DNA from: Deferrisoma camini S3R1
GTDB lineage: Bacteria; Desulfobacterota; Deferrisomatia; Deferrisomatales; Deferrisomataceae
Direction: 5' to 3'
Length of the DNA stretch: 64,000 nt
Assembly: GCF_000526155.1 (NCBI RefSeq)
Contig: NZ_JAFN01000001.1
Span: forward strand, 2,877,014-2,941,013
The notes under the pieces were generated by a model. It searched no databases. It was not told the origin of the DNA and was given only the letters and a program-made list of their open reading frames with translations. Positions 1 through 64,000 of the stretch are shown piece after piece. The translations under genes were made by a program, and so were the position numbers. How positions within the stretch are numbered: the stretch's first letter is position 1; every line of letters starts with the position of its first letter.

Positions 1-231
1 CAGCCCCACCGCGGCCTCGGCCGCGGCCACGGTCATCACGAAGAACACGTACAGCAGCCCCTCGACGCTGTTGAGGTGGTCGGCCACCGTGACGAAGGCC
101 AGGTTCACGGCGTTGAGCATGAGCTCCACGCACATGAGCAGCACGATCACGTTTCGCCGCACCAGCACCCCCACCACGCCGAGCCCGAACAGCACGGCCG
201 AAAGCCCCATGGAATACTCGAACGGAATCAT
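1..231 (-). CDS. nuoK: NADH-quinone oxidoreductase subunit K (partial, 3' end beyond the window)
   Basis: Membrane subunit of the proton-pumping arm of complex I. The 77 visible residues start [18 protein letters not shown] and show the alternating hydrophobic segments and the conserved acidic stretch ([13 protein letters not shown]) typical of NuoK, a family of about 100 residues, so roughly the last quarter lies off the left edge. The ATG at 231 is followed immediately by family-like sequence. It lies downstream of nuoJ on the same strand and must be co-transcribed with the nuo operon. nuoL, M and N presumably follow outside the window. Confidence 0.93.
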
Positions 232-279
232 CCCTCGTCCTCCACCGCTTCGGGGCCGGGTCCGGCCCGCGGTCCGGAA

Positions 280-786
280 CTAGAGCCGCTTCTTCGCCAG
301 CGCCACGGCCCCCACCAGCCCCACCAGCAGGAGCACCGAGGCGATCTCGAACGGCAGCAGGTAGGTCGTGAACAGCTTCTCCGACAGGAACTCCACGCTG
401 CCCACCCGGGCCAACACCTCTTCCGTCATGCCGCCGGCCTTCCCGGTGAGCCCCGCCCCCAGGGGCACCAGCAGCACCACCACCATCAGGCCGGCCATCA
501 CCATGCCGAACACCTTTGCGAAGCCCAGGCGCTCGGTCTCGGCCTCCTCGTGGCGCACGTCGAGCAGCATGATCACGAACACGATCAGGGTCATGATCGC
601 GCCGGCGTAGACCATGAGCTGGATCGCGAAGATGAACTCGGCGTGGTGCAGCAGGTAGATCCCGGCCAGGCTCACCATGGTGCCCACCAGGCTCAGGGCG
701 CTGTGGATCGGGTTGCGGGCCAGGAGCACCCCGATCCCGCCCAGCACGGCAAAGGCGGCGAACACGAAGAAGATCGCTAGCGTCAT
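280..786 (-). CDS. nuoJ: NADH-quinone oxidoreductase subunit J
   Basis: Membrane subunit of complex I, 168 residues, the usual NuoJ length. The sequence shows five hydrophobic segments, starting with MTLAIFFVFAAFAVLGGIGVL, and the conserved region around residues 55-75 (FIFAIQLMVYAGAIMTLIVF) typical of the subunit. It sits 13 bases after nuoI and 48 bases before nuoK, all on the minus strand. Nothing odd is seen. Confidence 0.95.
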   Translation of the reverse strand: MTLAIFFVFAAFAVLGGIGVLLARNPIHSALSLVGTMVSLAGIYLLHHAEFIFAIQLMVYAGAIMTLIVFVIMLLDVRHEEAETERLGFAKVFGMVMAGLMVVVLLVPLGAGLTGKAGGMTEEVLARVGSVEFLSEKLFTTYLLPFEIASVLLLVGLVGAVALAKKRL

Positions 787-799
787 CGGACGCCCTCCG

Positions 800-1201
800 T
801 CAGTTGCGGGCCAGAACGTCCCGGGTCATGTGGAACTCCTCCCGGGTGTATCCGCAGAACTCGTAGTTGCGGGTCAGCTCGATCGCGTCCTTGGGACACG
901 CCTCCTGGCAGTACCCGCAGAAGATGCACCGGGTCACCTCCACCACGAACCGGTTGGGGAACCGCCGGCCGTCCGGGGTCTCCTTGGCCTCGACCGTGAT
1001 GACCTTGGCCGGGCACACGGCCTCGCACAGGCCGCAGGCCACGCACTTGAGCTGGCCGTTCTCGGTCTTGAGCCGGTGCAGGCCCCGCCAGCGCTCGGAC
1101 GGTTCGCGCTTCTGCTCGGGGTACTGGTAGGTGATCGGCTTCGAGAAGAACCGCTTCAGGGTGAACGCGAGCCCCTTGAGGAGCGGGGTGATGACGGCCA
1201 T
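800..1201 (-). CDS. nuoI: NADH-quinone oxidoreductase subunit I (two [4Fe-4S] ferredoxin-type subunit)
   Basis: Peripheral-arm iron-sulfur subunit carrying the two clusters that pass electrons towards NuoB and quinone. A 133-residue protein is read from the ATG at 1201. An upstream in-frame start would add 16 residues overlapping nuoH and is unlikely. Cluster ligands are visible as CxxCxxCxxxCP at residues 53-64 and 92-103. The N-terminus has the short amphipathic region seen in NuoI. The order nuoH-nuoI-nuoJ-nuoK is the standard one. Confidence 0.95.
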   Translation of the reverse strand: MAVITPLLKGLAFTLKRFFSKPITYQYPEQKREPSERWRGLHRLKTENGQLKCVACGLCEAVCPAKVITVEAKETPDGRRFPNRFVVEVTRCIFCGYCQEACPKDAIELTRNYEFCGYTREEFHMTRDVLARN

Positions 1202-1223
1202 GGGCTTGACTCCTTGTCCGAGC

Positions 1224-2225
1224 TTAGGCCACCGCCGTGACCACCACACCGGTCACGAAGATGTTGGCCAGGGCCAGGGGCATGAGCCACTTCCACCCCA
1301 GGCGCATGATCTGGTCGTACCGGAGCCGGGGAAACGTGCCCCGCTCCCAGATGAAGAAGAACACCAGCACGAACACCTTGGCCAGGAACACCGGGAACTT
1401 CAGCAGCCCCGGGGTGGGGATGCCGAACGGCAGGTACCAGCCGCCCAGGAACAGGCAGGTGATGATCATGGCCAGGGAGATCAGGTGGGCGTACTCGGCC
1501 ATGAAGAACATGGCGAACTTCATGCTGGAGTACTCGATGTTGAACCCGCAGGCCAGCTCGGCCTCGGCCTCGGGCATGTCGAACGGGGTCCGGTTGATCT
1601 CGGCCAGCCCGCAGATGAGGAACAGGAAGAACGCCAGCGGCTGCTTGAAGGCGTTCCACCACACGGTCTGGGTGTTCACGATCTCCACCAGCGACAGGCT
1701 GCCGCTCACCATGATCACGCTGATCAGCGTGAGCCCCAGCGCCAGCTCGTAGCTGATCATCTGGGCCGCGGTGCGCAGCGACCCCAGGAGCCCGTAGCGG
1801 TTGTTCGAGGCCCACCCGCCCAGCATGACCCCGTACTCCCCGAGGCCGGCCAGCCCCAGGATGTACAGCAGGGCCACGTTCACGTCGGTGATCCGCATGG
1901 TGATCTCCCGGCCGAACAGCTGGAACGAGTCGCCGAACGGGATCACGGCCACGATCATCAGGGCCGGCACGATCGACAGGACCGGGGCCAGCACGTACAC
2001 GATCTTGTCCGCGTTGGCCGGGACGATGTCCTCCTTGAAGAACCCCTTGAGGCCGTCGGCCAGGGGCTGCAGCAGCCCCTGGGGGCCGACCCGGTTGGGG
2101 CCGTGGCGGACCTGGATCCGTCCCAGCACCCGGCGCTCCAGCCACGTGGTGTAGGCCACCACGAACAGAAGCACCCCGAACACCACCAGCACCTTGAGGA
2201 TGCTTTCGATCAGGAAGTCCAGCAT
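1224..2225 (-). CDS. nuoH: NADH-quinone oxidoreductase subunit H
   Basis: Membrane subunit at the quinone-binding junction of complex I, 333 residues. It has the family signatures GRIQVRHGPNRVGPQGLLQ near residue 35 and EINRTPFDMPEAEAELACGF near residue 208, plus about eight hydrophobic segments. It follows the formate dehydrogenase-like gene by 51 bases and precedes nuoI by 22 bases. In ordinary operons NuoG would stand upstream. Here that slot is held by a selenocysteine formate dehydrogenase. Confidence 0.96.
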   Translation of the reverse strand: MLDFLIESILKVLVVFGVLLFVVAYTTWLERRVLGRIQVRHGPNRVGPQGLLQPLADGLKGFFKEDIVPANADKIVYVLAPVLSIVPALMIVAVIPFGDSFQLFGREITMRITDVNVALLYILGLAGLGEYGVMLGGWASNNRYGLLGSLRTAAQMISYELALGLTLISVIMVSGSLSLVEIVNTQTVWWNAFKQPLAFFLFLICGLAEINRTPFDMPEAEAELACGFNIEYSSMKFAMFFMAEYAHLISLAMIITCLFLGGWYLPFGIPTPGLLKFPVFLAKVFVLVFFFIWERGTFPRLRYDQIMRLGWKWLMPLALANIFVTGVVVTAVA

Positions 2226-2276
2226 GGTCGTCTCCCTGCGGAACCCGGGCCCTGGGGGCCCGCCGCTCCGCCGAAC

Positions 2277-4949
2277 CTAGGCCTTCTCCACCCGAACCGC
2301 GGTCACCTTGTACTCGGGGATCTTGGCCACCGGGCAGGTGGCCGGGTTCGTGAGCACGTTCACCGGCGACTCGCTGTAGTGGAAACTCAGGAACACCGTG
2401 CCCGGCGCCGGCCGCTCCACCACCTTCACCTTGGTGGTGATCTCGCCCCGCCGGCTGGTCACCCGCACCGGGTCGCCGGTGCGCAGGCCCAGCCGCTCGG
2501 CGTCGGCCGGGTGCATCTCGAGGAACCCCTCGGGGAAGCAGTCGTTGATGCGTCCGCACCGCCGGGTCATGGAGCCGGAGTGATAGTGGGGGTGCTCGCG
2601 GCCGGTGGTCAGGACGAGCGGGTACTCGTCGTCCGCCTCCTCGGCCGATCCCTTGTACTCCACCACGTGGAACAGGCCCTTGCCCCGGGCGAACCTCTCC
2701 ACGTGGAGCACCGGGGTGCCGGGGTGGTCCTTGTCGGGGCACGGCCAGGGGATGCCCTCGCGCTCGATCCGGTCGTAGTCGATGCCGGCGTAGCTGGGGG
2801 TGAGGGAGGCGATCTCCTCGAAGATCTCCCGGGGATGGGCGTAGCTCATGGGGTAGCCCATCTTGGTGGAGAGCTCCTGCACGATCTGCCAGTCGGGCTT
2901 GGACTCGCCCCGGGGCGCCAGCGCGGCCCGCACCCGCTGGACCTTGCGCTCGGTGTTGGTGAAGGTGCCGTCCTTCTCGGCGAACGAGCAGGCCGGCAGG
3001 ACCACGTCGGCCTTGGCCGCGGTCTCGGTGAGGAAGATGTCCTGCACCACCAGGAAGTCCAGGTTGTCCAGGGCCTTCTCGATGTGATGCAGGTCCGGGT
3101 CGGTGATCATGGGGTTCTCGCCCATGACGTACAGGGCCCGGATCTTGCCCTCCAGCGCGGCATGACCCATCTCGGTGAGGGTGAGGCCCGGCTCCCGGGG
3201 CACCTTCCGGCCCCAGGCCTCGTCGAACTTGGCCATAGCCTCGTCGTCGCCCACCTTCTGGTACCCGGTGACCACGTTGGGCAGCCCACCCATGTCGCAG
3301 GCGCCCTGCACGTTGTTCTGGCCCCGCAGGGGGTTCACCCCGCCGCCCTCCACGCCCACGTTGCCCGTGAGCATGGCCAGGTTGGCCAGGCACTTGACCG
3401 CGTCGGTGCCCTGGGTGTGCTGGGTGACGCCCATGGCGTAGAGGATCGAGGCGGGCTTGGCCCCGGCATAGACCCGGGCCGCCTTGCGGATCAGGTCGGC
3501 GTCCACCCCGGTGATCTCCTGGACCTTCTCCGGGGAGTAGGCCTCCAGGGAGGCGGCGAACTCCTCGAACCCCTCGCACCGCTCGGCGATGTAATCCGGA
3601 GCGTGGAGATTCTCCTTCAGGATCACGTGCATCATGCCCAGGATCACCGGGATGTTGTGGCCCGGCTTCACCTGGAGGAACACGTTGGCGTACTCGGCCA
3701 GCTCGATGCGGCGGGGATCGATCACCACGAGCCCGGCGCCCCGCTGGGTCACGGCCCGCTTGACCCGGTCGCCGATGATCGGGTGGTTTTCGGTGGTGTT
3801 GGAGCCGATGACCAGGAAGGCCTGCGCCTTATCCACGCAGGCGATGGAGTTGGTCATGGCGCCGGAACCGAAGCTTGTGGCCAGACCGGCCACCGTGGCG
3901 CTGTGTCAGAGACGTGCGCAGTGATCGACGTTGTTGGTGCCGATCACCGCGCGCATGAACTTCTGGAAGAGGTAGTTCTCCTCGTTGGTGCACCGGGCGC
4001 TCGTGAACCCGCCGATGGCGTCGGCGCCGTGCTCGTCCTTGATCTGCTGGAGCCTCTGGGCCACCAGGCCCAGGGCCTCGTCCCAGGTCGCCTCCTTGAG
4101 CTCGCCGTCCTTGCGGACCAGCGGCTTCTCCAGCCGGTCGGGGTGGTTGACGAACTCCCAGCCGAACCGGCCCTTCACGCACAGGCTCCCGAAGTTGGGG
4201 GCCTTGTCGAAATCGGTGGTGGTGACCCGGATGACCTCGCCGTTCAGCACGTTCAGCTCGAGCTGGCAGCCCACGCCGCAGTAGCCGCAGGTGGTGGGCA
4301 CCCGCTCGGCCTGCCAGATCCGGGCTTTGGTGGGGTGCACGCTGTCGGTGAGGGCCCCCACCGGGCACACGCTCAGGCACTCGCCGCAGGAGATGCACTC
4401 CACCCCGGGCACCGGCCCGATGTACGAGTAGAACCCGTTGTCCACGATCTGGATGCAGCCGACGCCCTTGACCTCCTTGCAGGCCCGGACGCACCGGCCG
4501 CACAGCACGCACCGGTCGGGCCACTGCCGGATGAACGGCGACACGTACCGGGGCACGTCCCGCTCGAACGGCTCGGTGCGGTACGACTCGGCCGTGACCC
4601 CGAACTCGTACACCAGGTCCTGCAGGTCGCACTCCCCGCCCTTGTCGCACACGGGGCAGTCCAGGGGGTGGCGCACCAGCAGGAGCCGCAGCACGTCGCG
4701 GCGCATCTCGCGCAGCTCCTCGGAGTCGGTGGTCACCACCATGCCGTCGCCCGCGGGGGTGTCGCAGGCGGTCACGGGTTTGGTGCAGCCCTCCACCTCC
4801 ACCACGCACATCCGGCACGAGCCGATGGGGGAGAGCTTCTTGAGGTAGCACAGGGTGGGGATCCGGATCCCCGCCTCCTGCGCCGCCTCCAGGATCGTGG
4901 CCCCCTTGGGGACCTCGACCCGGACACCGTCGATCGTCACGTTGATCAT
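2277..4949 (-). CDS. fdhA: Selenocysteine-containing formate dehydrogenase catalytic subunit in the NuoG position (UGA read as Sec at residue 348)
   Basis: One 890-residue protein is encoded if the in-frame TGA at 3908-3906 is read as selenocysteine. The residues around it, CARL-Sec-HSATVAG, match the active site of Sec formate dehydrogenases. Domains: [2Fe-2S] ferredoxin (C34, C45, C48, C62), a NuoG-like cluster segment (HPLDCPVCDKGGECDLQ), two [4Fe-4S] motifs (CVLCGRCVRACK, CISCGECLSVCP), a molybdopterin Fe4S4 domain (CGYCGVGC), then the Mo/W-bis-MGD catalytic and C-terminal domains. A SECIS-like hairpin follows the TGA. An ordinary gene finder would split this into 347 and about 538 residue pieces. 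It lies in the nuo operon between the NuoF-GltD fusion and nuoH, so it probably feeds the Nuo membrane arm with electrons from formate. That coupling is inference. Confidence 0.93.
3877..3893 (-). promoter_or_regulatory. Bacterial SECIS hairpin for the fdhA selenocysteine codon
   Basis: On the minus strand, starting 12 bases after the TGA, a 6-bp stem GTGGCC/GGCCAC closes a GGTCT loop. The loop lies 18 bases after the TGA. This is the same loop sequence and distance as in the E. coli fdhF SECIS, which SelB recognises. It overlaps the coding sequence, as bacterial SECIS elements do. Confidence 0.88.
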
Positions 4950-5338
4950 GGGCTTCCCCTCTTCGAAACCAGCTGGGCCGCAGGGCGGCTTCCCAGTAAC
5001 TTCGGGCCTTCGGCCCGCCAGGCGGCTGGGCGGCTAGGCGGCCGGGCAGCTTTTGAGCCCCGACCCCAAGGTCCGGGGGGCTAGGGGCCTGGTGGAGCGC
5101 CGGGCGTGGCGGTATCAGGGGCCAGAATTCAGAGGACAGTAGACAGGAGAACCACCGGATCGGTTTTCCCCTGTCTTCTGTCCACCGACTCCTGCTTCCT
5201 GAAACGCAGGCCCCTAGCCCTCCGCCGACAACGCTCTAGACCAGGGCGACCTTCCCCTTCCCTGTTGTGCGGCCCCGAAGGGGCCTGGTGGAGCCCCCAC
5301 TAAAGGTCTGCCCCCCCGGTTTTTCTAGTTTCTAGTCT
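4950..5338. other. 389-bp noncoding gap inside the nuo operon, built of repeats
   Basis: The gap separates the NuoF-GltD fusion from fdhA. From left to right it holds a GGGCC-TTC-GGCCC hairpin (5004-5016), an 8-bp-period array of GGCGGCTR units (about 5021-5053), a degenerate copy of the TGGAGCGCCGGGCG repeat (about 5078-5108), an imperfect palindrome with arms near 5130 and 5180 (GGACAGTAGACAGG against CCTGTCTTCTGTCC), a GGCCCC-GAA-GGGGCC hairpin (about 5272) and the start of the 7-bp CTAGTTT array. No ORF with coding character is seen. Confidence 0.75.
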
Positions 5339-5356
5339 CTAGTTTCCAGTCTCTAG
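5325..5356. repeat. 7-bp tandem array (CTAGTTT class)
   Basis: Four and a half units in exact 7-bp register: CTAGTTT, CTAGTCT, CTAGTTT, CCAGTCT, CTAG. The stop codon of the minus-strand NuoF-GltD gene (TAG at 5341-5339) lies in the third unit, so the last residues of that protein are encoded by the array. Confidence 0.85.
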
Positions 5357-7324
5357 CCCCCGCCCTTCCGGCTCCGGGGCCACCAGGAGCAGCCGGTAGC
5401 ACCGCAGGCACCGGCTCGCGTCGGCGATGGCCTCCTCGTGGGTGAACCCGATCTCGGCCTCCCGGAAGTCCTGGATCCGCTCCTCCACCGGCACGTGGTG
5501 GATGTGGGCCGGCTCGGTGGTGGCGGGCACGCCCACGTCCTCGGCCGGATCGTAGGGCTTGAGCTGGGCCACGTACTCGTTCATGACCCACTCCTCCAGG
5601 GGCTCGGTGCGCTCCTCCCGGAGGAACCGGTCGATCTGGAACGCGGCCTCCTTGCCGCCGGCCAGCCCCGCGATCAGGGTCAGGGGCCCGGTGACGCAGT
5701 CGCCGGCCGAGAACACCCCCACCCCGTCCACCACGGCGGCCAGCTTGTTCAGGCCCTGCACCTGGATCTGGTTGCGTCGGTCGGCCTTGACCGGGGCGTC
5801 CTCGGGCAGGAACCCCAGGTCGATGGCCTGGCCGATGGCCGGGATCACGGCGTCGGTCTCCAGCACGAACTCGCTGCCCTCGATGGGCACCGGCCGGCGC
5901 CGGCCCGACTCGTCGGGCTCGCCCAGCTCCATCTTGATCAGCTCCACCCCCTTCACCTTGCCGTTGTCGTCCAGCACGAGCCGGGTGGGGTTGTGGAGGA
6001 ACAGGAACTCGATGCCCTCGGCTTTGGCGTCGGCGATCTCCACCTTGTCGGCCGGCATCTCGGCCTCGGTCCGGCGGTACACCAGGGTCACCTTCTCGTA
6101 GCCCACCCGCAGGCCCGTGCGCACGCAGTCGATGGCCACGTTGCCGCCGCCCACCACCACCAGCCGCTTGCCCACGAACACCGGCTTGCCCAGGGCCACG
6201 TCCCGCAGGAAGTCGGCGCCCCGCATGAACCCTTCCTTGGCGTCCTCCTCGCCCGGCGCCCGCAGGCCCGTGCCCAGCCGGGCCCCCACCGCCAGGAACA
6301 CGGCCTTGAACCCGCCCTTGACCAGGTCGTCCCAGGTCACGTCGCGGCCCACCTCGGTGTTGTACCGGACGGTGACCCCCAGGTCGGCGATCAGGTCCGC
6401 CTCGCGCCGCAGGATCCAGCGGGGCAGCCGGTAGTCGGGGATGCCCACCGCGGCCATGCCGCCCGGCTCGGGCAGGGCCTCGAACACGGTCACGTCGTAG
6501 CCGAGCTGGGCCAGGTAGTAGGCGCAGGAGAGCCCCGCCGGACCGGCGCCCACGATCGCCACCTTCTCCTTGTCGGGCGTGGGCTTGGGCAGCCGGGGCG
6601 GGCGGTTGCGGTCGAGCTCGTAGTCGGCCACGAACCGCTTCAGGTACTTGATCTGGACGGGCCCGTCCACGTTCTGGCGGCGGCAGTTGAACTCGCAGGG
6701 CCGCACGCACACCCGGCCCACCGTGCCCGGCAGGCAGTTGTCCTGGCGGATCACCTCGAGGCTGTCCTCGAACCGGCCCTTCTTGATCAGCTCCACGTAG
6801 GTGGGGATGTCCAGGTGGGCCGGGCAGGCGCTCTTGCACGGCGCGGTCACCTTGAGCCGGTACTCGCCCCGGGGCACCTTGGCCTTCTTCCCGATCGCCT
6901 CGTCCAGCTCGGCCCGGAAGTGGGTCACGAAGTCCGTGAAGGCCTTGCCGCAGGACCGGCCCAGGTCGCACATGGCCTGGTTGCGCAGCCGCTCGGCCAG
7001 CCGCTCCACCGTGGCCACGTCGCCGGGCTCGCCCCGGCCGTCGCACACCCGGGCCAGGGCGTCGTGGATCACCTTGCTCCCCACCCGGCACGGCACGCAC
7101 TGGCCGCAGGAGTACCGCACCAGCCCCTCGGCGTAGGCCCGGGCCATGTCGATGGGGTTCGCCCGGCCGTCCCACACGGCCAGGCCGTCCCATCCCATCA
7201 GGCCCAGCAGCGGCGTGCCCGAGGGAAGGGACCGGGGAACCGGGACGTCGTCGGCACCCTTGGCCGTGCCCTGGCGGCTGTCCACAACCTGGCCGCCCCA
7301 ACTCGAAAAGATCCGATCACCCAT
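5339..7324 (-). CDS. NuoF C-terminal cluster domain fused to GltD-like FAD/NAD(P)H oxidoreductase
   Basis: 661 residues in the NuoF slot of the nuo operon. Residues about 40-140 match the C-terminal [4Fe-4S] domain of NuoF (C73, C76, C79, C119), but the NADH/FMN-binding half of NuoF is absent. Residues about 155-600 are a GltD/NfnB-type module: cluster cysteines (C163, C167, C206, C210, C214), an FAD loop GAGPAG at 259-264, a second dinucleotide loop (VVVGGGNVAID near 393) and a late SAGDC FAD motif. It likely exchanges electrons between NAD(P)H and the iron-sulfur chain of the complex. The start at 7324 has a strong GAGGAGAGGGG ribosome site. No nuoE exists nearby. The C-terminal RGLETGN comes from intergenic repeat DNA. 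Confidence 0.85.
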   Translation of the reverse strand: MGDRIFSSWGGQVVDSRQGTAKGADDVPVPRSLPSGTPLLGLMGWDGLAVWDGRANPIDMARAYAEGLVRYSCGQCVPCRVGSKVIHDALARVCDGRGEPGDVATVERLAERLRNQAMCDLGRSCGKAFTDFVTHFRAELDEAIGKKAKVPRGEYRLKVTAPCKSACPAHLDIPTYVELIKKGRFEDSLEVIRQDNCLPGTVGRVCVRPCEFNCRRQNVDGPVQIKYLKRFVADYELDRNRPPRLPKPTPDKEKVAIVGAGPAGLSCAYYLAQLGYDVTVFEALPEPGGMAAVGIPDYRLPRWILRREADLIADLGVTVRYNTEVGRDVTWDDLVKGGFKAVFLAVGARLGTGLRAPGEEDAKEGFMRGADFLRDVALGKPVFVGKRLVVVGGGNVAIDCVRTGLRVGYEKVTLVYRRTEAEMPADKVEIADAKAEGIEFLFLHNPTRLVLDDNGKVKGVELIKMELGEPDESGRRRPVPIEGSEFVLETDAVIPAIGQAIDLGFLPEDAPVKADRRNQIQVQGLNKLAAVVDGVGVFSAGDCVTGPLTLIAGLAGGKEAAFQIDRFLREERTEPLEEWVMNEYVAQLKPYDPAEDVGVPATTEPAHIHHVPVEERIQDFREAEIGFTHEEAIADASRCLRCYRLLLVAPEPEGRGLETGN

Positions 7325-7345
7325 GAACCCCTCTCCTCGCCCGGC

Positions 7346-8524
7346 TCAGCGGTCGATCTCGCCGAGCACGATGTCCAGGGAACCGATCACCGCGATCACG
7401 TCGGCCACCATCCGGCCCTTGATCATCTCCTCGAGGGCCTGGAGGTTGATGAAGCACGGCGGCCGGACCCGGAACCGGTAGGGTTTCTCGCTTCCGTCCG
7501 ACACCAGGTAGTACCCGAGCTCGCCCTTGGTGGCCTCGACGCTCATGTACACGTCGCCCTCGGGCGCCTTGAACCCCCCGCTCATCAGCTTGAAGTGCCG
7601 GATCAGGCACCCGATGTCCTCGTACACGGTCTCCTTGGGCGGGGGCGTGATCTCGGGCACGTCGGCCATGACCGGCCCCTCGGGCATCCGGTCGAGGGCC
7701 TGCTCCACGATCCGGATCGACTGGCGCATCTCGGCCAGCCGCACCAGGTAGCGCTCGTACACGTCGCCCACCGTGCCGGTGGGGATCTCGAAGTCGTAGG
7801 TGTCGTACCCGCAGTAGGGCTGGACCTTGCGCAGGTCCCACTTGACGCCCGCGGCCCGGAGCACCGGCCCGGTGATGGAGTACTGGATGCACTCCTCCTG
7901 GCTGATGATCCCGATCCCTTCGGTGCGGTTGCGCCAGATCTTGTTCTTGGTGAGAAGGAGCTCGTACTCGTCCACCCGGGAGGGGAACTCCTTGACGAAG
8001 GCCCGGGCCTTCTCGAAGAACACCGGCGGGGCGTCGGCGGCGAGGCCCCCGATCCGGACGAAGCTGGGGGTGAGCCGGGCGCCGGTCACGTCCTCGAGCA
8101 TGTCGATGACGGTCTCACGCTCGCGGAAGGTGTAGAAGAGGACCGTCATGGCGCCGATGTCGAGGGCGTGGGTGCCGAGCCACAGCAGGTGGCCCGCGAT
8201 CCGCTGGAGCTCGGCCAGGCAGACCCGCAGCACGGTGGCCCGCTCGGGGATCTGGTCCTCGATGCCCAGGAGCTTCTCCACCGCCAGGCAGTACCCCAGG
8301 TTGTTGATCAGGGCCCCGGTGTAGTCCATCCGGTCCGTCAGGGTCAGGGCCTGGTGGTAGGTCTTGGTCTCGGCGAGCTTCTCGAGCCCCCGGTGCAGGT
8401 GCCCCAGATGGGGGATCGCCCGGACCACGGTCTCGCCGTCCAGCTCAAGGACCACCCGGAGCACGCCGTGGGTGGCCGGGTGCTGGGGGCCCATGTTCAC
8501 GATCATATTCTTGGTTTCCGACAT
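7346..8524 (-). CDS. nuoD: NADH-quinone oxidoreductase subunit D
   Basis: 49-kDa-type peripheral subunit that forms part of the quinone site, 392 residues. The N-terminus (NMGPQHPATHGVLR) and the PTGTVGDVYERYLVR region near residue 250 are NuoD signatures. It is separate from NuoC rather than fused. The ATG at 8524 is preceded by GGAGG. The NuoF-GltD fusion starts 21 bases downstream, which suggests one transcript. Confidence 0.96.
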   Translation of the reverse strand: MSETKNMIVNMGPQHPATHGVLRVVLELDGETVVRAIPHLGHLHRGLEKLAETKTYHQALTLTDRMDYTGALINNLGYCLAVEKLLGIEDQIPERATVLRVCLAELQRIAGHLLWLGTHALDIGAMTVLFYTFRERETVIDMLEDVTGARLTPSFVRIGGLAADAPPVFFEKARAFVKEFPSRVDEYELLLTKNKIWRNRTEGIGIISQEECIQYSITGPVLRAAGVKWDLRKVQPYCGYDTYDFEIPTGTVGDVYERYLVRLAEMRQSIRIVEQALDRMPEGPVMADVPEITPPPKETVYEDIGCLIRHFKLMSGGFKAPEGDVYMSVEATKGELGYYLVSDGSEKPYRFRVRPPCFINLQALEEMIKGRMVADVIAVIGSLDIVLGEIDR

Positions 8525-8570
8525 CTCGACCTCCGGGGGTGACGGGCGCCTCGGGTTCGGGCGGTCGGCC

Positions 8571-9050
8571 CTAGCGGTAGACCACCTTCTGGGGAATGCC
8601 CTCCAACGGGTAGTCCTTCCGGAGGGGATGCCCCACGTACCCGTCCCAGAGCAGGATGCGCCGCAGGTCGGAGTGGCCGTCGAACACGATGCCGAACAGG
8701 TCGTACACCTCGCGCTCCAGCCAGTTGGCGGCCTTCCAGACCCCCTCCACCGTGGGAATGGTGTCGTTCTCCTCCACCGGGGCCTTCAGGCGCAGCCGCC
8801 GGTTGTGGGGGAACGAGTAGAGGTTGTAGATCACCTCGAACCGCGGGGTGCGGGGGGTGCGGTCCACGGCGGTGAGGTCGGTGAGCATGTTGAACCCCAG
8901 CCGCCCGTCGTCGCGGCAGAACGTGGCCACGTCCGCGATCCGGTCCTTGGCCACCACCACGCTCGTCTGGCCCCGGAACTCGTGGTGGCCGAGGACGGCG
9001 TCGCCGAACTCACCTTTCAGGATGTCCACGATGGCGTTGAGGTCGCTCAT
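8571..9050 (-). CDS. nuoC: NADH-quinone oxidoreductase subunit C
   Basis: 30-kDa-type peripheral subunit of complex I, 159 residues. It shows the NuoC signature ANWLEREVYDLFGIVFDGHSDLRRILL followed by GHPLRKDYPLEG. It begins at an ATG with an AGAGGGG ribosome site, 30 bases after nuoB, and is followed by nuoD after 46 bases. It has the typical length for an unfused NuoC. Confidence 0.95.
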   Translation of the reverse strand: MSDLNAIVDILKGEFGDAVLGHHEFRGQTSVVVAKDRIADVATFCRDDGRLGFNMLTDLTAVDRTPRTPRFEVIYNLYSFPHNRRLRLKAPVEENDTIPTVEGVWKAANWLEREVYDLFGIVFDGHSDLRRILLWDGYVGHPLRKDYPLEGIPQKVVYR

Positions 9051-9080
9051 GGCAGCCCCTCTCGATAGGGATTGCGCGCG

Positions 9081-9578
9081 CTAGCCGGCGGCCGCGGCGG
9101 TGTCGGGGCGGTCCGAGAACTTCTCCTGGGCGATCTTGTCCTGCAGCTTGATCAGCGCCGCCAGGAGCTGTTCCGGCCGGGGCGGGCACCCGGGCACGTA
9201 CACGTCCACGGGCAGGAACTGGTCCACCCCCTGGACCGTGTTGTACACGTTGAAGATGCCGCCGGAGCAGGCGCAGGTGCCGTAGGCGATGACCCACTTG
9301 GGGTCGGGCATCTGGCGGTAGATCTTCTGGACCATGGCGGCCATCTTCTTGGTGACCGTGCCGGCCACGATCATCAGGTCGGACTGGCGGGGGGAGGGCC
9401 GGAACACCTCGGCGCCGAACCGGGCGATGTCGTAGGAGGCCGAGGAGGCCACCATCATCTCCAGGGCGCAGCAGGCCAGCCCGAAGGTGGCGGGCCAGAT
9501 GGAGTTCTTCCGGGCCCAGCCCACCAGCTTCTCCAGGTTCGTCACCAGAACCGGGGGCAGCTTGGTCTCTACTCCCAT
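9081..9578 (-). CDS. nuoB: NADH-quinone oxidoreductase subunit B
   Basis: Holds the terminal [4Fe-4S] cluster N2 of complex I. 165 residues from the ATG at 9578; the open frame extends much further upstream through nuoA, but family similarity begins here. Cluster ligands are seen in [10 protein letters not shown] (two adjacent Cys), YGTCACSGG and [12 protein letters not shown]. The start overlaps the end of nuoA by 10 bases, a sign of translational coupling. Confidence 0.96.
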
Positions 9579-9925
9579 TCCAGCACTCCTTTCCTCCAGA
9601 TGTACGCGTACCCCACCAGGAGGATGAACAGGAACACGAGCATCTCGACGAACCCGAAGAGCCCCAGGGCCTTGAACTTCACGGCCCACGGGTACAGGAA
9701 CACCACCTCGACGTCGAACACCAGGAACACCATGGCCACCAGGTAGTACTTGACGTCGAACGGCCGGCGGGCCCCCGGGTCCACGGTCATGCCGCACTCG
9801 TAGGTGGACAGCTTCTCCGAGTCGGGCCGCCGCGGCCCCAGCATGGCCGACATGAGCACCATGCCGAGCCCGAAGCCGGCCGCCAACAGGAACAGGATCA
9901 GGATCGGAACGTAGTTTTGGAGCAT
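9569..9925 (-). CDS. nuoA: NADH-quinone oxidoreductase subunit A
   Basis: First gene of the nuo operon, a small membrane subunit of 118 residues with three hydrophobic segments. The second half carries the NuoA signature [28 protein letters not shown] ribosome site precedes the ATG at 9925, and a good sigma-70-type promoter lies about 75-100 bases upstream. Confidence 0.95.
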
Positions 9926-9998
9926 CCCATCCTCCCTGGGCCCCGGGAAGCCCCCGGGCTCGCCTCACTTTGTGAACGCCTGGAACAAGCCGCGCGGT

Positions 9999-10028
9999 AT
10001 GCTACTCGGCCGGTTTTCGCGATGTCAA
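9999..10028 (-). promoter_or_regulatory. Sigma-70-type promoter for the nuo operon
   Basis: Read on the minus strand: a perfect -35 box TTGACA (10028-10023), an 18-base spacer and a -10 box TAGCAT (10004-9999). It stands between rnfE and nuoA, pointing into nuoA, so nuo can be transcribed independently of rnf. Confidence 0.7.
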
Positions 10029-10089
10029 GGACAAACCGCCGTTGGTTCGGAACAAAGCGGCGTAACCGTGTAGAACCCCGACGATTTTG

Positions 10090-10740
10090 CTAGGCCTTCC
10101 GCCCCCGCAACTCCCCCCACCGGTTCATGCCGGCGAGCAGGAGACCCAGCGTGATGAACGCGCCCGGCGGCAGGATCATCACGATCACGGGCGAGAACCC
10201 GGGGCCCACCAGCGGCAGCCCGAACCAGGTGCCGTTGCCCAGGATCTCGCGCACGCTGCCGAGTAGGGTGAGGCTCAGGGTGAACCCCAGGCCCATGCCC
10301 AGGCCGTCGGCCACCGAAGCGGCCACCCCGTGCTTGGAGGCGAACGCCTCGGCCCGGCCCAGGATGATGCAGTTCACCACGATCAGGGGGATGAACACGC
10401 CCAGGGCCTTGTGGAGCTCGTGGGCGTAGGCGTTCATCACCAGGTCCACCACGGTCACGAACGAGGCGATCACCACGATGTAGGCCGGGATCCGCACCTT
10501 GGCCGGGATGACGGACCGGATCAGGCTGACCACCGCGTTCGAGCACAGGAGCACGAACGTGGTGGCGAGCCCCATGCCGATGCCGTTCACGGCCTCCGTG
10601 GTCACGGCCAGGGTCGGACACATGCCCAGCACCAGCCGGAACACCGGGTTCTCGCTGGCGATGCCCTTCCAGAACTCGAAGAACAGGGAGCCGGGCTTCT
10701 GTGCGCTCATGGGACGTTCCCGCTGGGAGCCCATCTTCAT
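10090..10740 (-). CDS. rnfE: Rnf complex membrane subunit RnfE
   Basis: Integral membrane subunit of the Rnf ferredoxin:NAD+ oxidoreductase, 216 residues. It has six hydrophobic segments and family motifs such as ENPVFRLVLGMCPTLAVTT and PLIVVNCIILGRAEAFAS. The ATG at 10740 overlaps the rnfG stop (ATGA) and has a GGAGGAGAGGG ribosome site. Starts at 10734 and 10710 are possible but less well placed. It is the last gene of rnfABCDGE. Confidence 0.92.
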   Translation of the reverse strand: MKMGSQRERPMSAQKPGSLFFEFWKGIASENPVFRLVLGMCPTLAVTTEAVNGIGMGLATTFVLLCSNAVVSLIRSVIPAKVRIPAYIVVIASFVTVVDLVMNAYAHELHKALGVFIPLIVVNCIILGRAEAFASKHGVAASVADGLGMGLGFTLSLTLLGSVREILGNGTWFGLPLVGPGFSPVIVMILPPGAFITLGLLLAGMNRWGELRGRKA

Positions 10741-11309
10741 CCCTCTCCTCCGGGCGTGAAGATCTGGGACTTCGCGGCCTCGAACGCCTCCAGGGCCTCG
10801 CGGATGGCTTTGACCAGGGCCCGGGGCGTGATCGTGGCGCCGGTGATCTGGTCGAAGTCCCCCCCGTCCTTCTTCACGGCCCAGTTGGCGCTCCGGAGGC
10901 TCTTCCCCCGGAACTGGGCCAGGTACCCCGGGTCCGCGGCCTTGGCCCCCAGCCCGGGGGTCTCGGCGTGCTGCAGGATCACCACGCCGGTGACCCGGCC
11001 CTCCCGGTCCACCCCCACCAGGGCCCGGATCCATCCCCCGTACCCCTCGGGCGAGGCCGCCTCGAACGCGGCGCCCACGACCCGGCCGCCCTTGCGGCCC
11101 ACGTAGTACGTGCGGCCGTTCACCACCCGGGCGTCCTGGTCCGGGGCGTTGTCGAAGGGGGGCAGCACGGCCCGCACGCCCCGGAGCAGCTCCTCGCGCA
11201 GGGCCTGGCGGATCGGCTCCTCGGTCAGGTCGTACACCTTGGCCAGGCCCAGGGCCGCCACCACGCACACCGTGGTGAGCACCAGCACCATCCGCGCCAT
11301 GTCCCTCAT
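10737..11309 (-). CDS. rnfG: Rnf complex subunit RnfG (covalent FMN)
   Basis: 190 residues: one N-terminal membrane helix (ARMVLVLTTVCVVAALGLA) followed by an FMN-binding domain facing the outside. The flavinylation motif is seen as DQITGATITPRAL near residue 160, where the threonine carries FMN in studied RnfG proteins. The start overlaps the rnfD stop (ATGA) and its own stop overlaps the rnfE start, so D, G and E appear translationally coupled. Confidence 0.93.
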   Translation of the reverse strand: MRDMARMVLVLTTVCVVAALGLAKVYDLTEEPIRQALREELLRGVRAVLPPFDNAPDQDARVVNGRTYYVGRKGGRVVGAAFEAASPEGYGGWIRALVGVDREGRVTGVVILQHAETPGLGAKAADPGYLAQFRGKSLRSANWAVKKDGGDFDQITGATITPRALVKAIREALEAFEAAKSQIFTPGGEG

Positions 11310-12331
11310 GACGCCGCCCCTTTCGCGTCGGGCACCCAACCGAACTTCCGAGGCTTCGTGAACCGGTCGATCAGGGGCACCGTCGCGTTCATGAGGAGGA
11401 TCGCGAAGCTCACCCCCTCGGGATAGCCTCCCCACAGCCGGATCACCGCGGTCAGGAGCCCGCATCCCACCCCGAACGCCCACCGTCCCCGGGCCGTCAG
11501 GGGGCTCGTGACCATGTCGGTGGCCATGTAGCACGCCCCCAGCACCGCCCCGCCGGTGACCAGGTGGAACCACGGGGGCACCACCTTGGCCGGGGCCCCG
11601 AGCCAGGCCGCGCCGGTGACGAGCACCAGGGTTCCCAGGAACGCCACCGGGATGTCCCAGGGGATGATCCGCTTCCAGAGCAGGTAGGCCGCGCCCACGA
11701 GGAGGAGCAGCTCCGACACCTCGCCGAGGCTCCCCGGCTGGAGCCCCACGAACAGCTTCCACCACGGGATGCCGGCCAAGGCATCGCCCAGGGCGCCGTG
11801 GGTGGCCACGGCGGTCTTGGCCGCGCCCAGGGGGGTCGCAGCGGTCACGGCGTCGGCCAGGGCGCCGCCCGGCACGGCCCAGTTGGTCATGGCCACCGGG
11901 AACGAGATCAGCAGGAACACCCGGGCCACCAGGGCCGGGTTGAACGGGTTCTGGCCCAGCCCCCCGAACACCTGCTTGCCGAGCCCGATCGCCACCACCC
12001 CCCCCAGGAGGGCCATCCACCAGGGGCTCGTGGCCGGCAGGTTCATGCCCAGCAGCAGCCCCGTGAGCACGGCGGAGCCGTCGGCCAGGGCGTTGGGTCG
12101 GCCGCGCAGCCGCAGGGCCCCCGACTCGGCGGCTGCGGCCCCGGCCACGCACCAACCGATCACCCAGGCGGCCCGCCACCCGAACGCGTACACCCCCCAC
12201 ACCACGGCCGGTGTCAGCGCCGCCACCACCTGCCACATGATCCGGGCGGTGGTGTCGCCCTGGAACACGTGGGGCGACGAGGACAGGATCCACTTGGGGT
12301 CGTTGGGGTTGGTCACGGTGTCAGCGTCCAA
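11306..12331 (-). CDS. rnfD: Rnf complex membrane subunit RnfD
   Basis: 341-residue membrane subunit with about nine hydrophobic segments. It has the RnfD signature PATSPWWMALLGGVVAIGLGKQVFGGLGQNPFNPA and a flavin-attachment region (AVTAATPLGAAKTAV) in the place of the usual S/TGAT. The first residue of that motif pair reads T-A-A-T, a small departure from TGAT. A repeat-filled gap of 134 bases separates it from rnfC. Confidence 0.93.
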   Translation of the reverse strand: MDADTVTNPNDPKWILSSSPHVFQGDTTARIMWQVVAALTPAVVWGVYAFGWRAAWVIGWCVAGAAAAESGALRLRGRPNALADGSAVLTGLLLGMNLPATSPWWMALLGGVVAIGLGKQVFGGLGQNPFNPALVARVFLLISFPVAMTNWAVPGGALADAVTAATPLGAAKTAVATHGALGDALAGIPWWKLFVGLQPGSLGEVSELLLLVGAAYLLWKRIIPWDIPVAFLGTLVLVTGAAWLGAPAKVVPPWFHLVTGGAVLGACYMATDMVTSPLTARGRWAFGVGCGLLTAVIRLWGGYPEGVSFAILLMNATVPLIDRFTKPRKFGWVPDAKGAAS

Positions 12332-12340
12332 TGCAAAGGT

Positions 12341-12458
12341 CGTACGTCGTGAGTCGGAAATCGTAAACCGTGAATGGTGAATCGTGAATGGTGAATGGTT
12401 TCGGATACATTCGGGAGGTTTTCTCGCCTCCCAGCCTTCCAGCTTTCTAGCTTTCTAG
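12341..12458. repeat. 7-bp and 8-bp tandem arrays between rnfC and rnfD
   Basis: Positions 12341-12396 hold eight units in exact 7-bp register (CGTACGT, CGTGAGT, CGGAAAT, CGTAAAC, CGTGAAT, GGTGAAT, CGTGAAT, GGTGAAT). After a 30-base linker, 12427-12458 holds four 8-bp units (CCTCCCAG, CCTTCCAG, CTTTCTAG, CTTTCTAG). The arrays break an otherwise tightly coupled rnf operon. Confidence 0.85.
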
Positions 12459-12465
12459 CCTCCCC

Positions 12466-13794
12466 CTACCCCCCCTTGCGGCGCCGGGCCATGACGCGGC
12501 CCTTGGCGTACCGGATCGCCTGCACGAGCGGGATCGCCGCCGGGCATACGAACGAGCACGACCCGCACTCGATGCAGTCCAGGGCGTTCCACTCGTCCGC
12601 CTCGGCCACCATCTCGTGGGCGATCAGGGTGCGCAGGGTGGTGGGCGCGAGCCCCATGGGGCAGGCGTCCACGCACCGGCCGCACCGGATGCACGGCCCC
12701 TCCGGGGCGGTACGCACCCGGTCCCGGGGCAGCAGGAGCACCCCCGAGGTGCCCTTGACCGCCGGCACGTCCGGGTCGTGGTGGGCGATGCCCATCATCG
12801 GCCCGCCCAGGATCAGCTTGCCCGGCTCGCCGCGCAGGCCGCCGGCCAGCTCGATCAGGTGCCGCACCGGCGTGCCGATGCGCACCCTCAGGTTCCGGGG
12901 CTCGGCCACGCCCTCACCGGTCACGGTGGTGATCCGCTCCACCAAGGGGCGGCCGACCGACACCGCGTCCCAGATGGCGGCCGCGGTGCCCACGTTCTGC
13001 ACCACCGCGCCCACGGCCATGGGCAGCTGGCCCGAGGGCACCTCGCGGCCGGTGATCGCCTTGATGAGCTGCTTCTCCGCGCCCTGGGGGTACTTGACCG
13101 CCAGCGGCACCACCTCGGCGAACCCCTGCTCCCGGGCCTTCCGGCCGAGCAGCTCGATGGCGTCGGGCTTGTTCTCCTCGATGCCGATGTAGCCCTTGTC
13201 CAGCCCGAACACCGACAGGATGACCCTCAGCCCCGCCAGGATCCGGTCGGGCTCCTCCAGCATCAGCCGGTGGTCCGCCGTGAGGTAGGGCTCGCACTCC
13301 ACCCCGTTGAGGATCACCGTGTCGATCTTGACCTCGGGCGGAGGCGAAAGCTTCACGTGGGTCGGGAACGTGGCCCCGCCCATGCCCACGATGCCGGCGG
13401 CCTGGATCCGCTGCCGGATCTCGTCGGGGTCGGCCCCGTGGGGATCGGTCAGGGGCTCCAGGTCGTCGGCCCACCGGTCGTCGCCGTCGGGCTCGATGAT
13501 CACCGCAGGCTGGGGAGGCCCCAGGGGATGGGGTGCCGGCTCCACCCGGAGCACCTTGCCCGAGGTGGGCGCGTGCACCGGCACCGACACGAACCCCACG
13601 GCCTCGCCGATCGCCTGACCGGCCAGGACCCGGTCCCCTTTTTTCACCACCGGCCGGGCCGGCGCGCCGATGTGCTGGCTCAGGGGCACCACCAGCAGGT
13701 CCGGCAACGGGGCCGGCTCCACCGGCTTGGCCGCCGAGAGGTGCTTCTGGTCCGGCGGGTGCACGCCGCCCAGCGGGAACGTGCGGGCCGCCAT
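12466..13794 (-). CDS. rnfC: Rnf complex subunit RnfC
   Basis: NADH-facing peripheral subunit with FMN and [4Fe-4S] clusters, 442 residues. Visible parts are the RnfC N-terminal domain, a nucleotide/FMN-type Rossmann region (GMGGATFPTHVKL, near residue 140), an SLBB-like part (VTGEGV) and two C-terminal cluster motifs, CIRCGRCVDACP and CIECGSCSFVCP. A GTG at 13797 overlaps the rnfB stop (GTGA). The ATG at 13794 is 7 bases after GGAGG and is taken as the start. Confidence 0.93.
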   Translation of the reverse strand: MAARTFPLGGVHPPDQKHLSAAKPVEPAPLPDLLVVPLSQHIGAPARPVVKKGDRVLAGQAIGEAVGFVSVPVHAPTSGKVLRVEPAPHPLGPPQPAVIIEPDGDDRWADDLEPLTDPHGADPDEIRQRIQAAGIVGMGGATFPTHVKLSPPPEVKIDTVILNGVECEPYLTADHRLMLEEPDRILAGLRVILSVFGLDKGYIGIEENKPDAIELLGRKAREQGFAEVVPLAVKYPQGAEKQLIKAITGREVPSGQLPMAVGAVVQNVGTAAAIWDAVSVGRPLVERITTVTGEGVAEPRNLRVRIGTPVRHLIELAGGLRGEPGKLILGGPMMGIAHHDPDVPAVKGTSGVLLLPRDRVRTAPEGPCIRCGRCVDACPMGLAPTTLRTLIAHEMVAEADEWNALDCIECGSCSFVCPAAIPLVQAIRYAKGRVMARRRKGG

Positions 13795-14795
13795 CACGCC
13801 GCCTCCCCCTGCCCCCGCACCAGGGGCTCACCCTCATGGATCGCGTTCACCGGGCAGGACTCCATGCACTGGGAGCAGGCGATGCACTTCTCGGGGTCCA
13901 CCCGGTGGGGCTGCTTACGCTCCCCCGCGATCGCGTCCACCGGGCAGACCTTGGCGCACTTGGTGCAGCCGATGCAGGCGTCCTCGTCGATCCGGGCCCG
14001 GTGGCGCACCTCCACCAGGTCGTCGATGGTGGAGGTGGGGCACACGGTGGCGCACAGCCCGCACGAGGTGCACTTCTCCGGATCGATCCGGGCCAGGTCC
14101 CGATCCATGGAGATGGCCCCGAAGGGGCAGGTCTTCTCGCACCGGCGGCACCCGATGCACCCCACCGAGCACACGGCCTTGACCGCCTTGCCCCGGTGGG
14201 GGTTCGTGCACCGGATGTACACGAGCCGGTCGGCCGGAACGAGATCGATGATCCGCTTCGGGCACGCCTCGACGCAGGCGCCGCACCCGGTGCACTTCTC
14301 GCGATCCACGTGGGCCAGCCGGTCGGGCCCCACGTGGATCGCGTCGAAGGGGCAGGCCCGCTCGCAGCTCCCCAGTCCCATGCAGCCGTAGTCGCACCGC
14401 TTGGGCCCCCCGCCCACCAGGGCGGCCGCCCGGCAGTCCGGGATGCCCGCGTACCGGCCCCGGTCGGGAGCCACGTCCGGGGACCCCTTGCAGTGGACCA
14501 CGGCCACCCGCTGCACCGTCTCGCCCGCGTCCACCCCGAGGATCCCGGCCACGGCCTGGGCCACGTCGCCCCCCCCCGGGATGCAGGCCGTGGGCGCCGC
14601 CTCGCCCTCTACCAACGCCTGGGCCAGGGCCGAGCATCCCGCGTACCCGCAGGCCCCGCAGTTCACCCCGGGCAGAACGCCCTCGATCTGCTCCACCCGG
14701 GGATCCACCTCGACCCGGAACCGCAGGCTCGCCACCGCCAGCCCCAGGGCGGCCAGCAGCCCCAGCAGCCCCAGCACACCGACCGCGGGAATCAC
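13794..14795 (-). CDS. rnfB: Rnf complex iron-sulfur subunit RnfB (extended, about seven clusters)
   Basis: 333 residues, far longer than the roughly 190-residue proteobacterial RnfB. It has an N-terminal membrane helix, a four-cysteine Fe-S domain ([20 protein letters not shown] and the nearby CIPGG), then six ferredoxin-type CxxCxxCxxxCP-like motifs in the last two thirds ([72 protein letters not shown]). It is the ferredoxin entry point of Rnf. The start is a GTG with a GAGGGTG site, 7 bases after rnfA. Confidence 0.93.
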
Positions 14796-14802
14796 GGCAC
14801 CC

Positions 14803-15384
14803 TCACTGCTTCACCAGGCCGGCGAACCCCAGGAACGCCAGGGAGAGAAGGCCCGCGGTCACCAGGGCCACGGCCGTGCCCTGGAACGCCTTGGGCACGT
14901 CGGCCACCGCGATCCGCTCGCGCATGCCGGAGAAGAGGACGAGGGCCAGGCCGAACCCAAGGGACGCGCCCACGCTGAACACCACGGTCTCCAGGAACCC
15001 GTGGCCCTTCTGCACGTTGAGCACGGCCAGGCCCAGCACGGCGCAGTTGGTGGTGATCAGGGGAAGGAAGATGCCCAAGGCCTGGTGGAGCGCCGGGCTC
15101 GCGTACTGGACCACCATCTCCACCAGCTGCACCAGGGCGGCGATGACCAGGATGAACGCGATGGTCTGGAGGTACTCGAGGCGCAGGGGCACCAGGACCA
15201 GGGTCTGGAGGAACCAGGTGACCACGCCGGCCACGGTCATGACGAACAGGACCGCCAGGCTCATGCCCACCGCGGTCTCGGTGCGCTTGGACACCCCCAG
15301 GAAGGGGCAGATCCCCAGGAACCGCGCCAAAACGAAATTGTTCACGAGCACGGCGCTGAGGAAGAGCAGTCCCAGTGCTGCCAT
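14803..15384 (-). CDS. rnfA: Rnf complex membrane subunit RnfA
   Basis: First gene of rnfABCDGE, 193 residues with six hydrophobic segments. RnfA signatures are [21 protein letters not shown] near residue 15 and [11 protein letters not shown] near residue 105, the inverted-topology partner of RnfE. A promoter candidate lies 80-115 bases upstream. Confidence 0.94.
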
Positions 15385-15470
15385 CGGCCCACCTTTTTCA
15401 GCAAACCAAACAAAACAGTAACGAAATCGAACGAGACCGGCCCCTCCCCCGGAGGGCGGGCGGCCCGCAG

Positions 15471-15498
15471 CGTATGAAAACGATCACAAGCTTGTCAA
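15471..15498 (-). promoter_or_regulatory. Candidate sigma-70-type promoter for the rnf operon
   Basis: Minus strand: a perfect -35 TTGACA (15498-15493), a 16-base spacer and a weak -10 CATACG (15476-15471). It overlaps the 3' end of the upstream Cys-rich gene and points into rnfA. The -10 box is poor, so the exact start is uncertain. Confidence 0.5.
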
Positions 15499-16172
15499 GA
15501 ACCCCGGCTCTCCCCCGCCCGCCACCAGCGGTACAGCCCCTCGCCGGTGCCGAACCTCCGCTCCAGGGCCGCGTGCCACCCCTGCAATCTTTGTTCCAGA
15601 CCGGACACGGCCCCCTCGGCCTCCTGCGGATCGCCGAACACCACCGCGGCGAACACACCCCGAGCTCCCGCGAAGTCGTCCGTGTCGCCCGCGGGCTCGG
15701 GCAGGCCCAACGCCTCGGCCAGGGCCCGGGCCGGCCCCGAGCACAGGAACCCAAAGCACAAGGGGGCCCTCCAGGGCCCCAGCACACACCCGTTCGGGGA
15801 GAGGTATGCGCACCCCACCCCCGTGGCCACCCGGCCGGTCCGGCGCTCGCGGACCCGGAACCGGGGGGGCACGGGACGGCGCGCGCACAGATGCCGCCGG
15901 GCCCGTTCCAGGGCCTCGACCACCTCCGGGGGAAACCGGCCCTCGTCGCCGAGGCCCGGGATCCAGTACCCGTCGGCCACCCCCGCCTGGCAGCACCCCG
16001 CAAACACTCCCTCGAGCACCTCGACGTCCGCGGCCGGAAGGCGGGGGTGGGCCAGCCGGGTCACCTCGACGCACCGGGCGCAGAACGCCGAGGTCCACGC
16101 CGAGAAGAACCCCTGCAGGGCCCGGCCCGCCCGTTCGTAGGCCCGGACGCGCAGCCCGACCGGCGTCCTCAT
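15495..16172 (-). CDS. Cysteine-rich protein of unknown function
   Basis: 225 residues from the ATG at 16172, which overlaps the stop of the upstream lipoprotein gene (ATGA). I do not recognise the family with confidence. It carries conserved-looking cysteine groups: CARC near residue 33, a CC pair near 61, CAR near 93, and CAYLSPNGCVLG followed by CFGFLC around 130-150. The last group resembles the metal-chelating cluster of YkgJ-type proteins. There is no signal peptide or membrane helix. Coupling to the lipoprotein suggests co-expression only. Confidence 0.6.
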   Translation of the reverse strand: MRTPVGLRVRAYERAGRALQGFFSAWTSAFCARCVEVTRLAHPRLPAADVEVLEGVFAGCCQAGVADGYWIPGLGDEGRFPPEVVEALERARRHLCARRPVPPRFRVRERRTGRVATGVGCAYLSPNGCVLGPWRAPLCFGFLCSGPARALAEALGLPEPAGDTDDFAGARGVFAAVVFGDPQEAEGAVSGLEQRLQGWHAALERRFGTGEGLYRWWRAGESRGS

Positions 16173-16786
16173 CCCCCGAGCCGGGCCACCACCTTTCGGA
16201 ACTCCTCGCTCTGGGCCAGCGCCCGGAAGGTGTCCATCAGGGCCTCCCGAAAGGCGGCCTCCGCCCGGCGGGCCGTGTTGCCCGGGGACTTCACCTGGTT
16301 CTCGGCCTCCACCTTCACCTTGGAGAGCACGTTGCCGTCCCGGTCCACGAACGACACGGCGTAGGCCACCCGCACCCGGATCTCGTCCATCACCGTGCCG
16401 GGCACCTCTTCGAGGGAGAACTCCCGCAGCTCCAGGTCCAGGTAGATGCGGGCCTTGCCCTGGGACGAGGCCTCCAAACCCCGGTGGAGCAGGTATCGGC
16501 GCAGCTCCTGGGCCACGTAGGCCGCGGGGTCGGCTTCCAGAAAGGCGTCCTGGGGGGTCTTTTCGAACCGGGTGTACAGCACCCCCACCCGCTGCCCGGC
16601 CCGTTCCGGCGGCCGGGCGTCCCGCACCTGCCGGACCCAGAACGACCACGCGGCCGGGGTGTCGCTCCACCCCGGCTGGGCCTCCATCGGCACCGGCCCG
16701 GGATTGAGGATCACCGCCTTGGGGGCGCAGGCCCAAAGCGAGAAAAGGCCCAGGACCGCGACGATTCGAACCAGCGCTCGGCTCAT
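16169..16786 (-). CDS. Putative lipoprotein of unknown function
   Basis: 205 residues with an N-terminal signal (MSRALVRIVAVLGLFSLWAC) ending in a lipobox-like LWAC, so probably lipid-anchored. The W at -2 is unusual. The mature part has beta-rich, LptE/YajG-like character (YVAQELRRYLLHRGLE, then RIYLDLELREF and RVRVAYAVSFVDRDG), as in small outer-membrane-associated lipoproteins, but no family is assigned. It has a strong AAAAAGGAGG ribosome site. The gap upstream is packed with short tandem repeats. Confidence 0.6.
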   Translation of the reverse strand: MSRALVRIVAVLGLFSLWACAPKAVILNPGPVPMEAQPGWSDTPAAWSFWVRQVRDARPPERAGQRVGVLYTRFEKTPQDAFLEADPAAYVAQELRRYLLHRGLEASSQGKARIYLDLELREFSLEEVPGTVMDEIRVRVAYAVSFVDRDGNVLSKVKVEAENQVKSPGNTARRAEAAFREALMDTFRALAQSEEFRKVVARLGG

Positions 16787-16803
16787 GGGGGAACCTCCTT
16801 TTT

Positions 16804-16955
16804 GGGCCTTCGGCCCGCTGGAAAGCTGGAACGCTAGAAGGCTGGAACGCTAGGAAGCTGGGAGGCCAGGAGGCCGAAAACCTTCTCTGGCTCCCAGCGG
16901 TTTCGGGTAACTTCGGTTTTCGGTCGTTGGTCGTCGGTCGTTGGTCGTTGGCCGC
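16804..16955. repeat. Composite intergenic module: hairpin, 8-bp array, 7-bp array
   Basis: A GGGCC-TTC-GGCCC hairpin (16804-16816) is followed directly by eight 8-bp units (16817-16880: GCTGGAAA, GCTGGAAC, GCTAGAAG, GCTGGAAC, GCTAGGAA, GCTGGGAG, GCCAGGAG, GCCGAAAA). After a linker come five 7-bp units of the CGGTCGT/TGGTCGT type (16921-16955). The register is exact over each array. Confidence 0.85.
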
Positions 16956-17049
16956 AAAGCCGTGGCTATTTGGGTCGTCGGTTTCCGGTCGCCGGGCCGG
17001 GGCGACATGGTAGCCCAGGCTCGTGGGGAACGGAAGCGGGGGGCTAGCG

Positions 17050-17278
17050 TAGCGTTTCCTAAATCTCGTAGTACTCCAGGGGGTGGGGCTGGGGGCCCCT
17101 CCTTCGCTGAACGGCCTCGCAGGGGCCGCCTCGGCGCGGTCCGCTGCGGCGCGTGAGAGCACGCGCCGCGGCCGCTCCCCTGGCGCCGGGCGGCCCAGGC
17201 TGCTCGGCCGTCGCGCTTCGTCGGAGCCCCCAGCCCCACCGAAGCAATCCGCATACGTTTTCGCGAAACGGAACGCTA
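17050..17278 (+). repeat. GC-rich palindromic element, copy A (229 bp)
   Basis: Ends are near-inverted (TAGCGTTTCC at 17050-17059 and GGAACGCTA at 17270-17278). Outer arms pair over about 34 bases (GGTGGGGCTGGGGGC on the left with GCCCCCAGCCCCACC on the right). The centre has a perfect 9-bp hairpin, GCGGCGCGT-GAGAGC-ACGCGCCGC (17146-17169). There is no coding capacity. Very similar copies lie at 31282, 32418 and 40026, all in the same orientation. Confidence 0.85.
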
Positions 17279-17311
17279 GAACGTGATGGAATCCTGGAGG
17301 TTTTCAAGCCT

Positions 17312-17335
17312 CCTAGCGTCCTAGCGTCCTAGCGG
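17312..17335. repeat. 8-bp tandem array (CCTAGCGT class)
   Basis: Three units in exact register: CCTAGCGT, CCTAGCGT, CCTAGCGG. It lies between palindromic element A and the promoter of the metallopeptidase gene. Confidence 0.8.
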
Positions 17336-17344
17336 AAAAAACGT

Positions 17345-17373
17345 TTGACCCGAGCGAGCCGGCTCCATAAACT
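17345..17373 (+). promoter_or_regulatory. Sigma-70-type promoter for the metallopeptidase-speD operon
   Basis: -35 TTGACC (17345-17350), a 17-base spacer, -10 TAAACT (17368-17373). The expected transcription start is about 15 bases before the ATG at 17396, giving a short leader. Confidence 0.65.
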
Positions 17374-17395
17374 TCGCCGTTTCGCCGGACGAGCC

Positions 17396-17770
17396 ATGGA
17401 CCGCAGACGATTCGAACAGATCGCAGAAGATCAGCTGGCCGCCCTGCCCCGGGCCCTGCTGGACCGCATCGACAACGTGACGATCTGGGTGGAGGACTGG
17501 CCCGACCCCCAGACCCTCGCGGAGATGGGGATCCGTGAGCGGGACGGGCTGCTGGGACTGTACCAGGGCTGGCCCCTGTCGGAGCGGACCCACGACATCG
17601 TGGCCCGACTGCCGGACCGGATCGTCCTGTTCCAGGGCCCCATCGAACGCTACGCCGCCGCCTGGGGCGTGCCGGTGGAGGAGGTCGTCCGCGACACCCT
17701 CGTCCACGAGATCGGCCACTACCTGGGCCTGTCCGAGGCCCAACTCCGCCGCCTCGAAAGAGGAGGCTGA
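17396..17770 (+). CDS. Small zinc metallopeptidase-like protein (minimal metallopeptidase family)
   Basis: 124 residues from the ATG at 17396; an upstream in-frame ATG at 17345 overlaps the promoter. The zinc-binding HExxH is HEIGH at residues 104-108, close to the C-terminus. With the preceding LPDRIVLFQGPIER region this is the layout of the short bacterial metallopeptidase family (formerly DUF1025). The physiological substrate is unknown. speD starts 18 bases downstream, so the two form an operon. Confidence 0.8.
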   Translation: MDRRRFEQIAEDQLAALPRALLDRIDNVTIWVEDWPDPQTLAEMGIRERDGLLGLYQGWPLSERTHDIVARLPDRIVLFQGPIERYAAAWGVPVEEVVRDTLVHEIGHYLGLSEAQLRRLERGG

Positions 17771-17788
17771 CCCACGGGAGGGACGCCC

Positions 17789-18562
17789 GTGAAGCGAGCC
17801 GCGGGTCCCATCAGACTGCAAGGTTTCAACAACCTGACCAAGAGCCTGTCGTTCAACATCTACGACATCTCCTACGCCCGAAGCCCGGAGGCCCGGCGCG
17901 AGTACCTGGAGTACATCGACGAGGAGTACAACTCCGAGCGCCTCACCCGGATCCTCACCGAGGTGGCGGACATCATCGGCGCCAACATCCTGAACCTGGC
18001 CAGCCAGGACTACGACCCCATGGGCGCCTCGGTGACCGTGCTGGTGGCGGAGGAGCCGGTGCAGATCCCGGCGCCACAGGCCCAGGTGGCCCACCTGGAC
18101 AAGAGCCACCTGGCGGCCCATACCTACCCCGAGTCCGACGGGTCCAGCGGCATCTCCACCTTCCGGGTGGACATCGATGTGAGCACCTGCGGCCAGATCT
18201 CGCCTTTGAAGGCCCTGAACCACCTGATCCGCAGCTTCGAGTCCGAGGTGGTGGTGATCGACTACCGGGTGCGGGGGTTCACCCGGGACGTGGACGGCCG
18301 GAAGCACTTTCTGGATCACGACATCCGCTCGATCCAGGAGTTCATCGACCCGGAGATCCTGGCCGAGTACCATACGGTGGACATCAACATCTACCAGGAG
18401 AACCTCTTCCACACGAAGATGATGCTCCGGGACCTGGAGCTCGACCGGTTCCTGTTCGGGGACGCGGCCGAGGACCGGCCCCCGGACGAGCGGCGCCACA
18501 TCCGGGCCCTGCTGGAGCGGGAGATCACCGAGATCTTCTACGGCAAGAACATCTTCGGGTGA
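17789..18562 (+). CDS. speD: S-adenosylmethionine decarboxylase proenzyme, E. coli type
   Basis: Pyruvoyl-dependent enzyme giving decarboxylated AdoMet for spermidine synthesis. 257 residues, the length of the E. coli-type enzyme rather than the short Thermotoga type. The self-cleavage site is seen in [15 protein letters not shown], with Ser106 as the expected pyruvoyl precursor. The GTG start at 17789 is preceded by GGGAGGG. It is in an operon with the metallopeptidase. No speE lies nearby. Confidence 0.93.
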
Positions 18563-18717
18563 TCCCGCACGGGGCCTCCAATCGGGCCGGAAACCGCTGA
18601 TTTTTCACCGTTTCGTCGGTGGACATTCATCGACGGACGGCCCCACCCCGGACCCCCACGGAGGCCCTGCGGTTCCCCCGGGCCCCCAGCCCCTCCCCCC
18701 CCACCCCCCTGCCGGGG

Positions 18718-18734
18718 TTGGCACGCCCCTTGCG
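18718..18734 (+). promoter_or_regulatory. Sigma-54 (RpoN) promoter before the activase genes
   Basis: TTGGCACG-CCCC-TTGCG, with GG at 18720-18721 and GC at 18732-18733 exactly 10 bases apart, an excellent -24/-12 match. It lies 74 bases before the ATG of the first activase subunit. An enhancer-binding activator is required by this sigma class, and none is encoded in the window. Confidence 0.85.
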
Positions 18735-18807
18735 TTGCCGTCGGATCCGGGGAACCGCGGAGGCATCCGGGGACCCCCGACCATCGTACCCACACTCGGA
18801 GATCGCC

Positions 18808-19605
18808 ATGATCACCGCCGGGATCGACGTGGGCAGCAAGAACATCAAAGCGGTCGTGCTGCGCGACGGCCGGATCGCCGGAGAAGCCGTGGGCAGCGGG
18901 GGGTTCGAGCAGCTGGCCCGGGCCACGGAGCTGCTGAAGCAGGCCGTCCGAGCCGCTGGATGCGCCACCGCGGACCTGACCCACATCACGGCCACCGGCG
19001 CCGGCCGCACCGCCGTGGCATTCGCCCACTCCACCGTGACGGGCGTCACCGCGGGCGCGCGCGCGGCCAATCACCTGTTTCCCGGAGCCAGGACGGTAGT
19101 GGAGGTGGGGGCCGAGGAGAGCCGGGCGGTCAAGACCGACGGCGCCGGCAGGGTGCTGGACTCGGCCGTGAACGAGAAGTGCGCCGCCGGGTCCGGGAGC
19201 TTCACCGAGTCGATGGCCCGGGCCCTGGGCATGACCCTGGAGGAGTTCGCGGTGAGGAGCACCCAGAGCACGGCCCGCATCCCGATGAACGCCCAGTGCA
19301 CGGTGTTCGCCGAGAGCGAGGTGGTCAACCTCATCCACTCCGGGGTCGATCCGAAGGACATCGCCCGGGCCGTGCACGACGCCATCGCCTCGAGGGTGGC
19401 GGCCATGGTGCGGCGGGTGAAGCTGGAGGGCGAGGTGGTCCTGCTCGGCGGCATGGCCCGCAACCCCGGGTTCGTGAAATGCCTGAAGGAGAACCTTGAG
19501 GTGGAGACCCTCCTCATTCCCGACCGACCCGAGCTGGCGGACGCGCTGGGGGCGGCCCTGGTGGCGGCCGACCGGGCGGGCGCCGCGCCGGGAGGACGGC
19601 CATGA
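18808..19605 (+). CDS. Benzoyl-CoA reductase-type activase subunit (BcrD/BzdP-like ASKHA ATPase)
   Basis: 265 residues of the BadF/BadG/BcrA/BcrD family. It has the N-terminal phosphate loop GIDVGSKNIKAVV and the two cysteines that ligate a subunit-bridging [4Fe-4S] cluster (C125 in NEKCAAGSG, C164 in QCTVFAESE). In ATP-dependent BCRs two such subunits hydrolyse ATP to drive electrons into the catalytic pair. Size and N-terminus resemble BcrD or BzdP. The next gene overlaps by four bases (ATGA). The catalytic BcrB/BcrC (BzdN/BzdO) partners are not in the window, so the client enzyme is unknown. Confidence 0.82.
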   Translation: MITAGIDVGSKNIKAVVLRDGRIAGEAVGSGGFEQLARATELLKQAVRAAGCATADLTHITATGAGRTAVAFAHSTVTGVTAGARAANHLFPGARTVVEVGAEESRAVKTDGAGRVLDSAVNEKCAAGSGSFTESMARALGMTLEEFAVRSTQSTARIPMNAQCTVFAESEVVNLIHSGVDPKDIARAVHDAIASRVAAMVRRVKLEGEVVLLGGMARNPGFVKCLKENLEVETLLIPDRPELADALGAALVAADRAGAAPGGRP

Positions 19606-20495
19606 TGATGGCTCTCCGGCAGGAGTACTGGCGCTGGGCAGAGGGCTCGTGGGCCGACCCGGACCGGCACTGGAAGGACGCCCGGGTCGTCACCCTGGGG
19701 ATCGACGTGGGAAGCGTGAGCTCCGAGGCCGTGGTGTGCCTGGACGGGGAGCTCTACGCATTCAACACGGTGCGCACGGCGGCCGGATCGGTGGAGTCGG
19801 CCGAGAACGCCATGAAGGGGGTGTTCGAGCGCACGGGCCTTCGGTTCGACGACATCCACTACGTGGTCGGCACGGGCTACGGCCGGGTCAACCTGCCGTT
19901 CGCCCACAAGGCCATCACCGAGATCGCGTGCCACGGCCGGGGAGCCAACTACATGGGCGGGCCGTCGGTGCGGACCATCCTCGACATGGGGGGCCAGGAC
20001 TGCAAGGCCATCCGGGTGGACGAGCGGGGCAAGGTGACCAACTTTCTCATGAACGACAAGTGCGCGGCCGGCACCGGTCGGGGCATGGAGGTGATCGCCG
20101 ACCTGCTGGAGGTGCCGATCGAGGAGCTCGGGCCCCGCTCGTTCGACATCGACGAGGAGCCGGCGGCGGTCTCGGACGTGTGCGTGGTGTTCGCCAAGAG
20201 CGAGGCCATGGCGCGGCTCAAGGACGGGTGGAGCAAGAACAAGGTCATCGCGGCGTACTGCCGTGCCATGGCCGAGCGGGTGGCGGCGCTGCTGCAGCGG
20301 GTGGGGGTGGAGCCGGAGTTCTTCATCACCGGCGGCATCTCCAAGAACATCGGGGTGGTGCGCCGGATCGAGGAGATCATCGGCGTGAAGGCCCTGCCCA
20401 CCTCCTACGACACCCAGATCGCCGGAGCCCTGGGAGCGGCCCTGTTCGCCCACGCCCTCTATCTGAAGGCACAGGGGAAGCCGCAGGCGGCGTAG
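19602..20495 (+). CDS. Benzoyl-CoA reductase-type activase subunit (BcrA/BzdQ-like ASKHA ATPase)
   Basis: 297 residues. A Trp-rich N-terminal extension (EYWRWAEGSWADPDRHW) precedes the ATPase loop GIDVGSVSSEAVV (residues 33-45). It has the phosphate-2 type motif LDMGGQDCKAI and the cluster cysteines C154 (NDKCAAGTG) and C194 (SDVCVVFAKSE). It would pair with the upstream subunit as a heterodimeric activase. The extension favours the BzdQ type, which is inference. Three consecutive ATGs start the frame, and the first overlaps the upstream stop. Confidence 0.82.
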   Translation: MMMALRQEYWRWAEGSWADPDRHWKDARVVTLGIDVGSVSSEAVVCLDGELYAFNTVRTAAGSVESAENAMKGVFERTGLRFDDIHYVVGTGYGRVNLPFAHKAITEIACHGRGANYMGGPSVRTILDMGGQDCKAIRVDERGKVTNFLMNDKCAAGTGRGMEVIADLLEVPIEELGPRSFDIDEEPAAVSDVCVVFAKSEAMARLKDGWSKNKVIAAYCRAMAERVAALLQRVGVEPEFFITGGISKNIGVVRRIEEIIGVKALPTSYDTQIAGALGAALFAHALYLKAQGKPQAA

Positions 20496-20523
20496 CGCGC
20501 GGGCACCTTCCGGAGGAAAACAC

Positions 20524-20805
20524 GTGATCGCCCACTACGGGTATCAGGACGCGGAAGGGGAGTTCTTCATCACCATCGACACGGACCGCTGCGCCCGGTG
20601 CGACGGCAAGCCCTGCGTGGCGGCCTGCCCGAGGGGGGTGTTCACGGTGGAGGAGGACCCCTACGGCGAGACCGTGGTGGCCGTGGACGACCGGCGGCGC
20701 AAGCGGCTCAAGTACGAATGCGCGGGGTGCAAGCCGGCCGGCGACCGCCCCCCCCTGCCCTGCGTGCGCGCCTGCCCGTGGGGCGCGATGACCCACAGCT
20801 GGTAG
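20524..20805 (+). CDS. Small ferredoxin-like protein next to the activases
   Basis: 93 residues with two cysteine groups of unusual spacing, CARCDGKPCVAACP and CAGCKPAGDRPPLPCVRACP, each able to hold one [4Fe-4S] cluster. The GTG start at 20524 is 7 bases after GGAGGA. Position and size fit the ferredoxin-type partner that accompanies class I BCR genes (compare BzdM), so it probably passes electrons to the activase. The true partner is not shown by the sequence. Confidence 0.75.
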   Translation: MIAHYGYQDAEGEFFITIDTDRCARCDGKPCVAACPRGVFTVEEDPYGETVVAVDDRRRKRLKYECAGCKPAGDRPPLPCVRACPWGAMTHSW

Positions 20806-20831
20806 CTCCGGTAGGCCGCGAGGATTCCCCC

Positions 20832-21104
20832 ATGACCGATCGAGACCCCGCCGGAGGCCGGCCTCCCCACCCCGACCCCGCAGAGCTCGAGCAGGCGGGG
20901 TGGGTGCGGCGCAGCGTGGCGTCCGAGCCCCGGCTCAGCGAGATCGTGGAGACCTACCGCTCCCTGGGGTACGAGGTGCGCCTGCTACCGGCCGCGGCCG
21001 TGTGCGGCAGCGGGAAGGAGGGGGCGGCGTGTACGGCGTGCTTCGACGGAGACCCGGACCCAAACCGCTACCAGGTGGTGCTCACCCGGGAGCTCGAGGA
21101 GTGA
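20832..21104 (+). CDS. Small cysteine-containing protein of unknown function
   Basis: 90 residues, not assigned to a family. A conserved-looking stretch PRLSEIVETYRSLGYEVRLLP is followed by VCGSGKEGAACTACFDGD, with three Cys in a C-x8-CxxC arrangement, and an acidic C-terminus. There are no membrane segments. It starts 26 bases after the ferredoxin gene and ends the activase operon. It may help metal-cluster assembly or redox sensing; that is a guess from the cysteines and the position. Confidence 0.55.
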   Translation: MTDRDPAGGRPPHPDPAELEQAGWVRRSVASEPRLSEIVETYRSLGYEVRLLPAAAVCGSGKEGAACTACFDGDPDPNRYQVVLTRELEE

Positions 21105-21173
21105 CGGCCTCCCAGCGGGCCAAGGGCCCAGACCGACGACCGCGGACCGGAGACCGACGACCCTTCTAGCCTC

Positions 21174-21357
21174 CTAGCCCGCATTATTCATGAGCGTTCG
21201 TCGCGAAACCGTCGAGTGTGCGTCAGGTCGGGGCAAGCGCAGCAACGAGGGGCGCAGGCGTACTGGACGGTACGTCGAGCCCCGAGGCGCGAGCACGCCC
21301 CGAGATGGCGTGCAATCGGCGGTTGCAGCAGAAGGCTTCATGAATAATGCGGGCTAG
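21174..21357. mobile_element. MITE-like element with perfect 20-bp terminal inverted repeats
   Basis: The left end CTAGCCCGCATTATTCATGA (21174-21193) is the exact reverse complement of 21338-21357. The 184-bp body has no ORF and therefore no transposase, as in miniature inverted-repeat elements mobilised in trans. It sits between the activase operon and the first GNAT gene, with the 8-bp repeat words TCTAGCCTC and CTAGCCTTC on either side. Confidence 0.8.
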
Positions 21358-21385
21358 CCTTCCAGCTTTCCAGCGGTCTTCCCGC

Positions 21386-21398
21386 GGGCCGAAGGCCC
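21386..21398. repeat. GGGCC-GAA-GGCCC hairpin before the GNAT gene
   Basis: A 5-bp stem with a GAA loop immediately precedes the ribosome-binding region of the GNAT gene. The same 13-bp hairpin recurs at 5004, 16804, 23445, 26818 and 38525, always next to 8-bp arrays. Confidence 0.7.
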
Positions 21399-21411
21399 AA
21401 AAGGTGGTGCG

Positions 21412-21864
21412 ATGAGCCTGAGCGTGATCGTACGGGTGATGAAGCCCGAGGACCTGGACGCGGTGGTCGCGATCGACGAGAAGATCACCGGGACGCTCCG
21501 GGAGGAGTACTACCGGTACCGCTTCAAGGTGGCCACTTTGAACGATACGCAGATCAACGCCTCGCTGGTGGCCGAGGCGGACGGCCGGGTGGTAGGGTTC
21601 CTCATGGGCACGCTCTTTTCGGGTGAGTTCGGGATCCCGGAGAGCTCGGCCGTGGTGGACACCCTGGGGGTGGACCCGGAGTTCCAGGACCGGGGGGTCG
21701 GCGGCGCGCTGTTCGATCAGTTCCGGACGAACATGAAGGCCGCCGGGGTCGAGCGGATCTACACCCTGGTGGACTGGAAGGACTTCGGGCTGCTGAAGTT
21801 CTTCGGAAACATGGGGTTCGTGCCCAGCCAGCGCCTGAGCCTCGAGCTGCCGGTCCTGTACTGA
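21412..21864 (+). CDS. GNAT-family N-acetyltransferase 1
   Basis: 150 residues, a single GNAT domain. The acetyl-CoA-binding motif A is seen as VDTLGVDPEFQDRGVGGALFDQF near residues 80-103, and the N-terminus VMKPEDLDAVVAIDEK is typical. It is closely related in length and layout to the second GNAT gene at 22933, with fdhD between them. The substrate is unknown. Acetylation of an enzyme or CoA ligase of aromatic metabolism is possible by analogy with Rhodopseudomonas benzoate regulation, but not shown. Confidence 0.8.
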   Translation: MSLSVIVRVMKPEDLDAVVAIDEKITGTLREEYYRYRFKVATLNDTQINASLVAEADGRVVGFLMGTLFSGEFGIPESSAVVDTLGVDPEFQDRGVGGALFDQFRTNMKAAGVERIYTLVDWKDFGLLKFFGNMGFVPSQRLSLELPVLY

Positions 21865-21898
21865 CGCGACGTCATCGGCGAGAGCCAGGAGTACCGCC

Positions 21899-22726
21899 AT
21901 GAACAAGACCGACGAACTGGGACCGGTGGTCGAGATGGAGGCCACCCGGTACTCGGCCGACGGCGTCTCACCCGTGGAGGTGAACGTTCCCACCGAGGTG
22001 CCGGTCACCATCGTGGCCAACGACACTGAGGTGGCGACCCTCATGTGCACCCCCACGGACCTCCCCCACCTCGTCCTCGGGTTCCTGTTCTCGGCAGGCG
22101 TGATCCGGTCGAAGGAGGAACTGGGGGCCTGCCGGGTGGACCCGGTGCGGTGGGTGGCCGAGTGTGAGCTGAGCCGGGACCCGGACGTGGAGCTCCTGAA
22201 CAGGCGGGTCTATACCTCGGGGTGCGGCAAGGGGGTGATGTTCGCCAACGTGGCCGAGCTGGCCGCCCGGAGGCCGCTGACCACGGCCCTGACCGTGACC
22301 AGCCGCCAGATCGACCGGCTCGCGTCCGCGTTGCAGGGCGCCTCCCCCCTGTACCGCCGGACCCGGGGCATCCACACGGCCGCACTCAGCGAGGCGGGCT
22401 CCCTGCCCACGGCCTGGTTCGACGACGTGGGCCGGCACAACGCGGTGGACAAGGCCATCGGCCACGGGTTGGCCGAGGGCACCGACCTCGGCGCCTGCGT
22501 CCTGCTCAGCTCGGGCCGGACCTCCTCGGAGATCCTGCACAAGGCCCGCCGGGCCGGGATCCCGGTGGTCATGTCGCGCAGCGTCCCCACCCACCAGTCC
22601 GTGCTCCGGGCCCGGGACATGGGGGTCACCCTGATCGGCCGGGCCAAGGGCAAGGGGTTCGTCGTGTACGCCCATGCCGAGCGCGTGGTCCCCGCTACCC
22701 CTTCGAGCGGAAGCCCTGATAGGTAG
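21899..22726 (+). CDS. fdhD: Formate dehydrogenase accessory sulfurtransferase FdhD
   Basis: 275 residues. FdhD moves sulfur from IscS to the Mo/W-bis-MGD cofactor and is needed for formate dehydrogenase activity. Family features: TEVPVTIVANDTEVATLMCTP, LVLGFLFSAGVI, the SGCGKG loop with C109, and FDDVGRHNAVDKAIG. E. coli FdhD uses a CxxC pair, and here the second position is Gly. Clients could be the Sec formate dehydrogenase at 2277-4949 or the tungsten enzyme BamB. Its placement between GNAT genes just before bamB favours a role in the bam programme, which is inference. Confidence 0.9.
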   Translation: MNKTDELGPVVEMEATRYSADGVSPVEVNVPTEVPVTIVANDTEVATLMCTPTDLPHLVLGFLFSAGVIRSKEELGACRVDPVRWVAECELSRDPDVELLNRRVYTSGCGKGVMFANVAELAARRPLTTALTVTSRQIDRLASALQGASPLYRRTRGIHTAALSEAGSLPTAWFDDVGRHNAVDKAIGHGLAEGTDLGACVLLSSGRTSSEILHKARRAGIPVVMSRSVPTHQSVLRARDMGVTLIGRAKGKGFVVYAHAERVVPATPSSGSPDR

Positions 22727-22790
22727 GCCCCAGGCGCCCGGCGCTCCACCAGACCCCATGCCCCCCGACTCCGATGTCGAGACGAGCTTT

Positions 22791-22825
22791 CGACCGACGA
22801 CCAACGACTAACGACCAACGACCGA
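22791..22825. repeat. 7-bp tandem array (CGACCAA class)
   Basis: Five units in exact register: CGACCGA, CGACCAA, CGACTAA, CGACCAA, CGACCGA. It lies between fdhD and the second GNAT gene. The reverse-complement form (TTGGTCG) is at 16921-16955 and about 23419-23440. Confidence 0.85.
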
Positions 22826-22932
22826 AGTTACTGGCATCGGGGGCCCTTGCATTGTCTCGGCCTCGCGGCACACTGCCTTCATGCCCCCATCGTCTCGATC
22901 CACGGCAACCCAACGGGAGAACAGGAGGAGCC

Positions 22933-23385
22933 ATGAGCGACGTTTCCTTTACGACCCGGTTCCTGCGGGAGGACGATCTGGACGCGGTGGTCGCGATCGA
23001 CCAGAAGGTGCTCGGGAGCTCCCGACGGCAGTACTACGAGACCAAGTTCGAGAAGCTCTTCGGAACCCCCGACTATCTACCCGTCTCGTTTGCCGCCGAG
23101 ACCGCGGAGGGGAAACTCATCGGATTCGTCATGGCGGAGCTGTACATCGGGCAGTACGGGATCTCCCAGGAGGGCGCCACCCTCGACACGATCGGCGTGG
23201 ATCCCGACTACCAGAAGCTGGGGGTGGGCCAGACCCTGATCAACGAGCTGCTCGACCACCTCCGGCAGCTCGGCGTGCAGAAGATCAACACCCTGGTCAA
23301 CTGGGACGACTACCAAATGATCCGGTTCTTCAGCACCAACCAGTTTGCGCCGTCGCGCACCATCAACCTGGAACGGGAGCTGTGA
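22933..23385 (+). CDS. GNAT-family N-acetyltransferase 2
   Basis: 150 residues from the ATG at 22933, which follows GGAGGAGCC. The open frame extends upstream but through repeat DNA. Motif A reads LDTIGVDPDYQKLGVGQTLINELL. The N-terminus (REDDLDAVVAIDQKVLG) and the NTLVNWDDYQMIRFF region match those of GNAT 1 (TLVDWKDFGLLKFF), so the two look like paralogues flanking fdhD. It is the last gene before the bamB promoter. Confidence 0.8.
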   Translation: MSDVSFTTRFLREDDLDAVVAIDQKVLGSSRRQYYETKFEKLFGTPDYLPVSFAAETAEGKLIGFVMAELYIGQYGISQEGATLDTIGVDPDYQKLGVGQTLINELLDHLRQLGVQKINTLVNWDDYQMIRFFSTNQFAPSRTINLEREL

Positions 23386-23823
23386 GCTCCCGGGCCGCCC
23401 CCTCTCCATGTAACTTCGGTCGTTGGTCGTCAGTCGTCGGTCAGGGGCCTTCGGCCCGCTGGGCGGCTCAAAGGCTAGAAGGCTAGAAGGCTGAAAACCT
23501 CTTTTATCTTCTGGCAGTTGTGCAGGCTTACGCCAAAGTCCGGGGGCATGAGTTTCAGGAACCAGAATTCAGCGGACCGAAGACAGGAAAAGTCCACGGG
23601 CACGCTCCTGCATCCGACATTGCAACCTGTCCTCTGAAGTCTGTCTTCTGGCTCCTGGCCCGCAGGGGCCTGAGGGAACTTCCCAGGCGCCGCCGCGTGC
23701 GGCGCCTTTTCTGTCCCGCGCCGCAGGGCCGGATTCGATCAGAGTTCACCCGGAAAACGGTTAACTTTTACCAGCTCCTCGGGCCTTGAGCGCCCTTCTG
23801 TGGAATCGGCATCAACCTTCCGG
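23386..23823. other. Noncoding gap between GNAT 2 and the bamB promoter
   Basis: Holds 7-bp GGTCGTT words (about 23419-23440), a GGGCC-TTC-GGCCC hairpin (23445-23457), three 8-bp GGCTAGAA units (23473-23496), an imperfect palindrome related to the one at 5110-5220 (CAGAATTCAGCGGAC... and ...TCTGTCTTCTGG, about 23555-23655) and a terminator. No coding sequence is seen. Confidence 0.7.
23686..23710 (+). terminator. Intrinsic terminator ahead of bamB
   Basis: A perfect 8-bp stem GGCGCCGC/GCGGCGCC with a 5-base loop is followed by TTTT. It is placed to stop transcription from the activase/fdhD/GNAT operon before the bamB sigma-54 promoter, although it lies 300 bases past the GNAT stop. Confidence 0.75.
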
Positions 23824-23840
23824 TTGGCATATGGATTGCA
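23824..23840 (+). promoter_or_regulatory. Sigma-54 (RpoN) promoter for the bam operon
   Basis: TTGGCAT-N5-TTGCA with GG at 23826-23827 and GC at 23838-23839, exactly 10 bases apart. The start of bamB is 120 bases downstream. Sigma-54 control of bam genes is established in Geobacter, so this match fits the family pattern. Confidence 0.8.
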
Positions 23841-23959
23841 GCGGAGAAAGGGCCCGGAAAAAGCCGTTTTCGGCTTGACGGTTCCCGCCGGGGTGACAAC
23901 ATCACCGCACCGGCCGGGCCCCCAAAGAGCACGGCATCGAAAACCGAAGAGGGAGTGCC

Positions 23960-25903
23960 ATGCGGTACGCGGAAACAGGCTTTCGTCTGGAGATCGACCT
24001 CACCCGGGGAAGCATCCAGAAGGTGCCCACCGACCCCTCTTGGACCGAGATGTTTCTCGGCGGCCAGGGCACGGCCGCCAAGATCCTGTGGGACCGGGTC
24101 GGGCCCGAGGTGCAGGCCTTCGACCCGGAGAACCTGCTCATCTTCACCGCCGGGCTGCTGGTGGGCACGCCGGTGCCGGGCGCCAACCGCACCGTGGTGA
24201 ACACCATCTCCCCCCAGACGGGCCTCTACGCCCATTCGATCTTCGGCGCGTTCTTCGGCCCCGAGCTCAAGCACGCCGGCTACGACCAGATCGTGTTCCG
24301 GGGCAAGGCCCCCGACCTCGTGTACCTGTGGATCCACAACGACAAGGTGGAGCTCCGGGACGCCACCCACCTGCGGGGCAAGGGGGCGCAGGAGACCGCC
24401 CGGCTGATCCGCGAGGAGCTGGGTGTGCCCGAGGCCCAGGTGGCGGCCATCGGCCTGGCCGGGGAGAACCGGGTGTACATGGCCACCATCGAGCACTCGA
24501 GCGCCAGCGCCTCGCGGGGCGTGGGCGCGGTGATGGGGGACAAGCGGCTCAAGGCCATCGCGGTGCGGGGCACCCAGGACCTGCAGCTGGCCAAGCCCGA
24601 GAAGATCTTTCAGCTCTCCCTCGACATGTTCAAGGCGATCTCCGAGAACCCGTTCACGGGCGACATCATGGCCCACGAGGACGACGAAGAGTTCCACGTG
24701 GACAACTTCGCCTGGGGCAACGCCCGCAAGCGGATCAAGGGGTTCTGGAACAAGGAGCGCGAGGAGCGCTGGAAGAAGATCAGCGAGAGCGTCCGGCTGC
24801 GCTGGACCGGGTGCTACAACTGCCCCAAAGACTGCCACCAGGCCATCAAGGTGCCCGGCCACGAGACCTATTTCCAGAAGTGCTACAGCAAGCTGACCTA
24901 CGCCATGGCGGCGTACAAGGAGATCGACTTCAACTACCAGATCCTGGCGAAGACCCAGGCCTACGGGCTCGACGGGTTCTCCACCCCCCAGGTGCTGGCG
25001 TTCGCGGTGGAGCTGTACGAGGCGGGCATCCTGACCGACGAGGACCTGCCGGGCTTCCCGGAGGACAACGGGGACCGGTTCTTCTACCTGCTGGAGAAGA
25101 TCGTGCGGCGCGAGGGGGTGGGCGACGCCCTGGCGAACGGGGTGTACCACGCGGCCCGGCAGATCGGGCGGGGCGCGGAAAAGTACGACCACAACACGAT
25201 GAAGAAGTTCGAGCAGGTGCCCCTGAAGCTGAAGATGATCAACTTCCCGTACTTCCTGATGTACGCGACGGGCGAGAAGATGAACATCACTCAGATCGAG
25301 GGCTCGTACCCGCAGGTGCCCATCGCGGACAAGAAGGAGCGGGAGGAGTTCGTGAAGCGGTGGGAGGCGGCGCCGGAGCGGTTCAAGAAGTGGTACCTGG
25401 AGTGGGAGCCCCGGACCCATCCCCCGCTGGAGGCGGCCGTACACATCTGCGACTGGAACGAGACCATGCACTACATCGACGACGCGATCGGGATGTGCGC
25501 GTTCCTCTCGTCGTTCCGGGGCCAGTTCGGGGGGCAGCCGCCGTACCACATCTACAACCTGCCCAAGTTCATCGCGGCGGCCGCCGGGATCGAGCTCACG
25601 CCCCAGGAGCTTTGGAACCTGGCCCGACGGAACCGAAACCTGATCCGGGCGATCAACGTGCGCCGGGGGCTGCGCCGCAAGGACGAGCGCCCGCCGGAGG
25701 ACCACTGGCAGATCCGCGACCCGGAGAAGGAGCAGAAGGTCCTGAGCGACTACTACACGTTCAAGGGGTGGACCCAGGACGGCATCCCGACCATCGGAAC
25801 CCTGGAGAAGCTGGGGCTGGCCGACGTGGCCCAGGACCTGGTGCGGCGGGGGATCCTGTCGGAGGACGACCGGGAGCCGGTGTTCCAGGATGTTTCGGCG
25901 TAG
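23960..25903 (+). CDS. bamB: Class II benzoyl-CoA reductase active-site subunit BamB (tungsten enzyme)
   Basis: 647 residues of the aldehyde:ferredoxin oxidoreductase family, the length of BamB. It carries the W-bis-pyranopterin and one [4Fe-4S] cluster, and reduces benzoyl-CoA to cyclohexa-1,5-diene-1-carbonyl-CoA without ATP. Cluster ligands are C285, C288 and C292 (CYNCPKDC) and C513. The N-terminal LGGQGTAAKILWDRV and the NRTVVNTISPQTG region fit the AOR N-domain. The assignment to BamB rather than a generic AOR rests on the following bamC-F genes and the downstream dch, had and oah. It is the first gene after the sigma-54 promoter. Confidence 0.92.
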   Translation: MRYAETGFRLEIDLTRGSIQKVPTDPSWTEMFLGGQGTAAKILWDRVGPEVQAFDPENLLIFTAGLLVGTPVPGANRTVVNTISPQTGLYAHSIFGAFFGPELKHAGYDQIVFRGKAPDLVYLWIHNDKVELRDATHLRGKGAQETARLIREELGVPEAQVAAIGLAGENRVYMATIEHSSASASRGVGAVMGDKRLKAIAVRGTQDLQLAKPEKIFQLSLDMFKAISENPFTGDIMAHEDDEEFHVDNFAWGNARKRIKGFWNKEREERWKKISESVRLRWTGCYNCPKDCHQAIKVPGHETYFQKCYSKLTYAMAAYKEIDFNYQILAKTQAYGLDGFSTPQVLAFAVELYEAGILTDEDLPGFPEDNGDRFFYLLEKIVRREGVGDALANGVYHAARQIGRGAEKYDHNTMKKFEQVPLKLKMINFPYFLMYATGEKMNITQIEGSYPQVPIADKKEREEFVKRWEAAPERFKKWYLEWEPRTHPPLEAAVHICDWNETMHYIDDAIGMCAFLSSFRGQFGGQPPYHIYNLPKFIAAAAGIELTPQELWNLARRNRNLIRAINVRRGLRRKDERPPEDHWQIRDPEKEQKVLSDYYTFKGWTQDGIPTIGTLEKLGLADVAQDLVRRGILSEDDREPVFQDVSA

Positions 25904-25934
25904 TGAAGGGGCGGCACCGACTTTTTCCTTCGTC

Positions 25935-25974
25935 GCCGCCTAGCGGCCTGGCCGCCAAGCCGCCCAGCTGGCAG
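25935..25974. repeat. 8-bp tandem array (GCCGCCTA class)
   Basis: Five units in 8-bp register (GCCGCCTA, GCGGCCTG, GCCGCCAA, GCCGCCCA, GCTGGCAG) fill most of the 82-base bamB-bamC gap, just before the bamC ribosome site. Confidence 0.75.
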
Positions 25975-25985
25975 CGGAGTCAGCC

Positions 25986-26525
25986 ATGACGGAGAAACGC
26001 ATCATCAAGACGATCAAGGTGGATCCGGACAAGTGCATCGGGTGCCGGGCGTGCGAGCTGGCGTGCTCGGCGTTCCACGCGAAGCCGCGCTACAGCAGCG
26101 CGAACCCGGCGCGCTCCCGGATCCGCGTGGTGTTCGACGAGCTGAACGACATCTACTTTCCCATCCGCTCGGTGGCCTACACCCCGGCGGAGTGTGCGGG
26201 CCGCCACGCCTACGTGCTGCAGGGGAAGGAGTACCCCGAGTGCGCCTTCTGCGGGAACATCTGTCCGTCGCGCGACTACTTCTACGAGCCGGACTCCAAG
26301 CTCCCCCTGAAGTGCGACATGTGCGAGTCCACGCCGGAGCTGGAGGAGCCGGTGTGCGTGGCGGTGTGCCGGGTGAACGCGCTGACCTACGAGGTGCGGG
26401 AGGAAGAGGTGGCCGCGGGCGAGGAGGGGCCGGACGAGCTGGAGATCGGCCTGGAGGCCCTGGCGGACGAGTACGGGCTGGACAAGGTGCTCGACGCGGT
26501 CGCCCGGATCGCGGGCAAGGGATGA
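25986..26525 (+). CDS. bamC: Class II benzoyl-CoA reductase iron-sulfur subunit BamC
   Basis: 179 residues with cysteine groups for three to four [4Fe-4S] clusters: CIGCRACELACS at residues about 18-29, CAFCGNICPS near 86, CDMC near 110, and VCVAVCRVNAL near 125. This is the layout of dehydrogenase-type electron-transfer subunits. BamC forms the catalytic BamBC unit with BamB. The C-terminal third is acidic and lacks further clusters. Confidence 0.88.
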   Translation: MTEKRIIKTIKVDPDKCIGCRACELACSAFHAKPRYSSANPARSRIRVVFDELNDIYFPIRSVAYTPAECAGRHAYVLQGKEYPECAFCGNICPSRDYFYEPDSKLPLKCDMCESTPELEEPVCVAVCRVNALTYEVREEEVAAGEEGPDELEIGLEALADEYGLDKVLDAVARIAGKG

Positions 26526-26865
26526 GGTGGGGCCGCCTTTGACTCGACCACAAGGTAGGGACGCTTCATCGGGGGACGGGGACAAGGGACCTGCCTCCGG
26601 CCGGGCGCGAAGCCGGGCATCGAGATTCGCCGCGCAGGCACGGGTCAGGAGAGCTGGTTTCATGGCAACTCCGTGGGATCCGAACCATTTCGCGGTCCGA
26701 GCGTCAGAGGCGCTGCGCGGCGAGCTAAGGGGCCGCGCCCGGCTCTCCGGCAGGCCCCTTGCCCCTCCATGGGCTCGGCAGCAACCCGAGAGCCGCCCGG
26801 CCGCCTAGCTGCCCAGTGGGCCGAAGGCCCCGACCATTGACCGACCACCGACGACCGAAGTGACA
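26526..26865. other. 340-bp noncoding gap between bamC and bamD with repeats
   Basis: Contains a 42-bp stretch (26573-26614) whose reverse complement recurs at 40175-40216 with about two mismatches, 8-bp words (about 26792-26815), a GGGCC-GAA-GGCCC hairpin (26818-26830) and four 7-bp units GACCATT, GACCGAC, CACCGAC, GACCGAA (26832-26859) that run directly up to the bamD start. No gene is seen. Confidence 0.7.
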
Positions 26866-28017
26866 ATGGAAAACGTAGCCGACTACCGAGAGATCCGTGA
26901 GCTGATCCGCACGACCGGGGGCGAGGCGTTCCAGAACTGCTTCCAGTGCGGCATGTGCGACGTGGTGTGCCCCTGGAACCGGGTTCGGCGGTTCAGCATG
27001 CGAAAGATCGTGCGCCAGGCCGCGTTCGGCATGACCGAGATCGAGAACGAGGAGATCTGGCGGTGCACCACCTGCGGCCGGTGCCCCCAGCGGTGCCCCC
27101 GGGACGTCAGGCAGATCGACTCCGGCATGGCCCTGCGGCGGCTCGCCACGGAGTACGGCGTGTTCCCGGAGAACGTGCGGCCCGTGCGGGCGGTGAGCGG
27201 GAACCTGAGCACCCAGGGCAACCCGTTCGGGGAGCCCCGGGAGGACCGGGCCGCCTGGGCCGAGGGCCTGGGGGTGCCCGCGTACGAAGAGGGCATGGAG
27301 CTCCTGTACTTCACGGGGTGCTACTTCGCCTACGACCGCCGCCTGCGGAAGGTGGCGGTGGCCACGGCCAAGCTGCTGCAGAAGGCCGGAGTCCGGTTCG
27401 GCATCCTGGGCGAGGCCGAGACCTGCTGCGGGGAGAGCATCCGCAAGGCCGGGGACGAGGAGCTGTTCAAGAGGCTCGCCCGCCAGAACATCAAGGCGTT
27501 CATCGACCGCGGGGTGAAGCGGGTGCTGGTGAACTCACCCCACTGCTACCACACGTTCCGGAACGAGTACCCGGAGTTCATGGTGCACTTCGAGGTGGTG
27601 CACGTCAGCGAGTATCTCCTCGAGCTGGTGAGGGAGGGGCGGCTGGAGCTCGGGGGCGGGTACGCCGGACGGGTGACCTACCACGACCCGTGCTATCTGG
27701 GCCGCCACAACGGCATCTTCGACCCGCCCCGGGAGCTCCTTCGGCGGGTGCCGGGCCTGGAGCTCGTGGAGATGCCGGACACGGGCATCGACAGCCTGTG
27801 CTGCGGGGGCGGGGGCGGCCGGATCTGGATGGACACGCCCAAGGCGGAGCGGTTCTCGGAGCTGCGGGTGCGCCAGGCGCTGGACGCCGGGGCCCAGGTG
27901 CTGGTGACGGCGTGCCCCTACTGCATCGCCAACTTCGAGGACAGCCGGCTGGGGCTCGACGACGAGCAGTCCCTGGAGGTCAAGGACCTGACCGAGGTGC
28001 TGGCCGAGGCGCTGTGA
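26866..28017 (+). CDS. bamD: HdrD-like iron-sulfur protein BamD
   Basis: 383 residues from the ATG at 26866 (a GTG at 26860 is an alternative). It has two N-terminal ferredoxin motifs (CFQCGMCDVVCP, CTTCGRCPQRCP) and two CCG domains, with Cys groups TGCYFAY / TCCGES / SPHCYH and DPCYLGRHNG / LCCGGGGG / CPYC. CCG domains hold the noncubane clusters of heterodisulfide reductase HdrB/HdrD. In the Bam complex it is thought to pass electrons in a bifurcation-like module with BamE and BamF. Confidence 0.88.
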   Translation: MENVADYREIRELIRTTGGEAFQNCFQCGMCDVVCPWNRVRRFSMRKIVRQAAFGMTEIENEEIWRCTTCGRCPQRCPRDVRQIDSGMALRRLATEYGVFPENVRPVRAVSGNLSTQGNPFGEPREDRAAWAEGLGVPAYEEGMELLYFTGCYFAYDRRLRKVAVATAKLLQKAGVRFGILGEAETCCGESIRKAGDEELFKRLARQNIKAFIDRGVKRVLVNSPHCYHTFRNEYPEFMVHFEVVHVSEYLLELVREGRLELGGGYAGRVTYHDPCYLGRHNGIFDPPRELLRRVPGLELVEMPDTGIDSLCCGGGGGRIWMDTPKAERFSELRVRQALDAGAQVLVTACPYCIANFEDSRLGLDDEQSLEVKDLTEVLAEAL

Positions 28018-28087
28018 GCCTCGCTTTTCCGCCTCCTGGCATTCCAGCTTTCCAGCGGCCCGCGAAGCGGGCCTTACGAGGGACATC

Positions 28088-31000
28088 GTGAGCAACGAAG
28101 CACTGGAGCGCGTTCAGCAGATCCAAAGGCTCCTGGGGAACCGGGAGTTCGGCGACGTGATGATCGTGGGGGGCGGCATCAGCGGGATCCAGGGCGCCCT
28201 GGACCTGGCCACGGCCGGGTTCAAGGTGTACCTGGTGGACAAGGCTCCGTCCATCGGCGGGCGCATGGCGCAGCTCGACAAAACCTTCCCCACCAACGAC
28301 TGCTCCATGTGCATCGAGTCGCCCAAGTTCGTGGAGTGCCACCGGCACCCGAACATCGAGATCATCACCTACGCCGAGGTGGCCGAGGTGGAGGGCGAGG
28401 CAGGGGACTTCACCGTGACCCTGGTGAAGAAGCCCCGGTACGTGCGCGAGGACCGGTGCACCGGCTGCGGGGTGTGCGCCGAGTACTGCCCGGTGGAGTA
28501 CCCGGACGAGTTCAACCAGGGCATCTCCCTGAGCAAGGCGGTGCACATCTACTTCGGCCAGGCGATCCCGCTGGTGCCGTACATCGACCAGAGCTGCCTG
28601 TACCTCAAAGAGAAGAAGTGCCGCATCTGCGTGGAGGTGTGCAAGGCCCGGGCGATCGACTTCAACCAGAAGCCCGAGAAGGTGACGATCAAGGTGGGCG
28701 CGGTGATCCTCGCGCCCGGGTTCAGCCCGTACGACCCGAAGCGTAAGCCGGAGTACCGGTACGGGGAGTACCCCAACGTGGTGACCAGCCTGGACTTCGA
28801 GCGGATCATGTGCGCCACCGGCCCGAACGAGGGTGAGATCCTGCGGCCCTCGGACGGCCGCCACCCACACAAGATCGCGTGGCTCCACTGCGTGGGCTCG
28901 CGGCAGGTCACCGAGGGGGCCAACAGCTACTGCTCGGCGGTGTGCTGCACCTACACCCAGAAGCAGGTCATCCTCACCAAGGACCACGACGCCGACGCCG
29001 AGTGCACGGTGTTCCACAACGACATCCGGTCCTACGGCAAGGACTTCGAGCGGTTCTACCAGCGGGCGGCCGCCCTGCCCGGGGTGCGGTTCATCCGCAG
29101 CTACGCCACGATCGTGCGCGAGGACCCCGAGACCCACAACGTGGTGGTGCGCTACACCACCCCGGAGGGGGTTCGGGAGGAGGAGTTCGACCTGGTGGTG
29201 CTCTCGATCGGCCTGAGCGCGCCCCAGGACGCCGAGCGCCTGGCCGAGACCTTCGGGATCGACCTCAACGAGCACGGGTTCTGCCGGATCTCCCCGGCCA
29301 ACCCGATGAGGACCGCCCGGCCCGGGGTGTTCGTGAGCGGGGCGTTCCAGGGCCCCCTGGACATCCCCGAGGCCGTGGTGAGCGCGAGCGGCGCGGGGAG
29401 CCAGTGCGGCGAGCTCCTGGCCAAGCGCCGGGGCAAGCTCGTGAAGGAGAGGGTCTACCCGCTGGAGCGGGACGTCTCCGGCGAGGAGCCGCGGGTGGGC
29501 GTGTACGTGTGCCACTGCGGGGCGAACATCGGCCGGGTGGTGGACATCCCCGGCACGGTGGAGTTCGCCAAGACCCTTCCGAACGTGGTGCACGCCGAGG
29601 AGAGCATCTTCATCTGCTCGACCGACGCGGCCCAGCGCCTGGCCCAGTCGATCCAGGAGCACAAGCTCAACCGCGTGGTGGTGGCGGCCTGCACCCCCCG
29701 AACCCACGAGCCCCTGTTCCGCGACACCCTGCGGGAGGCGGGGATCAACCAGTACTACTTCGAGATGGCCAACATCCGGGAGCACTGCTCGTGGGTGCAC
29801 TCCCGCGAGAAGGAGGAGGCCACCCGGAAGGCCCGGGAGATCATCCGGATGGCGGTGGCCCGGGCGGCGCGCCTGGAGCCCTTAGAGGAGTTCGAGCTTC
29901 CGGTGAACAAGACCGCCTTGGTGGTGGGGGGCGGGGTGTCGGGCATGACCACGGCGCTCAGCATCGCCCAGCAGGGCTACCGGGTGCACCTGGTGGAGAA
30001 GACCGACGAACTGGGCGGCGTGGCCCGGCGGCTTCACCACACCCTGGACGGCCTGGACGTGCAGGCGTTCGTCCAGGACCTGATCCGGAAGGTGTACCGC
30101 CACCCTTTGATCCAGGTGCACACCGGCGCCCGGATCGTGGAGGCCACGGGCTACGTGGGCAACTTCGTGACCCGGATCGAGACCGCCGGCGGCCGGACCG
30201 AGGAGATCGCCCACGGAGCGGCCGTGGTGGCGATCGGGGCCGAGGAGTACCGGCCCACCGAGTACCTCTACGGCGAGAGCGACCGGGTCCTGACGAACCT
30301 GGAGCTGGAGGGGGCGATCGCCCGGGCCGAGGACCGGGTGCGGCAGGCCGAGACCGTGGTGATGATCCAGTGCGTGGGGTGCCGCAACGAGGAGCGCAAC
30401 TACTGCTCGCGCGTCTGCTGCAGCCACTCGGTGAAGAACGCCTTGAAGCTCAAGGAGGAGAACCCCGACCGGGACGTGTACATCCTGTTCCGGGACATGC
30501 GCACCTACGGGTTCCGGGAGGACCGGTACCGCGAGGCGTCCCAGAAGGGCGTGCGGTTCATCCGGTACGAGCCGGAGCGGGCCCCGCGGGTGGAGCGGAT
30601 CGAGGAAGGCGGCCGGGAGCGGATCCGGGTGGTGGTGTGGGACCCGGTGCTGGAGACCGATCTGGCGATCGACGCGGATCTGCTCGCGCTCGCCGCGGCG
30701 GTGGTGCCTGCCGAGGACCGCGGCCACATCGCGAAGCTGTTCAAGGCGAACCTGAGCCCGGACAAATTCTTCCAGGAGGCCCACGTGAAGCTCCGGCCCG
30801 TGGACTTCGGGGCGGAGGGCGTGTACCTGTGCGGCATGGCCCACTACCCCAAGCACCTTCCGGAGGCGATCAACCAGGCCTACGGAGCCGCGGGCCGGGC
30901 GGTGGTGCTGCTGGCGAACGACACGGTGGTGGCCTCGGGCTCGGTGTGCGACGTGGAGGAGAAGCGGTGCATCGGGTGCGGCGCGTGCGCCGAGGTGTGC

Positions 31001-31222
31001 GAGTACGGTGCGATCGACCTGAGGACCACGCGGCAGGGGAAGAAGGCCGTGGTGAACCCGGTGCTGTGCAAGGGCGACGGCCTGTGCAACGCGGTGTGCC
31101 CCACCGGCGCGATCTACCTGAAGCATTACCGGAACGAGGCCCTGGAGGCGCAGGTGGACGCGCTGACCGGCACGGCCGAGGGCCAGGCCGGGGGCGAGGA
31201 GCAGCTGCCCGAGGTGGCGTGA
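28088..31222 (+). CDS. bamE: HdrA-like flavoprotein BamE
   Basis: 1044 residues, a duplicated HdrA-type protein. The first FAD loop is VGGGISGIQGALDLA (about residue 22), followed by the HdrA signature TNDCSMCIESPK and ferredoxin motifs CTGCGVCAEYCP and CRICVEVCK. A second FAD loop VGGGVSGMTTALSIA lies near residue 613. The C-terminus has CIGCGACAEVCE and CKGDGLCNAVCP. HdrA proteins are the flavin bifurcation site in methanogens, and the same role is proposed for BamE. GTG start with a GAGGGA site. No internal TGA. Confidence 0.88.
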   Translation: MSNEALERVQQIQRLLGNREFGDVMIVGGGISGIQGALDLATAGFKVYLVDKAPSIGGRMAQLDKTFPTNDCSMCIESPKFVECHRHPNIEIITYAEVAEVEGEAGDFTVTLVKKPRYVREDRCTGCGVCAEYCPVEYPDEFNQGISLSKAVHIYFGQAIPLVPYIDQSCLYLKEKKCRICVEVCKARAIDFNQKPEKVTIKVGAVILAPGFSPYDPKRKPEYRYGEYPNVVTSLDFERIMCATGPNEGEILRPSDGRHPHKIAWLHCVGSRQVTEGANSYCSAVCCTYTQKQVILTKDHDADAECTVFHNDIRSYGKDFERFYQRAAALPGVRFIRSYATIVREDPETHNVVVRYTTPEGVREEEFDLVVLSIGLSAPQDAERLAETFGIDLNEHGFCRISPANPMRTARPGVFVSGAFQGPLDIPEAVVSASGAGSQCGELLAKRRGKLVKERVYPLERDVSGEEPRVGVYVCHCGANIGRVVDIPGTVEFAKTLPNVVHAEESIFICSTDAAQRLAQSIQEHKLNRVVVAACTPRTHEPLFRDTLREAGINQYYFEMANIREHCSWVHSREKEEATRKAREIIRMAVARAARLEPLEEFELPVNKTALVVGGGVSGMTTALSIAQQGYRVHLVEKTDELGGVARRLHHTLDGLDVQAFVQDLIRKVYRHPLIQVHTGARIVEATGYVGNFVTRIETAGGRTEEIAHGAAVVAIGAEEYRPTEYLYGESDRVLTNLELEGAIARAEDRVRQAETVVMIQCVGCRNEERNYCSRVCCSHSVKNALKLKEENPDRDVYILFRDMRTYGFREDRYREASQKGVRFIRYEPERAPRVERIEEGGRERIRVVVWDPVLETDLAIDADLLALAAAVVPAEDRGHIAKLFKANLSPDKFFQEAHVKLRPVDFGAEGVYLCGMAHYPKHLPEAINQAYGAAGRAVVLLANDTVVASGSVCDVEEKRCIGCGACAEVCEYGAIDLRTTRQGKKAVVNPVLCKGDGLCNAVCPTGAIYLKHYRNEALEAQVDALTGTAEGQAGGEEQLPEVA

Positions 31223-31561
31223 GGTGCCGGCGCAGGGCTCGGAGATCAAAGGGGTCTCTGGCCTCCTGGCCTTCCAGCTTTCTAGTGTCATGGTTCGCAA
31301 GTTCGTGCATTCCCGAGGGGGTGGGGCTGGGGCTCCTCCTTCGCTGAACGGCCTCGCAGGGGCCGCCTCGGCGCAGTCCGCTGCGGCGCGTGAGAGCACG
31401 CGCCGCGGCCGCTCCCCTGGCGCCGGGCGGCCCGGTCTGCTCGGCCGTCGCGCTTCGTCGGAGCCCCCAGCCCCACCGCCGGAATGGATATACTTTTCGT
31501 GGAACGGAACACTAGCCTTCCAGCCTTCCAGCGGCCCGAAGGCCCAGAACGGAGGAGTTCC
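31223..31561. other. 339-bp gap between bamE and bamF occupied by palindromic element B
   Basis: Apart from short CTTCCAGC-type words at both ends, nearly the whole gap is the 234-bp palindromic element copy B. No gene is seen. A GGAGGAG ribosome site for bamF stands at its right end. Confidence 0.7.
31282..31515 (+). repeat. GC-rich palindromic element, copy B (234 bp)
   Basis: Same body as copy A, but with different ends: CTAGTGTCATGG on the left and GGAACACTAG (31506-31515) on the right, again near-inverted. The same left and right flanks occur in copy D. It is placed directly before bamF. Confidence 0.85.
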
Positions 31562-32395
31562 ATGAGCGCGATGCGGTTCAAGCCCAAGCTGCTCGGCTTC
31601 GTGTGCAACTGGTGAGCGTACGGGTCTGCGGACCTGGCGGGAGTTTCCCGTCTCCAATACTCGACGGACATCAAGCTGATCCGGGTGATGTGCTCCGGAA
31701 GGGTGGACATGTCGTTCCTCTTCCGGGCGTTCCTCAACGGCACCGACGGCGTGTTCATCGGCGGGTGCTACCTGGGGGAGTGCCACTACATCACCCACGG
31801 CAACTTCTACGCCCTGAACATGGTTCACCTCACCCGGCGCCTGCTGGAGCACGTGGGGCTGAACCCGGCGCGGGTGCGGATGGAGGAACTCTCCTCGGGC
31901 GAGGGCACCCGGTTCGCCGAGCTGATGAACGAGTTCAGCCGCGAGATCCGCGAGCTGGGTCCCCTGGCCGAGGGCGAGGGCCTCGACCCGGGGGAGGTGC
32001 GGGTCAAGCTGGCCGAGGTGGCCCGGCTGGTGCCGTACCTGAAGCTGGCGGCCCGGGAGAAGCTGGCGCACAAGGGCACCCCGGAGGAGGCCAAGGAGAA
32101 CCCCTTCACACCGGAGGAGGTGGCGGAGCTCCTGGCCCAGGCGCCCACCTACTACATCGATCCGGACAAGTGCCGGGCCTGCATGATGTGCGCCAAGCGC
32201 TGCCCGGTGGATGCGATCGCCGGCGGCAAGGGGCTGGTGCACGTGGTGGACCAGGAGGCGTGCATCAAGTGCGGCACCTGCCTGGAGGCGTGCCCCCCCC
32301 GGTTCGGAGCGGTGCAGAAGGTGATCGGTGCGCCTCCTCCGGACACGGTGCCCGACGAGCCCGTGCCCATCGTGAAGCAGAGGGCCTCTGCGTGA
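31562..32395 (+). CDS. bamF: Selenocysteine-containing MvhD-like electron-transfer subunit BamF (UGA as Sec at residue 18)
   Basis: 277 residues if the TGA at 31613-31615 is read as selenocysteine. The N-terminus reads FVCNW-Sec-AYGSADLAG, matching the CNWC motif of MvhD (FrhD) with Cys replaced by Sec, and the frame stays open to 32395. The MvhD domain (about 1-140, with MCSGRVDMSFLFRAF and GGCYLGECHY) is fused to a C-terminal two-cluster ferredoxin (CRACMMCAKRCP, CIKCGTCLEACP). A selenocysteine at this place is established for BamF-type proteins. A conventional caller would start at a later ATG and lose the Sec end. GGAGGAG precedes the ATG. Confidence 0.92.
31637..31651 (+). promoter_or_regulatory. 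Candidate SECIS hairpin for bamF
   Basis: GCGGGA-GTT-TCCCGT can form a 5-bp stem plus a G-U pair with a three-base loop, beginning 21 bases after the TGA. Placement is within the usual range for bacterial SECIS elements. The loop differs from the GGTCT of fdhA, so the assignment is weaker. Confidence 0.5.
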
Positions 32396-32780
32396 CAACC
32401 CGGGGCAGAGAGTAGTGTAGCGTTTCCGAAATCTCGTGGTTTTCCCAGGTGGGGCTGGGGGCCCCTCCTTCGCTGAACGGCCTCACAGGGGCCGCCTCGG
32501 CGCGGTCCGCTGCGGCGCGTGAGAGCACGCGCCGCGGCCGCTCCCCTGGCGCCGGGCGGCCCGGGCTGCTCGGCCGTCGCGCTTCGTCGGAGCCCCCAGC
32601 CCCACCGAAGCAATCCGCACACGTTTTTGCGAAACGGAACAAGAAACTAGAGAAATCTTGGGGGGGCCTCGGCCCGGGAGCCGCCCGACCGCCGAGCCGC
32701 CTAGCCGCCCAGCGGGCCCAAGGCCCAAACCGCCGTCCGATAACCGGCACCCTCGGGTGCCCAACGAGGGAGAGAGAGCA
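32396..32780. other. 385-bp gap between bamF and the thiolase gene
   Basis: Contains palindromic element C (32418-32640), a CTAGAGAA-type word, 8-bp units GCCGCCTA and GCCGCCCA (about 32696-32712) and a GGGCCCAAGGCCC hairpin variant (about 32716). The thiolase ribosome site (GAGGGAGAGAG) lies at the right end. No gene is seen. Confidence 0.7.
32418..32640 (+). repeat. GC-rich palindromic element, copy C (223 bp)
   Basis: Same body and the same type of ends as copy A (TAGCGTTTCC left; GCGAAACGGAAC right), including the central GCGGCGCGT-GAGAGC-ACGCGCCGC hairpin. Together with copy B it brackets bamF in direct orientation. Confidence 0.85.
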
Positions 32781-33974
32781 ATGCGCCAACTCAGCGACGT
32801 GGTTTTCGTGAGCGCCGTCCGCACGCCCATGGGCCGGTTCGGGGGCACCCTGAAGGACATGAAGGTGTACGACATGGCCTCGTTTCCCATCCGCGAGGCC
32901 CTCCGGCGCGCCAACGTGTCGGGCGACGAGGTGGACGACGCGATCATCGGTTCGTGCCGCCAGGCGGGCAACCATGTCAACCCGGCCCGCACCGCCGCCC
33001 TGAAGGGCGGGGTGGGCCAGAACGTGCCCGGGGTCACCATCAACAAGGCCTGCCCGGCCGGGATGAAGGCCATCAGCCTGGCCACCCAGCTCATCCAGGT
33101 GGGCCAGGCCGACGTGGTGCTGTGCGGCGGCATGGAGAGCATGTCCACGATCCCGCACCTGATCAAGGGCTACCGGTGGAAGGGCTTCCGCATGGGGCCG
33201 GTGACCATCGAGGACGGCTGGAGCGACTCCCACGATCCGATCGCGGACCTGTCCATGGGGCTCACGGCCGAGAACCTGGTGGAGAAGTACGGCCTCAGCC
33301 GCAGGGAGCTCGACGAGTTCGCGGCCGACAGCCACCGCAAGGCGGCCGAGGCCCAGAAAAACGGGTGGTTCGACGCGGAGATCACCCCGGTCACGGTGCC
33401 CGGCACCCGCAAGACCCCGGAGATCGTGTTCGACAAGGACGAGTCCATCCGCTACGAGGTCAGCGTCGAGCAGATGGCCAAGCTGCCCCCCGCGTTCAAG
33501 AAGGACGGCTCGGTGACCGCCGGCAACTCGTGTGGCCTGACCGACGGCGCCGCGTTCCTGGTGGCCATGACCCGGGAGAAGGCCGAGGAGAAGGGCCTGA
33601 AGCCCCTGTTCTCGGTGGTCGAGTACACCCAGACCGCGGTGGACGGCCGGTACATGGGCGAGGGGCCGGGCGTGGCGATCCCCCGGGCGCTGGAGCGCGC
33701 CGGCATGACCCTGGACGACATGGACCTGATCGAGGTGAACGAGGCGTTCGCAGCCCAGATCATCGCCAACGAGCGGATGCTAGGCTGGGACCGGTCCAAG
33801 CTCAACGTCCACGGCGGCGCCATCGCCCTGGGTCACCCCACCGGCTGCTCGGGCGCCCGGATCATCGTGACCCTGTACCATGCGCTCAAGCGCCTGGACA
33901 AGGAGCTGGGCATCGCCTCGATCTGCGGCGGCGGCGGGTCCACCATGGCCATGATCATCCGCCGGGAGTCGTAA
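32781..33974 (+). CDS. Acetyl-CoA C-acyltransferase (thiolase)
   Basis: 397 residues of the thiolase family. The nucleophilic Cys lies in NKACPAGMKA (residue about 91); CPAG replaces the more common CxSG. The C-terminal catalytic motifs are VNEAFAAQ, HGGAIALGHPTGCSGARI and CGGGG. It could cleave 3-oxopimeloyl-CoA or acetoacetyl-CoA in the beta-oxidation part of benzoate degradation. The sequence does not fix the chain length. Confidence 0.88.
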   Translation: MRQLSDVVFVSAVRTPMGRFGGTLKDMKVYDMASFPIREALRRANVSGDEVDDAIIGSCRQAGNHVNPARTAALKGGVGQNVPGVTINKACPAGMKAISLATQLIQVGQADVVLCGGMESMSTIPHLIKGYRWKGFRMGPVTIEDGWSDSHDPIADLSMGLTAENLVEKYGLSRRELDEFAADSHRKAAEAQKNGWFDAEITPVTVPGTRKTPEIVFDKDESIRYEVSVEQMAKLPPAFKKDGSVTAGNSCGLTDGAAFLVAMTREKAEEKGLKPLFSVVEYTQTAVDGRYMGEGPGVAIPRALERAGMTLDDMDLIEVNEAFAAQIIANERMLGWDRSKLNVHGGAIALGHPTGCSGARIIVTLYHALKRLDKELGIASICGGGGSTMAMIIRRES

Positions 33975-34054
33975 CGGCGGTCCACGGTCCTCGGTCCTCG
34001 GTCGTGGGGGGGGAGGAGTCTCCGTCGCCGGAGGGTCCGGGGAGGGCAACCGTG

Positions 34055-34103
34055 GACCGAAGACTGCAGACCAAAGACCGAAAACCGTCGACCGTCGACC
34101 GAA
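34055..34103. repeat. 7-bp tandem array (GACCGAA class)
   Basis: Seven units in exact 7-bp register (GACCGAA, GACTGCA, GACCAAA, GACCGAA, AACCGTC, GACCGTC, GACCGAA). It ends 20 bases before the SDR start codon. Confidence 0.85.
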
Positions 34104-34123
34104 GTTTTCCAAAGGAGGAAACC

Positions 34124-34870
34124 ATGATCGACCTGACCGGAAAGGTGGCCATCGTCACGGGCGGCACCCGGGGGATCGGCGCGGAGATCGTGCGCACCCT
34201 GGCACGCCAGGGGGCGGACGTGGCCCTGAACTACCGCAAGAGCGCCGAAGAGGCGGAGAAGATGGTCAAGGAGGTGGAGGCCCTGGGCCGCAGGGGCCTG
34301 GCCGTGCAGGCCGACGTGGCGAGCTTCTCGGACGCCCAGGCCATGGTGGACAAGGTGGTGGCCGAGCTGGGCGGGCTCCACATCCTGGTCACCAACGCCG
34401 GCATGAACTGGGACGGCGTCCTGTGGAAGATGAGCGAGGAGCAGTTCGACCGGGTGATCGACGTGGACCTGAAGGGCACCTGGAACTATCTGCGGGCCGC
34501 GGCCCCGATCTTCCGGGAGCAGAAGTGGGGCCGGTTCCTTTCGATCACCTCGATCAACGGGCTGCGGGGCAAGTTCGGCCAGACCAACTACTCGGCCGCC
34601 AAGGCCGGCGTGATCGGGCTCACCAAGGCCGCGGCCAAGGACCTGGGGAAGTACGGCATCACCTGCAACTCCATCGCCCCCGGGTTCATCCTGACCGAGA
34701 TGGGCGAGAGCATGCCGGCCGAGTTCCGCGAGGCGGCCATCAACGAGTCGGCCGTGAAGCGGGCCGGCAAGCCCGAGGACGTGGCCTGGCTCGTGGCCTT
34801 CCTGGCCTCGGAGTGCGGCCGCCACATTACCGGCGAGGTGATCAAGGTGGACGGAGGGCAGTACATCTAA
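34124..34870 (+). CDS. Short-chain dehydrogenase/reductase (FabG-like, probable 3-hydroxyacyl-CoA dehydrogenase)
   Basis: 248 residues, classical SDR. It has the cofactor loop TGGTRGIG (residues 12-19), NAG near residue 91, and catalytic Ser/Tyr/Lys in SITSING and YSAAK. The C-terminal TGEVIKVDGGQYI is FabG-like. In this operon an NAD-dependent 3-hydroxypimeloyl-CoA dehydrogenase role is plausible, but specificity cannot be read from the sequence. An AAAGGAGGAA ribosome site is present. Confidence 0.82.
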   Translation: MIDLTGKVAIVTGGTRGIGAEIVRTLARQGADVALNYRKSAEEAEKMVKEVEALGRRGLAVQADVASFSDAQAMVDKVVAELGGLHILVTNAGMNWDGVLWKMSEEQFDRVIDVDLKGTWNYLRAAAPIFREQKWGRFLSITSINGLRGKFGQTNYSAAKAGVIGLTKAAAKDLGKYGITCNSIAPGFILTEMGESMPAEFREAAINESAVKRAGKPEDVAWLVAFLASECGRHITGEVIKVDGGQYI

Positions 34871-34910
34871 GCTGGAAGGCTAGAAGGCTGGGAGGCTGGG
34901 AGGCCGGGAA
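34871..34910. repeat. 8-bp tandem array (GCTRGRAG class)
   Basis: Five units in exact register directly after the SDR stop codon: GCTGGAAG, GCTAGAAG, GCTGGGAG, GCTGGGAG, GCCGGGAA. Degenerate GCCGCCTA-type units continue to about 34945. Confidence 0.85.
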
Positions 34911-34969
34911 CCCGGGCCGCCTAGCCGCCGGCCGCCGAGCCGACAGCGCCGACCGAAGGGAGGAAGGAA

Positions 34970-35746
34970 ATGTCCGACTACAAGTTCATCAAGACCTGGG
35001 ATGCCGATGGTGCCGCGTGGATCTCGATCAACCGGCCGCCGTACAACGTGCTGGACATCCCCACCATGGAGGAGCTCAACGACGCCCTGGCCGCGGTGAA
35101 GTCCCGCGAGCTGGAGGTGCGGGCCCTGGTGGTCACCGCCGAGGGGGACAAGGCGTTCTCCGCCGGGGTGGACGTGGCCGACCACACCCCCGACAAGGTG
35201 GAGAAGATGGTGGAGGTGTTCCACGAGATCTTCCACCACCTGGACGCCCTCGAGATCCCCACCCTCGCCGCGGTCAAGGGCGCGGCCCTGGGCGGCGGGT
35301 GCGAGCTGGCGATCTTCTGCGACATGATCGTGGCGGCCGACAACATGAAGATCGGCCAGCCCGAGGTGAAGGTGGGCGTGTTCCCGCCCCTGGCCGCGGT
35401 GGTGCTGCCCCGGCTGATCCCGGACAAGCGGGCCTTCGAGCTGATCGTGGGCGGCGAGACGATCCGGGCGGAGGAGGCCCTGCGCCTGGGCCTCGTGAAC
35501 AAGGTGGTTCCGCTGGACGCGTTCGACGAGGAGTTCGGAAAGTTCCTGCGGGTGTTCACCACCCTGTCCGGCCCGGTGCTCCGGGCCACCAAGAAGGCCA
35601 TCCGCACCGCAAAGGGCCTGCCGTTCGCCGACGCGCTGTCCCGGGTGGAGCAGGTATACCTCCACGACCTGATGACCACCGAGGACGCGAAAGAGGGCCT
35701 CCAAGCGTTCCTGGAGAAACGCCGGCCCGAGTGGAAGCACCGCTGA
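34970..35746 (+). CDS. dch: Cyclohexa-1,5-diene-1-carbonyl-CoA hydratase
   Basis: 258 residues of the enoyl-CoA hydratase/isomerase family. It adds water to the dienoyl-CoA made by BamB to give 6-hydroxycyclohex-1-ene-1-carbonyl-CoA (BamR in Geobacter). The N-terminus INRPPYNVLDIPTMEELN and the oxyanion-hole stretch AAVKGAALGGGCELAIFCD fit Dch-type hydratases. The assignment is strengthened by had and oah downstream. A GGGAGGAAGG ribosome site is present. Confidence 0.87.
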   Translation: MSDYKFIKTWDADGAAWISINRPPYNVLDIPTMEELNDALAAVKSRELEVRALVVTAEGDKAFSAGVDVADHTPDKVEKMVEVFHEIFHHLDALEIPTLAAVKGAALGGGCELAIFCDMIVAADNMKIGQPEVKVGVFPPLAAVVLPRLIPDKRAFELIVGGETIRAEEALRLGLVNKVVPLDAFDEEFGKFLRVFTTLSGPVLRATKKAIRTAKGLPFADALSRVEQVYLHDLMTTEDAKEGLQAFLEKRRPEWKHR

Positions 35747-35898
35747 CCGATTGCCGACGGCAGGGCATGGGTTTCATCTGTCTTCTGGCCCTTGATTCGC
35801 AGACCCCCTGCCCCCCGGACTGTGCATAGGCATGCTCGAAACGCTAGGAGAAGGAGGTTGCTAGCCTCCTGGCCTTCCAGCGGTGAACGGGAAACCCC

Positions 35899-36720
35899 AT
35901 GATCATCGACTTCCACGTCCACCTGGCCGCCCGGGAGCACCTGGAGCCGATCGCGGCCGAGTTCTGCGACAGCTTCTGGGACGGCCGGGGGGACTGGGAC
36001 GCCCTCCTGCGCCCCCAGGCGTTCGACGCGTACCTGGAGCGGGAGGGGGTGGACTACGCGGTGGGGCTGCCCGAGATCAGCCCCCGGGTCACCGGCGTCA
36101 CCACGAACGAGTACGTGCGGGAGCGGTTCGGACGGTGTCGCCGCCTGATCCTGTTCGCGAACCTGAACCCCTGGGTCACCCCGCGGCCCGACCAGGAGGT
36201 GCGGCGGCTGGCGGACCAGGGGTTCCGAGGGCTGAAGCTCTACCCGACGTACCAGCACTTTTACCCCGACGCCCGGGAGCTCTACCCGCTGTACGCGGCG
36301 TGCCAGGAGCTGGGCTGGCCGGTCATGGTGCACACCGGCTCCAGCGTGTTCCGGGGGGCCAAGCTGAAGTTCGGAGACCCTCTGTTTCTGGACGAGGTGG
36401 CCGTGGACTTCCCCGACCTGACGCTTCTGATGGTCCACGGCGGCCGGGGGTTCTGGTACGACCGCGCGGCGTTCTTGGCGGGGCTGCACCCGAACCTGTA
36501 CCTGGAGGTCTCGGGGCTGCCTCCCAAGAAGCTGCTGGAGTACTTTCCGGACCTGGAGCGAATCCACCATAAGGTGGTGTTCGGCTCCGACTGGCCGGGC
36601 AACCCCGGGATCCGGGCGAACGTGGAGGCGATCCGGCGGCTTCCCCTGTCCGAGCCGGCCAAACGGGCGATCCTGGGGGAGAACGCGGCCCGGATCCTCG
36701 GCCTGGAGGCCGCCCCGTGA
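35899..36720 (+). CDS. Amidohydrolase-2 family (ACMSD-like) hydrolase or decarboxylase
   Basis: 273 residues. Metal ligands are seen in DFHVHL (residues 4-9), VMVHTGS, LLMVHGGRGFWYD and the late GSDWPGN Asp, as in TIM-barrel amidohydrolases of the ACMSD/gamma-resorcylate decarboxylase group. The reaction is unknown. It interrupts the known order dch-had-oah, and its stop overlaps the start of an isochorismatase-like gene (GTGA), so the two probably act together. Confidence 0.75.
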   Translation: MIIDFHVHLAAREHLEPIAAEFCDSFWDGRGDWDALLRPQAFDAYLEREGVDYAVGLPEISPRVTGVTTNEYVRERFGRCRRLILFANLNPWVTPRPDQEVRRLADQGFRGLKLYPTYQHFYPDARELYPLYAACQELGWPVMVHTGSSVFRGAKLKFGDPLFLDEVAVDFPDLTLLMVHGGRGFWYDRAAFLAGLHPNLYLEVSGLPPKKLLEYFPDLERIHHKVVFGSDWPGNPGIRANVEAIRRLPLSEPAKRAILGENAARILGLEAAP

Positions 36721-37298
36721 AGCCGGCGCTGGTGGTGGTGGACATGCTGGTGGACAACCTCAAGACCCACCGGCACACGGCCGTCGCGGCCGAGGGCATG
36801 GCGATCGTGCCGGCGGTGCGGCGGGCGGCGGAGGCGTGCCGGGCGGCGGGAGCGCCCGTGGTGTTTGCCAACGACTCGTTCCTGCCCGGGGACTTCCTGT
36901 TCGGGGGGAGGATGCAGCCCCACGCCCTGCGGGGCACGCCGGGGGCCGAGGTGATCCCGGAACTGGACCCCCGGCCGTCGGACATCCGGCTGCCCAAGCG
37001 CCGGTTCAGCGCGTTCTACAAGACCGACCTGGACCAGACCCTGCGGCTCCTGGGGGTGGACACGGTAGTGGTGGCCGGCATCACCACCCCCTACTGCGTG
37101 CTGACCACCGCCCTGGACGCCCTGGCCCACGACTTCCGGGCCGTGATCCTGGAGGACGCCTCGGCCGCCCACAAACGCGAGGTTCATGAGGCCTGCCTCT
37201 CGCTCTACCGGAACAGCCCCCTGTGGCCCCTGTTCCGGGTGGAGACCGTGGACACCTTCGTGGAGACCCTGGCCGCCGGAGCGTGGCCGGGGCACTGA
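36717..37298 (+). CDS. Isochorismatase-like cysteine hydrolase
   Basis: 193 residues from a GTG overlapping the upstream stop. The catalytic triad of the family is visible: Asp in LVVVDM (residue 9), Lys in PKRRFSAF (about 95) and Cys in GITTPYCVLTTALDA (about 126). A nicotinamidase-like stretch ANDSFLPGD...PHALRGTPGAE keeps the Asp and one His of the metal site, but the DxH pair reads DSF, so it is not a standard nicotinamidase. The likely substrate is an amide or ester made by the coupled amidohydrolase. That is inference. Confidence 0.75.
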   Translation: MKPALVVVDMLVDNLKTHRHTAVAAEGMAIVPAVRRAAEACRAAGAPVVFANDSFLPGDFLFGGRMQPHALRGTPGAEVIPELDPRPSDIRLPKRRFSAFYKTDLDQTLRLLGVDTVVVAGITTPYCVLTTALDALAHDFRAVILEDASAAHKREVHEACLSLYRNSPLWPLFRVETVDTFVETLAAGAWPGH

Positions 37299-37352
37299 AC
37301 CCGACAGACGGATTTCGGGGCCCACCCTTTTCCCGTAAGGAGGAGACGAGCC

Positions 37353-38444
37353 ATGAGCGTTCCCGAAAAGATCCAAGCGTGGCAGATGACCAAGGCCGGC
37401 GACCCCAAGGCGGGCACCCCCGGGGTGCTGGAGCGGGTGGAGCTGGACGTGCCCGAGCTCGGCGAGGGCGAGGTGCTGGTGGAGGTGGCGGGCTGCGGCG
37501 TGTGCCACACCGACCTCTCCTACTTCTACCAGGGCGTTCCCACGGTGAACCCGCCCCCCCTGGTGCTGGGCCACGAAATCAGCGGCACCGTGGTGGCCGG
37601 CCCGTCCGACTGGGTGGGTAAGGAGGTGCTGATCCCGGCCGTGATGCCCTGCGGGGAGTGCGACATCTGCAAGGCCGGCCGGGGCAACCGTTGCCTGGCC
37701 CAGAAGATGCCCGGCAACAGCCTGGGCACCTACGGCGGATACGCCAGCCACATCGTGGTGCCGTACCGGGACCTGTGCGTGATCGAGAACCGGGACAAGC
37801 CCCTGTCCCACTACGCGGTCATCGCCGACGCGGTCACCACCCCCTACCAGGCGGCGGTGCGCGGCGACCTCAAGCCCGGCGACCGGGTGATCGTGATCGG
37901 GTGCGCCGGCGGGGTCGGGATCTACATGACCCAGATGGCCAAGGCGTTCGGCGCCTCGTTCGTGGTGGGCCTGGACATCGACGACGCCAAACTGGAGCGG
38001 GCCCGGCAGTACGGGGCCGACGCCACGATCAACCCCCTCAACAAGAGCCCCAAGGAGGTGGCCGGCGAGCTCAAGGCCATCGCCAAGCAGAACGGCCTGC
38101 CCCACAACTGGGGCTGGAAGATCTTCGAGGTGTCCGGCACCAAGCCGGGCCAGGAGCTGGGGCTCGCGCTCTTGTCGTTCGTGGGCCGGATGGTGGTGGT
38201 GGGGTACACCCCGGCCAAGGTGGAGTACATGCTCTCGCGGCTCATGGCCTTCGACGCCGAGATCGTGGGCACCTGGGGCTGCCTGCCCAAGCACTACCCC
38301 GAGGTCCTGAAGCTGGTGCAGGAGGGCAAGGTGCAGGTGGAGCCGTTCATCGAAACCCGGCCCATGAGCCAGATCCAGGAGGTGTTCGAGGCGGCCCACC
38401 ACCGCAAGCTGGAGAAGCGCGTGATCCTGGAGCCGGACTTCTAG
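37353..38444 (+). CDS. had: 6-hydroxycyclohex-1-ene-1-carbonyl-CoA dehydrogenase
   Basis: 363 residues of the zinc alcohol dehydrogenase family; it oxidises the 6-hydroxy intermediate to 6-oxocyclohex-1-ene-1-carbonyl-CoA with NAD+ (BamQ in Geobacter). Catalytic zinc ligands are in CGVCHTD and LGHE. A structural zinc set PCGECDICKAGRGNRC lies near residue 100, and the NAD loop is VIGCAGGVG near 186. The stop codon TAG (38442-38444) lies in the first unit of a 7-bp array. GTAAGGAGG ribosome site. Confidence 0.92.
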   Translation: MSVPEKIQAWQMTKAGDPKAGTPGVLERVELDVPELGEGEVLVEVAGCGVCHTDLSYFYQGVPTVNPPPLVLGHEISGTVVAGPSDWVGKEVLIPAVMPCGECDICKAGRGNRCLAQKMPGNSLGTYGGYASHIVVPYRDLCVIENRDKPLSHYAVIADAVTTPYQAAVRGDLKPGDRVIVIGCAGGVGIYMTQMAKAFGASFVVGLDIDDAKLERARQYGADATINPLNKSPKEVAGELKAIAKQNGLPHNWGWKIFEVSGTKPGQELGLALLSFVGRMVVVGYTPAKVEYMLSRLMAFDAEIVGTWGCLPKHYPEVLKLVQEGKVQVEPFIETRPMSQIQEVFEAAHHRKLEKRVILEPDF

Positions 38445-38475
38445 AGACTAGAAACTGGAGACTGGAGACTAGAAA
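38441..38475. repeat. 7-bp tandem array (CTAGAAA class)
   Basis: Five units in exact register: CTAGAGA, CTAGAAA, CTGGAGA, CTGGAGA, CTAGAAA. The first unit contains the stop codon of had. A GGGCC-GAA-GGCCC hairpin (38525-38537) and GACCGT words follow before oah. Confidence 0.85.
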
Positions 38476-38587
38476 AAACCTTTTCCGCGAGCATGGGAGC
38501 CGCCTGGCCGCCTAGCCGCCCAGCGGGCCGAAGGCCCCGGACCGTTGACCGTAGACCGACGACCGATCCTAACCAAAGGAGGGAAGT

Positions 38588-39721
38588 ATGAGCCTCGATT
38601 GGCTGCCCCGCGACAACGAGATGAAGGACCACGGCCTGTTCAAGGGCGAGTACTGGGGCACGGAGCCGCCGTGCACCGTGTACGAGAAGAAGCCCCTGGT
38701 CGATCCCGACGGCAACGTGGTGCCCGACCTGTACGTGGCCTGGATCACGCTGAACAACCCCAAGCAGTACAACTCGTACACCACCGAGATGGTCAAGGGC
38801 GTGATCGCCGGGTTCAAGGCCGCCTCGGGCGACCGGTCGGTGGTGGCCGTGGTGTTCACCGGCGCGGGCGACAAGGCCTTCTGCACCGGCGGGAACACCG
38901 TGGAGTACTCCCAGTACTACTCCCGCCGACCCAACGAGTACGGCGAGTACATGGACCTGTTCAACCTGATGGTCGACTCGATCCTCGACTGCAAGAAGCC
39001 CGTGATCTGCCGGGTCAACGGCATGCGGGTGGCCGGAGGCCAGGAGATCGGCATGGCCTGCGACCTGGCGGTCAGCTCGGACCTGGCGGTGTACGGCCAG
39101 GCCGGCCCCAAGCACGGCTCGGCGCCCGTGGGCGGCTCCACCGACTTCCTCCCGTGGTTCCTGACCATGGAGGACGCCATGTGGAACTGCATCTCGTGCG
39201 AGCTGTGGTCGGCCTACAAGATGAAGGCCAAGGGCCTGATCTCCAAGGTGGTGCCGGTGCTCAAGACGGCTGACGGCAAGTTCATCCGCAACCCCCAGGT
39301 GGTCACCGAGGAGTACGTGCGCGACGGCGAGATCGTGTACGGCGAGTTCAAGACCGGCGACGAGGCCAAGAAGGCCAAGGAGCTCGTCAAGTCGTGCACC
39401 GTGGACTTCGAGCTCCTGGACAAGGAGGTGAATCAGATCATCTGGCGGTTCGCCAATCTGTTCCCGGGCTGCCTCCAGATGTCCATCGACATGATCCGGG
39501 CCAAGAAGAAGTTCTTCTGGGACCAGGCCAAGCTCGCGAACCGCCACTGGCTCGCGGCCAACATGATGTGCGAGGCCTTCCTGGGCTTCACCGCGTTCAG
39601 CACCCGGAAGATGACCGGCGAGGACGTGATCGACTTCCTCAAGTACCGTCAGCTGGTGGCCCAGGGGGCGCTCATGGACGAGGACGCCTTCGAGCAGGTG
39701 CTTCCCAAGCCCAAGGGCTGA
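38588..39721 (+). CDS. oah: 6-oxocyclohex-1-ene-1-carbonyl-CoA hydrolase (ring-opening)
   Basis: 377 residues, a crotonase-family enzyme of the size specific to Oah (BamA), which hydrates and cleaves the ring to 3-hydroxypimeloyl-CoA. Typical stretches are AWITLNNPKQYNSYTTEM, FTGAGDKAFCTGGNTVEY, RVNGMRVAGGQEIGMACD and GQAGPKHGSAPVGGSTDFLPW. This gene is the usual marker of anaerobic benzoyl-CoA degradation and supports the bam calls upstream. An AAAGGAGGGAAGT site precedes the start and a strong terminator follows. Confidence 0.95.
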   Translation: MSLDWLPRDNEMKDHGLFKGEYWGTEPPCTVYEKKPLVDPDGNVVPDLYVAWITLNNPKQYNSYTTEMVKGVIAGFKAASGDRSVVAVVFTGAGDKAFCTGGNTVEYSQYYSRRPNEYGEYMDLFNLMVDSILDCKKPVICRVNGMRVAGGQEIGMACDLAVSSDLAVYGQAGPKHGSAPVGGSTDFLPWFLTMEDAMWNCISCELWSAYKMKAKGLISKVVPVLKTADGKFIRNPQVVTEEYVRDGEIVYGEFKTGDEAKKAKELVKSCTVDFELLDKEVNQIIWRFANLFPGCLQMSIDMIRAKKKFFWDQAKLANRHWLAANMMCEAFLGFTAFSTRKMTGEDVIDFLKYRQLVAQGALMDEDAFEQVLPKPKG

Positions 39722-39759
39722 TCCCCTTACCTCTTTCTTCCTCCCCTCCCAACGGGGAT

Positions 39760-39789
39760 GACCGGGGCCTTCGGGCCCCGGTCTTTTTT
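39760..39789 (+). terminator. Strong intrinsic terminator after oah
   Basis: A perfect 10-bp stem GACCGGGGCC/GGCCCCGGTC with a TTCG tetraloop is followed by six T. It closes the bam operon. Confidence 0.92.
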
Positions 39790-39900
39790 GGGGAACACTC
39801 CTCCGGGGGGCGCGGATTCCCACGCAGAGGGATTGCGCCAAATGCCACAGCCCTCCGCGCCCCCAAAAGCCAAACATCCTGATTCCAACAGGTTGAAAGA

Positions 39901-39916
39901 TGGCACGGCGATTGCT
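39901..39916 (+). promoter_or_regulatory. Sigma-54 (RpoN) promoter without a downstream ORF
   Basis: TGGCACG-GCGA-TTGCT, with GG at 39902-39903 and GC at 39914-39915 separated by exactly 10 bases, close to the consensus. It lies after the oah terminator and about 80 bases before another terminator, with no coding frame between them. Confidence 0.75.
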
Positions 39917-39926
39917 TTCCATCTGC

Positions 39927-40023
39927 GGCAACGAACGGCCCCACACCCCACACGGACCGTTCGCCGAGCCTCCTATCGCGAGGCCTCTTCCCCCAGCCCC
40001 CGTTCCCCCGGGGGCTTCTTTTT
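39927..40023 (+). ncRNA. Candidate sigma-54-dependent small RNA (about 97 nt)
   Basis: Starts about 12 bases after the -12 GC of the sigma-54 promoter and ends in a terminator T-run. Predicted structure: hairpin 1 CGAACGG/CCGTTCG (39932-39938 with 39957-39963) with an 18-base C/A-rich loop (CCCCACACCCCACA), hairpin 2 GCCTC/GAGGC (39968-39972 with 39980-39984), and the terminator. A CCTCCT stretch (39969-39974) is complementary to ribosome-binding sites. No homologue is recognised; the call rests on promoter, terminator and lack of an ORF. Confidence 0.55.
39995..40023 (+). terminator. Intrinsic terminator of the candidate small RNA
   Basis: A 7-bp stem AGCCCCC/GGGGGCT with an 8-base loop is followed by TCTTTTT. 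The palindromic element copy D begins three bases later. Confidence 0.75.
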
Positions 40024-40025
40024 GT

Positions 40026-40170
40026 CTAGTGTCATGGTTCGCAAGTTCGTGCATTCCCGAGGGGGTGGGGCTGGGGGCCCCTCCTTCGCTGAATGGCCTC
40101 GCAGGGGCCGTCGCGCTTCGTCGGAGCCCCCAGCCCCACCGCCGGAATGGATATACTTTTTTGTGGAAAT
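40026..40170 (+). repeat. GC-rich palindromic element, copy D (internally deleted, about 145 bp)
   Basis: The left flank is identical to copy B (CTAGTGTCATGGTTCGCAAG), and the outer arms are intact. About 85 bases of the centre, including the GCGGCGCGT hairpin, are missing at GGGGCC/GTCGCG. The right end (GGATATACTTTTTTGTGGAA) matches B with small changes. Confidence 0.8.
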
Positions 40171-40174
40171 GCCT

Positions 40175-40251
40175 GGCTTCGCGCCCGGCCGGAGGCAGGT
40201 CCCTTGCCCCGCCCCCGGATCCGTACACGATGGATGGCAACTTGGTATCAG
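40175..40251. repeat. Dispersed repeat overlapping the 3' end of mqnA
   Basis: 40175-40216 is the reverse complement of 26573-26614 (about 40 of 42 bases). The right part, CCCTTGCCCCGCCCCCGGAT and then GGCAACTTGGTATCAG (40236-40251), recurs at 63416-63466. The mqnA stop codon (TGA at 40250-40248) is inside the conserved 16 bases. Confidence 0.75.
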
Positions 40252-41066
40252 ACCGGCGTTTCCACCGGCAGGGGGGTGAGGTCCGGCACGCGGGGAAGAA
40301 CGCCCAGGGCGACGACCGCTTCGGCGAACCGCCGCAGTCCTTCGCGGTGCCAGGCGGTGAGGTCGTAGGAGATGGTCTGCCAGTAGGAGAGGAGGGCGCC
40401 CTCGCCCATCCACGCGGCCTCCGGGGCCTGTCGGGCCAGGGAGGGAAAGTTCCGGTAGGCCCGCTGGCGGGCCTCGATCAGGGCCCGGTACACCCGGCGC
40501 ACCTCGCGGGGGCACCGGGCGAACGCGTCGCGCCGGCAGATCCACAGGGCGAACACGAACGGGGTGCCGGTGGCACGGTACCACAGCTCGCCCAGATCGT
40601 AGAGGTGGGGCCACCCTCCGGACCGGGCCTCCCGGAGGGCCCGGTCCCCGATCCAGAGCACGGCCTCACAGTCCTCCGAGGGCTCGCAGTATCGGGGGGA
40701 GAGACCCAGGCGCCCCTCCAGCAGCACCCGCAGCAGCCAGACCGAGGTGGCCGAGGCCGGGGAGAGCCCGACCCGCCGATCCCCCAGGGCATCCAGGGGG
40801 ACCCGGCTGAACAGGAGCACCGAGGCCACCGTGCCGATGGACGAGATGGAGAGGTCCGGCAGGAATCCGTAGAGCTCGGGCCGGGCCAGGTACTCGGCCG
40901 ACGAGGACGGGGCCAGGTCCACATCCCCCTCCCGGAGGAGGCGGTTGAGCTCGGTGGGCACCCCCTCCACGAACTCCACCCCCGAAAGCCCCAGATCCTC
41001 CAGGGCCAGATACAGGGGCGTGCAGTTGGCGAACCCGATCCTCCCCACCCGCAGGGGCCGGCTCAC
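40248..41066 (-). CDS. mqnA: Chorismate dehydratase MqnA (futalosine menaquinone pathway)
   Basis: 272 residues of the MqnA/MqnD periplasmic-binding-protein-like fold. It removes water from chorismate to give 3-enolpyruvoylbenzoate, the first step of the futalosine route. Family features: RVGRIGFANCTPLYLAL at the N-terminus, GVPTELNRLLREGDVDLAPSSS, and the later LSPASATSVWLLRVLL. The GTG at 41066 overlaps the Nudix stop (GTGA). The genome therefore likely makes menaquinone by this route. Other mqn genes are not in the window apart from a UbiD-type candidate. Confidence 0.87.
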   Translation of the reverse strand: MSRPLRVGRIGFANCTPLYLALEDLGLSGVEFVEGVPTELNRLLREGDVDLAPSSSAEYLARPELYGFLPDLSISSIGTVASVLLFSRVPLDALGDRRVGLSPASATSVWLLRVLLEGRLGLSPRYCEPSEDCEAVLWIGDRALREARSGGWPHLYDLGELWYRATGTPFVFALWICRRDAFARCPREVRRVYRALIEARQRAYRNFPSLARQAPEAAWMGEGALLSYWQTISYDLTAWHREGLRRFAEAVVALGVLPRVPDLTPLPVETPV

Positions 41067-41611
41067 GGCACCCCCCCTCGGGCTGCCGCCCGCAGCAGCG
41101 CGACCACCGTCTTGGCGTCCTTGAGCTCCCCCCGAGCCGCCCGGTCCACCGCCTCGGCGAACCCCCACCAGTGCACCTCGATCCACTCGTGGGGGCCGTG
41201 GGCGGTGGGCACCGGCTCCAGATCGCGGGCCAGGAACAGGTGCACCTCCTCGTCGCAAAACCCGGGGGTGGGCAGCACCGACCCCAGGCCCTCCCACCTT
41301 CCGGCCCGCAGGCCCGCCTCCTCGGCCAGCTCCCTCTCGGCCGTGCGGATCGGCTCCTCCCCAGGATCGAGCTTGCCGGCCGGCAGCTCCCACAGCCACC
41401 CCCCGGCCGCGTGCCGGAACTGGCGCAGCAGGCAGACCCGGCCGCGGTCGTCCAACGCCACCACCGCGGCCCCGCCGGGGTGGCGAACCACCTCCAGGAG
41501 CAGGGTCCGGTCGTCGGGCAGGCGCACCCGCTCGATCCCAAGATCCACCACCCGGCCCCGGTGCACGGTTCGCCGGGTGGACACCTTCTTCGGCGCTTTG
41601 TTAGAGTTCAT
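41063..41611 (-). CDS. Nudix hydrolase (ADP-ribose pyrophosphatase-like)
   Basis: 182 residues from the ATG at 41611; the frame is open a further 27 codons. The Nudix box is complete: GKLDPGEEPIRTAERELAEEAGL near residues 80-102, with the RELxEExGL catalytic core. The preceding VCLLRQFRHAAGGWLWELPAG matches ADP-ribose/NUDT5-type enzymes. Housekeeping role in clearing nucleoside diphosphate derivatives. It is translationally coupled to mqnA. Confidence 0.87.
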   Translation of the reverse strand: MNSNKAPKKVSTRRTVHRGRVVDLGIERVRLPDDRTLLLEVVRHPGGAAVVALDDRGRVCLLRQFRHAAGGWLWELPAGKLDPGEEPIRTAERELAEEAGLRAGRWEGLGSVLPTPGFCDEEVHLFLARDLEPVPTAHGPHEWIEVHWWGFAEAVDRAARGELKDAKTVVALLRAAARGGVP

Positions 41612-41751
41612 CGGTTGTCCGTCCTCGGGGTGTTGGGAGCGCAAGCCTACCCACGCGCCCCGAAAACCGTCAAGCAAAGGCCCTGCCAGCAACTTCGGCT
41701 AGGACGCTAGGAGGCTGGGAGGCTAGGAAGCCTAAAAAACATCCATGATCT

Positions 41752-41838
41752 CCCAACGTTCCAAGCATGTCCACGCCTCTTTGGGCCACCTTACGGTCTC
41801 GGGGGGCATGGGGCCTGCTGGAGCGCCGGGCGCGGCTC
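41752..41838. repeat. About 88-bp dispersed repeat, copy 1
   Basis: From CCAACGTTCCAAGCATG to CCGGGCGCGGCTC. A second copy at 48714-48803 is about 90% identical by eye, and a degenerate partial copy is at 5078-5108. It is noncoding, between the Nudix and UbiD genes, which are divergent. Next to it at 41845-41876 is a 7-bp array (CCAGTTT, CTAGTCT, CTAGTTT, CTGGTCT, CTAG). Confidence 0.75.
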
Positions 41839-41895
41839 TAACATCCAGTTTCTAGTCTCTAGTTTCTGGTCTCTAGACGGCCCCTCGGGGGTCTG

Positions 41896-43734
41896 ATGGA
41901 GCTTCACACTCCGATGAGCGCGTTCTCCGACCTGCGCGGGTTCGCGGCCGCCTTGGAGGCGGCCGGCGAGCTCGTGAGGATCCCCGACCCCCTCTCCCCC
42001 CACCTGGAGATCCCGGCGGTGGCCGACCGGATGATGAAGACGCCGGGCGGCGGCAAGGCCCTCTGGTTCGAGCGGCCGCAGGGGCACGACATGCCGGTTC
42101 TGGTCAACGCGTTCGGAAGCCGGCGGCGGATGGCCCTGGCCCTGGGCGTGGACGACGTGGAGCAGGTGGCCGACCGGATCCGACGGTGGCTGTCGGTCGG
42201 GCCGCCCCGGGGCCTGGCAGAGACGCTGAGACTCGCGGCCAGACTGCCCGAGCTCCGGGGCCTGCGGCCCAAGCGGATCCGAAAGGGCACGGCCCCTTGC
42301 CAGGAGGTGGTGCACCGGGGAGAGGCCGTGGACCTCACCCGCCTGCCCGTTCTGACCTGCTGGCCCGACGACGGGGGGCCGTTCGTGACGTTCCCGTGCG
42401 TGTTCACCCGGGACCCCAAGACCGGTCGGCAGAACGTGGGCATGTACCGCCTGCAGGTGTTCGACCGCAACACCACCGGCATGCACTGGCACATCCACAA
42501 AGACGCGAGCCGGCTCTACCACGCCCACCGCAAGCAGGGCCGGCCCATGCCGGTGGCCGTGGCCATCGGCACCGATCCGGTGGTGACCTACTGCGCCACG
42601 GCCCCCCTGCCGCCGGGGATGGACGAGATCCTCCTGGCCGGCTTCATCCGGAAGCGGCCGGTGGAGATGGTGCCGTGCCTCACGGTGGACCTGGAGGTGC
42701 CGGCCACGGCGGAGATCGTGCTGGAGGGTTACGTGGCCCCCGACGAGACCCGGATCGAGGGGCCCTTCGGGGACCACACGGGGTACTACTCGCCGGCGGA
42801 GCCCTATCCCGTGTTCCACGTGACCGCCGTGACCCACCGCCGGAATCCCGTCTACTTCGCCACCGTGGTGGGGGTGCCCCCCATGGAGGACGCCTGGATG
42901 GGCTGGGCCACCGAGAGGGTGTTCGCCCCCCTGCTCTCCACCCAGTGGCCCGAGGTGCTCGACATGCACCTCCCGGCCGAGGGGGTGTTCCACAACCTCG
43001 CCCTGTTCCGGATCGAGAAGCACTTTCCCATGCAGGCCCGCCGGCTGTTCCAGGGCCTGTGGGGTGCCGGCCAGATGAGCTTCACGAAGGTTCTGGTGGC
43101 CCTCGACGCCGACGTGGACGTGACCGACCCGCAGGCCGCGACCCGGGCCGTGCTGGACCGGCTGAGGTTGCCGGAGGGCCTGGTGGTCACCGAGGGGGTG
43201 CTGGACGCCCTGGACCACTCCGGGATCCGGCCCCTCTGGGGAGGGAAGCTGGGCGTGGACGCCACCCGCCCCCTTCCCGGCGAGCCCGGCCACGGCGAGT
43301 CGCTCCCGACCACCGAACCCGCCCCCCCGGAGACCCAGCTCCTCGAGCGGCTCCGGCCCCGGTTCCCGGGCCTGGGGGCCTGCCGGATTCCTTTTTCTGA
43401 CACCCGGGTTACCCTTGTGCTGCTGGTCCTGGACAAGGGCCGGCCGGGCGAGGGCAAGGAGCTGGCCGCCGCCGCGATCGAGCACCCCGGCGTGGACGTG
43501 GCGGTGGCGGTGGAGGGGACGCCCGCCGATCCGTTGAGCCGGCTCGCGTGGCGGGCCCTTGCGAGCATCGACCCCGTGCGGGACCTCGTGGTGCGGGGGA
43601 CCAAGGTGGCCGTGGACGCCACCTCCAAGGCCCCCCAGGAGGGGTACGACCGGGAGTGGCCCGCCGAGGTGGCGCATCCCCCCGAACTCGTGGCCCGGGC
43701 CGAGGAGATCCTTCGGGCCCGCGGCCTGGTGTGA
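41896..43734 (+). CDS. UbiD-family decarboxylase, probably menaquinone pathway
   Basis: 612 residues, a prenyl-FMN-dependent UbiD-type decarboxylase. Recognisable segments: [49 protein letters not shown], and the catalytic region [23 protein letters not shown]. It is longer than E. coli UbiD (about 497) and of the size of the menaquinone-biosynthesis decarboxylases found beside mqn genes. mqnA lies in the next operon, divergently. A role on aromatic acids is the alternative. ATG at 41896 or 41914. Confidence 0.82.
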
Positions 43735-43747
43735 CAAGGAGAGCCCC

Positions 43748-44746
43748 ATGGACAGCGACACCCTGACCTGCGCCCGCCCCGACGCGGAAGAGGAAGCCTG
43801 CCACACGGAGCAGGAGCACCAGAAGGAGCACCGGAGCCGGCTTCCCGAGGCCGTGGAGCGGCTGGTGGAGAGCTGCCGCACCGTGCCCCACATCGCCCAC
43901 GTGGACACCGCCCTGATCCCGTCGAAAGAGGAGGTCACCGATCTGGTCCGGTTGGCCATCCGGTTGGTGTTCCCCGGGTTCTTCGGGCACCAGGAGCTCG
44001 ACTGGAACAGCCTGCCCTACCGGGTGGGCGAGGGGGCGGCCGAGCTGTTCGACCGGCTGAGCCTCCAGATCGCCCGCTCGATCCGCCACGAGTGTCGCAG
44101 GACCGAGAGCCTGTGCACCCACTGCCTGGACACCGGTCAGAAACAGGCGATCGATTTCCTCTACCGCCTGCCGAAGGTCCGGGAACTCGTGTCGGGGGAC
44201 GTGGTGGCGGCCTACCGGGGCGACCCCGCGGCCAAGAGCTACGACGAGATCGTGTTCTGTTACCCCGGGCTCTACGCCATCGCGGTGTACCGCCTGGCCC
44301 ACGAGCTATGGGACCTGGGGGTGCCCCTGCTGCCCCGGATGATGACCGAGCTGGCCCATAGCGAGACCGGCATCGACATCCATCCCGGCGCCCGGATCGG
44401 CCGGGAGTTCTTCATCGACCACGGCACCGGCGTGGTGATCGGCGAGACCACCGACATCGGCGACCGGGTCACCCTGTACCAGGGGGTCACCCTCGGGGCG
44501 CTCTCGTTCCCCCGGGACGAGCGCGGGGACCTGGTCCGGGGCCGGAAGCGGCACCCCACCATCGAGGACGACGTGATCATCTACTCCGGGGCCACCATCC
44601 TGGGCGGCGACACCGTGATCGGCCGGGGGTGCGTGATCGGCGGCAACGTGTGGCTCACCGAGAGCGTGCCCCCGGGCACCAAGGTCACCATGAAAGCGCC
44701 GGAGCTCGTGTACCGCCCCGCGCCTCCCAACGGCGGGGCCGGCTGA
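43748..44746 (+). CDS. cysE: Serine O-acetyltransferase (CysE/EpsC-like)
   Basis: 332 residues from the ATG at 43748, after AAGGAGAG. It makes O-acetylserine for cysteine synthesis. An alpha-helical N-terminal region (about 1-200) precedes a left-handed beta-helix of hexapeptide repeats ([44 protein letters not shown]). The catalytic His of HPGA and the DHGTG motif are typical. Longer at the N-terminus than the E. coli enzyme (273). A supply of cysteine for many Fe-S proteins is a reasonable link, no more. Confidence 0.87.
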
Positions 44747-44765
44747 GGCGCGAGGGAGCGGATCC

Positions 44766-45182
44766 ATGGGACCCGGCCTGAGGCTTGGGGCCGCCTTCGC
44801 GCTGGCCGCTGCCCTCGGCGCGGCCCCTGCGGCGGCCGGTCCGTGGGCCCCTCGGGGATGGATGCGGCAGCCCCCACAGCACCGCTCGCTCTCCACAAGC
44901 CCCGCGGCCGTAACCCTGGGATGGGCGCTTCATCTCTACCGCTCCACGGTGAGCCGGGTGGACGGCGACCGGTGTACCAGCTACCCCACCTGCTCGGCCT
45001 ACGCGGCCGAGGCCGTCCGCACGCAGGGCCCCTGGATGGGGCTGCTGCTCACCTTCGGCCGGCTCGTGGCCGAGGCGGACGAGGCCGGGTTCGCGCCCCG
45101 GATCTGGGTGGGGGGAAAGTGGAGGGTCTACGACCCGGTGGAGCAGGACCTGGCCTTCTGGAGGGGAAGCCTTGCGCCGTAG
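44766..45182 (+). CDS. Secreted YidD-like protein
   Basis: 138 residues. A cleavable signal peptide (about residues 1-25, ending AAPAAAG) precedes a YidD-type core: RCTSYPTCSAYAAEAVRTQGPWMGLLLTFGRL, matching the CxxxPTCSxYaxeAixxhG pattern of the membrane-insertion efficiency factor. Ordinary YidD has no signal peptide and sits at the inner face. Here the core should be exported. The downstream TPR gene overlaps by 11 bases, so they are coupled. Confidence 0.7.
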   Translation: MGPGLRLGAAFALAAALGAAPAAAGPWAPRGWMRQPPQHRSLSTSPAAVTLGWALHLYRSTVSRVDGDRCTSYPTCSAYAAEAVRTQGPWMGLLLTFGRLVAEADEAGFAPRIWVGGKWRVYDPVEQDLAFWRGSLAP

Positions 45183-46008
45183 GGCCGCCGCCCCCCTTCT
45201 CCTGGGGCTTCTTCTCGCCGCAACCCCGGCGTTCCCCTCTCCGCCGCCGCCGGGCACGGCCTCGGGCATCCTGTCGTTCGCCCAGGAACTCCTGCGGGCG
45301 GGCGACACCTTCCGGGCCGCCACCGAGTACCTGCGGTTTCTCCACCACTTCCCCCGGGACGAGCAGGCCCCGGCCGCCTGGGAGGGGCTGGGTCGGGCCT
45401 ACGCCCTGGCGGGGCGCTGGGACGAGGCGGCCCAGGCCTTCCAGCGGCTCCACCAGATGCGGCCCACCCGCCGCACCCGACGCCTGTGGGCCGGGGCCCT
45501 GTACCGCGCCGGCCGGTACCGGCGGGCCGCGCGGGTGGCGTCGGAAGGGGAGCCGGGCGAGCCGGACCGGGTCCTGGCCACCCTGGCCCTGCTGCGGGCC
45601 GGCCGGCCCGGTGAGGCCCCCCTGAGGCGGGTGGTCGACGAGTACCAGGCCCTGCCCCGAAAGAGCCCTGCCACGGCAGGGCTCCTGTCGGCCGTGCTGC
45701 CGGGCGCGGGCCACCTCTACACCGGCCGCCCCCGGGACGCCGGGGTGGCCCTGGTGCTCAACGGCGTGTTCCTGTGGGGCACGTGGCAGGCGGCCCGGAC
45801 CGACCAGTGGGCCCTGGCCGGGATCCTGGGGGCCTTGGAGCTCGGTTGGTACGGGGGCACGATCACCAGCTCCATGAACGCGGCCCACAAATGGAACCGC
45901 CGGGAGGACGAGCGGTTCTTCTCCCGGTGGGAGACCGGTGCCCTTCCCCAATGGGACCTGGTCCTGGGGCCGGGCGGCGCCGGCCTGACGGTCACCTGGA
46001 CCTGGTAG
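45172..46008 (+). CDS. TPR-containing exported or membrane protein of unknown function
   Basis: 278 residues from a TTG start with a GGAGGGG site. It has a signal-like N-terminus (APLLLGLLLAATPAFPSPP), then TPR-type helices (AGDTFRAATEYLRFLHHFP, GRAYALAGRWDEAAQAFQRL, residues about 40-130). A C-terminal hydrophobic region opens with AGLLSAVLPGAGHLYTGRPRDAG, a TM2-like PGxGhxYxG motif with two membrane segments. It probably works at the envelope with the coupled YidD-like protein. The family is not assigned. Confidence 0.65.
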   Translation: MRRRAAAPLLLGLLLAATPAFPSPPPPGTASGILSFAQELLRAGDTFRAATEYLRFLHHFPRDEQAPAAWEGLGRAYALAGRWDEAAQAFQRLHQMRPTRRTRRLWAGALYRAGRYRRAARVASEGEPGEPDRVLATLALLRAGRPGEAPLRRVVDEYQALPRKSPATAGLLSAVLPGAGHLYTGRPRDAGVALVLNGVFLWGTWQAARTDQWALAGILGALELGWYGGTITSSMNAAHKWNRREDERFFSRWETGALPQWDLVLGPGGAGLTVTWTW

Positions 46009-46064
46009 CCCCCTCCCAGTAGAATGCCGGCCCAGTCCTAACAGAGCGAGACGGAGGAGATGCG

Positions 46065-46547
46065 ATGGCTCGGGGCGTGAACAAGGTGATCCTGATCGGA
46101 AACTTGGGGCGAGATCCAGAAATCCGCTACACCCAGAGCGGCAGCGCGGTGGCAAACTTCAGCCTGGCGACCACCGAGCGCCGCAAGCAGGGCGAAGAGT
46201 GGGTGGATCACACTGAGTGGCACAACATCGTGGTATTTGGCCGCCGAGCTGAGTTGTGCGGCGAGTATCTCCAGAAAGGCAGCCAGGTGTATGTGGAGGG
46301 CCGCATACAGACCCGCAAGTGGGAAGACCGGGAGGGTAACACCCGATACACCACCGAGATCGTGGGATTAGACGTCCAGTTCCTCGGGCGCACTCGTGGG
46401 CAGGGACAAAACCAAGGCGGGTACGGTCCCCCGGCCGCCCGCCGAAGCCCCAGCCCGACCGCCCCGGCCGACGCCTTCTCCGGCCCCGCAGACTTCCCGG
46501 GCCCGGACGACCCCGGCTTCGACCCCAACGACGACGTGCCGTTCTGA
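46065..46547 (+). CDS. ssb: Single-stranded DNA-binding protein
   Basis: 160 residues: an OB-fold domain ([58 protein letters not shown]), a Gly/Pro/Gln linker and the acidic protein-interaction tip [13 protein letters not shown] ribosome site. Codon use in the first two thirds is visibly less GC-biased at third positions than in neighbours (for example GAG TTG TGC GGC GAG TAT), which may mean transfer or selection for expression. Confidence 0.95.
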
Positions 46548-46576
46548 CCGTCTGGAACGCCCGCGCGAGGGAGTTC

Positions 46577-48061
46577 TCACGTCCACCGGGCGGTGACGGT
46601 CTTCTCGTCCAGGAACAGCCGCATGGAGGCCATGCGGGACTTGGCCATTCCCAGGAACGACTCCTTCTTGGAGCCCAGGGGAAAGAATGCGTAGGGCTGG
46701 GGGATGGCCACGTTGATCCCGATGTTGCCCACCTGGGCCTCCCGGGTGAAGCGCCGGGCGGTGCGGCCGCTCTCGGTGAACAGGCACGCCGAGTGGCCGT
46801 AGTTGGTCCTGGTGTTGATCCACTCCAGGGCCTCGTCCAGGTCCCGGGCCCGCATCAGCACGGCCACCGGGCCGAAGGCCTCCTCCCTTGCCGTGGCCAT
46901 GTCGGGGTGGCCGTTCTCCAGGATCGTGGGCCCCAGGAAGTAACCGCCCTCGTACCCGGGCACGGCGGGGCTCCGGCCGTCGAGCACCATGGCGGCCCCC
47001 TCGCCCAGGGCCCTCTCGATCCATTGGAGCACCTTCTCCCTGCCCTGGGGGGTGCACATGGGGCCGAGGTCCGTGGAAGTGTCGAGACCGTACCCCAGCC
47101 TTAGCGACGAGGCCGCCGCCACGAACTTCTCCTTGAGCTCGTCGTACCGGTCCCCGATCACCACCACGTTGTCCGAGCCGAGGCACCGCTGCCCCCCCAT
47201 GCCGAAGCACGAGCGCAGGAGCCACTGGGCCACCTGGTCGTAGTCGGCGTCGGGCATCACCACCACGTGGTTCTTGCCGTTCCCGTTCAGGGACGAGCGC
47301 TTGCCGAGCTGCCCGCACAGCCGGAACAGGTCCCACCCGGCCGCGGTGGACCCGATGAACCCCACCCCCTGGATCTCGGGCTGCTCCAGGATGTGGGTGT
47401 TGATGTGCCGGCCGCCGTGGATGAGGTTGATCACCCCGGGGGGGAACCCCACCTCGGCGGCCGCCCGGGTGATGGCGTCGGCCGCCACGGGGTCCTGGCG
47501 GCTCGGGCTGACCACCACCGTGCACCCGGCGGCCAGGGCGTAGGGCACGAACGACGACCACGCGTGCATGGGGATGTTCCCGGGGGTCACGATCAGGAAC
47601 GGGCCCAGGGGCTCCCACACCAGCCACTGGTCGATCCCGGTGGCGAGCTGGTCCAGGTGCTCGTTCATCTTGACCAGCCCGTAGGCGGCCGAGCACGCGG
47701 ACTCCACGTTCTCGATCACCCGGCGCACCGACCCCTCGGCCTCGCCGATGGTGCGGCCGTGGTCCTGGACCAGGATCCGGGTGAGCTCGCCGAAGCGCTC
47801 CTCCAGCTTGGCCCGCAGGTCGAACAGGAGCCGGGCCCGGTCCCGGAGGCACACGTCCTTCCAGTCCTCGAAGGCCCGGGCCGCGGCCTCCACGGCCGCC
47901 CGGGCCTCCTCCGGGGTGGCCTCGGGGAACTCCGCGATCACCTCCCCCGTGGCGGGGTTCGTGGTCTGCTGGATCTTCGGGGAGCGGGACTCCACCCACT
48001 CCCCCCCGATCAGGAGTCTGAGCCTTCCGTAGTGCTTCTTCACCTCGGGCAGCAGCGTCAT
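46577..48061 (-). CDS. MmsA-like CoA-acylating aldehyde dehydrogenase (candidate 2-formylglutarate dehydrogenase)
   Basis: 494 residues of the aldehyde dehydrogenase superfamily. The catalytic Cys is in GGQRCLGSDN (about residue 282), with GFIGSTAAG near 235. The overall match is to methylmalonate-semialdehyde dehydrogenases (MmsA), which make acyl-CoA plus CO2 from 2-formyl acids. In this gene cluster the enamidase product would be 2-formylglutarate, a 2-formyl acid, so conversion to glutaryl-CoA and CO2 is a chemically reasonable inference. Last gene of the island, 4 bases after the AA_synth gene. Confidence 0.8.
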   Translation of the reverse strand: MTLLPEVKKHYGRLRLLIGGEWVESRSPKIQQTTNPATGEVIAEFPEATPEEARAAVEAAARAFEDWKDVCLRDRARLLFDLRAKLEERFGELTRILVQDHGRTIGEAEGSVRRVIENVESACSAAYGLVKMNEHLDQLATGIDQWLVWEPLGPFLIVTPGNIPMHAWSSFVPYALAAGCTVVVSPSRQDPVAADAITRAAAEVGFPPGVINLIHGGRHINTHILEQPEIQGVGFIGSTAAGWDLFRLCGQLGKRSSLNGNGKNHVVVMPDADYDQVAQWLLRSCFGMGGQRCLGSDNVVVIGDRYDELKEKFVAAASSLRLGYGLDTSTDLGPMCTPQGREKVLQWIERALGEGAAMVLDGRSPAVPGYEGGYFLGPTILENGHPDMATAREEAFGPVAVLMRARDLDEALEWINTRTNYGHSACLFTESGRTARRFTREAQVGNIGINVAIPQPYAFFPLGSKKESFLGMAKSRMASMRLFLDEKTVTARWT

Positions 48062-48065
48062 CAGG

Positions 48066-48644
48066 TCACCTCAGTCCGTCTTCCTTTTTGGCCTCGTCCT
48101 TGGTGAGCCCGCCCACCCGGGGCAGCGGGCGGCCCGAGTCGGTCACCACCAGGGCCACCACGATCTCGTCCGGCCGGGGCGCGTCGTACACCCGAACGGG
48201 CATGGCGTCGAAGTGGCTCCGGACGAAGGCCGCGTCCTTGTAGTGGAGGGGCACGTCCAGCTCGGTGCCCGGGAAGCCCATCTTCTTGGCCGACGGGATG
48301 ATGGCCTTGCCCCCGCCCACGGTCTCGCGGAAGGGCTTGCCGAGCTTGGGGTGCAGGATGGCGGCGGCGTGCTCCAGCTCGCCCTCGAACCCCACGATGG
48401 CCCCCTTGCCGTAGCTCTCCGCCCGCTCCGGCGCGATGCCCAGGGCGGCCACGGCCCTCTCCCCGAGCAGGGTTCCCAGCTCGGCCCCGGTGTCCACGAG
48501 CTCGGTCAGGTCCTCCACGTAGCGCCCTGCGAACGGGTTCCGGATCACGGCAAGGGCCGCGGCCCGCCGCGCCGGCGGCGTCACCTCCCGGCCGGCCTCC
48601 CGGCGGATCTCCTCCACGATGGTCACGATCTTCCGGATCTCCAT
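48066..48644 (-). CDS. AA_synth (PF06684-type) family protein of unknown function
   Basis: 192 residues from the ATG at 48644; the frame is open upstream through repeats. Recognised by IVTIVEEIRREAGREVTPPARRAAALAVIRNPFAGRYVEDL and the later EIVVALVVTDSGRPLPRVGG, typical of the 'amino acid synthesis' family, whose biochemical role is not established. It is tightly paired with the aldehyde dehydrogenase. In a nicotinate cluster it could act on 2-formylglutarate or a tautomer, but nothing in the sequence proves that. Confidence 0.75.
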   Translation of the reverse strand: MEIRKIVTIVEEIRREAGREVTPPARRAAALAVIRNPFAGRYVEDLTELVDTGAELGTLLGERAVAALGIAPERAESYGKGAIVGFEGELEHAAAILHPKLGKPFRETVGGGKAIIPSAKKMGFPGTELDVPLHYKDAAFVRSHFDAMPVRVYDAPRPDEIVVALVVTDSGRPLPRVGGLTKDEAKKEDGLR

Positions 48645-49160
48645 GGCGACCTCCCTTTTCAGTAACTTCCGCTGGGACGCTAGGAGGCTGGGAGGATTGA
48701 AAACCTCTCTGCTTTCCAAGCGTTCCAAGCATGGCCACGCCTCTTTGGCGTCACCTCACGGTCTCGGGGGGCATGGGGCCTGCTGGAGCGCCGGGCGCGG
48801 CTCCTTGGCTCGCCGCGCCCCCCGAACGTTTACAGTCTTTCGAACTCCCCGGCCATCCGCTGTCTCCGCCCGAACAAGCTGCTCCTGCAACGGCATGCGA
48901 AGGCGCGGCGATCGGATGCTGCACTCGCGCCCGGCCGGAAGCAGGCCCCATGCCCTGCCGCCGGCAGTGGCCCCGGACCAACGAGAGTTACTCTTCCTTG
49001 TTGCCCGGCCCCGCAAGGGCCTGGGATGCTTCCCAGCAACCTGGGGCCTTCGGCCTGCTGGGAGGCTAGAAGGCAAGAAACATCTTTCATCTTCCAGCGG
49101 TTCGAGCAAGAAACAAGACCCCGGCCTCCCAACGTCCTAATGCCCTAACGTCCCAACGTC
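48645..49160. other. 516-bp noncoding gap in the nicotinate island, repeat-filled
   Basis: Contains 8-bp words (GCTAGGAG, GCTGGGAG, about 48678-48694), the 88-bp dispersed repeat copy 2 (48714-48803), a degenerate CGCGCCCGGCCGGAAGCAGG stretch (about 48928-48947), a GGGGCCTTCGGCCTGC hairpin variant (about 49042), GCTAGAAG words, and the start of the 8-bp TCCCAACG array. No credible gene. It separates UPF0280 from the last two genes and may break the operon. Confidence 0.7.
48714..48803. repeat. About 88-bp dispersed repeat, copy 2
   Basis: About 90% identical by eye to 41752-41838. Both copies are preceded by 8-bp GCTAGGAG/GCTGGGAG words, so the repeat travels with the array module. Confidence 0.75.
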
Positions 49161-49206
49161 CTAACGTCCCAACCTCCCAACGTCCCAACGCCCGAACCCC
49201 TCAACC
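49127..49206. repeat. 8-bp tandem array (TCCCAACG class), ten units
   Basis: Ten consecutive 8-bp units without a gap: TCCCAACG, TCCTAATG, CCCTAACG, TCCCAACG, TCCTAACG, TCCCAACC, TCCCAACG, TCCCAACG, CCCGAACC, CCTCAACC. The last 46 bases are also the 3' end of the minus-strand UPF0280 gene, which reads them as GFGRWDVGRLGR and takes its stop from a CTA in unit 5. Confidence 0.88.
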
Positions 49207-50054
49207 CCCTCCTCCCCCGGCCATCCCACGAACCGCCGCTCCCCCCGCAGCGACAGGATCGCCCCCCGGATGTGGCCGGCCTCCAGCATCTGCCGGGCCT
49301 CGGCCTCGCCCCGGTCCAGGGCCGCGGCCACCTCGTGGGGCTCCAGCCGGCCCACCCCCACGGTGACCTCGAGCCCCTTGAGGTCCGTGGCCGGGTCCAC
49401 CTCCTCGGCCGAGGCCTTGCGCACGGCCGGTGAGTCCACGTTCACCTGGTTGGCCACCAGGGTGGCGCAGGCATCCGCCACGGACGCCGAGGAGGCGGCC
49501 ACCACCACCGCGTCGGCCACCCCCAGGGTGAGGCTCCGGCCCCCCAGGCCGCTGGTGGCCACCCCGCCCACGCCGTCGCCCGACCCCACCTCGAACCGGG
49601 CCGCGGGCGCCGGGGCCGAGACCCGCTCGACCACCCCCACGGAGGCCCGCTCCCCCGGGGCCAGCCGCAGGGCCACGTCGCCGCCGTTGCTCACCACGGC
49701 CCAGGTCGCCCCCCGCCGCACCAGGAAGTCGGCCACGAAGTCCGCCACCGTGCCCGCCACGGCCACCAGGGGGGTCACGAACCGGTCCGGGAACCGGGCG
49801 GCAGCCTCCCACATGGCCCGGACCACCGGCGGAAGCGCCACGGGGTTGCGGATCCGCCGGGCGTCCACGCCGAGCAGCGCCCGGTGGGCCGCCAGCTCGT
49901 CCAGGATCTGGAGGGCGTACCTCCCGGCGAGCACCAGCTCCCCGGCCCGGGGCCGGCCCGCCCACCGGGCGGCGATCACCAGGCTCATGGGCCCCTTCTC
50001 CACCCGGAGCCGGCCGTCGTCCAGGTGCTCCAGGGCGGAGGGGTTCCTAGCCAT
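49161..50054 (-). CDS. UPF0280 family protein (ApbE-like fold)
   Basis: 297 residues. The family is recognised by AGTVADFVADFLVRRGATWAVVSNGGDVALRL and GGVATSGLGGRSLTLGVADAVVVAASSASVADACATLVANQV. These proteins resemble the flavin transferase ApbE in fold, but their role is unknown. The start overlaps the reductase stop by 8 bases, pointing to a joint role with it. The C-terminal dozen residues are encoded by a tandem array and are likely nonessential. Confidence 0.78.
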   Translation of the reverse strand: MARNPSALEHLDDGRLRVEKGPMSLVIAARWAGRPRAGELVLAGRYALQILDELAAHRALLGVDARRIRNPVALPPVVRAMWEAAARFPDRFVTPLVAVAGTVADFVADFLVRRGATWAVVSNGGDVALRLAPGERASVGVVERVSAPAPAARFEVGSGDGVGGVATSGLGGRSLTLGVADAVVVAASSASVADACATLVANQVNVDSPAVRKASAEEVDPATDLKGLEVTVGVGRLEPHEVAAALDRGEAEARQMLEAGHIRGAILSLRGERRFVGWPGEEGVEGFGRWDVGRLGR

Positions 50055-51570
50055 CCCTCTGCGGCGCCCGCCTCAGCACCGCGTCCAGGGGCTCCATGGC
50101 CCCGGTGTGGCCCCCGATGGCCTCGAAGTCCGAGAGCCGCATGGTGTACTCCACCGGCACAACCAGGGCCGGGGTGGGCACCCAGGTGAAGGCGCCCGAG
50201 AGCACCCGGCCGGCGTCCACCATGAAGTTGATCCCGCCCCCGGGCAGCAGGAACGTGGGCGCCCCGCCCACGGTGAGCCGGGCCCGGCCCTCGTGCACCG
50301 CCCGGGTGAGGCGGATCGGGTGGCGGGTCACACCGGCCCGGGCGCTCCCCCCGGTGCCCCCGCAGTAGATCACCGACACCCGGCTCGGCTCGCAGGTCTC
50401 GGAGATGGCCCGGACGGCCCGCTCGGCCGCCGGGGTCGGCCGGATCACCTCGAGCCCGTGCTCGGGCGTGACCCGGAACAGCACCGCGTTCTGCCCGGTG
50501 GTCTCGGTCACCAGGATCGTGGACCCGGGCGCCACGTCCCTGAGGCCGTCCGGGGCGAACACGTCCCGGGGGTCCGTCACCGAGGTTCCGCCCCAGCCCT
50601 GCCCGTGGTCCCCGAAGTACCGGCCCGGGGTGCTGCGCCGGAACCGGATCCGCACCCCGGAGGGGCTCAGGCCCAGGTGGCGCCCGGCCGGGTGCTCGGT
50701 CAGCACGCCGGTGAGGTGGCTGTCGAGCACGATCACCTCGTCGGCCGCCTCCCGCAGGATGGGCGCGAACAGCCCCAGGGTGGCGCTGCCGCACCCCACC
50801 CGCATCTTGCCCACGGGCACGCCGTCGATCACCGGAGCCTCCCCGAGCCGCACCTCCAGGCGCCGCCCCCCCTCCACCCGGAGCTTCACACGCCCCCGGT
50901 TCACCAGGGCGATCATCACCCGGGCCGCCCGGAACCCGTGGGGCCCCGTGAGCACGTTCACCCCGCCGATGGCGAGCATCTTGGAGCCGTACTCCTCGGT
51001 GGTCACGTGGCCCACGGGCTCCCCGCCGGCCAGCACCCGGGCCCCCTCCCGCCCCAGGGTGAGGTCGGTGTCCACCTTGACCCGGACGCTGCTGTAGCTC
51101 AGGGGGGCCTCGGTCACCACGGTGACCACGTCCACCCCTCCCACGGTGCCGCGCACGATCACCGGGGCCGGCCTGCAGTCGGGGTAGGTGGTCCCCGCCC
51201 CGATGCCCGTGACCAGGGGCTCCCGGATGACGGGCTCCCACTCGGGGCCCACCAGGTCCCGGACGTCCTCGAAGGTGTGGAGCCGCAGGGTACGCACCAG
51301 GGTTCCGCCGCGGGCCTCGTACCGCCGGCACGCGCCGGTGCGGCCCTCGGGGATCCGGCACCCCACCGGGCACGAGCCGCACGGCACCCGGCCGTCCCGG
51401 GGCTCGGGCTCCGCCAGGACCGCGTCCTCGGGGCAGACCTTGGCGCACACCCCGCAGTCCACGCACCCGTCGGAGATCACGGCCACCCGGTCCCGGATGG
51501 CCACGACCTCCAGGGGGCAGTGGGTCACGCACCTGCCGCACGCGGTGCAGCGTTCCGGGTCGATTCGCAC
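50047..51570 (-). CDS. hnr: 6-hydroxynicotinate reductase-like iron-sulfur protein
   Basis: 507 residues from the GTG at 51570, which follows AAAAGGGAAG; a GTG at 51600 would add ten residues. The N-terminus has two ferredoxin motifs (CTACGRCVTHCP, CVDCGVCAKVCP) and then CGSCPVGC. The rest is a large domain with VKVDTDLTLGREGARVLAGG and VVPVEYTMRLSDFEAIGGHTGAM. This matches the ferredoxin-dependent reductase that turns 6-hydroxynicotinate into 1,4,5,6-tetrahydro-6-oxonicotinate in Eubacterium barkeri. The call rests mainly on the adjacent enamidase, with moderate sequence recognition. Confidence 0.77.
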   Translation of the reverse strand: MRIDPERCTACGRCVTHCPLEVVAIRDRVAVISDGCVDCGVCAKVCPEDAVLAEPEPRDGRVPCGSCPVGCRIPEGRTGACRRYEARGGTLVRTLRLHTFEDVRDLVGPEWEPVIREPLVTGIGAGTTYPDCRPAPVIVRGTVGGVDVVTVVTEAPLSYSSVRVKVDTDLTLGREGARVLAGGEPVGHVTTEEYGSKMLAIGGVNVLTGPHGFRAARVMIALVNRGRVKLRVEGGRRLEVRLGEAPVIDGVPVGKMRVGCGSATLGLFAPILREAADEVIVLDSHLTGVLTEHPAGRHLGLSPSGVRIRFRRSTPGRYFGDHGQGWGGTSVTDPRDVFAPDGLRDVAPGSTILVTETTGQNAVLFRVTPEHGLEVIRPTPAAERAVRAISETCEPSRVSVIYCGGTGGSARAGVTRHPIRLTRAVHEGRARLTVGGAPTFLLPGGGINFMVDAGRVLSGAFTWVPTPALVVPVEYTMRLSDFEAIGGHTGAMEPLDAVLRRAPQRDG

Positions 51571-51610
51571 GGCGCTTCCCTTTTTTTGGTCGCGGGTCAC
51601 CCGTGACTCG

Positions 51611-52777
51611 TCACAGATCCCGAACCACCGCCGCCCGCTTCGGGGGCGGGGTGTTGCGGCTCTTGGCCACCACCACCTCCCCGTCCACCAGGATCACGCT
51701 CACCCCCGGGGTGTCCCCGGCCCGGTAGGCCGAGAGCAGGTCGTCCCCCACCGAGCCCATGGGCGCGTCGCAGAACACGAGGTCCGCCGGGGCCCCCGCG
51801 GCGATCCGGCCCTGGGGCAGGCCGTGGCACCGGGCCGTGTTGCCGGTGGCCCACGCGATGGCCACGGCCGGGTCCACCTCCGCCAGGCTCGACAGGTGGG
51901 CGATGACCCGCTGGACCCCCAGGGGGATCACCCCGGTCCCCGACGGCGCGTCGTTGCCGATGATCACCCGGTGGAGGGCCCCGGCGTCCACCGCCTCCCG
52001 GGCCGCGTGCACGGCCATGCGGGGGTTGCCGCAGTGCACGATCTCCACGTAGATGTCGCTCTCCCGGATCACGGCCGAGATCTCCTCCGGGCTCACGGCC
52101 GTGGGCCCGCCGTTGGTGTGGCACGCCACGTCGGCGCCGGCCGCCAGCACCTGCTCGGCCGTGACCGTGGACGAGCCCGGGATCGAGGTCCCCCCCATGT
52201 GCATGAGCACCACCATGCCGTGCCCCTTGGCCCACTCCACCATGGGCCGGGCGTCCTCGGGCCGCTTCACCGCGCCCAGGCCGATCTCCCCCACCGTGCG
52301 CACCCCCTGGGCCGCCATCTCGGCGAAGTCCGCCTCGGTGAGCCCGGGCTCCAGGATCACCGCGCCCCCCTTCACCTTCATGCCCCCGGGCCGGAACGCC
52401 GCAAAGGACCGGGCGGCCAGGATCGCCAGGGCCTTGACCCCGGCCGGGTCCCTGGGCCGGCCGGGCAGGTGCACCTCGCCGGCGCTGACGGCCGTGGTCA
52501 CCCCGCCGTGGAGCTCGCTCTCCAGGAACCCCACCTGCTTCTGCCGGGGGGTGAAGTCCCCCAGCACCGGGTGGACGTGGGAGTCGATCAACCCCGGGGT
52601 GAGCGCGCACCCGTTGGCGTCGATCACCCGGTCCACGTCGCTCTCGGCCACGTCGGCGTCGGGCCCGACGGCCGCGATGACGCCGTCGGCGATGAGCAGG
52701 GTGTCGGCCCCGATGAGGGGGCTCGACACGTCCCCGGAGACCACCGTTCCCAGGTTGATCACCTTGGTTCTCGCCAT
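51611..52777 (-). CDS. ena: Enamidase (1,4,5,6-tetrahydro-6-oxonicotinate hydrolase)
   Basis: 388 residues, closely like the E. barkeri enamidase along its length. Shared stretches include IGTx-type N-terminus VSGDVSSPLIGADTLLI, DSHVHPVLGD with the metal-binding HxH, GGTSIPGSSTVTAEQVL, HTNGGPTAVSPEE, IIGNDAPSGTGVIPLGV and the C-terminal SRNTPPPKRAA. It opens the tetrahydropyridone ring by hydrolysing the enamine and amide, giving 2-formylglutarate and ammonia. It starts 4 bases after the hydroxylase large-subunit gene. Confidence 0.9.
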   Translation of the reverse strand: MARTKVINLGTVVSGDVSSPLIGADTLLIADGVIAAVGPDADVAESDVDRVIDANGCALTPGLIDSHVHPVLGDFTPRQKQVGFLESELHGGVTTAVSAGEVHLPGRPRDPAGVKALAILAARSFAAFRPGGMKVKGGAVILEPGLTEADFAEMAAQGVRTVGEIGLGAVKRPEDARPMVEWAKGHGMVVLMHMGGTSIPGSSTVTAEQVLAAGADVACHTNGGPTAVSPEEISAVIRESDIYVEIVHCGNPRMAVHAAREAVDAGALHRVIIGNDAPSGTGVIPLGVQRVIAHLSSLAEVDPAVAIAWATGNTARCHGLPQGRIAAGAPADLVFCDAPMGSVGDDLLSAYRAGDTPGVSVILVDGEVVVAKSRNTPPPKRAAVVRDL

Positions 52778-52781
52778 CGGA

Positions 52782-55031
52782 TCACTCCTTCCCGCGGCCC
52801 AGGGCCTCGAGCACCTCCTCGAGGCCGGCGGGCAGCCGCCTGATGCGGGCTCCGCAAGCCCTGGCCAGGGCGTTCAGCACGGCCGGGGCGGTGGGGATCA
52901 GGGCGGGCTCCCCCACCCCCTTGGCGCCGAAGGGGCCCGTGGGCTCCGGAGCCTCCACGATCATGGGGTGCACCCGGGGCATGTCCGCGGCCGTGGGGAT
53001 CAGGTAGGTGTCCAGGTTGCGGTCCCGCCCCGGGTCGAACGCCTCCATCAGGGCCATGCCCACCCCCATGGCCACGCCCCCGGTGATCTGGCCGCGGACC
53101 CCCGGGGGGTGCACCCCCCGGCCCACGTCGTGGGCCGCCGCGATCCGTTCCACCCGGACCCGGCCGGTGACCGGGTCCACCCGGACCCGGGCCACCTGGG
53201 CGGCGAACGCGTACGTGGCGTAGGGCACGCCCTGGCCGGTCTCCCGGTCCAGGGGCGTGGCCTCGGGGTCGAACCGGCCCTCCTCCCGGGGCATGCCCCC
53301 GGCCCTGGCGAACGACGAGGCCACCTCGGCCAGGGGAACCTCCCGGGAGGGGAGCGAGCGGCTCCGCACCCGGTCCCCCTCGATCACCAGGTCCTCCGCC
53401 GGGATCTCCAGCAGATCCTCGGCCCGGCGCAGGATCCGCTCCCCCAGGGCCTGGCCCGCCTCGAGCACCGCACCGCCCGAGATGTAGGTCTGGCGGCTCG
53501 CCGACGTGGCCCCGGCGTCGGCCGTGAGCGCGGTGTCGGCCCGGACCAGCCGCACCCGGTCGGGGTCCACCCCCAGGGCGTCGGCGCACACGGCCGTGAG
53601 CACCCGGTCGGAGCCCTGGCCGATCTCGGCCGCGCCCGTGAACAGGGTGAAGCCGCCGTCCTCGTCGAAGCGCACGTGGGCGGTGGAGGGGTTGGACATG
53701 CCCGTGTTGCCGATGCCGTAGTACATGGCCCCCACCCCCACGCCCACGGGGCCGTCGCCTCGCGGGCCCGGGGCACCGTCCCACCGGGCGCGCACGCGCC
53801 CTACCCGCTCCAGGCACTCCCGCAGGCCCACGCTCGGGCCCAGGCGCTGGCCCGTGATGGTGTGCTCGCCGGGGCCCAGGGCGTTCCGGCGCCGCACCTC
53901 CAGGGGGTCGAGCCCCAGGGCATCGGCCACCCGGTCCATCTGGCTCTCGTACCCGAAGGCCACCTGGGGGGCTCCGAACCCCCGCATGGCCCCGGAGAAG
54001 GGGTGGTTGGTGTACACCGCCCGGGACCGCACCCGCACGTTGGGAACCCGGTAGGGCCCGGCCGCGTGCACGGCCGCTCGGATCGCCACGGCCAGGCCGT
54101 AGGACGCGTAGGCGCCGGTGTCGGCCAGGAGGTCGGCCTCCACGGCCAGGAGCCTGCCCTCCCGGTCGGCGGCGGTTCGGTAGCGCATCCGGAAGGGGTG
54201 GCGCTTGGACGAGGCCGCGAACGACTCCTCCCGGGAGTAGACCAGCCGGCAGGGCCGGCCCGTGTGCCACGTGGCCAGGGCCACGAAGGGCTGCACCGAG
54301 AGGTCCAGCTTGCCCCCGAACCCGCCCCCGGTGGGGGCCTGGATCACCCGGACCCGCTCCTCGGGGAGCCCCAGGAGCCGGCACAGGTCCCGCCGGTCGT
54401 AGTGGGGATTCTGGGTGCAGCACACCACCACCAGGACCCCGTCCTCCAGGTAGGCCACCCCGGCCTCGGGCTCGATGTAGGCGTGCTCGATCCGGGAGGT
54501 CTCGTAGGTGCCCTCCACTACCACGGCCGCCTCGGACAGCGCCCTGTCCACGTCGCCCCCCACGACCCGCTGCTCGAAGCACAGGTTGCCCCGCTCGTGG
54601 ATCCGCACGGCCGCCGCCTCCAGGGCCTCGGCCGGGTCCAGCACCGCCGGCAGGGGCTCGTACGCCACCCGCACCCTCCGGGCCCCCTCCGCCGCCGCCT
54701 CCGGGGTCTCGGCCGCCACCAGGGCCACCGGGTCCCCCACCATCCGGACCCTGTCCTCGGCAAGGAGGTGCTGGTCGGCCGTGGGCCGGATGATCCCGTA
54801 GCGGTTCTCCCCGGGCACGTCGGCCGCCGTGAACACCCGCACCACCCCGGGCACGGCCGCGGCCTCCCCCACATCGATGCCGGTGACCCGCGCATGGGCC
54901 TCGGTGGAGCGCACCACGGCCAGGTGGAGCATCCCGGGGACCTTGAGGTCGGCCGCGAACCGCACCCGGCCCAGGACCTTGTCCAGGAGGTCCCTCCGGG
55001 GGCTGCGGGAGCCCACGGCCCCGCGCGGCAT
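52782..55031 (-). CDS. Molybdenum hydroxylase large subunit (candidate nicotinate dehydrogenase)
   Basis: 749 residues, xanthine-dehydrogenase-type Mo subunit from an ATG overlapping the FAD-subunit stop (TGATG). It has the a/b hammerhead domain, then Mo-cofactor motifs GGGFGGK near residue 240, GAMRGFGAPQ near 340, GATSASRQTY near 500, and the active-site Glu in GAKGVGEPAL near 720. It lacks the AYRCSFR loop of CO dehydrogenase. Hydroxylation of nicotinate at C6 is inferred from neighbours. In E. barkeri this subunit is split in two (NdhL, NdhM); here it is one chain. Confidence 0.85.
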   Translation of the reverse strand: MPRGAVGSRSPRRDLLDKVLGRVRFAADLKVPGMLHLAVVRSTEAHARVTGIDVGEAAAVPGVVRVFTAADVPGENRYGIIRPTADQHLLAEDRVRMVGDPVALVAAETPEAAAEGARRVRVAYEPLPAVLDPAEALEAAAVRIHERGNLCFEQRVVGGDVDRALSEAAVVVEGTYETSRIEHAYIEPEAGVAYLEDGVLVVVCCTQNPHYDRRDLCRLLGLPEERVRVIQAPTGGGFGGKLDLSVQPFVALATWHTGRPCRLVYSREESFAASSKRHPFRMRYRTAADREGRLLAVEADLLADTGAYASYGLAVAIRAAVHAAGPYRVPNVRVRSRAVYTNHPFSGAMRGFGAPQVAFGYESQMDRVADALGLDPLEVRRRNALGPGEHTITGQRLGPSVGLRECLERVGRVRARWDGAPGPRGDGPVGVGVGAMYYGIGNTGMSNPSTAHVRFDEDGGFTLFTGAAEIGQGSDRVLTAVCADALGVDPDRVRLVRADTALTADAGATSASRQTYISGGAVLEAGQALGERILRRAEDLLEIPAEDLVIEGDRVRSRSLPSREVPLAEVASSFARAGGMPREEGRFDPEATPLDRETGQGVPYATYAFAAQVARVRVDPVTGRVRVERIAAAHDVGRGVHPPGVRGQITGGVAMGVGMALMEAFDPGRDRNLDTYLIPTAADMPRVHPMIVEAPEPTGPFGAKGVGEPALIPTAPAVLNALARACGARIRRLPAGLEEVLEALGRGKE

Positions 55032-55891
55032 CACGACCCGCCTCCCCGGGCCCGGGCCGCGGCCTCCAGGGCCGTGCGGGCCACCAGGCCGCGCACCACC
55101 GGGAGCTTGTAGGCCATGGAGGGCCTGCCGCCCGAGACCGCCCTCACCGCCTCCTCGGCCGCCCGGCCCGCCTCCTCGGCCGAAGCCGGGTCGAAGCCCC
55201 GGGCCAGGGCGGTCTCGGCACCGGGGATCCTCCGGGGGCTCGGGAACACCCCGCCCAGGGAGATCCGGGCCCACCCACGGGCCGGGTCCGCCGCCACGGC
55301 CACGGAAAGGCGCGCGATGGAAACGGCCCATCGCCGGCCCACCTTCTCGAAGGCGGCCCCGTGGGGCCCGGGGAGCGGCACGATCAGGGCCGTGAGGATC
55401 TCCGCCCCCCCAAGGGCCGTGCGGCCCGGGCCGGTCACCAGGTCCCCCAGGGGAACCCGCCGGACCCCGCCGGGGCCCGCGATCTCGGCCGCCGCGCCCA
55501 GGGCCGCGAGGGCCGGGGGCGTGTCGGCGGCCACCGAAGCGTTCACCACGTTTCCCCCAAGGGTGCCGAGGTTGCGGATCTGGGCCGAGCCCACCACCCG
55601 GGCCGCCAGCGCCAGGAGCGGGACCCGGCTCCCCACCACGGGGTCGGCGGCGAGCCGGGCGTGGGTCACGCACGCGCCCACCCGCACCGCACCGCCCTCC
55701 TCGGCCAGGGCCCGGAGCTCGGGGATCCCGGTCAGGTCCACCAGGGCCTCCGGGGCGGCCTCCCCCCGCCGGAGGGCGACGACCAGGTCGGTCCCCCCGG
55801 CCACGGGCCGGGCCGCGGGGCCCAGGTCCGCCAGCAGGCCCACGGCCTCGGCAACCGAGGTGGGGCGCAGGTACCGGCGCGGCCGGGTCAT
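55031..55891 (-). CDS. Molybdenum hydroxylase FAD subunit
   Basis: 286 residues of the CoxM/XdhB medium-subunit family. FAD-binding motifs VAGGTDLVV (about 32-40) and IRNLGTLGGNVVNAS (about 105-119) are present. The start overlaps the small-subunit stop (ATGA) and its own stop overlaps the large-subunit start. The three chains form one heterotrimer in the order small-medium-large. Confidence 0.88.
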   Translation of the reverse strand: MTRPRRYLRPTSVAEAVGLLADLGPAARPVAGGTDLVVALRRGEAAPEALVDLTGIPELRALAEEGGAVRVGACVTHARLAADPVVGSRVPLLALAARVVGSAQIRNLGTLGGNVVNASVAADTPPALAALGAAAEIAGPGGVRRVPLGDLVTGPGRTALGGAEILTALIVPLPGPHGAAFEKVGRRWAVSIARLSVAVAADPARGWARISLGGVFPSPRRIPGAETALARGFDPASAEEAGRAAEEAVRAVSGGRPSMAYKLPVVRGLVARTALEAAARARGGGS

Positions 55892-56418
55892 CGCCCCGCC
55901 ATCTCCCGGGCGGCCGCGCGCACCGCCTCCACGATCTGGACGTAGCCCGTGCACCGGCACAGGTTCCCGGCCAGGGCCTCGCGGATCTCCTCCCGGGTGG
56001 GGTCGGGGTTGCGCCGCAGGAGGGCGGCGGCCGACAGAAGCATGCCCGGGGTGCAGTACCCGCACTGGACCGCGTGCTTGCGGATGAACCACTGTTGCAG
56101 GGGGTGGAGGGCCTCCGGCCCCCCCAGACCCTCCACGGTGGTCACCTCCCGGCCGTCCACCTTGCCGGCCAGCACCAGGCACGCGTTCACGGCCTCGCCG
56201 TCCAGGAGCACGGTGCACGCGCCGCACTCCCCCACCCCGCACCCCTCCTTGGCCCCCACGAGGTCGAACACCTCCCGCAGGACCCACAGGAGCGTGCGGT
56301 GGGGCTCGACCCGGGCCTCCACGGGCCTCCCGTTGAGGACGAACCGGATCGTGAGCCCCTCGGCCGGGGGCTCCCCGGACGGGCTGGAATCCCGGGATGC
56401 TGGAACGCTGGAAGGCAC
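55888..56418 (-). CDS. Molybdenum hydroxylase [2Fe-2S] subunit
   Basis: 176 residues. It has a plant-type [2Fe-2S] site CGVGECGACTV with a downstream Cys (NACLV), and the second, XDH-family site CGYCTPG with CRCTGY. The first 20 residues are Ser/Pro-rich and poorly conserved, so a start further in is possible. It passes electrons from the Mo site to FAD. Confidence 0.88.
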   Translation of the reverse strand: MPSSVPASRDSSPSGEPPAEGLTIRFVLNGRPVEARVEPHRTLLWVLREVFDLVGAKEGCGVGECGACTVLLDGEAVNACLVLAGKVDGREVTTVEGLGGPEALHPLQQWFIRKHAVQCGYCTPGMLLSAAALLRRNPDPTREEIREALAGNLCRCTGYVQIVEAVRAAAREMAGR

Positions 56419-56436
56419 GGTCCCCTCTCCCCCGGC

Positions 56437-57138
56437 TCACACGCTCAGGTACTGCTCGAGCACCCGGGGCCGGGCCAGGAGCTCGTGCATGGGGCCCTCG
56501 TACCGGATGACCCCCTTCTCGATGATGTAGGCGCGGTCGCTCACGGCCGAGCAGAAGGGCAGGTTCTGCTCGGAGAGGAGCACCGTCAGGCCCTCGCGCT
56601 TGAGCTCGGAGATCGCCCGGGCCATCTGCTCCACGATCACCGGCGCGAGCCCCTCGGAGGGCTCGTCCAGGAGGATCACGGCCGGGTTCCCCATCAGGGT
56701 GCGGGCGATGGTGAGCATCTGCTGCTCGCCCCCGCTCATCTGGCCCCCCAGGCGGTCGCGCATCTCCGCCAGGGCGGGGAACAGCTCGAACACCCGGTCC
56801 TCGGTCCACACCGGGCACCCCTCCCGCGGGGGCTGGCGGCCCACCTCCAGGTTCTCCCTCACGGTGAGCTCGGTGAAGATCCGGCGGTCCTCGGGAACGT
56901 ACCCCACGCCGGCCCGGGCGATCCGGTAGGGGGGGCGGCCCGTGATCTCCTCGTCCCCCAGGCGCACGGCCCCCGAGGTGGGGGTCACGAGCCCCATGAC
57001 CGTCTTCAGGGTCGTGGTCTTGCCGGCGCCGTTACGGCCCAGGAGGGCCACCACCTCGCCCCGGTGCACCTCCATGGACACCCCGGACAGGATGTGGGCC
57101 AGGCCGTAGTGGGTGTGGACGTCCTGGAGGGCGAGCAT
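56437..57138 (-). CDS. livF: Branched-chain-type ABC transporter ATP-binding protein LivF
   Basis: 233 residues. Walker A is GRNGAGKTT, the signature is MSGGEQQM, Walker B is VILLDEPSEGLAP and the H-loop is replaced by EQN, typical of LivF. The start overlaps the livG stop (TGATG). Energises uptake with LivG and the fused permease. The position between the regulator and the hydroxylase suggests that the cargo is nicotinate or a related carboxylate, not an amino acid. Confidence 0.9.
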   Translation of the reverse strand: MLALQDVHTHYGLAHILSGVSMEVHRGEVVALLGRNGAGKTTTLKTVMGLVTPTSGAVRLGDEEITGRPPYRIARAGVGYVPEDRRIFTELTVRENLEVGRQPPREGCPVWTEDRVFELFPALAEMRDRLGGQMSGGEQQMLTIARTLMGNPAVILLDEPSEGLAPVIVEQMARAISELKREGLTVLLSEQNLPFCSAVSDRAYIIEKGVIRYEGPMHELLARPRVLEQYLSV

Positions 57139-57923
57139 CAGGTTCCCCCGGGGTGGCAGACCCGGCCCGGGTCCCGGAGCCCATCCCCGGCGCCCAGGTA
57201 GATCTCCTTCACGTGGGCGTTTTCCCGGATGGCCTCGGGGGGGCCCTCGGCCACCAGCCGGCCCCGGTTGAGCACCAGGATCCGGTCGGCGTTGCAGAAC
57301 ACCACGTCCATGTCGTGCTCGGTGAACAGCACCGCGATGTTGCGGTCCTTCACGATCTCGGCCGTGAGCCCCATCAGGGCCACCCGCTCCCCCGGGGCCA
57401 TGCCTGCCGTGGGCTCGTCCATCAGGAGCAGGGCCGGCCGGTTGGCCAGGGCCACGGCCAGCTCCACCCGCTTCAGGTCCCCGTACGCCAGCACCCCGCA
57501 GGGCCGCTCCGCCTGGTCGGCCATGCCCACCAGGTCCAGGAGCTCCATGGCCTCGTCCCGGTGGAGCCGCACGGCCCGGCCCGTGAACCGGTACACCTTC
57601 CGGTGGTGGGAGATCAGGGGCATTTGCACGTTCTCCACCACGGTCATGCTCGGGAAGGTGGCGGTGATCTGGAAGGTGCGGCCCACCCCCTTGCGCCACA
57701 CCTGGCGGGGGCTCAGGCCGGTGATGTCCTCGTCCTCCAGGAACACCCGGCCCCGGTCGGGGCGGAGCTGGCCGTTGAGCATGTTGAAGCAGGTGGTCTT
57801 GCCGGCCCCGTTGGGGCCGATCAGGGCCACGAGCTCCCCCCGGGAAACCCGGAAGTCCACCCCGTCGACGGCCACCACGCCGCCGAACGCCTTACGCAGC
57901 CCTTCCACCCGCAGGAGCGCCAT
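57138..57923 (-). CDS. livG: Branched-chain-type ABC transporter ATP-binding protein LivG
   Basis: 261 residues. Walker A is GPNGAGKTTCFN, the Q-loop region is GRTFQIT, Walker B is LLLMDEPTAGMAP and the H-loop is TEHDMDVV. The signature reads LAYGDLKRVE, the LivG variant of LSGGQ. The start overlaps the end of the permease gene by 32 bases. A C-terminal tail rich in Gly/Pro extends beyond the usual end. Confidence 0.9.
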   Translation of the reverse strand: MALLRVEGLRKAFGGVVAVDGVDFRVSRGELVALIGPNGAGKTTCFNMLNGQLRPDRGRVFLEDEDITGLSPRQVWRKGVGRTFQITATFPSMTVVENVQMPLISHHRKVYRFTGRAVRLHRDEAMELLDLVGMADQAERPCGVLAYGDLKRVELAVALANRPALLLMDEPTAGMAPGERVALMGLTAEIVKDRNIAVLFTEHDMDVVFCNADRILVLNRGRLVAEGPPEAIRENAHVKEIYLGAGDGLRDPGRVCHPGGT

Positions 57924-59778
57924 CGACTCCCCTCCACTCCTCCCCGGAGCGGCCGAACCGGCCCACCAGGTACCCCAGGATCCCCTGGGGGAACAGGATC
58001 ACCAGGCCCACCAGCACGCAGCCCAGGATGAGCTGCCAGTGCTCGGTGTGCCGGTTCACGAACACCTCGAGCACCTTGTACACCCCGGCCCCGACGATGG
58101 GGCCCGACAGGGTCTGGACCCCGCCCAGGAGCACCATCACCAGGGAGTCCACCGACACGGGGATGCTCGAGTAGTCGGGGAACACGCTGCCCTTGAGGAA
58201 CGCGAACAGCCCGCCGGCGGCGGCGGCGAAGAACCCCGCGATCACGAAGCCCACCCACCGGACCCGGCGCACGTGGATGCCGATGGCCTCGGACCGAAGC
58301 GCCGAGTCCCGCCCCGCCCGCAGGGAGTACCCGAAGGGGGCGAAGGCGAGGCGCCGGAGCAGGAACAGGGACACCGCCACCACGGCCAGGGTGAGGTAGT
58401 AATAGGCCAAGGGGCTGCTCACCCAGTCGGAAGGCCAGATGCCCAGGAGCCCGTTGTCGCCGCCCGTGATCCCGTACCACTGGAACAGCACGGCGTACAC
58501 GATCTGGGCGAAGGCCAGGGTGAGCATGGCCGAGTACACCCCGCTCAGGCGCACGCAGAAGTACCCGAACAGCACCGCACCCGCGAGCCCCAGGCCCAGG
58601 GCGGCGGCGAGCCCGAGCCCGGTGCCCACCTGGGCGTAGGTCACGGCCAGGGCCGCCCCGTAGGCCCCCAGGCCGAAGTAGGCCGCGTGGCCGAAGGAGG
58701 CCATGCCCCCCACGGTCATCATGAACCCGAGGCTCGCGGCGAACAGGGCCGAGATGAGCACCTCGCACGCGATCCGGATGTAGTAGGTGGGCAGCAGGTG
58801 GGGCAGAACGGCGGCCGCGGCCAGCACGGCCAGGCAGAAGTACAGGAACCCCCGCCCCAGGAGCCTCAGGGGCGGCTCGTGCTCCCCGGCCGGCGCGCGC
58901 GGGGGGCCCTCGGGCCGGCCCAGGAGGCCCCAGGGGCGGAAGATGAGCACGGCCGCCATGATCAGGAACACGAGCACCAGGGTGATCTCGGGGAAGATCA
59001 GGATCCCGAAGGCGTTGAGCTCGCTGATCAGGACGGCGGCCAGGAAGGCGCCCAGGATGCTCCCCATGCCCCCGACCACCACCACCACGAACACCTCGGC
59101 GATGATGTGGAGGTCCATGGTGTGGTTCACGGCCTCCCGGGGGAGCTGCACCGCGCCCCCGAGGCCCGCCAGGAACGATCCCAGGACGAACACCGAGGTG
59201 AACAGCCACGCCTCGTTCACCCCAAGGGCGCCCACCATCTCCCGGTCCTCGGTGGCCGCCCGCACCAGGGTGCCCCACCGGGTGCGGTGGAACAGCATCC
59301 AGAGCCCGGCGAGCACCAGGGGCCCCAGGGCGATCATGAAGAGCTCGTAGGTGGGGAACGGCTCCCCCAGGATCATCACCGAGCCCCGCAGCCCTGGGGC
59401 CCTGGGCCCCAGCAGATCCTCGGGGCCCCAGATCATCAGCACCAGGTCGGCCACCACGAGCACCAGCCCGAAGGTGGCCAGGAGCTGGAACAACTCCGGG
59501 GCCCGGTAGATCCGGCGCAGGAGCAGGAGCTCCACGGCCGCGCCGATCAGGCCCACCGCGAGGGCGGCGCCCAGGACCGCGGCCCAGTACCCTGCGGCGC
59601 CGGCCGGCAGGGCCTGCACCAGGGTGTAGGCGATGTAGGCCCCGAGCATGTAGAAGGAGCCGTGGGCGAAGTTCACGATGCGGGTGACCCCGAAGATGAT
59701 CGACAGGCCCGAGGCCACCAGGAACAGGGACGAGGCCGAGGCCAGCCCGTTCAGGGCCTGTACCAGGTAGAACTCCAT
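57892..59778 (-). CDS. Fused Liv-type ABC permease (LivH-LivM)
   Basis: 628 residues from the ATG at 59778. Residues about 1-290 are LivH-like (SGLSIIFGVTRIVNFAHGSFYMLGAYI; the EAA-like loop WGTLVRAATEDREMVGALGVN). Residues about 325-628 are LivM-like (GMASFGHAAYFGLGAYGAALAV; FGYSLRAGRDSALRSEAIGI). A linker GRPEGPPRAPAGEHEPP joins them. The two permeases are normally separate genes. The fusion is in one open frame with no sign of a sequencing slip. Confidence 0.9.
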   Translation of the reverse strand: MEFYLVQALNGLASASSLFLVASGLSIIFGVTRIVNFAHGSFYMLGAYIAYTLVQALPAGAAGYWAAVLGAALAVGLIGAAVELLLLRRIYRAPELFQLLATFGLVLVVADLVLMIWGPEDLLGPRAPGLRGSVMILGEPFPTYELFMIALGPLVLAGLWMLFHRTRWGTLVRAATEDREMVGALGVNEAWLFTSVFVLGSFLAGLGGAVQLPREAVNHTMDLHIIAEVFVVVVVGGMGSILGAFLAAVLISELNAFGILIFPEITLVLVFLIMAAVLIFRPWGLLGRPEGPPRAPAGEHEPPLRLLGRGFLYFCLAVLAAAAVLPHLLPTYYIRIACEVLISALFAASLGFMMTVGGMASFGHAAYFGLGAYGAALAVTYAQVGTGLGLAAALGLGLAGAVLFGYFCVRLSGVYSAMLTLAFAQIVYAVLFQWYGITGGDNGLLGIWPSDWVSSPLAYYYLTLAVVAVSLFLLRRLAFAPFGYSLRAGRDSALRSEAIGIHVRRVRWVGFVIAGFFAAAAGGLFAFLKGSVFPDYSSIPVSVDSLVMVLLGGVQTLSGPIVGAGVYKVLEVFVNRHTEHWQLILGCVLVGLVILFPQGILGYLVGRFGRSGEEWRGVDGAPAGGRAA

Positions 59779-59952
59779 GGGTTCCTTCCATGTAACTTCC
59801 GCTGGGACGCTAGGACGCTTTAAAACCCCCGGGATTCCCATGCGCTCCAGGCATCACTCTTCCATGGGACCTCATTGCCTGGGCCCCTGCGACCCGGGCT
59901 GCGGAGCCGGTGAGGGGCCACGGGCGGGCCGCCCGGGGACCGCGGGCTGGCC

Positions 59953-61155
59953 CTACTCCTTGGGCCGGACCTTGGCGACCCACTCGGGCCCCGGGAGCAC
60001 CTCGGAGCCGTCCACGTACTTCCAGTCCACCAGGATCCCACGGCCCATCTTGGGGTCGTACTTGATCTTCCCGACCCACGCACCCAGGGTGGACTGGTGG
60101 TCGATCTTGCGGAACTTGATCCGCCCCACCGGGGAGTCGAACTCCAGCCCCTCCATGGCGTCCACCAGGGCCTCGGTGCCCGTGGTCCCGGCCTTGGCGA
60201 TGGCGGCCGCGATGGCCTTGAAGGTCAGGTAGCCCACCAGGGATCCCACCCGGGGGTAGTCGTTGTAGCGCTTCTCGTAGTCGGCCACGAACTTCTTGTG
60301 GGCCGGGTCCTGGATGGCGTACCAGGGGTAGCCGGTCACGATCCACCCCTCGGGGGCCTCGTCCTTGAGGGGGTCCAGGTACTCGGGCTCACCCGTGAGC
60401 AGGCTCACCACCGAGCGGTTCCGGAACAGCCCCCGGGTGGTGCCCTCCCGGACGAACTTGGCCAGGTCGGACCCGAAGGTCACGTTGAAGATGGCGTCGG
60501 GCCTGGCCCGGGCCAGGGCCTGCACGGTGGAGCCCGCGTCCAGCTTGAACAGGGCCGGCCACTGCTCCTCCACCCACTCCACGTCGGGCCGGAGCTTCGA
60601 CAGCACCTCCTTGAAGGCCCGCACCGCGCTCTGGCCGTACTCGTAGTTGGGCGCGATGGTGGCCCAGCGCTTGGCCGGGAGCTTGGCCGCCTCCCGGGCC
60701 AGCATCACGCACTGCTCGTAGGTGTTGGGCCGGAGCCGGAAGGTGTACCGGTGGCCCTTGCTCCAGGTGATGGCGTCGCTCAGGGGCTCGGCCGCCACGA
60801 ACAGCACCTTGTTGCGCTTGGCGAAGCTCGAGACCGCGAGACCGATGTGGGAGAGGAACGTGCCCGCGAGCAGGGACACCTTTTCGTTCTGCACGAGCTC
60901 GGTGGCGTGGCGCTCCGCCACGTCGGGCTTGCCCCCGTCGTCCCGGGAGATCACCACCAGCTTTCTCCCCAGGACCCCTCCGGCCGCGTTGATCTCGTCC
61001 ACGGCCATCTCCCAGCCCTTCTTGTACGGGTCCAGGAACTGGGGCACGCGGCTGTAGCTGTTGATCTCGCCGATCTTGATCGGCTCCCCGGCGAGCGCCA
61101 GGGTGCCCGGCACCATCACCAGCAGGGCGAGCAGGAACGGTAGCCGTCGTCTCAT
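59953..61155 (-). CDS. Periplasmic substrate-binding protein of the Liv-type transporter
   Basis: 400 residues from the ATG at 61155, preceded by AAAAGGAGGG. A cleavable signal peptide (MRRRLPFLLALLVMVPGTLALA) precedes a type-1 periplasmic-binding fold (IKIGEINSYSRVPQFLDPYKKGWEMAVDEINAAGGVLGRKL), as in LivK and aromatic-acid-binding relatives. The ligand is not shown by the sequence; nicotinate is proposed from the cluster. A 174-base gap with GCTAGGAC words separates it from the permease. Confidence 0.85.
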   Translation of the reverse strand: MRRRLPFLLALLVMVPGTLALAGEPIKIGEINSYSRVPQFLDPYKKGWEMAVDEINAAGGVLGRKLVVISRDDGGKPDVAERHATELVQNEKVSLLAGTFLSHIGLAVSSFAKRNKVLFVAAEPLSDAITWSKGHRYTFRLRPNTYEQCVMLAREAAKLPAKRWATIAPNYEYGQSAVRAFKEVLSKLRPDVEWVEEQWPALFKLDAGSTVQALARARPDAIFNVTFGSDLAKFVREGTTRGLFRNRSVVSLLTGEPEYLDPLKDEAPEGWIVTGYPWYAIQDPAHKKFVADYEKRYNDYPRVGSLVGYLTFKAIAAAIAKAGTTGTEALVDAMEGLEFDSPVGRIKFRKIDHQSTLGAWVGKIKYDPKMGRGILVDWKYVDGSEVLPGPEWVAKVRPKE

Positions 61156-61262
61156 GGTTCCCTCCTTTTCCAGGCCAGGGGTTGGGTGGGGCCAACGGCG
61201 CTTGCGGGAACGGCCCCGCGGGGGCATCCCCGGGGCCGGTTCGGGCGCTGCCGCCATGGGGA

Positions 61263-61811
61263 CTACCAGGTGGGCGGGGACACCACCCACACCACCTCCA
61301 CGTCCTGGTCCCCCTGGTTCACCCACTGGTGGGGGATGCGGGACGAGTAGTAGAAGCTCTCGCCGGGGCCGACACGGTAGGTCTTCTCCCCCACGGTGAT
61401 GGTGAGGGTGCCCTTGAGCACGATCCCGAACTCCTCGCCGGCGTGGCTGTAGGGCTCGTGGGAGCCCCCGCCCGGAGCGACCACCGTGTAGAAGGGCTGC
61501 ATCATCTTGCCCCGGGTGGACCGGACGAGCTGCTGGATCCGGGCGTTCCAGTTGCCCAGGGAGACCTCCCGGCGGGAGTCGACCCGGGTCACCACCGGCT
61601 CCTCGCTGTCATCGTCGGTGAAAAAGTCGACGATGTTCACACCGAGGGCCGCCGCGATCCTCTTTAGGGTGGCGATGGACGGGGAGGCGTGGCCGTTCTC
61701 GATCTGGGAGAGGTGGGCTCCCGTGCACCCCACCTGATCGGCCAGCTGGCGCAGGGTGAGGCGCCGGGCCTCCCGCAGCCTCCGAAGTTTGGGGCCGATC
61801 TCGTCCGGCAC
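61263..61811 (-). CDS. XRE-family transcriptional regulator with cupin sensor domain
   Basis: 182 residues. The N-terminal HTH (residues about 5-62: LRRLREARRLTLRQLADQVGCTGAHLSQIENGHASPS) is followed by a C-terminal cupin barrel (SHAGEEFGIVLKGTLTITVGEKTYRVGPGESFYYSSRIPHQWVN) that could bind the inducer. The GTG start at 61811 has a perfect AAGGAGGT site. It is the first gene of the minus-strand island and likely controls it and itself. Confidence 0.88.
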   Translation of the reverse strand: MPDEIGPKLRRLREARRLTLRQLADQVGCTGAHLSQIENGHASPSIATLKRIAAALGVNIVDFFTDDDSEEPVVTRVDSRREVSLGNWNARIQQLVRSTRGKMMQPFYTVVAPGGGSHEPYSHAGEEFGIVLKGTLTITVGEKTYRVGPGESFYYSSRIPHQWVNQGDQDVEVVWVVSPPTW

Positions 61812-62538
61812 GTGGACCTCCTTGTTGGCTCCCCTGCGGGCTGCGGCTTCCCTCTCCGCTCCCGGTCAAACTTCTGCGAAACATCTTTCTGTCGTCGCCG
61901 CTGAGGACCGGCAAAGCTCGGTGGCCCCCACGCCCAAGAACGGCCCCGATCCCCCTCCTGGCCGGTTCAGCGCTGACCGCGATCCCACGCACCTCAAGGG
62001 CAAGCGGGCCGACCGCGGGTCCCCCTCCCTGCATGGAAGGCGCCCCTGGATCAATTTGTAAAACCACACTTAACCCAAATAAAGCAGTTCTTACAAATCA
62101 GTCAAGGGAAAAATAACGGTGTTCCAAACAAAAGCGTCGCCATCGCCTCAAACCCCCTTCGTGGGAGCGAGTCGAAACCCACGTGTCCTAACCGTGGTTG
62201 TTTGTGAGCGCGACTGGCGAAGCGCTCGACCGCTGGCAACCGCAGGGCCAAGCGCGCTCCGACAGGGTGTGCGATCGGAGACTGCAGGTGTGAAGCCCCT
62301 CCGCACCGTGCTACACTTCCCAGCAACTTCGGTCGTCGGTCAGGGGCTTTCGGCCCGCTAGGCGGCCAGGCGGCCCTGGAGCCACGCCAAAACTCGGGGG
62401 CAACGCCACGGACCGACGAGAGTCACCCTTCCCCGTGCCCGGGCCTGACGATGCTCCCAAGCATCGTGGCAGGGCAGCAGAACTGGAAACCAAGCCGGCG
62501 GCCTCCGCCCGAGCCGGCAGGAGAGAAGCAGGGTCTTC
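61812..62538. other. 727-bp noncoding region between the regulator and ispH
   Basis: The left part (to about 62050) is GC-rich without a clear signal. The middle, about 62050-62130, is the most AT-rich stretch of the window and carries an 8-bp inverted repeat. A CGTGGG/CCCACG stem occurs near 62160-62182. The right part has repeat words (CTTCGGTCGTCGGTCAGGGG, GGCGGCCAGGCGG) and an incomplete GGGGCTTTCGGCCC hairpin. No tRNA or ORF could be supported. Confidence 0.65.
62054..62110 (-). promoter_or_regulatory. AT-rich candidate promoter/operator upstream of the XRE-cupin regulator
   Basis: ATTTGTAA (62054-62061) and TTACAAAT (62091-62098) form a perfect 8-bp inverted repeat 29 bases apart. On the minus strand a TTGACT box overlaps the right arm (about 62106-62101), with TATTTG 18 bases on, a weak promoter. 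It lies about 250 bases before the regulator start. Evidence is only pattern-level. Confidence 0.35.
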
Positions 62539-63381
62539 ATGGAGATCGTGGTCGCCCGGTCCGCCGGGTTTTGCATGGGGGTGCGACGGGCCATCGACAT
62601 GGCCCGGGAGGTGGCACAGAACGAGGGCCGCACCGTGTTCACCCACGGCCCCCTGATCCACAACCCCCAGGAGTTGGAGCGGCTCCGGTCGGAGCGGATC
62701 GTGCCGTTGGCGCCGGGGGATCCGGTTCCCCGGGCTCCGGTGATCGTGCGGGCCCACGGCATTCCGCCGGGGGAGCGCCGCCAGATCGAGGCCGCGGCCG
62801 AGCGGGTGGTGGACGCCACCTGCCCGAAGGTGAGCCGGATCCAGCAGACGATCGCCGAGTACAGCGCCAAAGGGTATGCGGTGGTGATCTGCGGGGACGC
62901 GGACCACCCCGAGGTGGTGGGGCTCCTGGGCCACGCCCGGGGGCCGGCCTACGTGGTGGGGAGCCCCGCCGAGGTGGACGCCCTGCCCGATCTGGCCGAG
63001 GTGCTGCTGGTGGCCCAGACCACCCAGGACGAGGGGGTGTTCGAGGCGGTTCGGCGGCGGATCCTGGAGCGGTATCCCGGCGCGGAGGCCATGAGCACGA
63101 TCTGCAGCTCCACCCACCGCCGCCAGACCGAGGCCCGGGAGCTGGCCCGGGACGTGGACGCGGTGGTCGTGATCGGGGGGCGCAACTCGGCCAATACCCG
63201 CCGCCTGTACCAGATCTGCAGGGAGCTCTGCCCCCGCACCTACCACGTGGAGACCCCCGACGAGCTGCCCCTCGAGGAACTCAAACGGGTGCACCGGGTG
63301 GGGGTGACGGCCGGCGCTTCCACCCCCGCGTGGATCATCGAGCGGGTGGTCGAGAGCCTACGGGCGGCCGGGGGGGAATAG
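62539..63381 (+). CDS. ispH: 4-hydroxy-3-methylbut-2-enyl diphosphate reductase
   Basis: 280 residues, last enzyme of the MEP isoprenoid pathway, with a 3-Cys-ligated [4Fe-4S] cluster. Cys ligands are in SAGFCMGVRRAID (C12), DATCPKVSRIQ (about C95) and STICSSTHRRQ (about C195). The catalytic region is recognisable in the AHGIPP and GDADHPEVVGLLGH stretches. ATG at 62539 with GCAGGG upstream. It would supply isoprenoid for the menaquinone tail. Confidence 0.94.
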   Translation: MEIVVARSAGFCMGVRRAIDMAREVAQNEGRTVFTHGPLIHNPQELERLRSERIVPLAPGDPVPRAPVIVRAHGIPPGERRQIEAAAERVVDATCPKVSRIQQTIAEYSAKGYAVVICGDADHPEVVGLLGHARGPAYVVGSPAEVDALPDLAEVLLVAQTTQDEGVFEAVRRRILERYPGAEAMSTICSSTHRRQTEARELARDVDAVVVIGGRNSANTRRLYQICRELCPRTYHVETPDELPLEELKRVHRVGVTAGASTPAWIIERVVESLRAAGGE

Positions 63382-63411
63382 GCCCTCAGACCAAGTTGCG
63401 TTCAAAGCTAT

Positions 63412-63466
63412 TGGCCCCTTGCCCCGCCCCCGGATGCGCATCAGAAGGACGGCAACTTGGTATCAG
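63412..63466. repeat. Dispersed repeat overlapping the 3' end of the stress-protein gene
   Basis: CCCTTGCCCCGCCCCCGGAT and GGCAACTTGGTATCAG (63451-63466) match the repeat at the end of mqnA (40200-40251). Again the minus-strand stop codon TGA (63465-63463) falls inside the shared 16 bases. Confidence 0.75.
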
Positions 63467-64000
63467 GCGTCCCCGCTCAGCACGGCGCCGGGGGGCTGGG
63501 AGTGGGGGCCCACCAGCACCAGGTTGTAGGGCACGCTCCGGAGCACCTCGTGGGCCCGGCTCCCCAGCACTCGCTCCCGCACCGGGTTCCGGCCGAACGC
63601 TCCCAGGACCACCAGCGCGGTGCGGGGGATCTCCTGCAGCACCCGCCGGAACCCCCCCTCGACCACCCTCCACACCGGCCGGATCTCATCGAGGAGATCC
63701 GCCCGTTCCAGCCGCTCGCGGCCCTCTGCCTCGGCACCGCCCTCGGCCTCGGTCATCACCTGGAGCGGCACCCCGGCCAGGCCGGCCAGGGCCCGGGCCC
63801 ACAGGAGCGCCTTGAGCCCGAACGAGGATCCCCCGTACAGGGCCACCACCCGGTCCCACGGGATCCAGCAGGTGGACGGCAACATCACCGGCACGTCGGC
63901 CGCCCGGACCAGGGCCTGGACCTTGGGGCCCAACACGGCGGGGAGCAAGGGCTTGGCGAACGGGCTGGTCAGGGCACGGGGGCACGAGATCAGGCTGAAC
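63463..64000 (-). CDS. Universal stress protein family (partial, 5' end beyond the window)
   Basis: At least 178 residues; the frame is open to the right edge. The last part has the USP ATP-binding motif G-x2-G-x9-GS (VVLGAFGRNPVRERVLGSRAHEVLRSVPYNLVLVG). A preceding region (ALYGGSSFGLKALLWARALAGLAGVPLQVMTEAEG) looks like the start of a USP domain, and more sequence upstream suggests a tandem two-domain protein. Convergent with ispH. The function is a general stress or ATP-binding role; nothing more specific can be said. Confidence 0.75.
   Translation of the reverse strand, partial: FSLISCPRALTSPFAKPLLPAVLGPKVQALVRAADVPVMLPSTCWIPWDRVVALYGGSSFGLKALLWARALAGLAGVPLQVMTEAEGGAEAEGRERLERADLLDEIRPVWRVVEGGFRRVLQEIPRTALVVLGAFGRNPVRERVLGSRAHEVLRSVPYNLVLVGPHSQPPGAVLSGDA

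Follow-up and report, generated by a model that had tools for sequence, protein, structure and literature searches.

A conserved small RNA with a predicted sigma-54 promoter in Deferrisoma camini and its order, and a candidate orphan NtrC-family regulator

INTRODUCTION

The window analyzed here is a stretch of 64,000 nucleotides from the genome of Deferrisoma camini S3R1, and it contains a region of bam genes that includes oah (bamA). A first-pass annotation, made from the letters of this stretch, had placed a candidate small RNA behind these genes, with a sigma-54 promoter, two hairpins and a terminator, and had supposed, from the sigma factor shared with the bam genes, that the RNA adjusts translation under the condition in which these genes are made. 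The locus therefore raises two questions, namely whether such an RNA gene is real and, if so, which genes and which regulator it belongs with.

RNAs of this kind are known from other bacteria. In Vibrio, the NtrC-family response regulator LuxO activates the sigma-54-dependent, trans-acting Qrr RNAs and is subject to autoregulation, while GlmY/GlmZ, CrcZ, NrsZ and Pxr are further sigma-54-dependent RNAs that act in trans. Four enhancer-binding proteins (EBPs) of Desulfovibrio vulgaris, DVU0679, DVU0653, DVU1419 and DVU2359, have non-coding RNA targets with sigma-54 promoters (PMC4641369; Dv_sRNA2 in PMC3333781). Our searches found no described small RNA in the order of the present organism, probably Deferrisomatales.

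RESULTS

A perfect -24/-12 promoter precedes a short terminated unit

The promoter box TGGCACGGCGATTGCT occupies positions 39901 to 39916 of the forward strand, with GG at 39902-39903 and GC at 39914-39915 separated by ten bases, which makes it a perfect -24/-12 (sigma-54) element. The pattern TGGCAYGN4TTGCW has five matches in the 4,236,551-bp genome, compared with two for the reversed control pattern, and a perfect match lies upstream of the core, 48 to 97 nt 5' of its GAGGC, in all 11 homologues described below. That the promoter is a good one, as first proposed, is thus borne out by its perfect consensus, its rarity (one of five genome-wide) and its retention in 11 of 11 homologues. Another perfect box (L185, G000:C1:1969227; G000 is the genome of the window) precedes a gene with an lpxC-like start (MSETYQTTVKRSVHLKGVALHTGETV), identified by eye, and it suggests that lipid A synthesis is under sigma-54 control if this gene is lpxC.

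The position of the -12 element places the predicted RNA start near 39927, and the terminator sets its end, giving a predicted forward-strand RNA of about 98 nt (about 39927 to 40024). Its 5' domain consists of hairpin 1 (39927 to 39965), and the length and sequence of this domain vary among families; the C/A-rich loop noted in the first-pass annotation is present, but its conservation is limited to the organism's own family. The 3' part is a conserved 58-nt core (39966 to 40023), captured by the covariance models R1 and R2, in which folding and alignment place hairpin 2, GCCUC-loop-GAGGC, at 39968 to 39984. The hairpin is followed by the linker CUCUUCCCCC (39985 to 39994), which is invariant by identity, mostly unpaired in centroid folds and proposed as the pairing seed, and then by an intrinsic terminator, AGCCCCCG-loop-CGGGGGCU plus a U tract (39995 to 40023), recognized from sequence and folding. 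All these elements lie on the forward strand.

When folded from the predicted start, the 98-nt RNA reached -39.0 kcal/mol, compared with -26.9 for shuffled sequences (z -3.79, with 0 of 200 shuffles as stable), which supports the two hairpins and the terminator, whereas the 123-nt interval originally delimited, promoter included, gave a fold z of only -2.0. The absence of an open reading frame holds as well, as neither ATG nor GTG occurs anywhere in the predicted RNA. Farther upstream, at 39760 to 39789 on the forward strand, the sequence GACCGGGGCC TTCG GGCCCCGGTC TTTTTT forms a Rho-independent terminator of the oah (bamA) transcript, so that the RNA gene is a unit separate from the bam operon. 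This terminator and the upstream palindrome described below (39834 to 39849) had both been missed.

Directly past the RNA terminator lies an inverted repeat with 21-nt arms (GGGGGTGGGGCTGGGGGCCCC..., 40061 to 40143). Its 23-nt left part is present in three exact copies in the window (the others at 17085 and 32451), where none is expected, indicating that the repeat is probably a REP-like dispersed element. Between GGGGCTGGGGG of the repeat and CCCCCAGCCCC of the RNA there is complementarity, which may reflect composition only.

Promoter and core are retained across the order

A DNA search of 39 relatives gave clear matches in the genus (96%) and the family (84%), and matches to the core only in three genomes of other families. 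Model R1, built on the 58-nt core, was run over 12 genomes of the order, and this covariance search in related genomes, the check that the first-pass annotation had put forward, yielded a single strong match in each of 11; in G007, the sole exception, no copy was detected. Model R2, rebuilt from these 11 matches and searched over 395 genomes of the phylum, recovered the same 11 genomes with E values of 1e-15 to 1e-23. The other 16 matches, all at 7e-8 or weaker and all outside the order, had no -24/-12 box upstream; they are terminators or coding sequence and were rejected as homologues. The first-pass annotation had staked its claim of a sigma-54-dependent small RNA on conservation in relatives, and promoter and core are indeed retained together in 11 of the 12 genomes. 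That the small RNA is real and sigma-54-dependent is, judged by this conservation, strongly supported.

Among eight divergent members aligned at the box, mean pairwise identity was 0.22 to 0.30 upstream, rose to 0.44 to 0.51 at -70 to -51, and reached 0.78 at the box; it dropped between the upstream block and the box, and again after the box through the variable 5' domain. With alignment at the core, mean pairwise identity over GAGGCCUCUUCCCC was 0.92, compared with a background of 0.22 to 0.30. The profile thus shows three kept blocks, namely the promoter, a site upstream of it and the core. The linker (C/U)UCUUCCCC is the invariant unpaired element of the core, being unpaired in the centroid structures, whereas the hairpin loop and the terminator loop vary. 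Only one covarying pair was found within the core; as the core is almost invariant, covariation is uninformative, and the case for the structure comes from sequence and from the energy of folding.

The linker as a proposed pairing element

Its invariance and mostly unpaired state make the linker the expected position of a pairing seed. The first-pass annotation had looked for pairing with ribosome-binding sites in the CCTCCT of hairpin 2. This motif is confined to the window's genus and is replaced by CCTCCA in G003, CCTCGC in G004 and GCTCGC in family f4, so pairing with ribosome-binding sites loses its original basis but is plausible through the conserved linker. The seed complement GGGGAAGAG was not enriched over the control before start codons (15 occurrences in the window's genome vs 49 for the control), and no linker duplex stood out when 13 window genes were tested at their ribosome-binding sites, the best, with the bzdQ-like gene, falling in the top 5.7% of the background. 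Target prediction at the bam ribosome-binding sites, one of the checks put forward in the first-pass annotation, gave linker pairing no better than background. Hfq is present in 10 of the 12 order genomes.

An upstream palindrome points to an orphan response regulator

The palindrome TGCGCCAAATGCCACA (39834 to 39849), a putative upstream activating site, lies 67 bp upstream of the box and is conserved. In 10 of the 11 promoters, a palindrome of the type TGSGNCAWWTNNCNCA, with TG at its start and CA at its end, begins 67 or 68 bp ahead of the box, a position reached by chance in 0.25% to 0.6% of shuffles per genome; the remaining promoter, that of G005, has a variant, TGCGCCATATCGCGCG, displaced upstream by 10 bp, about one helical turn. 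The other -24/-12 box loci that were fetched had no such palindrome at this position. Searched across the order as palindrome plus box at fixed spacing, the combination recovered eight RNA promoters and two other promoters, while the reversed control gave zero.

Searched alone, the palindrome has exactly two matches in the window's genome, one at the RNA promoter and one at G000:C1:1816859-1816874, distant from the RNA and 55 bp upstream of a gene (G000:C1:1816914-1818305) for a 463-aa response regulator. The protein carries a receiver domain (PF00072), a sigma-54 AAA+ domain (PF00158) and a Fis-type HTH (PF02954), which identify it as an NtrC-family response regulator; its central motif is GAFTDA instead of GAFTGA. 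In six other genomes, palindrome sites precede orthologues of this regulator whose identity to it is 69% to 96% and whose HTH hardly varies, so that the regulator gene was seen in seven genomes. All seven regulator genes examined have TG(C/G)GTAAWATGNCNCA over the -10 of a TTGACW-N18-TAAWAT promoter. Since the palindrome overlaps the -10 of this sigma-70 promoter, the regulator probably represses itself. The f4 genomes have the TGGG form, not TGCG, at the RNA site and the regulator site alike (G006 is mixed), as expected if a single protein reads both. No histidine kinase was recognized next to the regulator in the stretches read, for which reason we call it an orphan.

The surroundings of the regulator gene differ among genomes. 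In G009 and G010 (L279, G009:C40; L278, G010:C61), genes for multihaem cytochromes and a long ORF resembling a secreted protein lie a few kb past it, a possible electron-transfer cluster. The 5' untranslated region of the regulator is about 260 to 280 bp longer in G001 and G002 (L277, L283) than in G000, G005, G006, G009 and G010, as if by an insertion between promoter and gene.

Across the order, the palindrome alone has 31 distinct sites, comprising nine at RNA promoters, seven at regulator promoters, two at a cytochrome gene pair and 13 others. As these 13 are close in number to the nine matches of the control pattern, they were not counted as regulon members. A site in G003 (G003:C86, L264/L282) lies within a gene-like stretch with no regulator orthologue alongside and was treated as chance.

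The two cytochrome sites, in G004:C62 (L242/L271) and G007:C48 (L250/L272), fall between divergent genes for a multihaem cytochrome and a CarboxypepD_reg secreted protein. In G004, -24/-12-like boxes point toward both genes, and in G007 there is one such box. Both genomes encode nearby an NtrC-family response regulator with GAFTGA, and a histidine kinase was recognized in G007; this different response regulator, lying beside similar sites, might be the protein that binds them. At L234 (G008:C82:12626), a palindrome-like site and TGGTACGTTATTTGCT, spaced as in the RNA promoters, stand upstream of a PilZ-domain gene, which is followed by a UbiX-like flavoprotein gene. Together, the cytochrome/CarboxypepD_reg and PilZ sites hint weakly at the cell exterior or at electron transfer.

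Gene neighborhood and alternative explanations

The genes around the RNA change from genus to genus. They are oah and mqnA in the window's genus, prfC in G003, smpB and a CoA-binding protein gene in G004, a zincin-like peptidase gene and mqnA in G005, GAPDH in G006, multihaem cytochrome and acyl-CoA carboxylase genes in G008, and an MBL hydrolase gene in G009, G010 and G011, accompanied in G011 by bzdQ-like activase genes. The proposal that the RNA is a riboregulator tuning the aromatic-degradation genes under a shared sigma factor draws on its position 180 bp past oah in three species of the genus, on its place after the activase genes in G011, and on two -24/-12-like boxes inside the bam region. 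One of these (TTGGCACGCCCCTTGC, 18719) falls close to where a BcrAD-type activase gene pair begins, the second gene of which is of the bzdQ type, and the other (TTGGCATATGGATTGCA, 23825) lies 135 bp before a bamB-like oxidoreductase gene. Against it stand the unstable neighborhood, the ordinary duplexes with bam ribosome-binding sites, and the absence of any RNA copy from the flank examined around the oah of L022, which is 85% identical. Moreover, sigma-54 specificity is set by the enhancer site, and the RNA-type palindrome is absent from both bam boxes. A specific tie of the RNA to the bam genes is thus not supported, and we consider this reading, including the idea that RNA and bam genes act together, quite unlikely. 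A 5' leader or attenuator would likewise take the form of a hairpin plus a terminator, but at all eight representative loci annotated the next downstream gene is convergent, on the opposite strand and facing the terminator. This arrangement largely refutes a leader, which we regard as very improbable, and indicates a stand-alone, trans-acting RNA.

A protein-sequestering RNA, such as a sponge for CsrA or Hfq, would act by binding protein instead of by pairing, and its binding site would also appear as a short invariant motif. The whole RNA, however, contains a single GGA, with none in the conserved core, and lacks repeated motifs, so a CsrA sponge was rejected; an unpaired C/U-rich linker before the terminator is instead the form of pairing RNAs such as MmgR (PMC7143759). 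Sequestration in general appears improbable to us, if slightly less so than a bam riboregulator. C-rich terminators abound in these genomes and account for the weak matches outside the order, so that a consensus-like box might in principle have fallen near an unrelated terminator by chance. Yet box, palindrome and core are kept jointly in 11 genomes spanning four families, with background identity between the blocks, which leaves a chance cluster a negligible prospect. The reading that we prefer, at a probability of roughly 0.8, is that of a trans-acting sigma-54 RNA, apparently switched on by the orphan NtrC-family regulator and with no support for a specific tie to bam.

DISCUSSION

As far as sequence can show, conservation establishes the predicted promoter and the core of the RNA, the putative enhancer site and the regulator operator, and the standing of the RNA as a transcription unit of its own. 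From the same data we infer transcription in vivo, binding by the regulator, autorepression, pairing by the seed and use of Hfq. The phosphorylated regulator would bind the palindrome, which lies some 87 bp ahead of the predicted start, and would activate sigma-54 polymerase so that the RNA is made; bound to the palindrome over its own -10, it would limit its own synthesis. The RNA would begin with a hairpin domain that varies and end in a conserved core of hairpin, unpaired (C/U)UCUUCCCC(C) linker and terminator. Probable partners of the linker are GGGGAAG(A/G)-like, purine-rich stretches at ribosome-binding sites; pairing there, most likely assisted by Hfq, would lower the translation of several mRNAs. 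The simplest circuit that we infer is therefore LuxO/Qrr-like, in which a self-repressing regulator and sigma-54 would drive an RNA that acts on ribosome-binding sites.

LuxO/Qrr is the closest system by logic, but neither the RNA nor the regulator is recognized as a member. No Rfam model, Qrr models included, matched within the window at its gathering score, and the regulator scored 374 bits against the LuxO model (NCBIfam NF041946), whose cut-off is 800. The present regulator gene, moreover, is not beside the RNA, and there is no evidence of quorum sensing. GlmY/GlmZ, CrcZ, NrsZ and Pxr are alike in promoter class and trans role, whereas structure and taxa differ and there is no Rfam match at the gathering score. 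Below threshold, only suhB/MmgR (RF00519) overlapped the core sensibly; its 18.3 bits are far below the gathering score of 41, so by that test the RNA is not a member of RF00519.

The MmgR (alpha-r8 'suhB') RNA of Sinorhizobium meliloti is 77 nt long and Hfq-dependent, RpoD and RpoN promoters are listed for it, and NtrC induces it (PMC7143759). It shares the order of a hairpin, a C/U-rich unpaired anti-ribosome-binding-site stretch and a terminator; the linker sequence and the phylum differ, and in place of NtrC an orphan response regulator is linked here. The Desulfovibrio vulgaris EBP/RNA pairs are the nearest taxonomic precedent found, likened here by their description, and at DVU0679 and DVU0653 the RNA adjoins the regulator gene, unlike the RNA here. 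With its conserved box, conserved enhancer position and short, terminated, non-coding unit, the RNA has the sequence attributes expected of sigma-54/EBP-dependent trans-acting small RNAs. We thus describe it as a predicted new family of a known kind, not in Rfam, with a regulator proposed from shared operators.

The family adds a testable, sequence-derived circuit hypothesis that names regulator, operator, promoter and seed. The shared palindrome, by leading to a candidate regulator, offers a way toward the signal and takes the place of the earlier guess that RNA and bam genes belong together. Should the RNA prove to be the main output of this regulator, the system would be a clean case of two-component signaling through RNA. 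More tentatively, at somewhat less than even odds, there may be an order-wide two-part switch. An autoregulated orphan regulator would then have essentially one direct output in the window's genome, the RNA, and in some lineages the regulator or a same-site relative would also drive the multihaem cytochrome/surface-protein pair or the PilZ gene. If the two-part switch holds, RNA would be almost the sole carrier of a two-component signal, and if the cytochrome/surface-protein or PilZ outputs hold, the RNA would be placed in electron transfer at the cell exterior.
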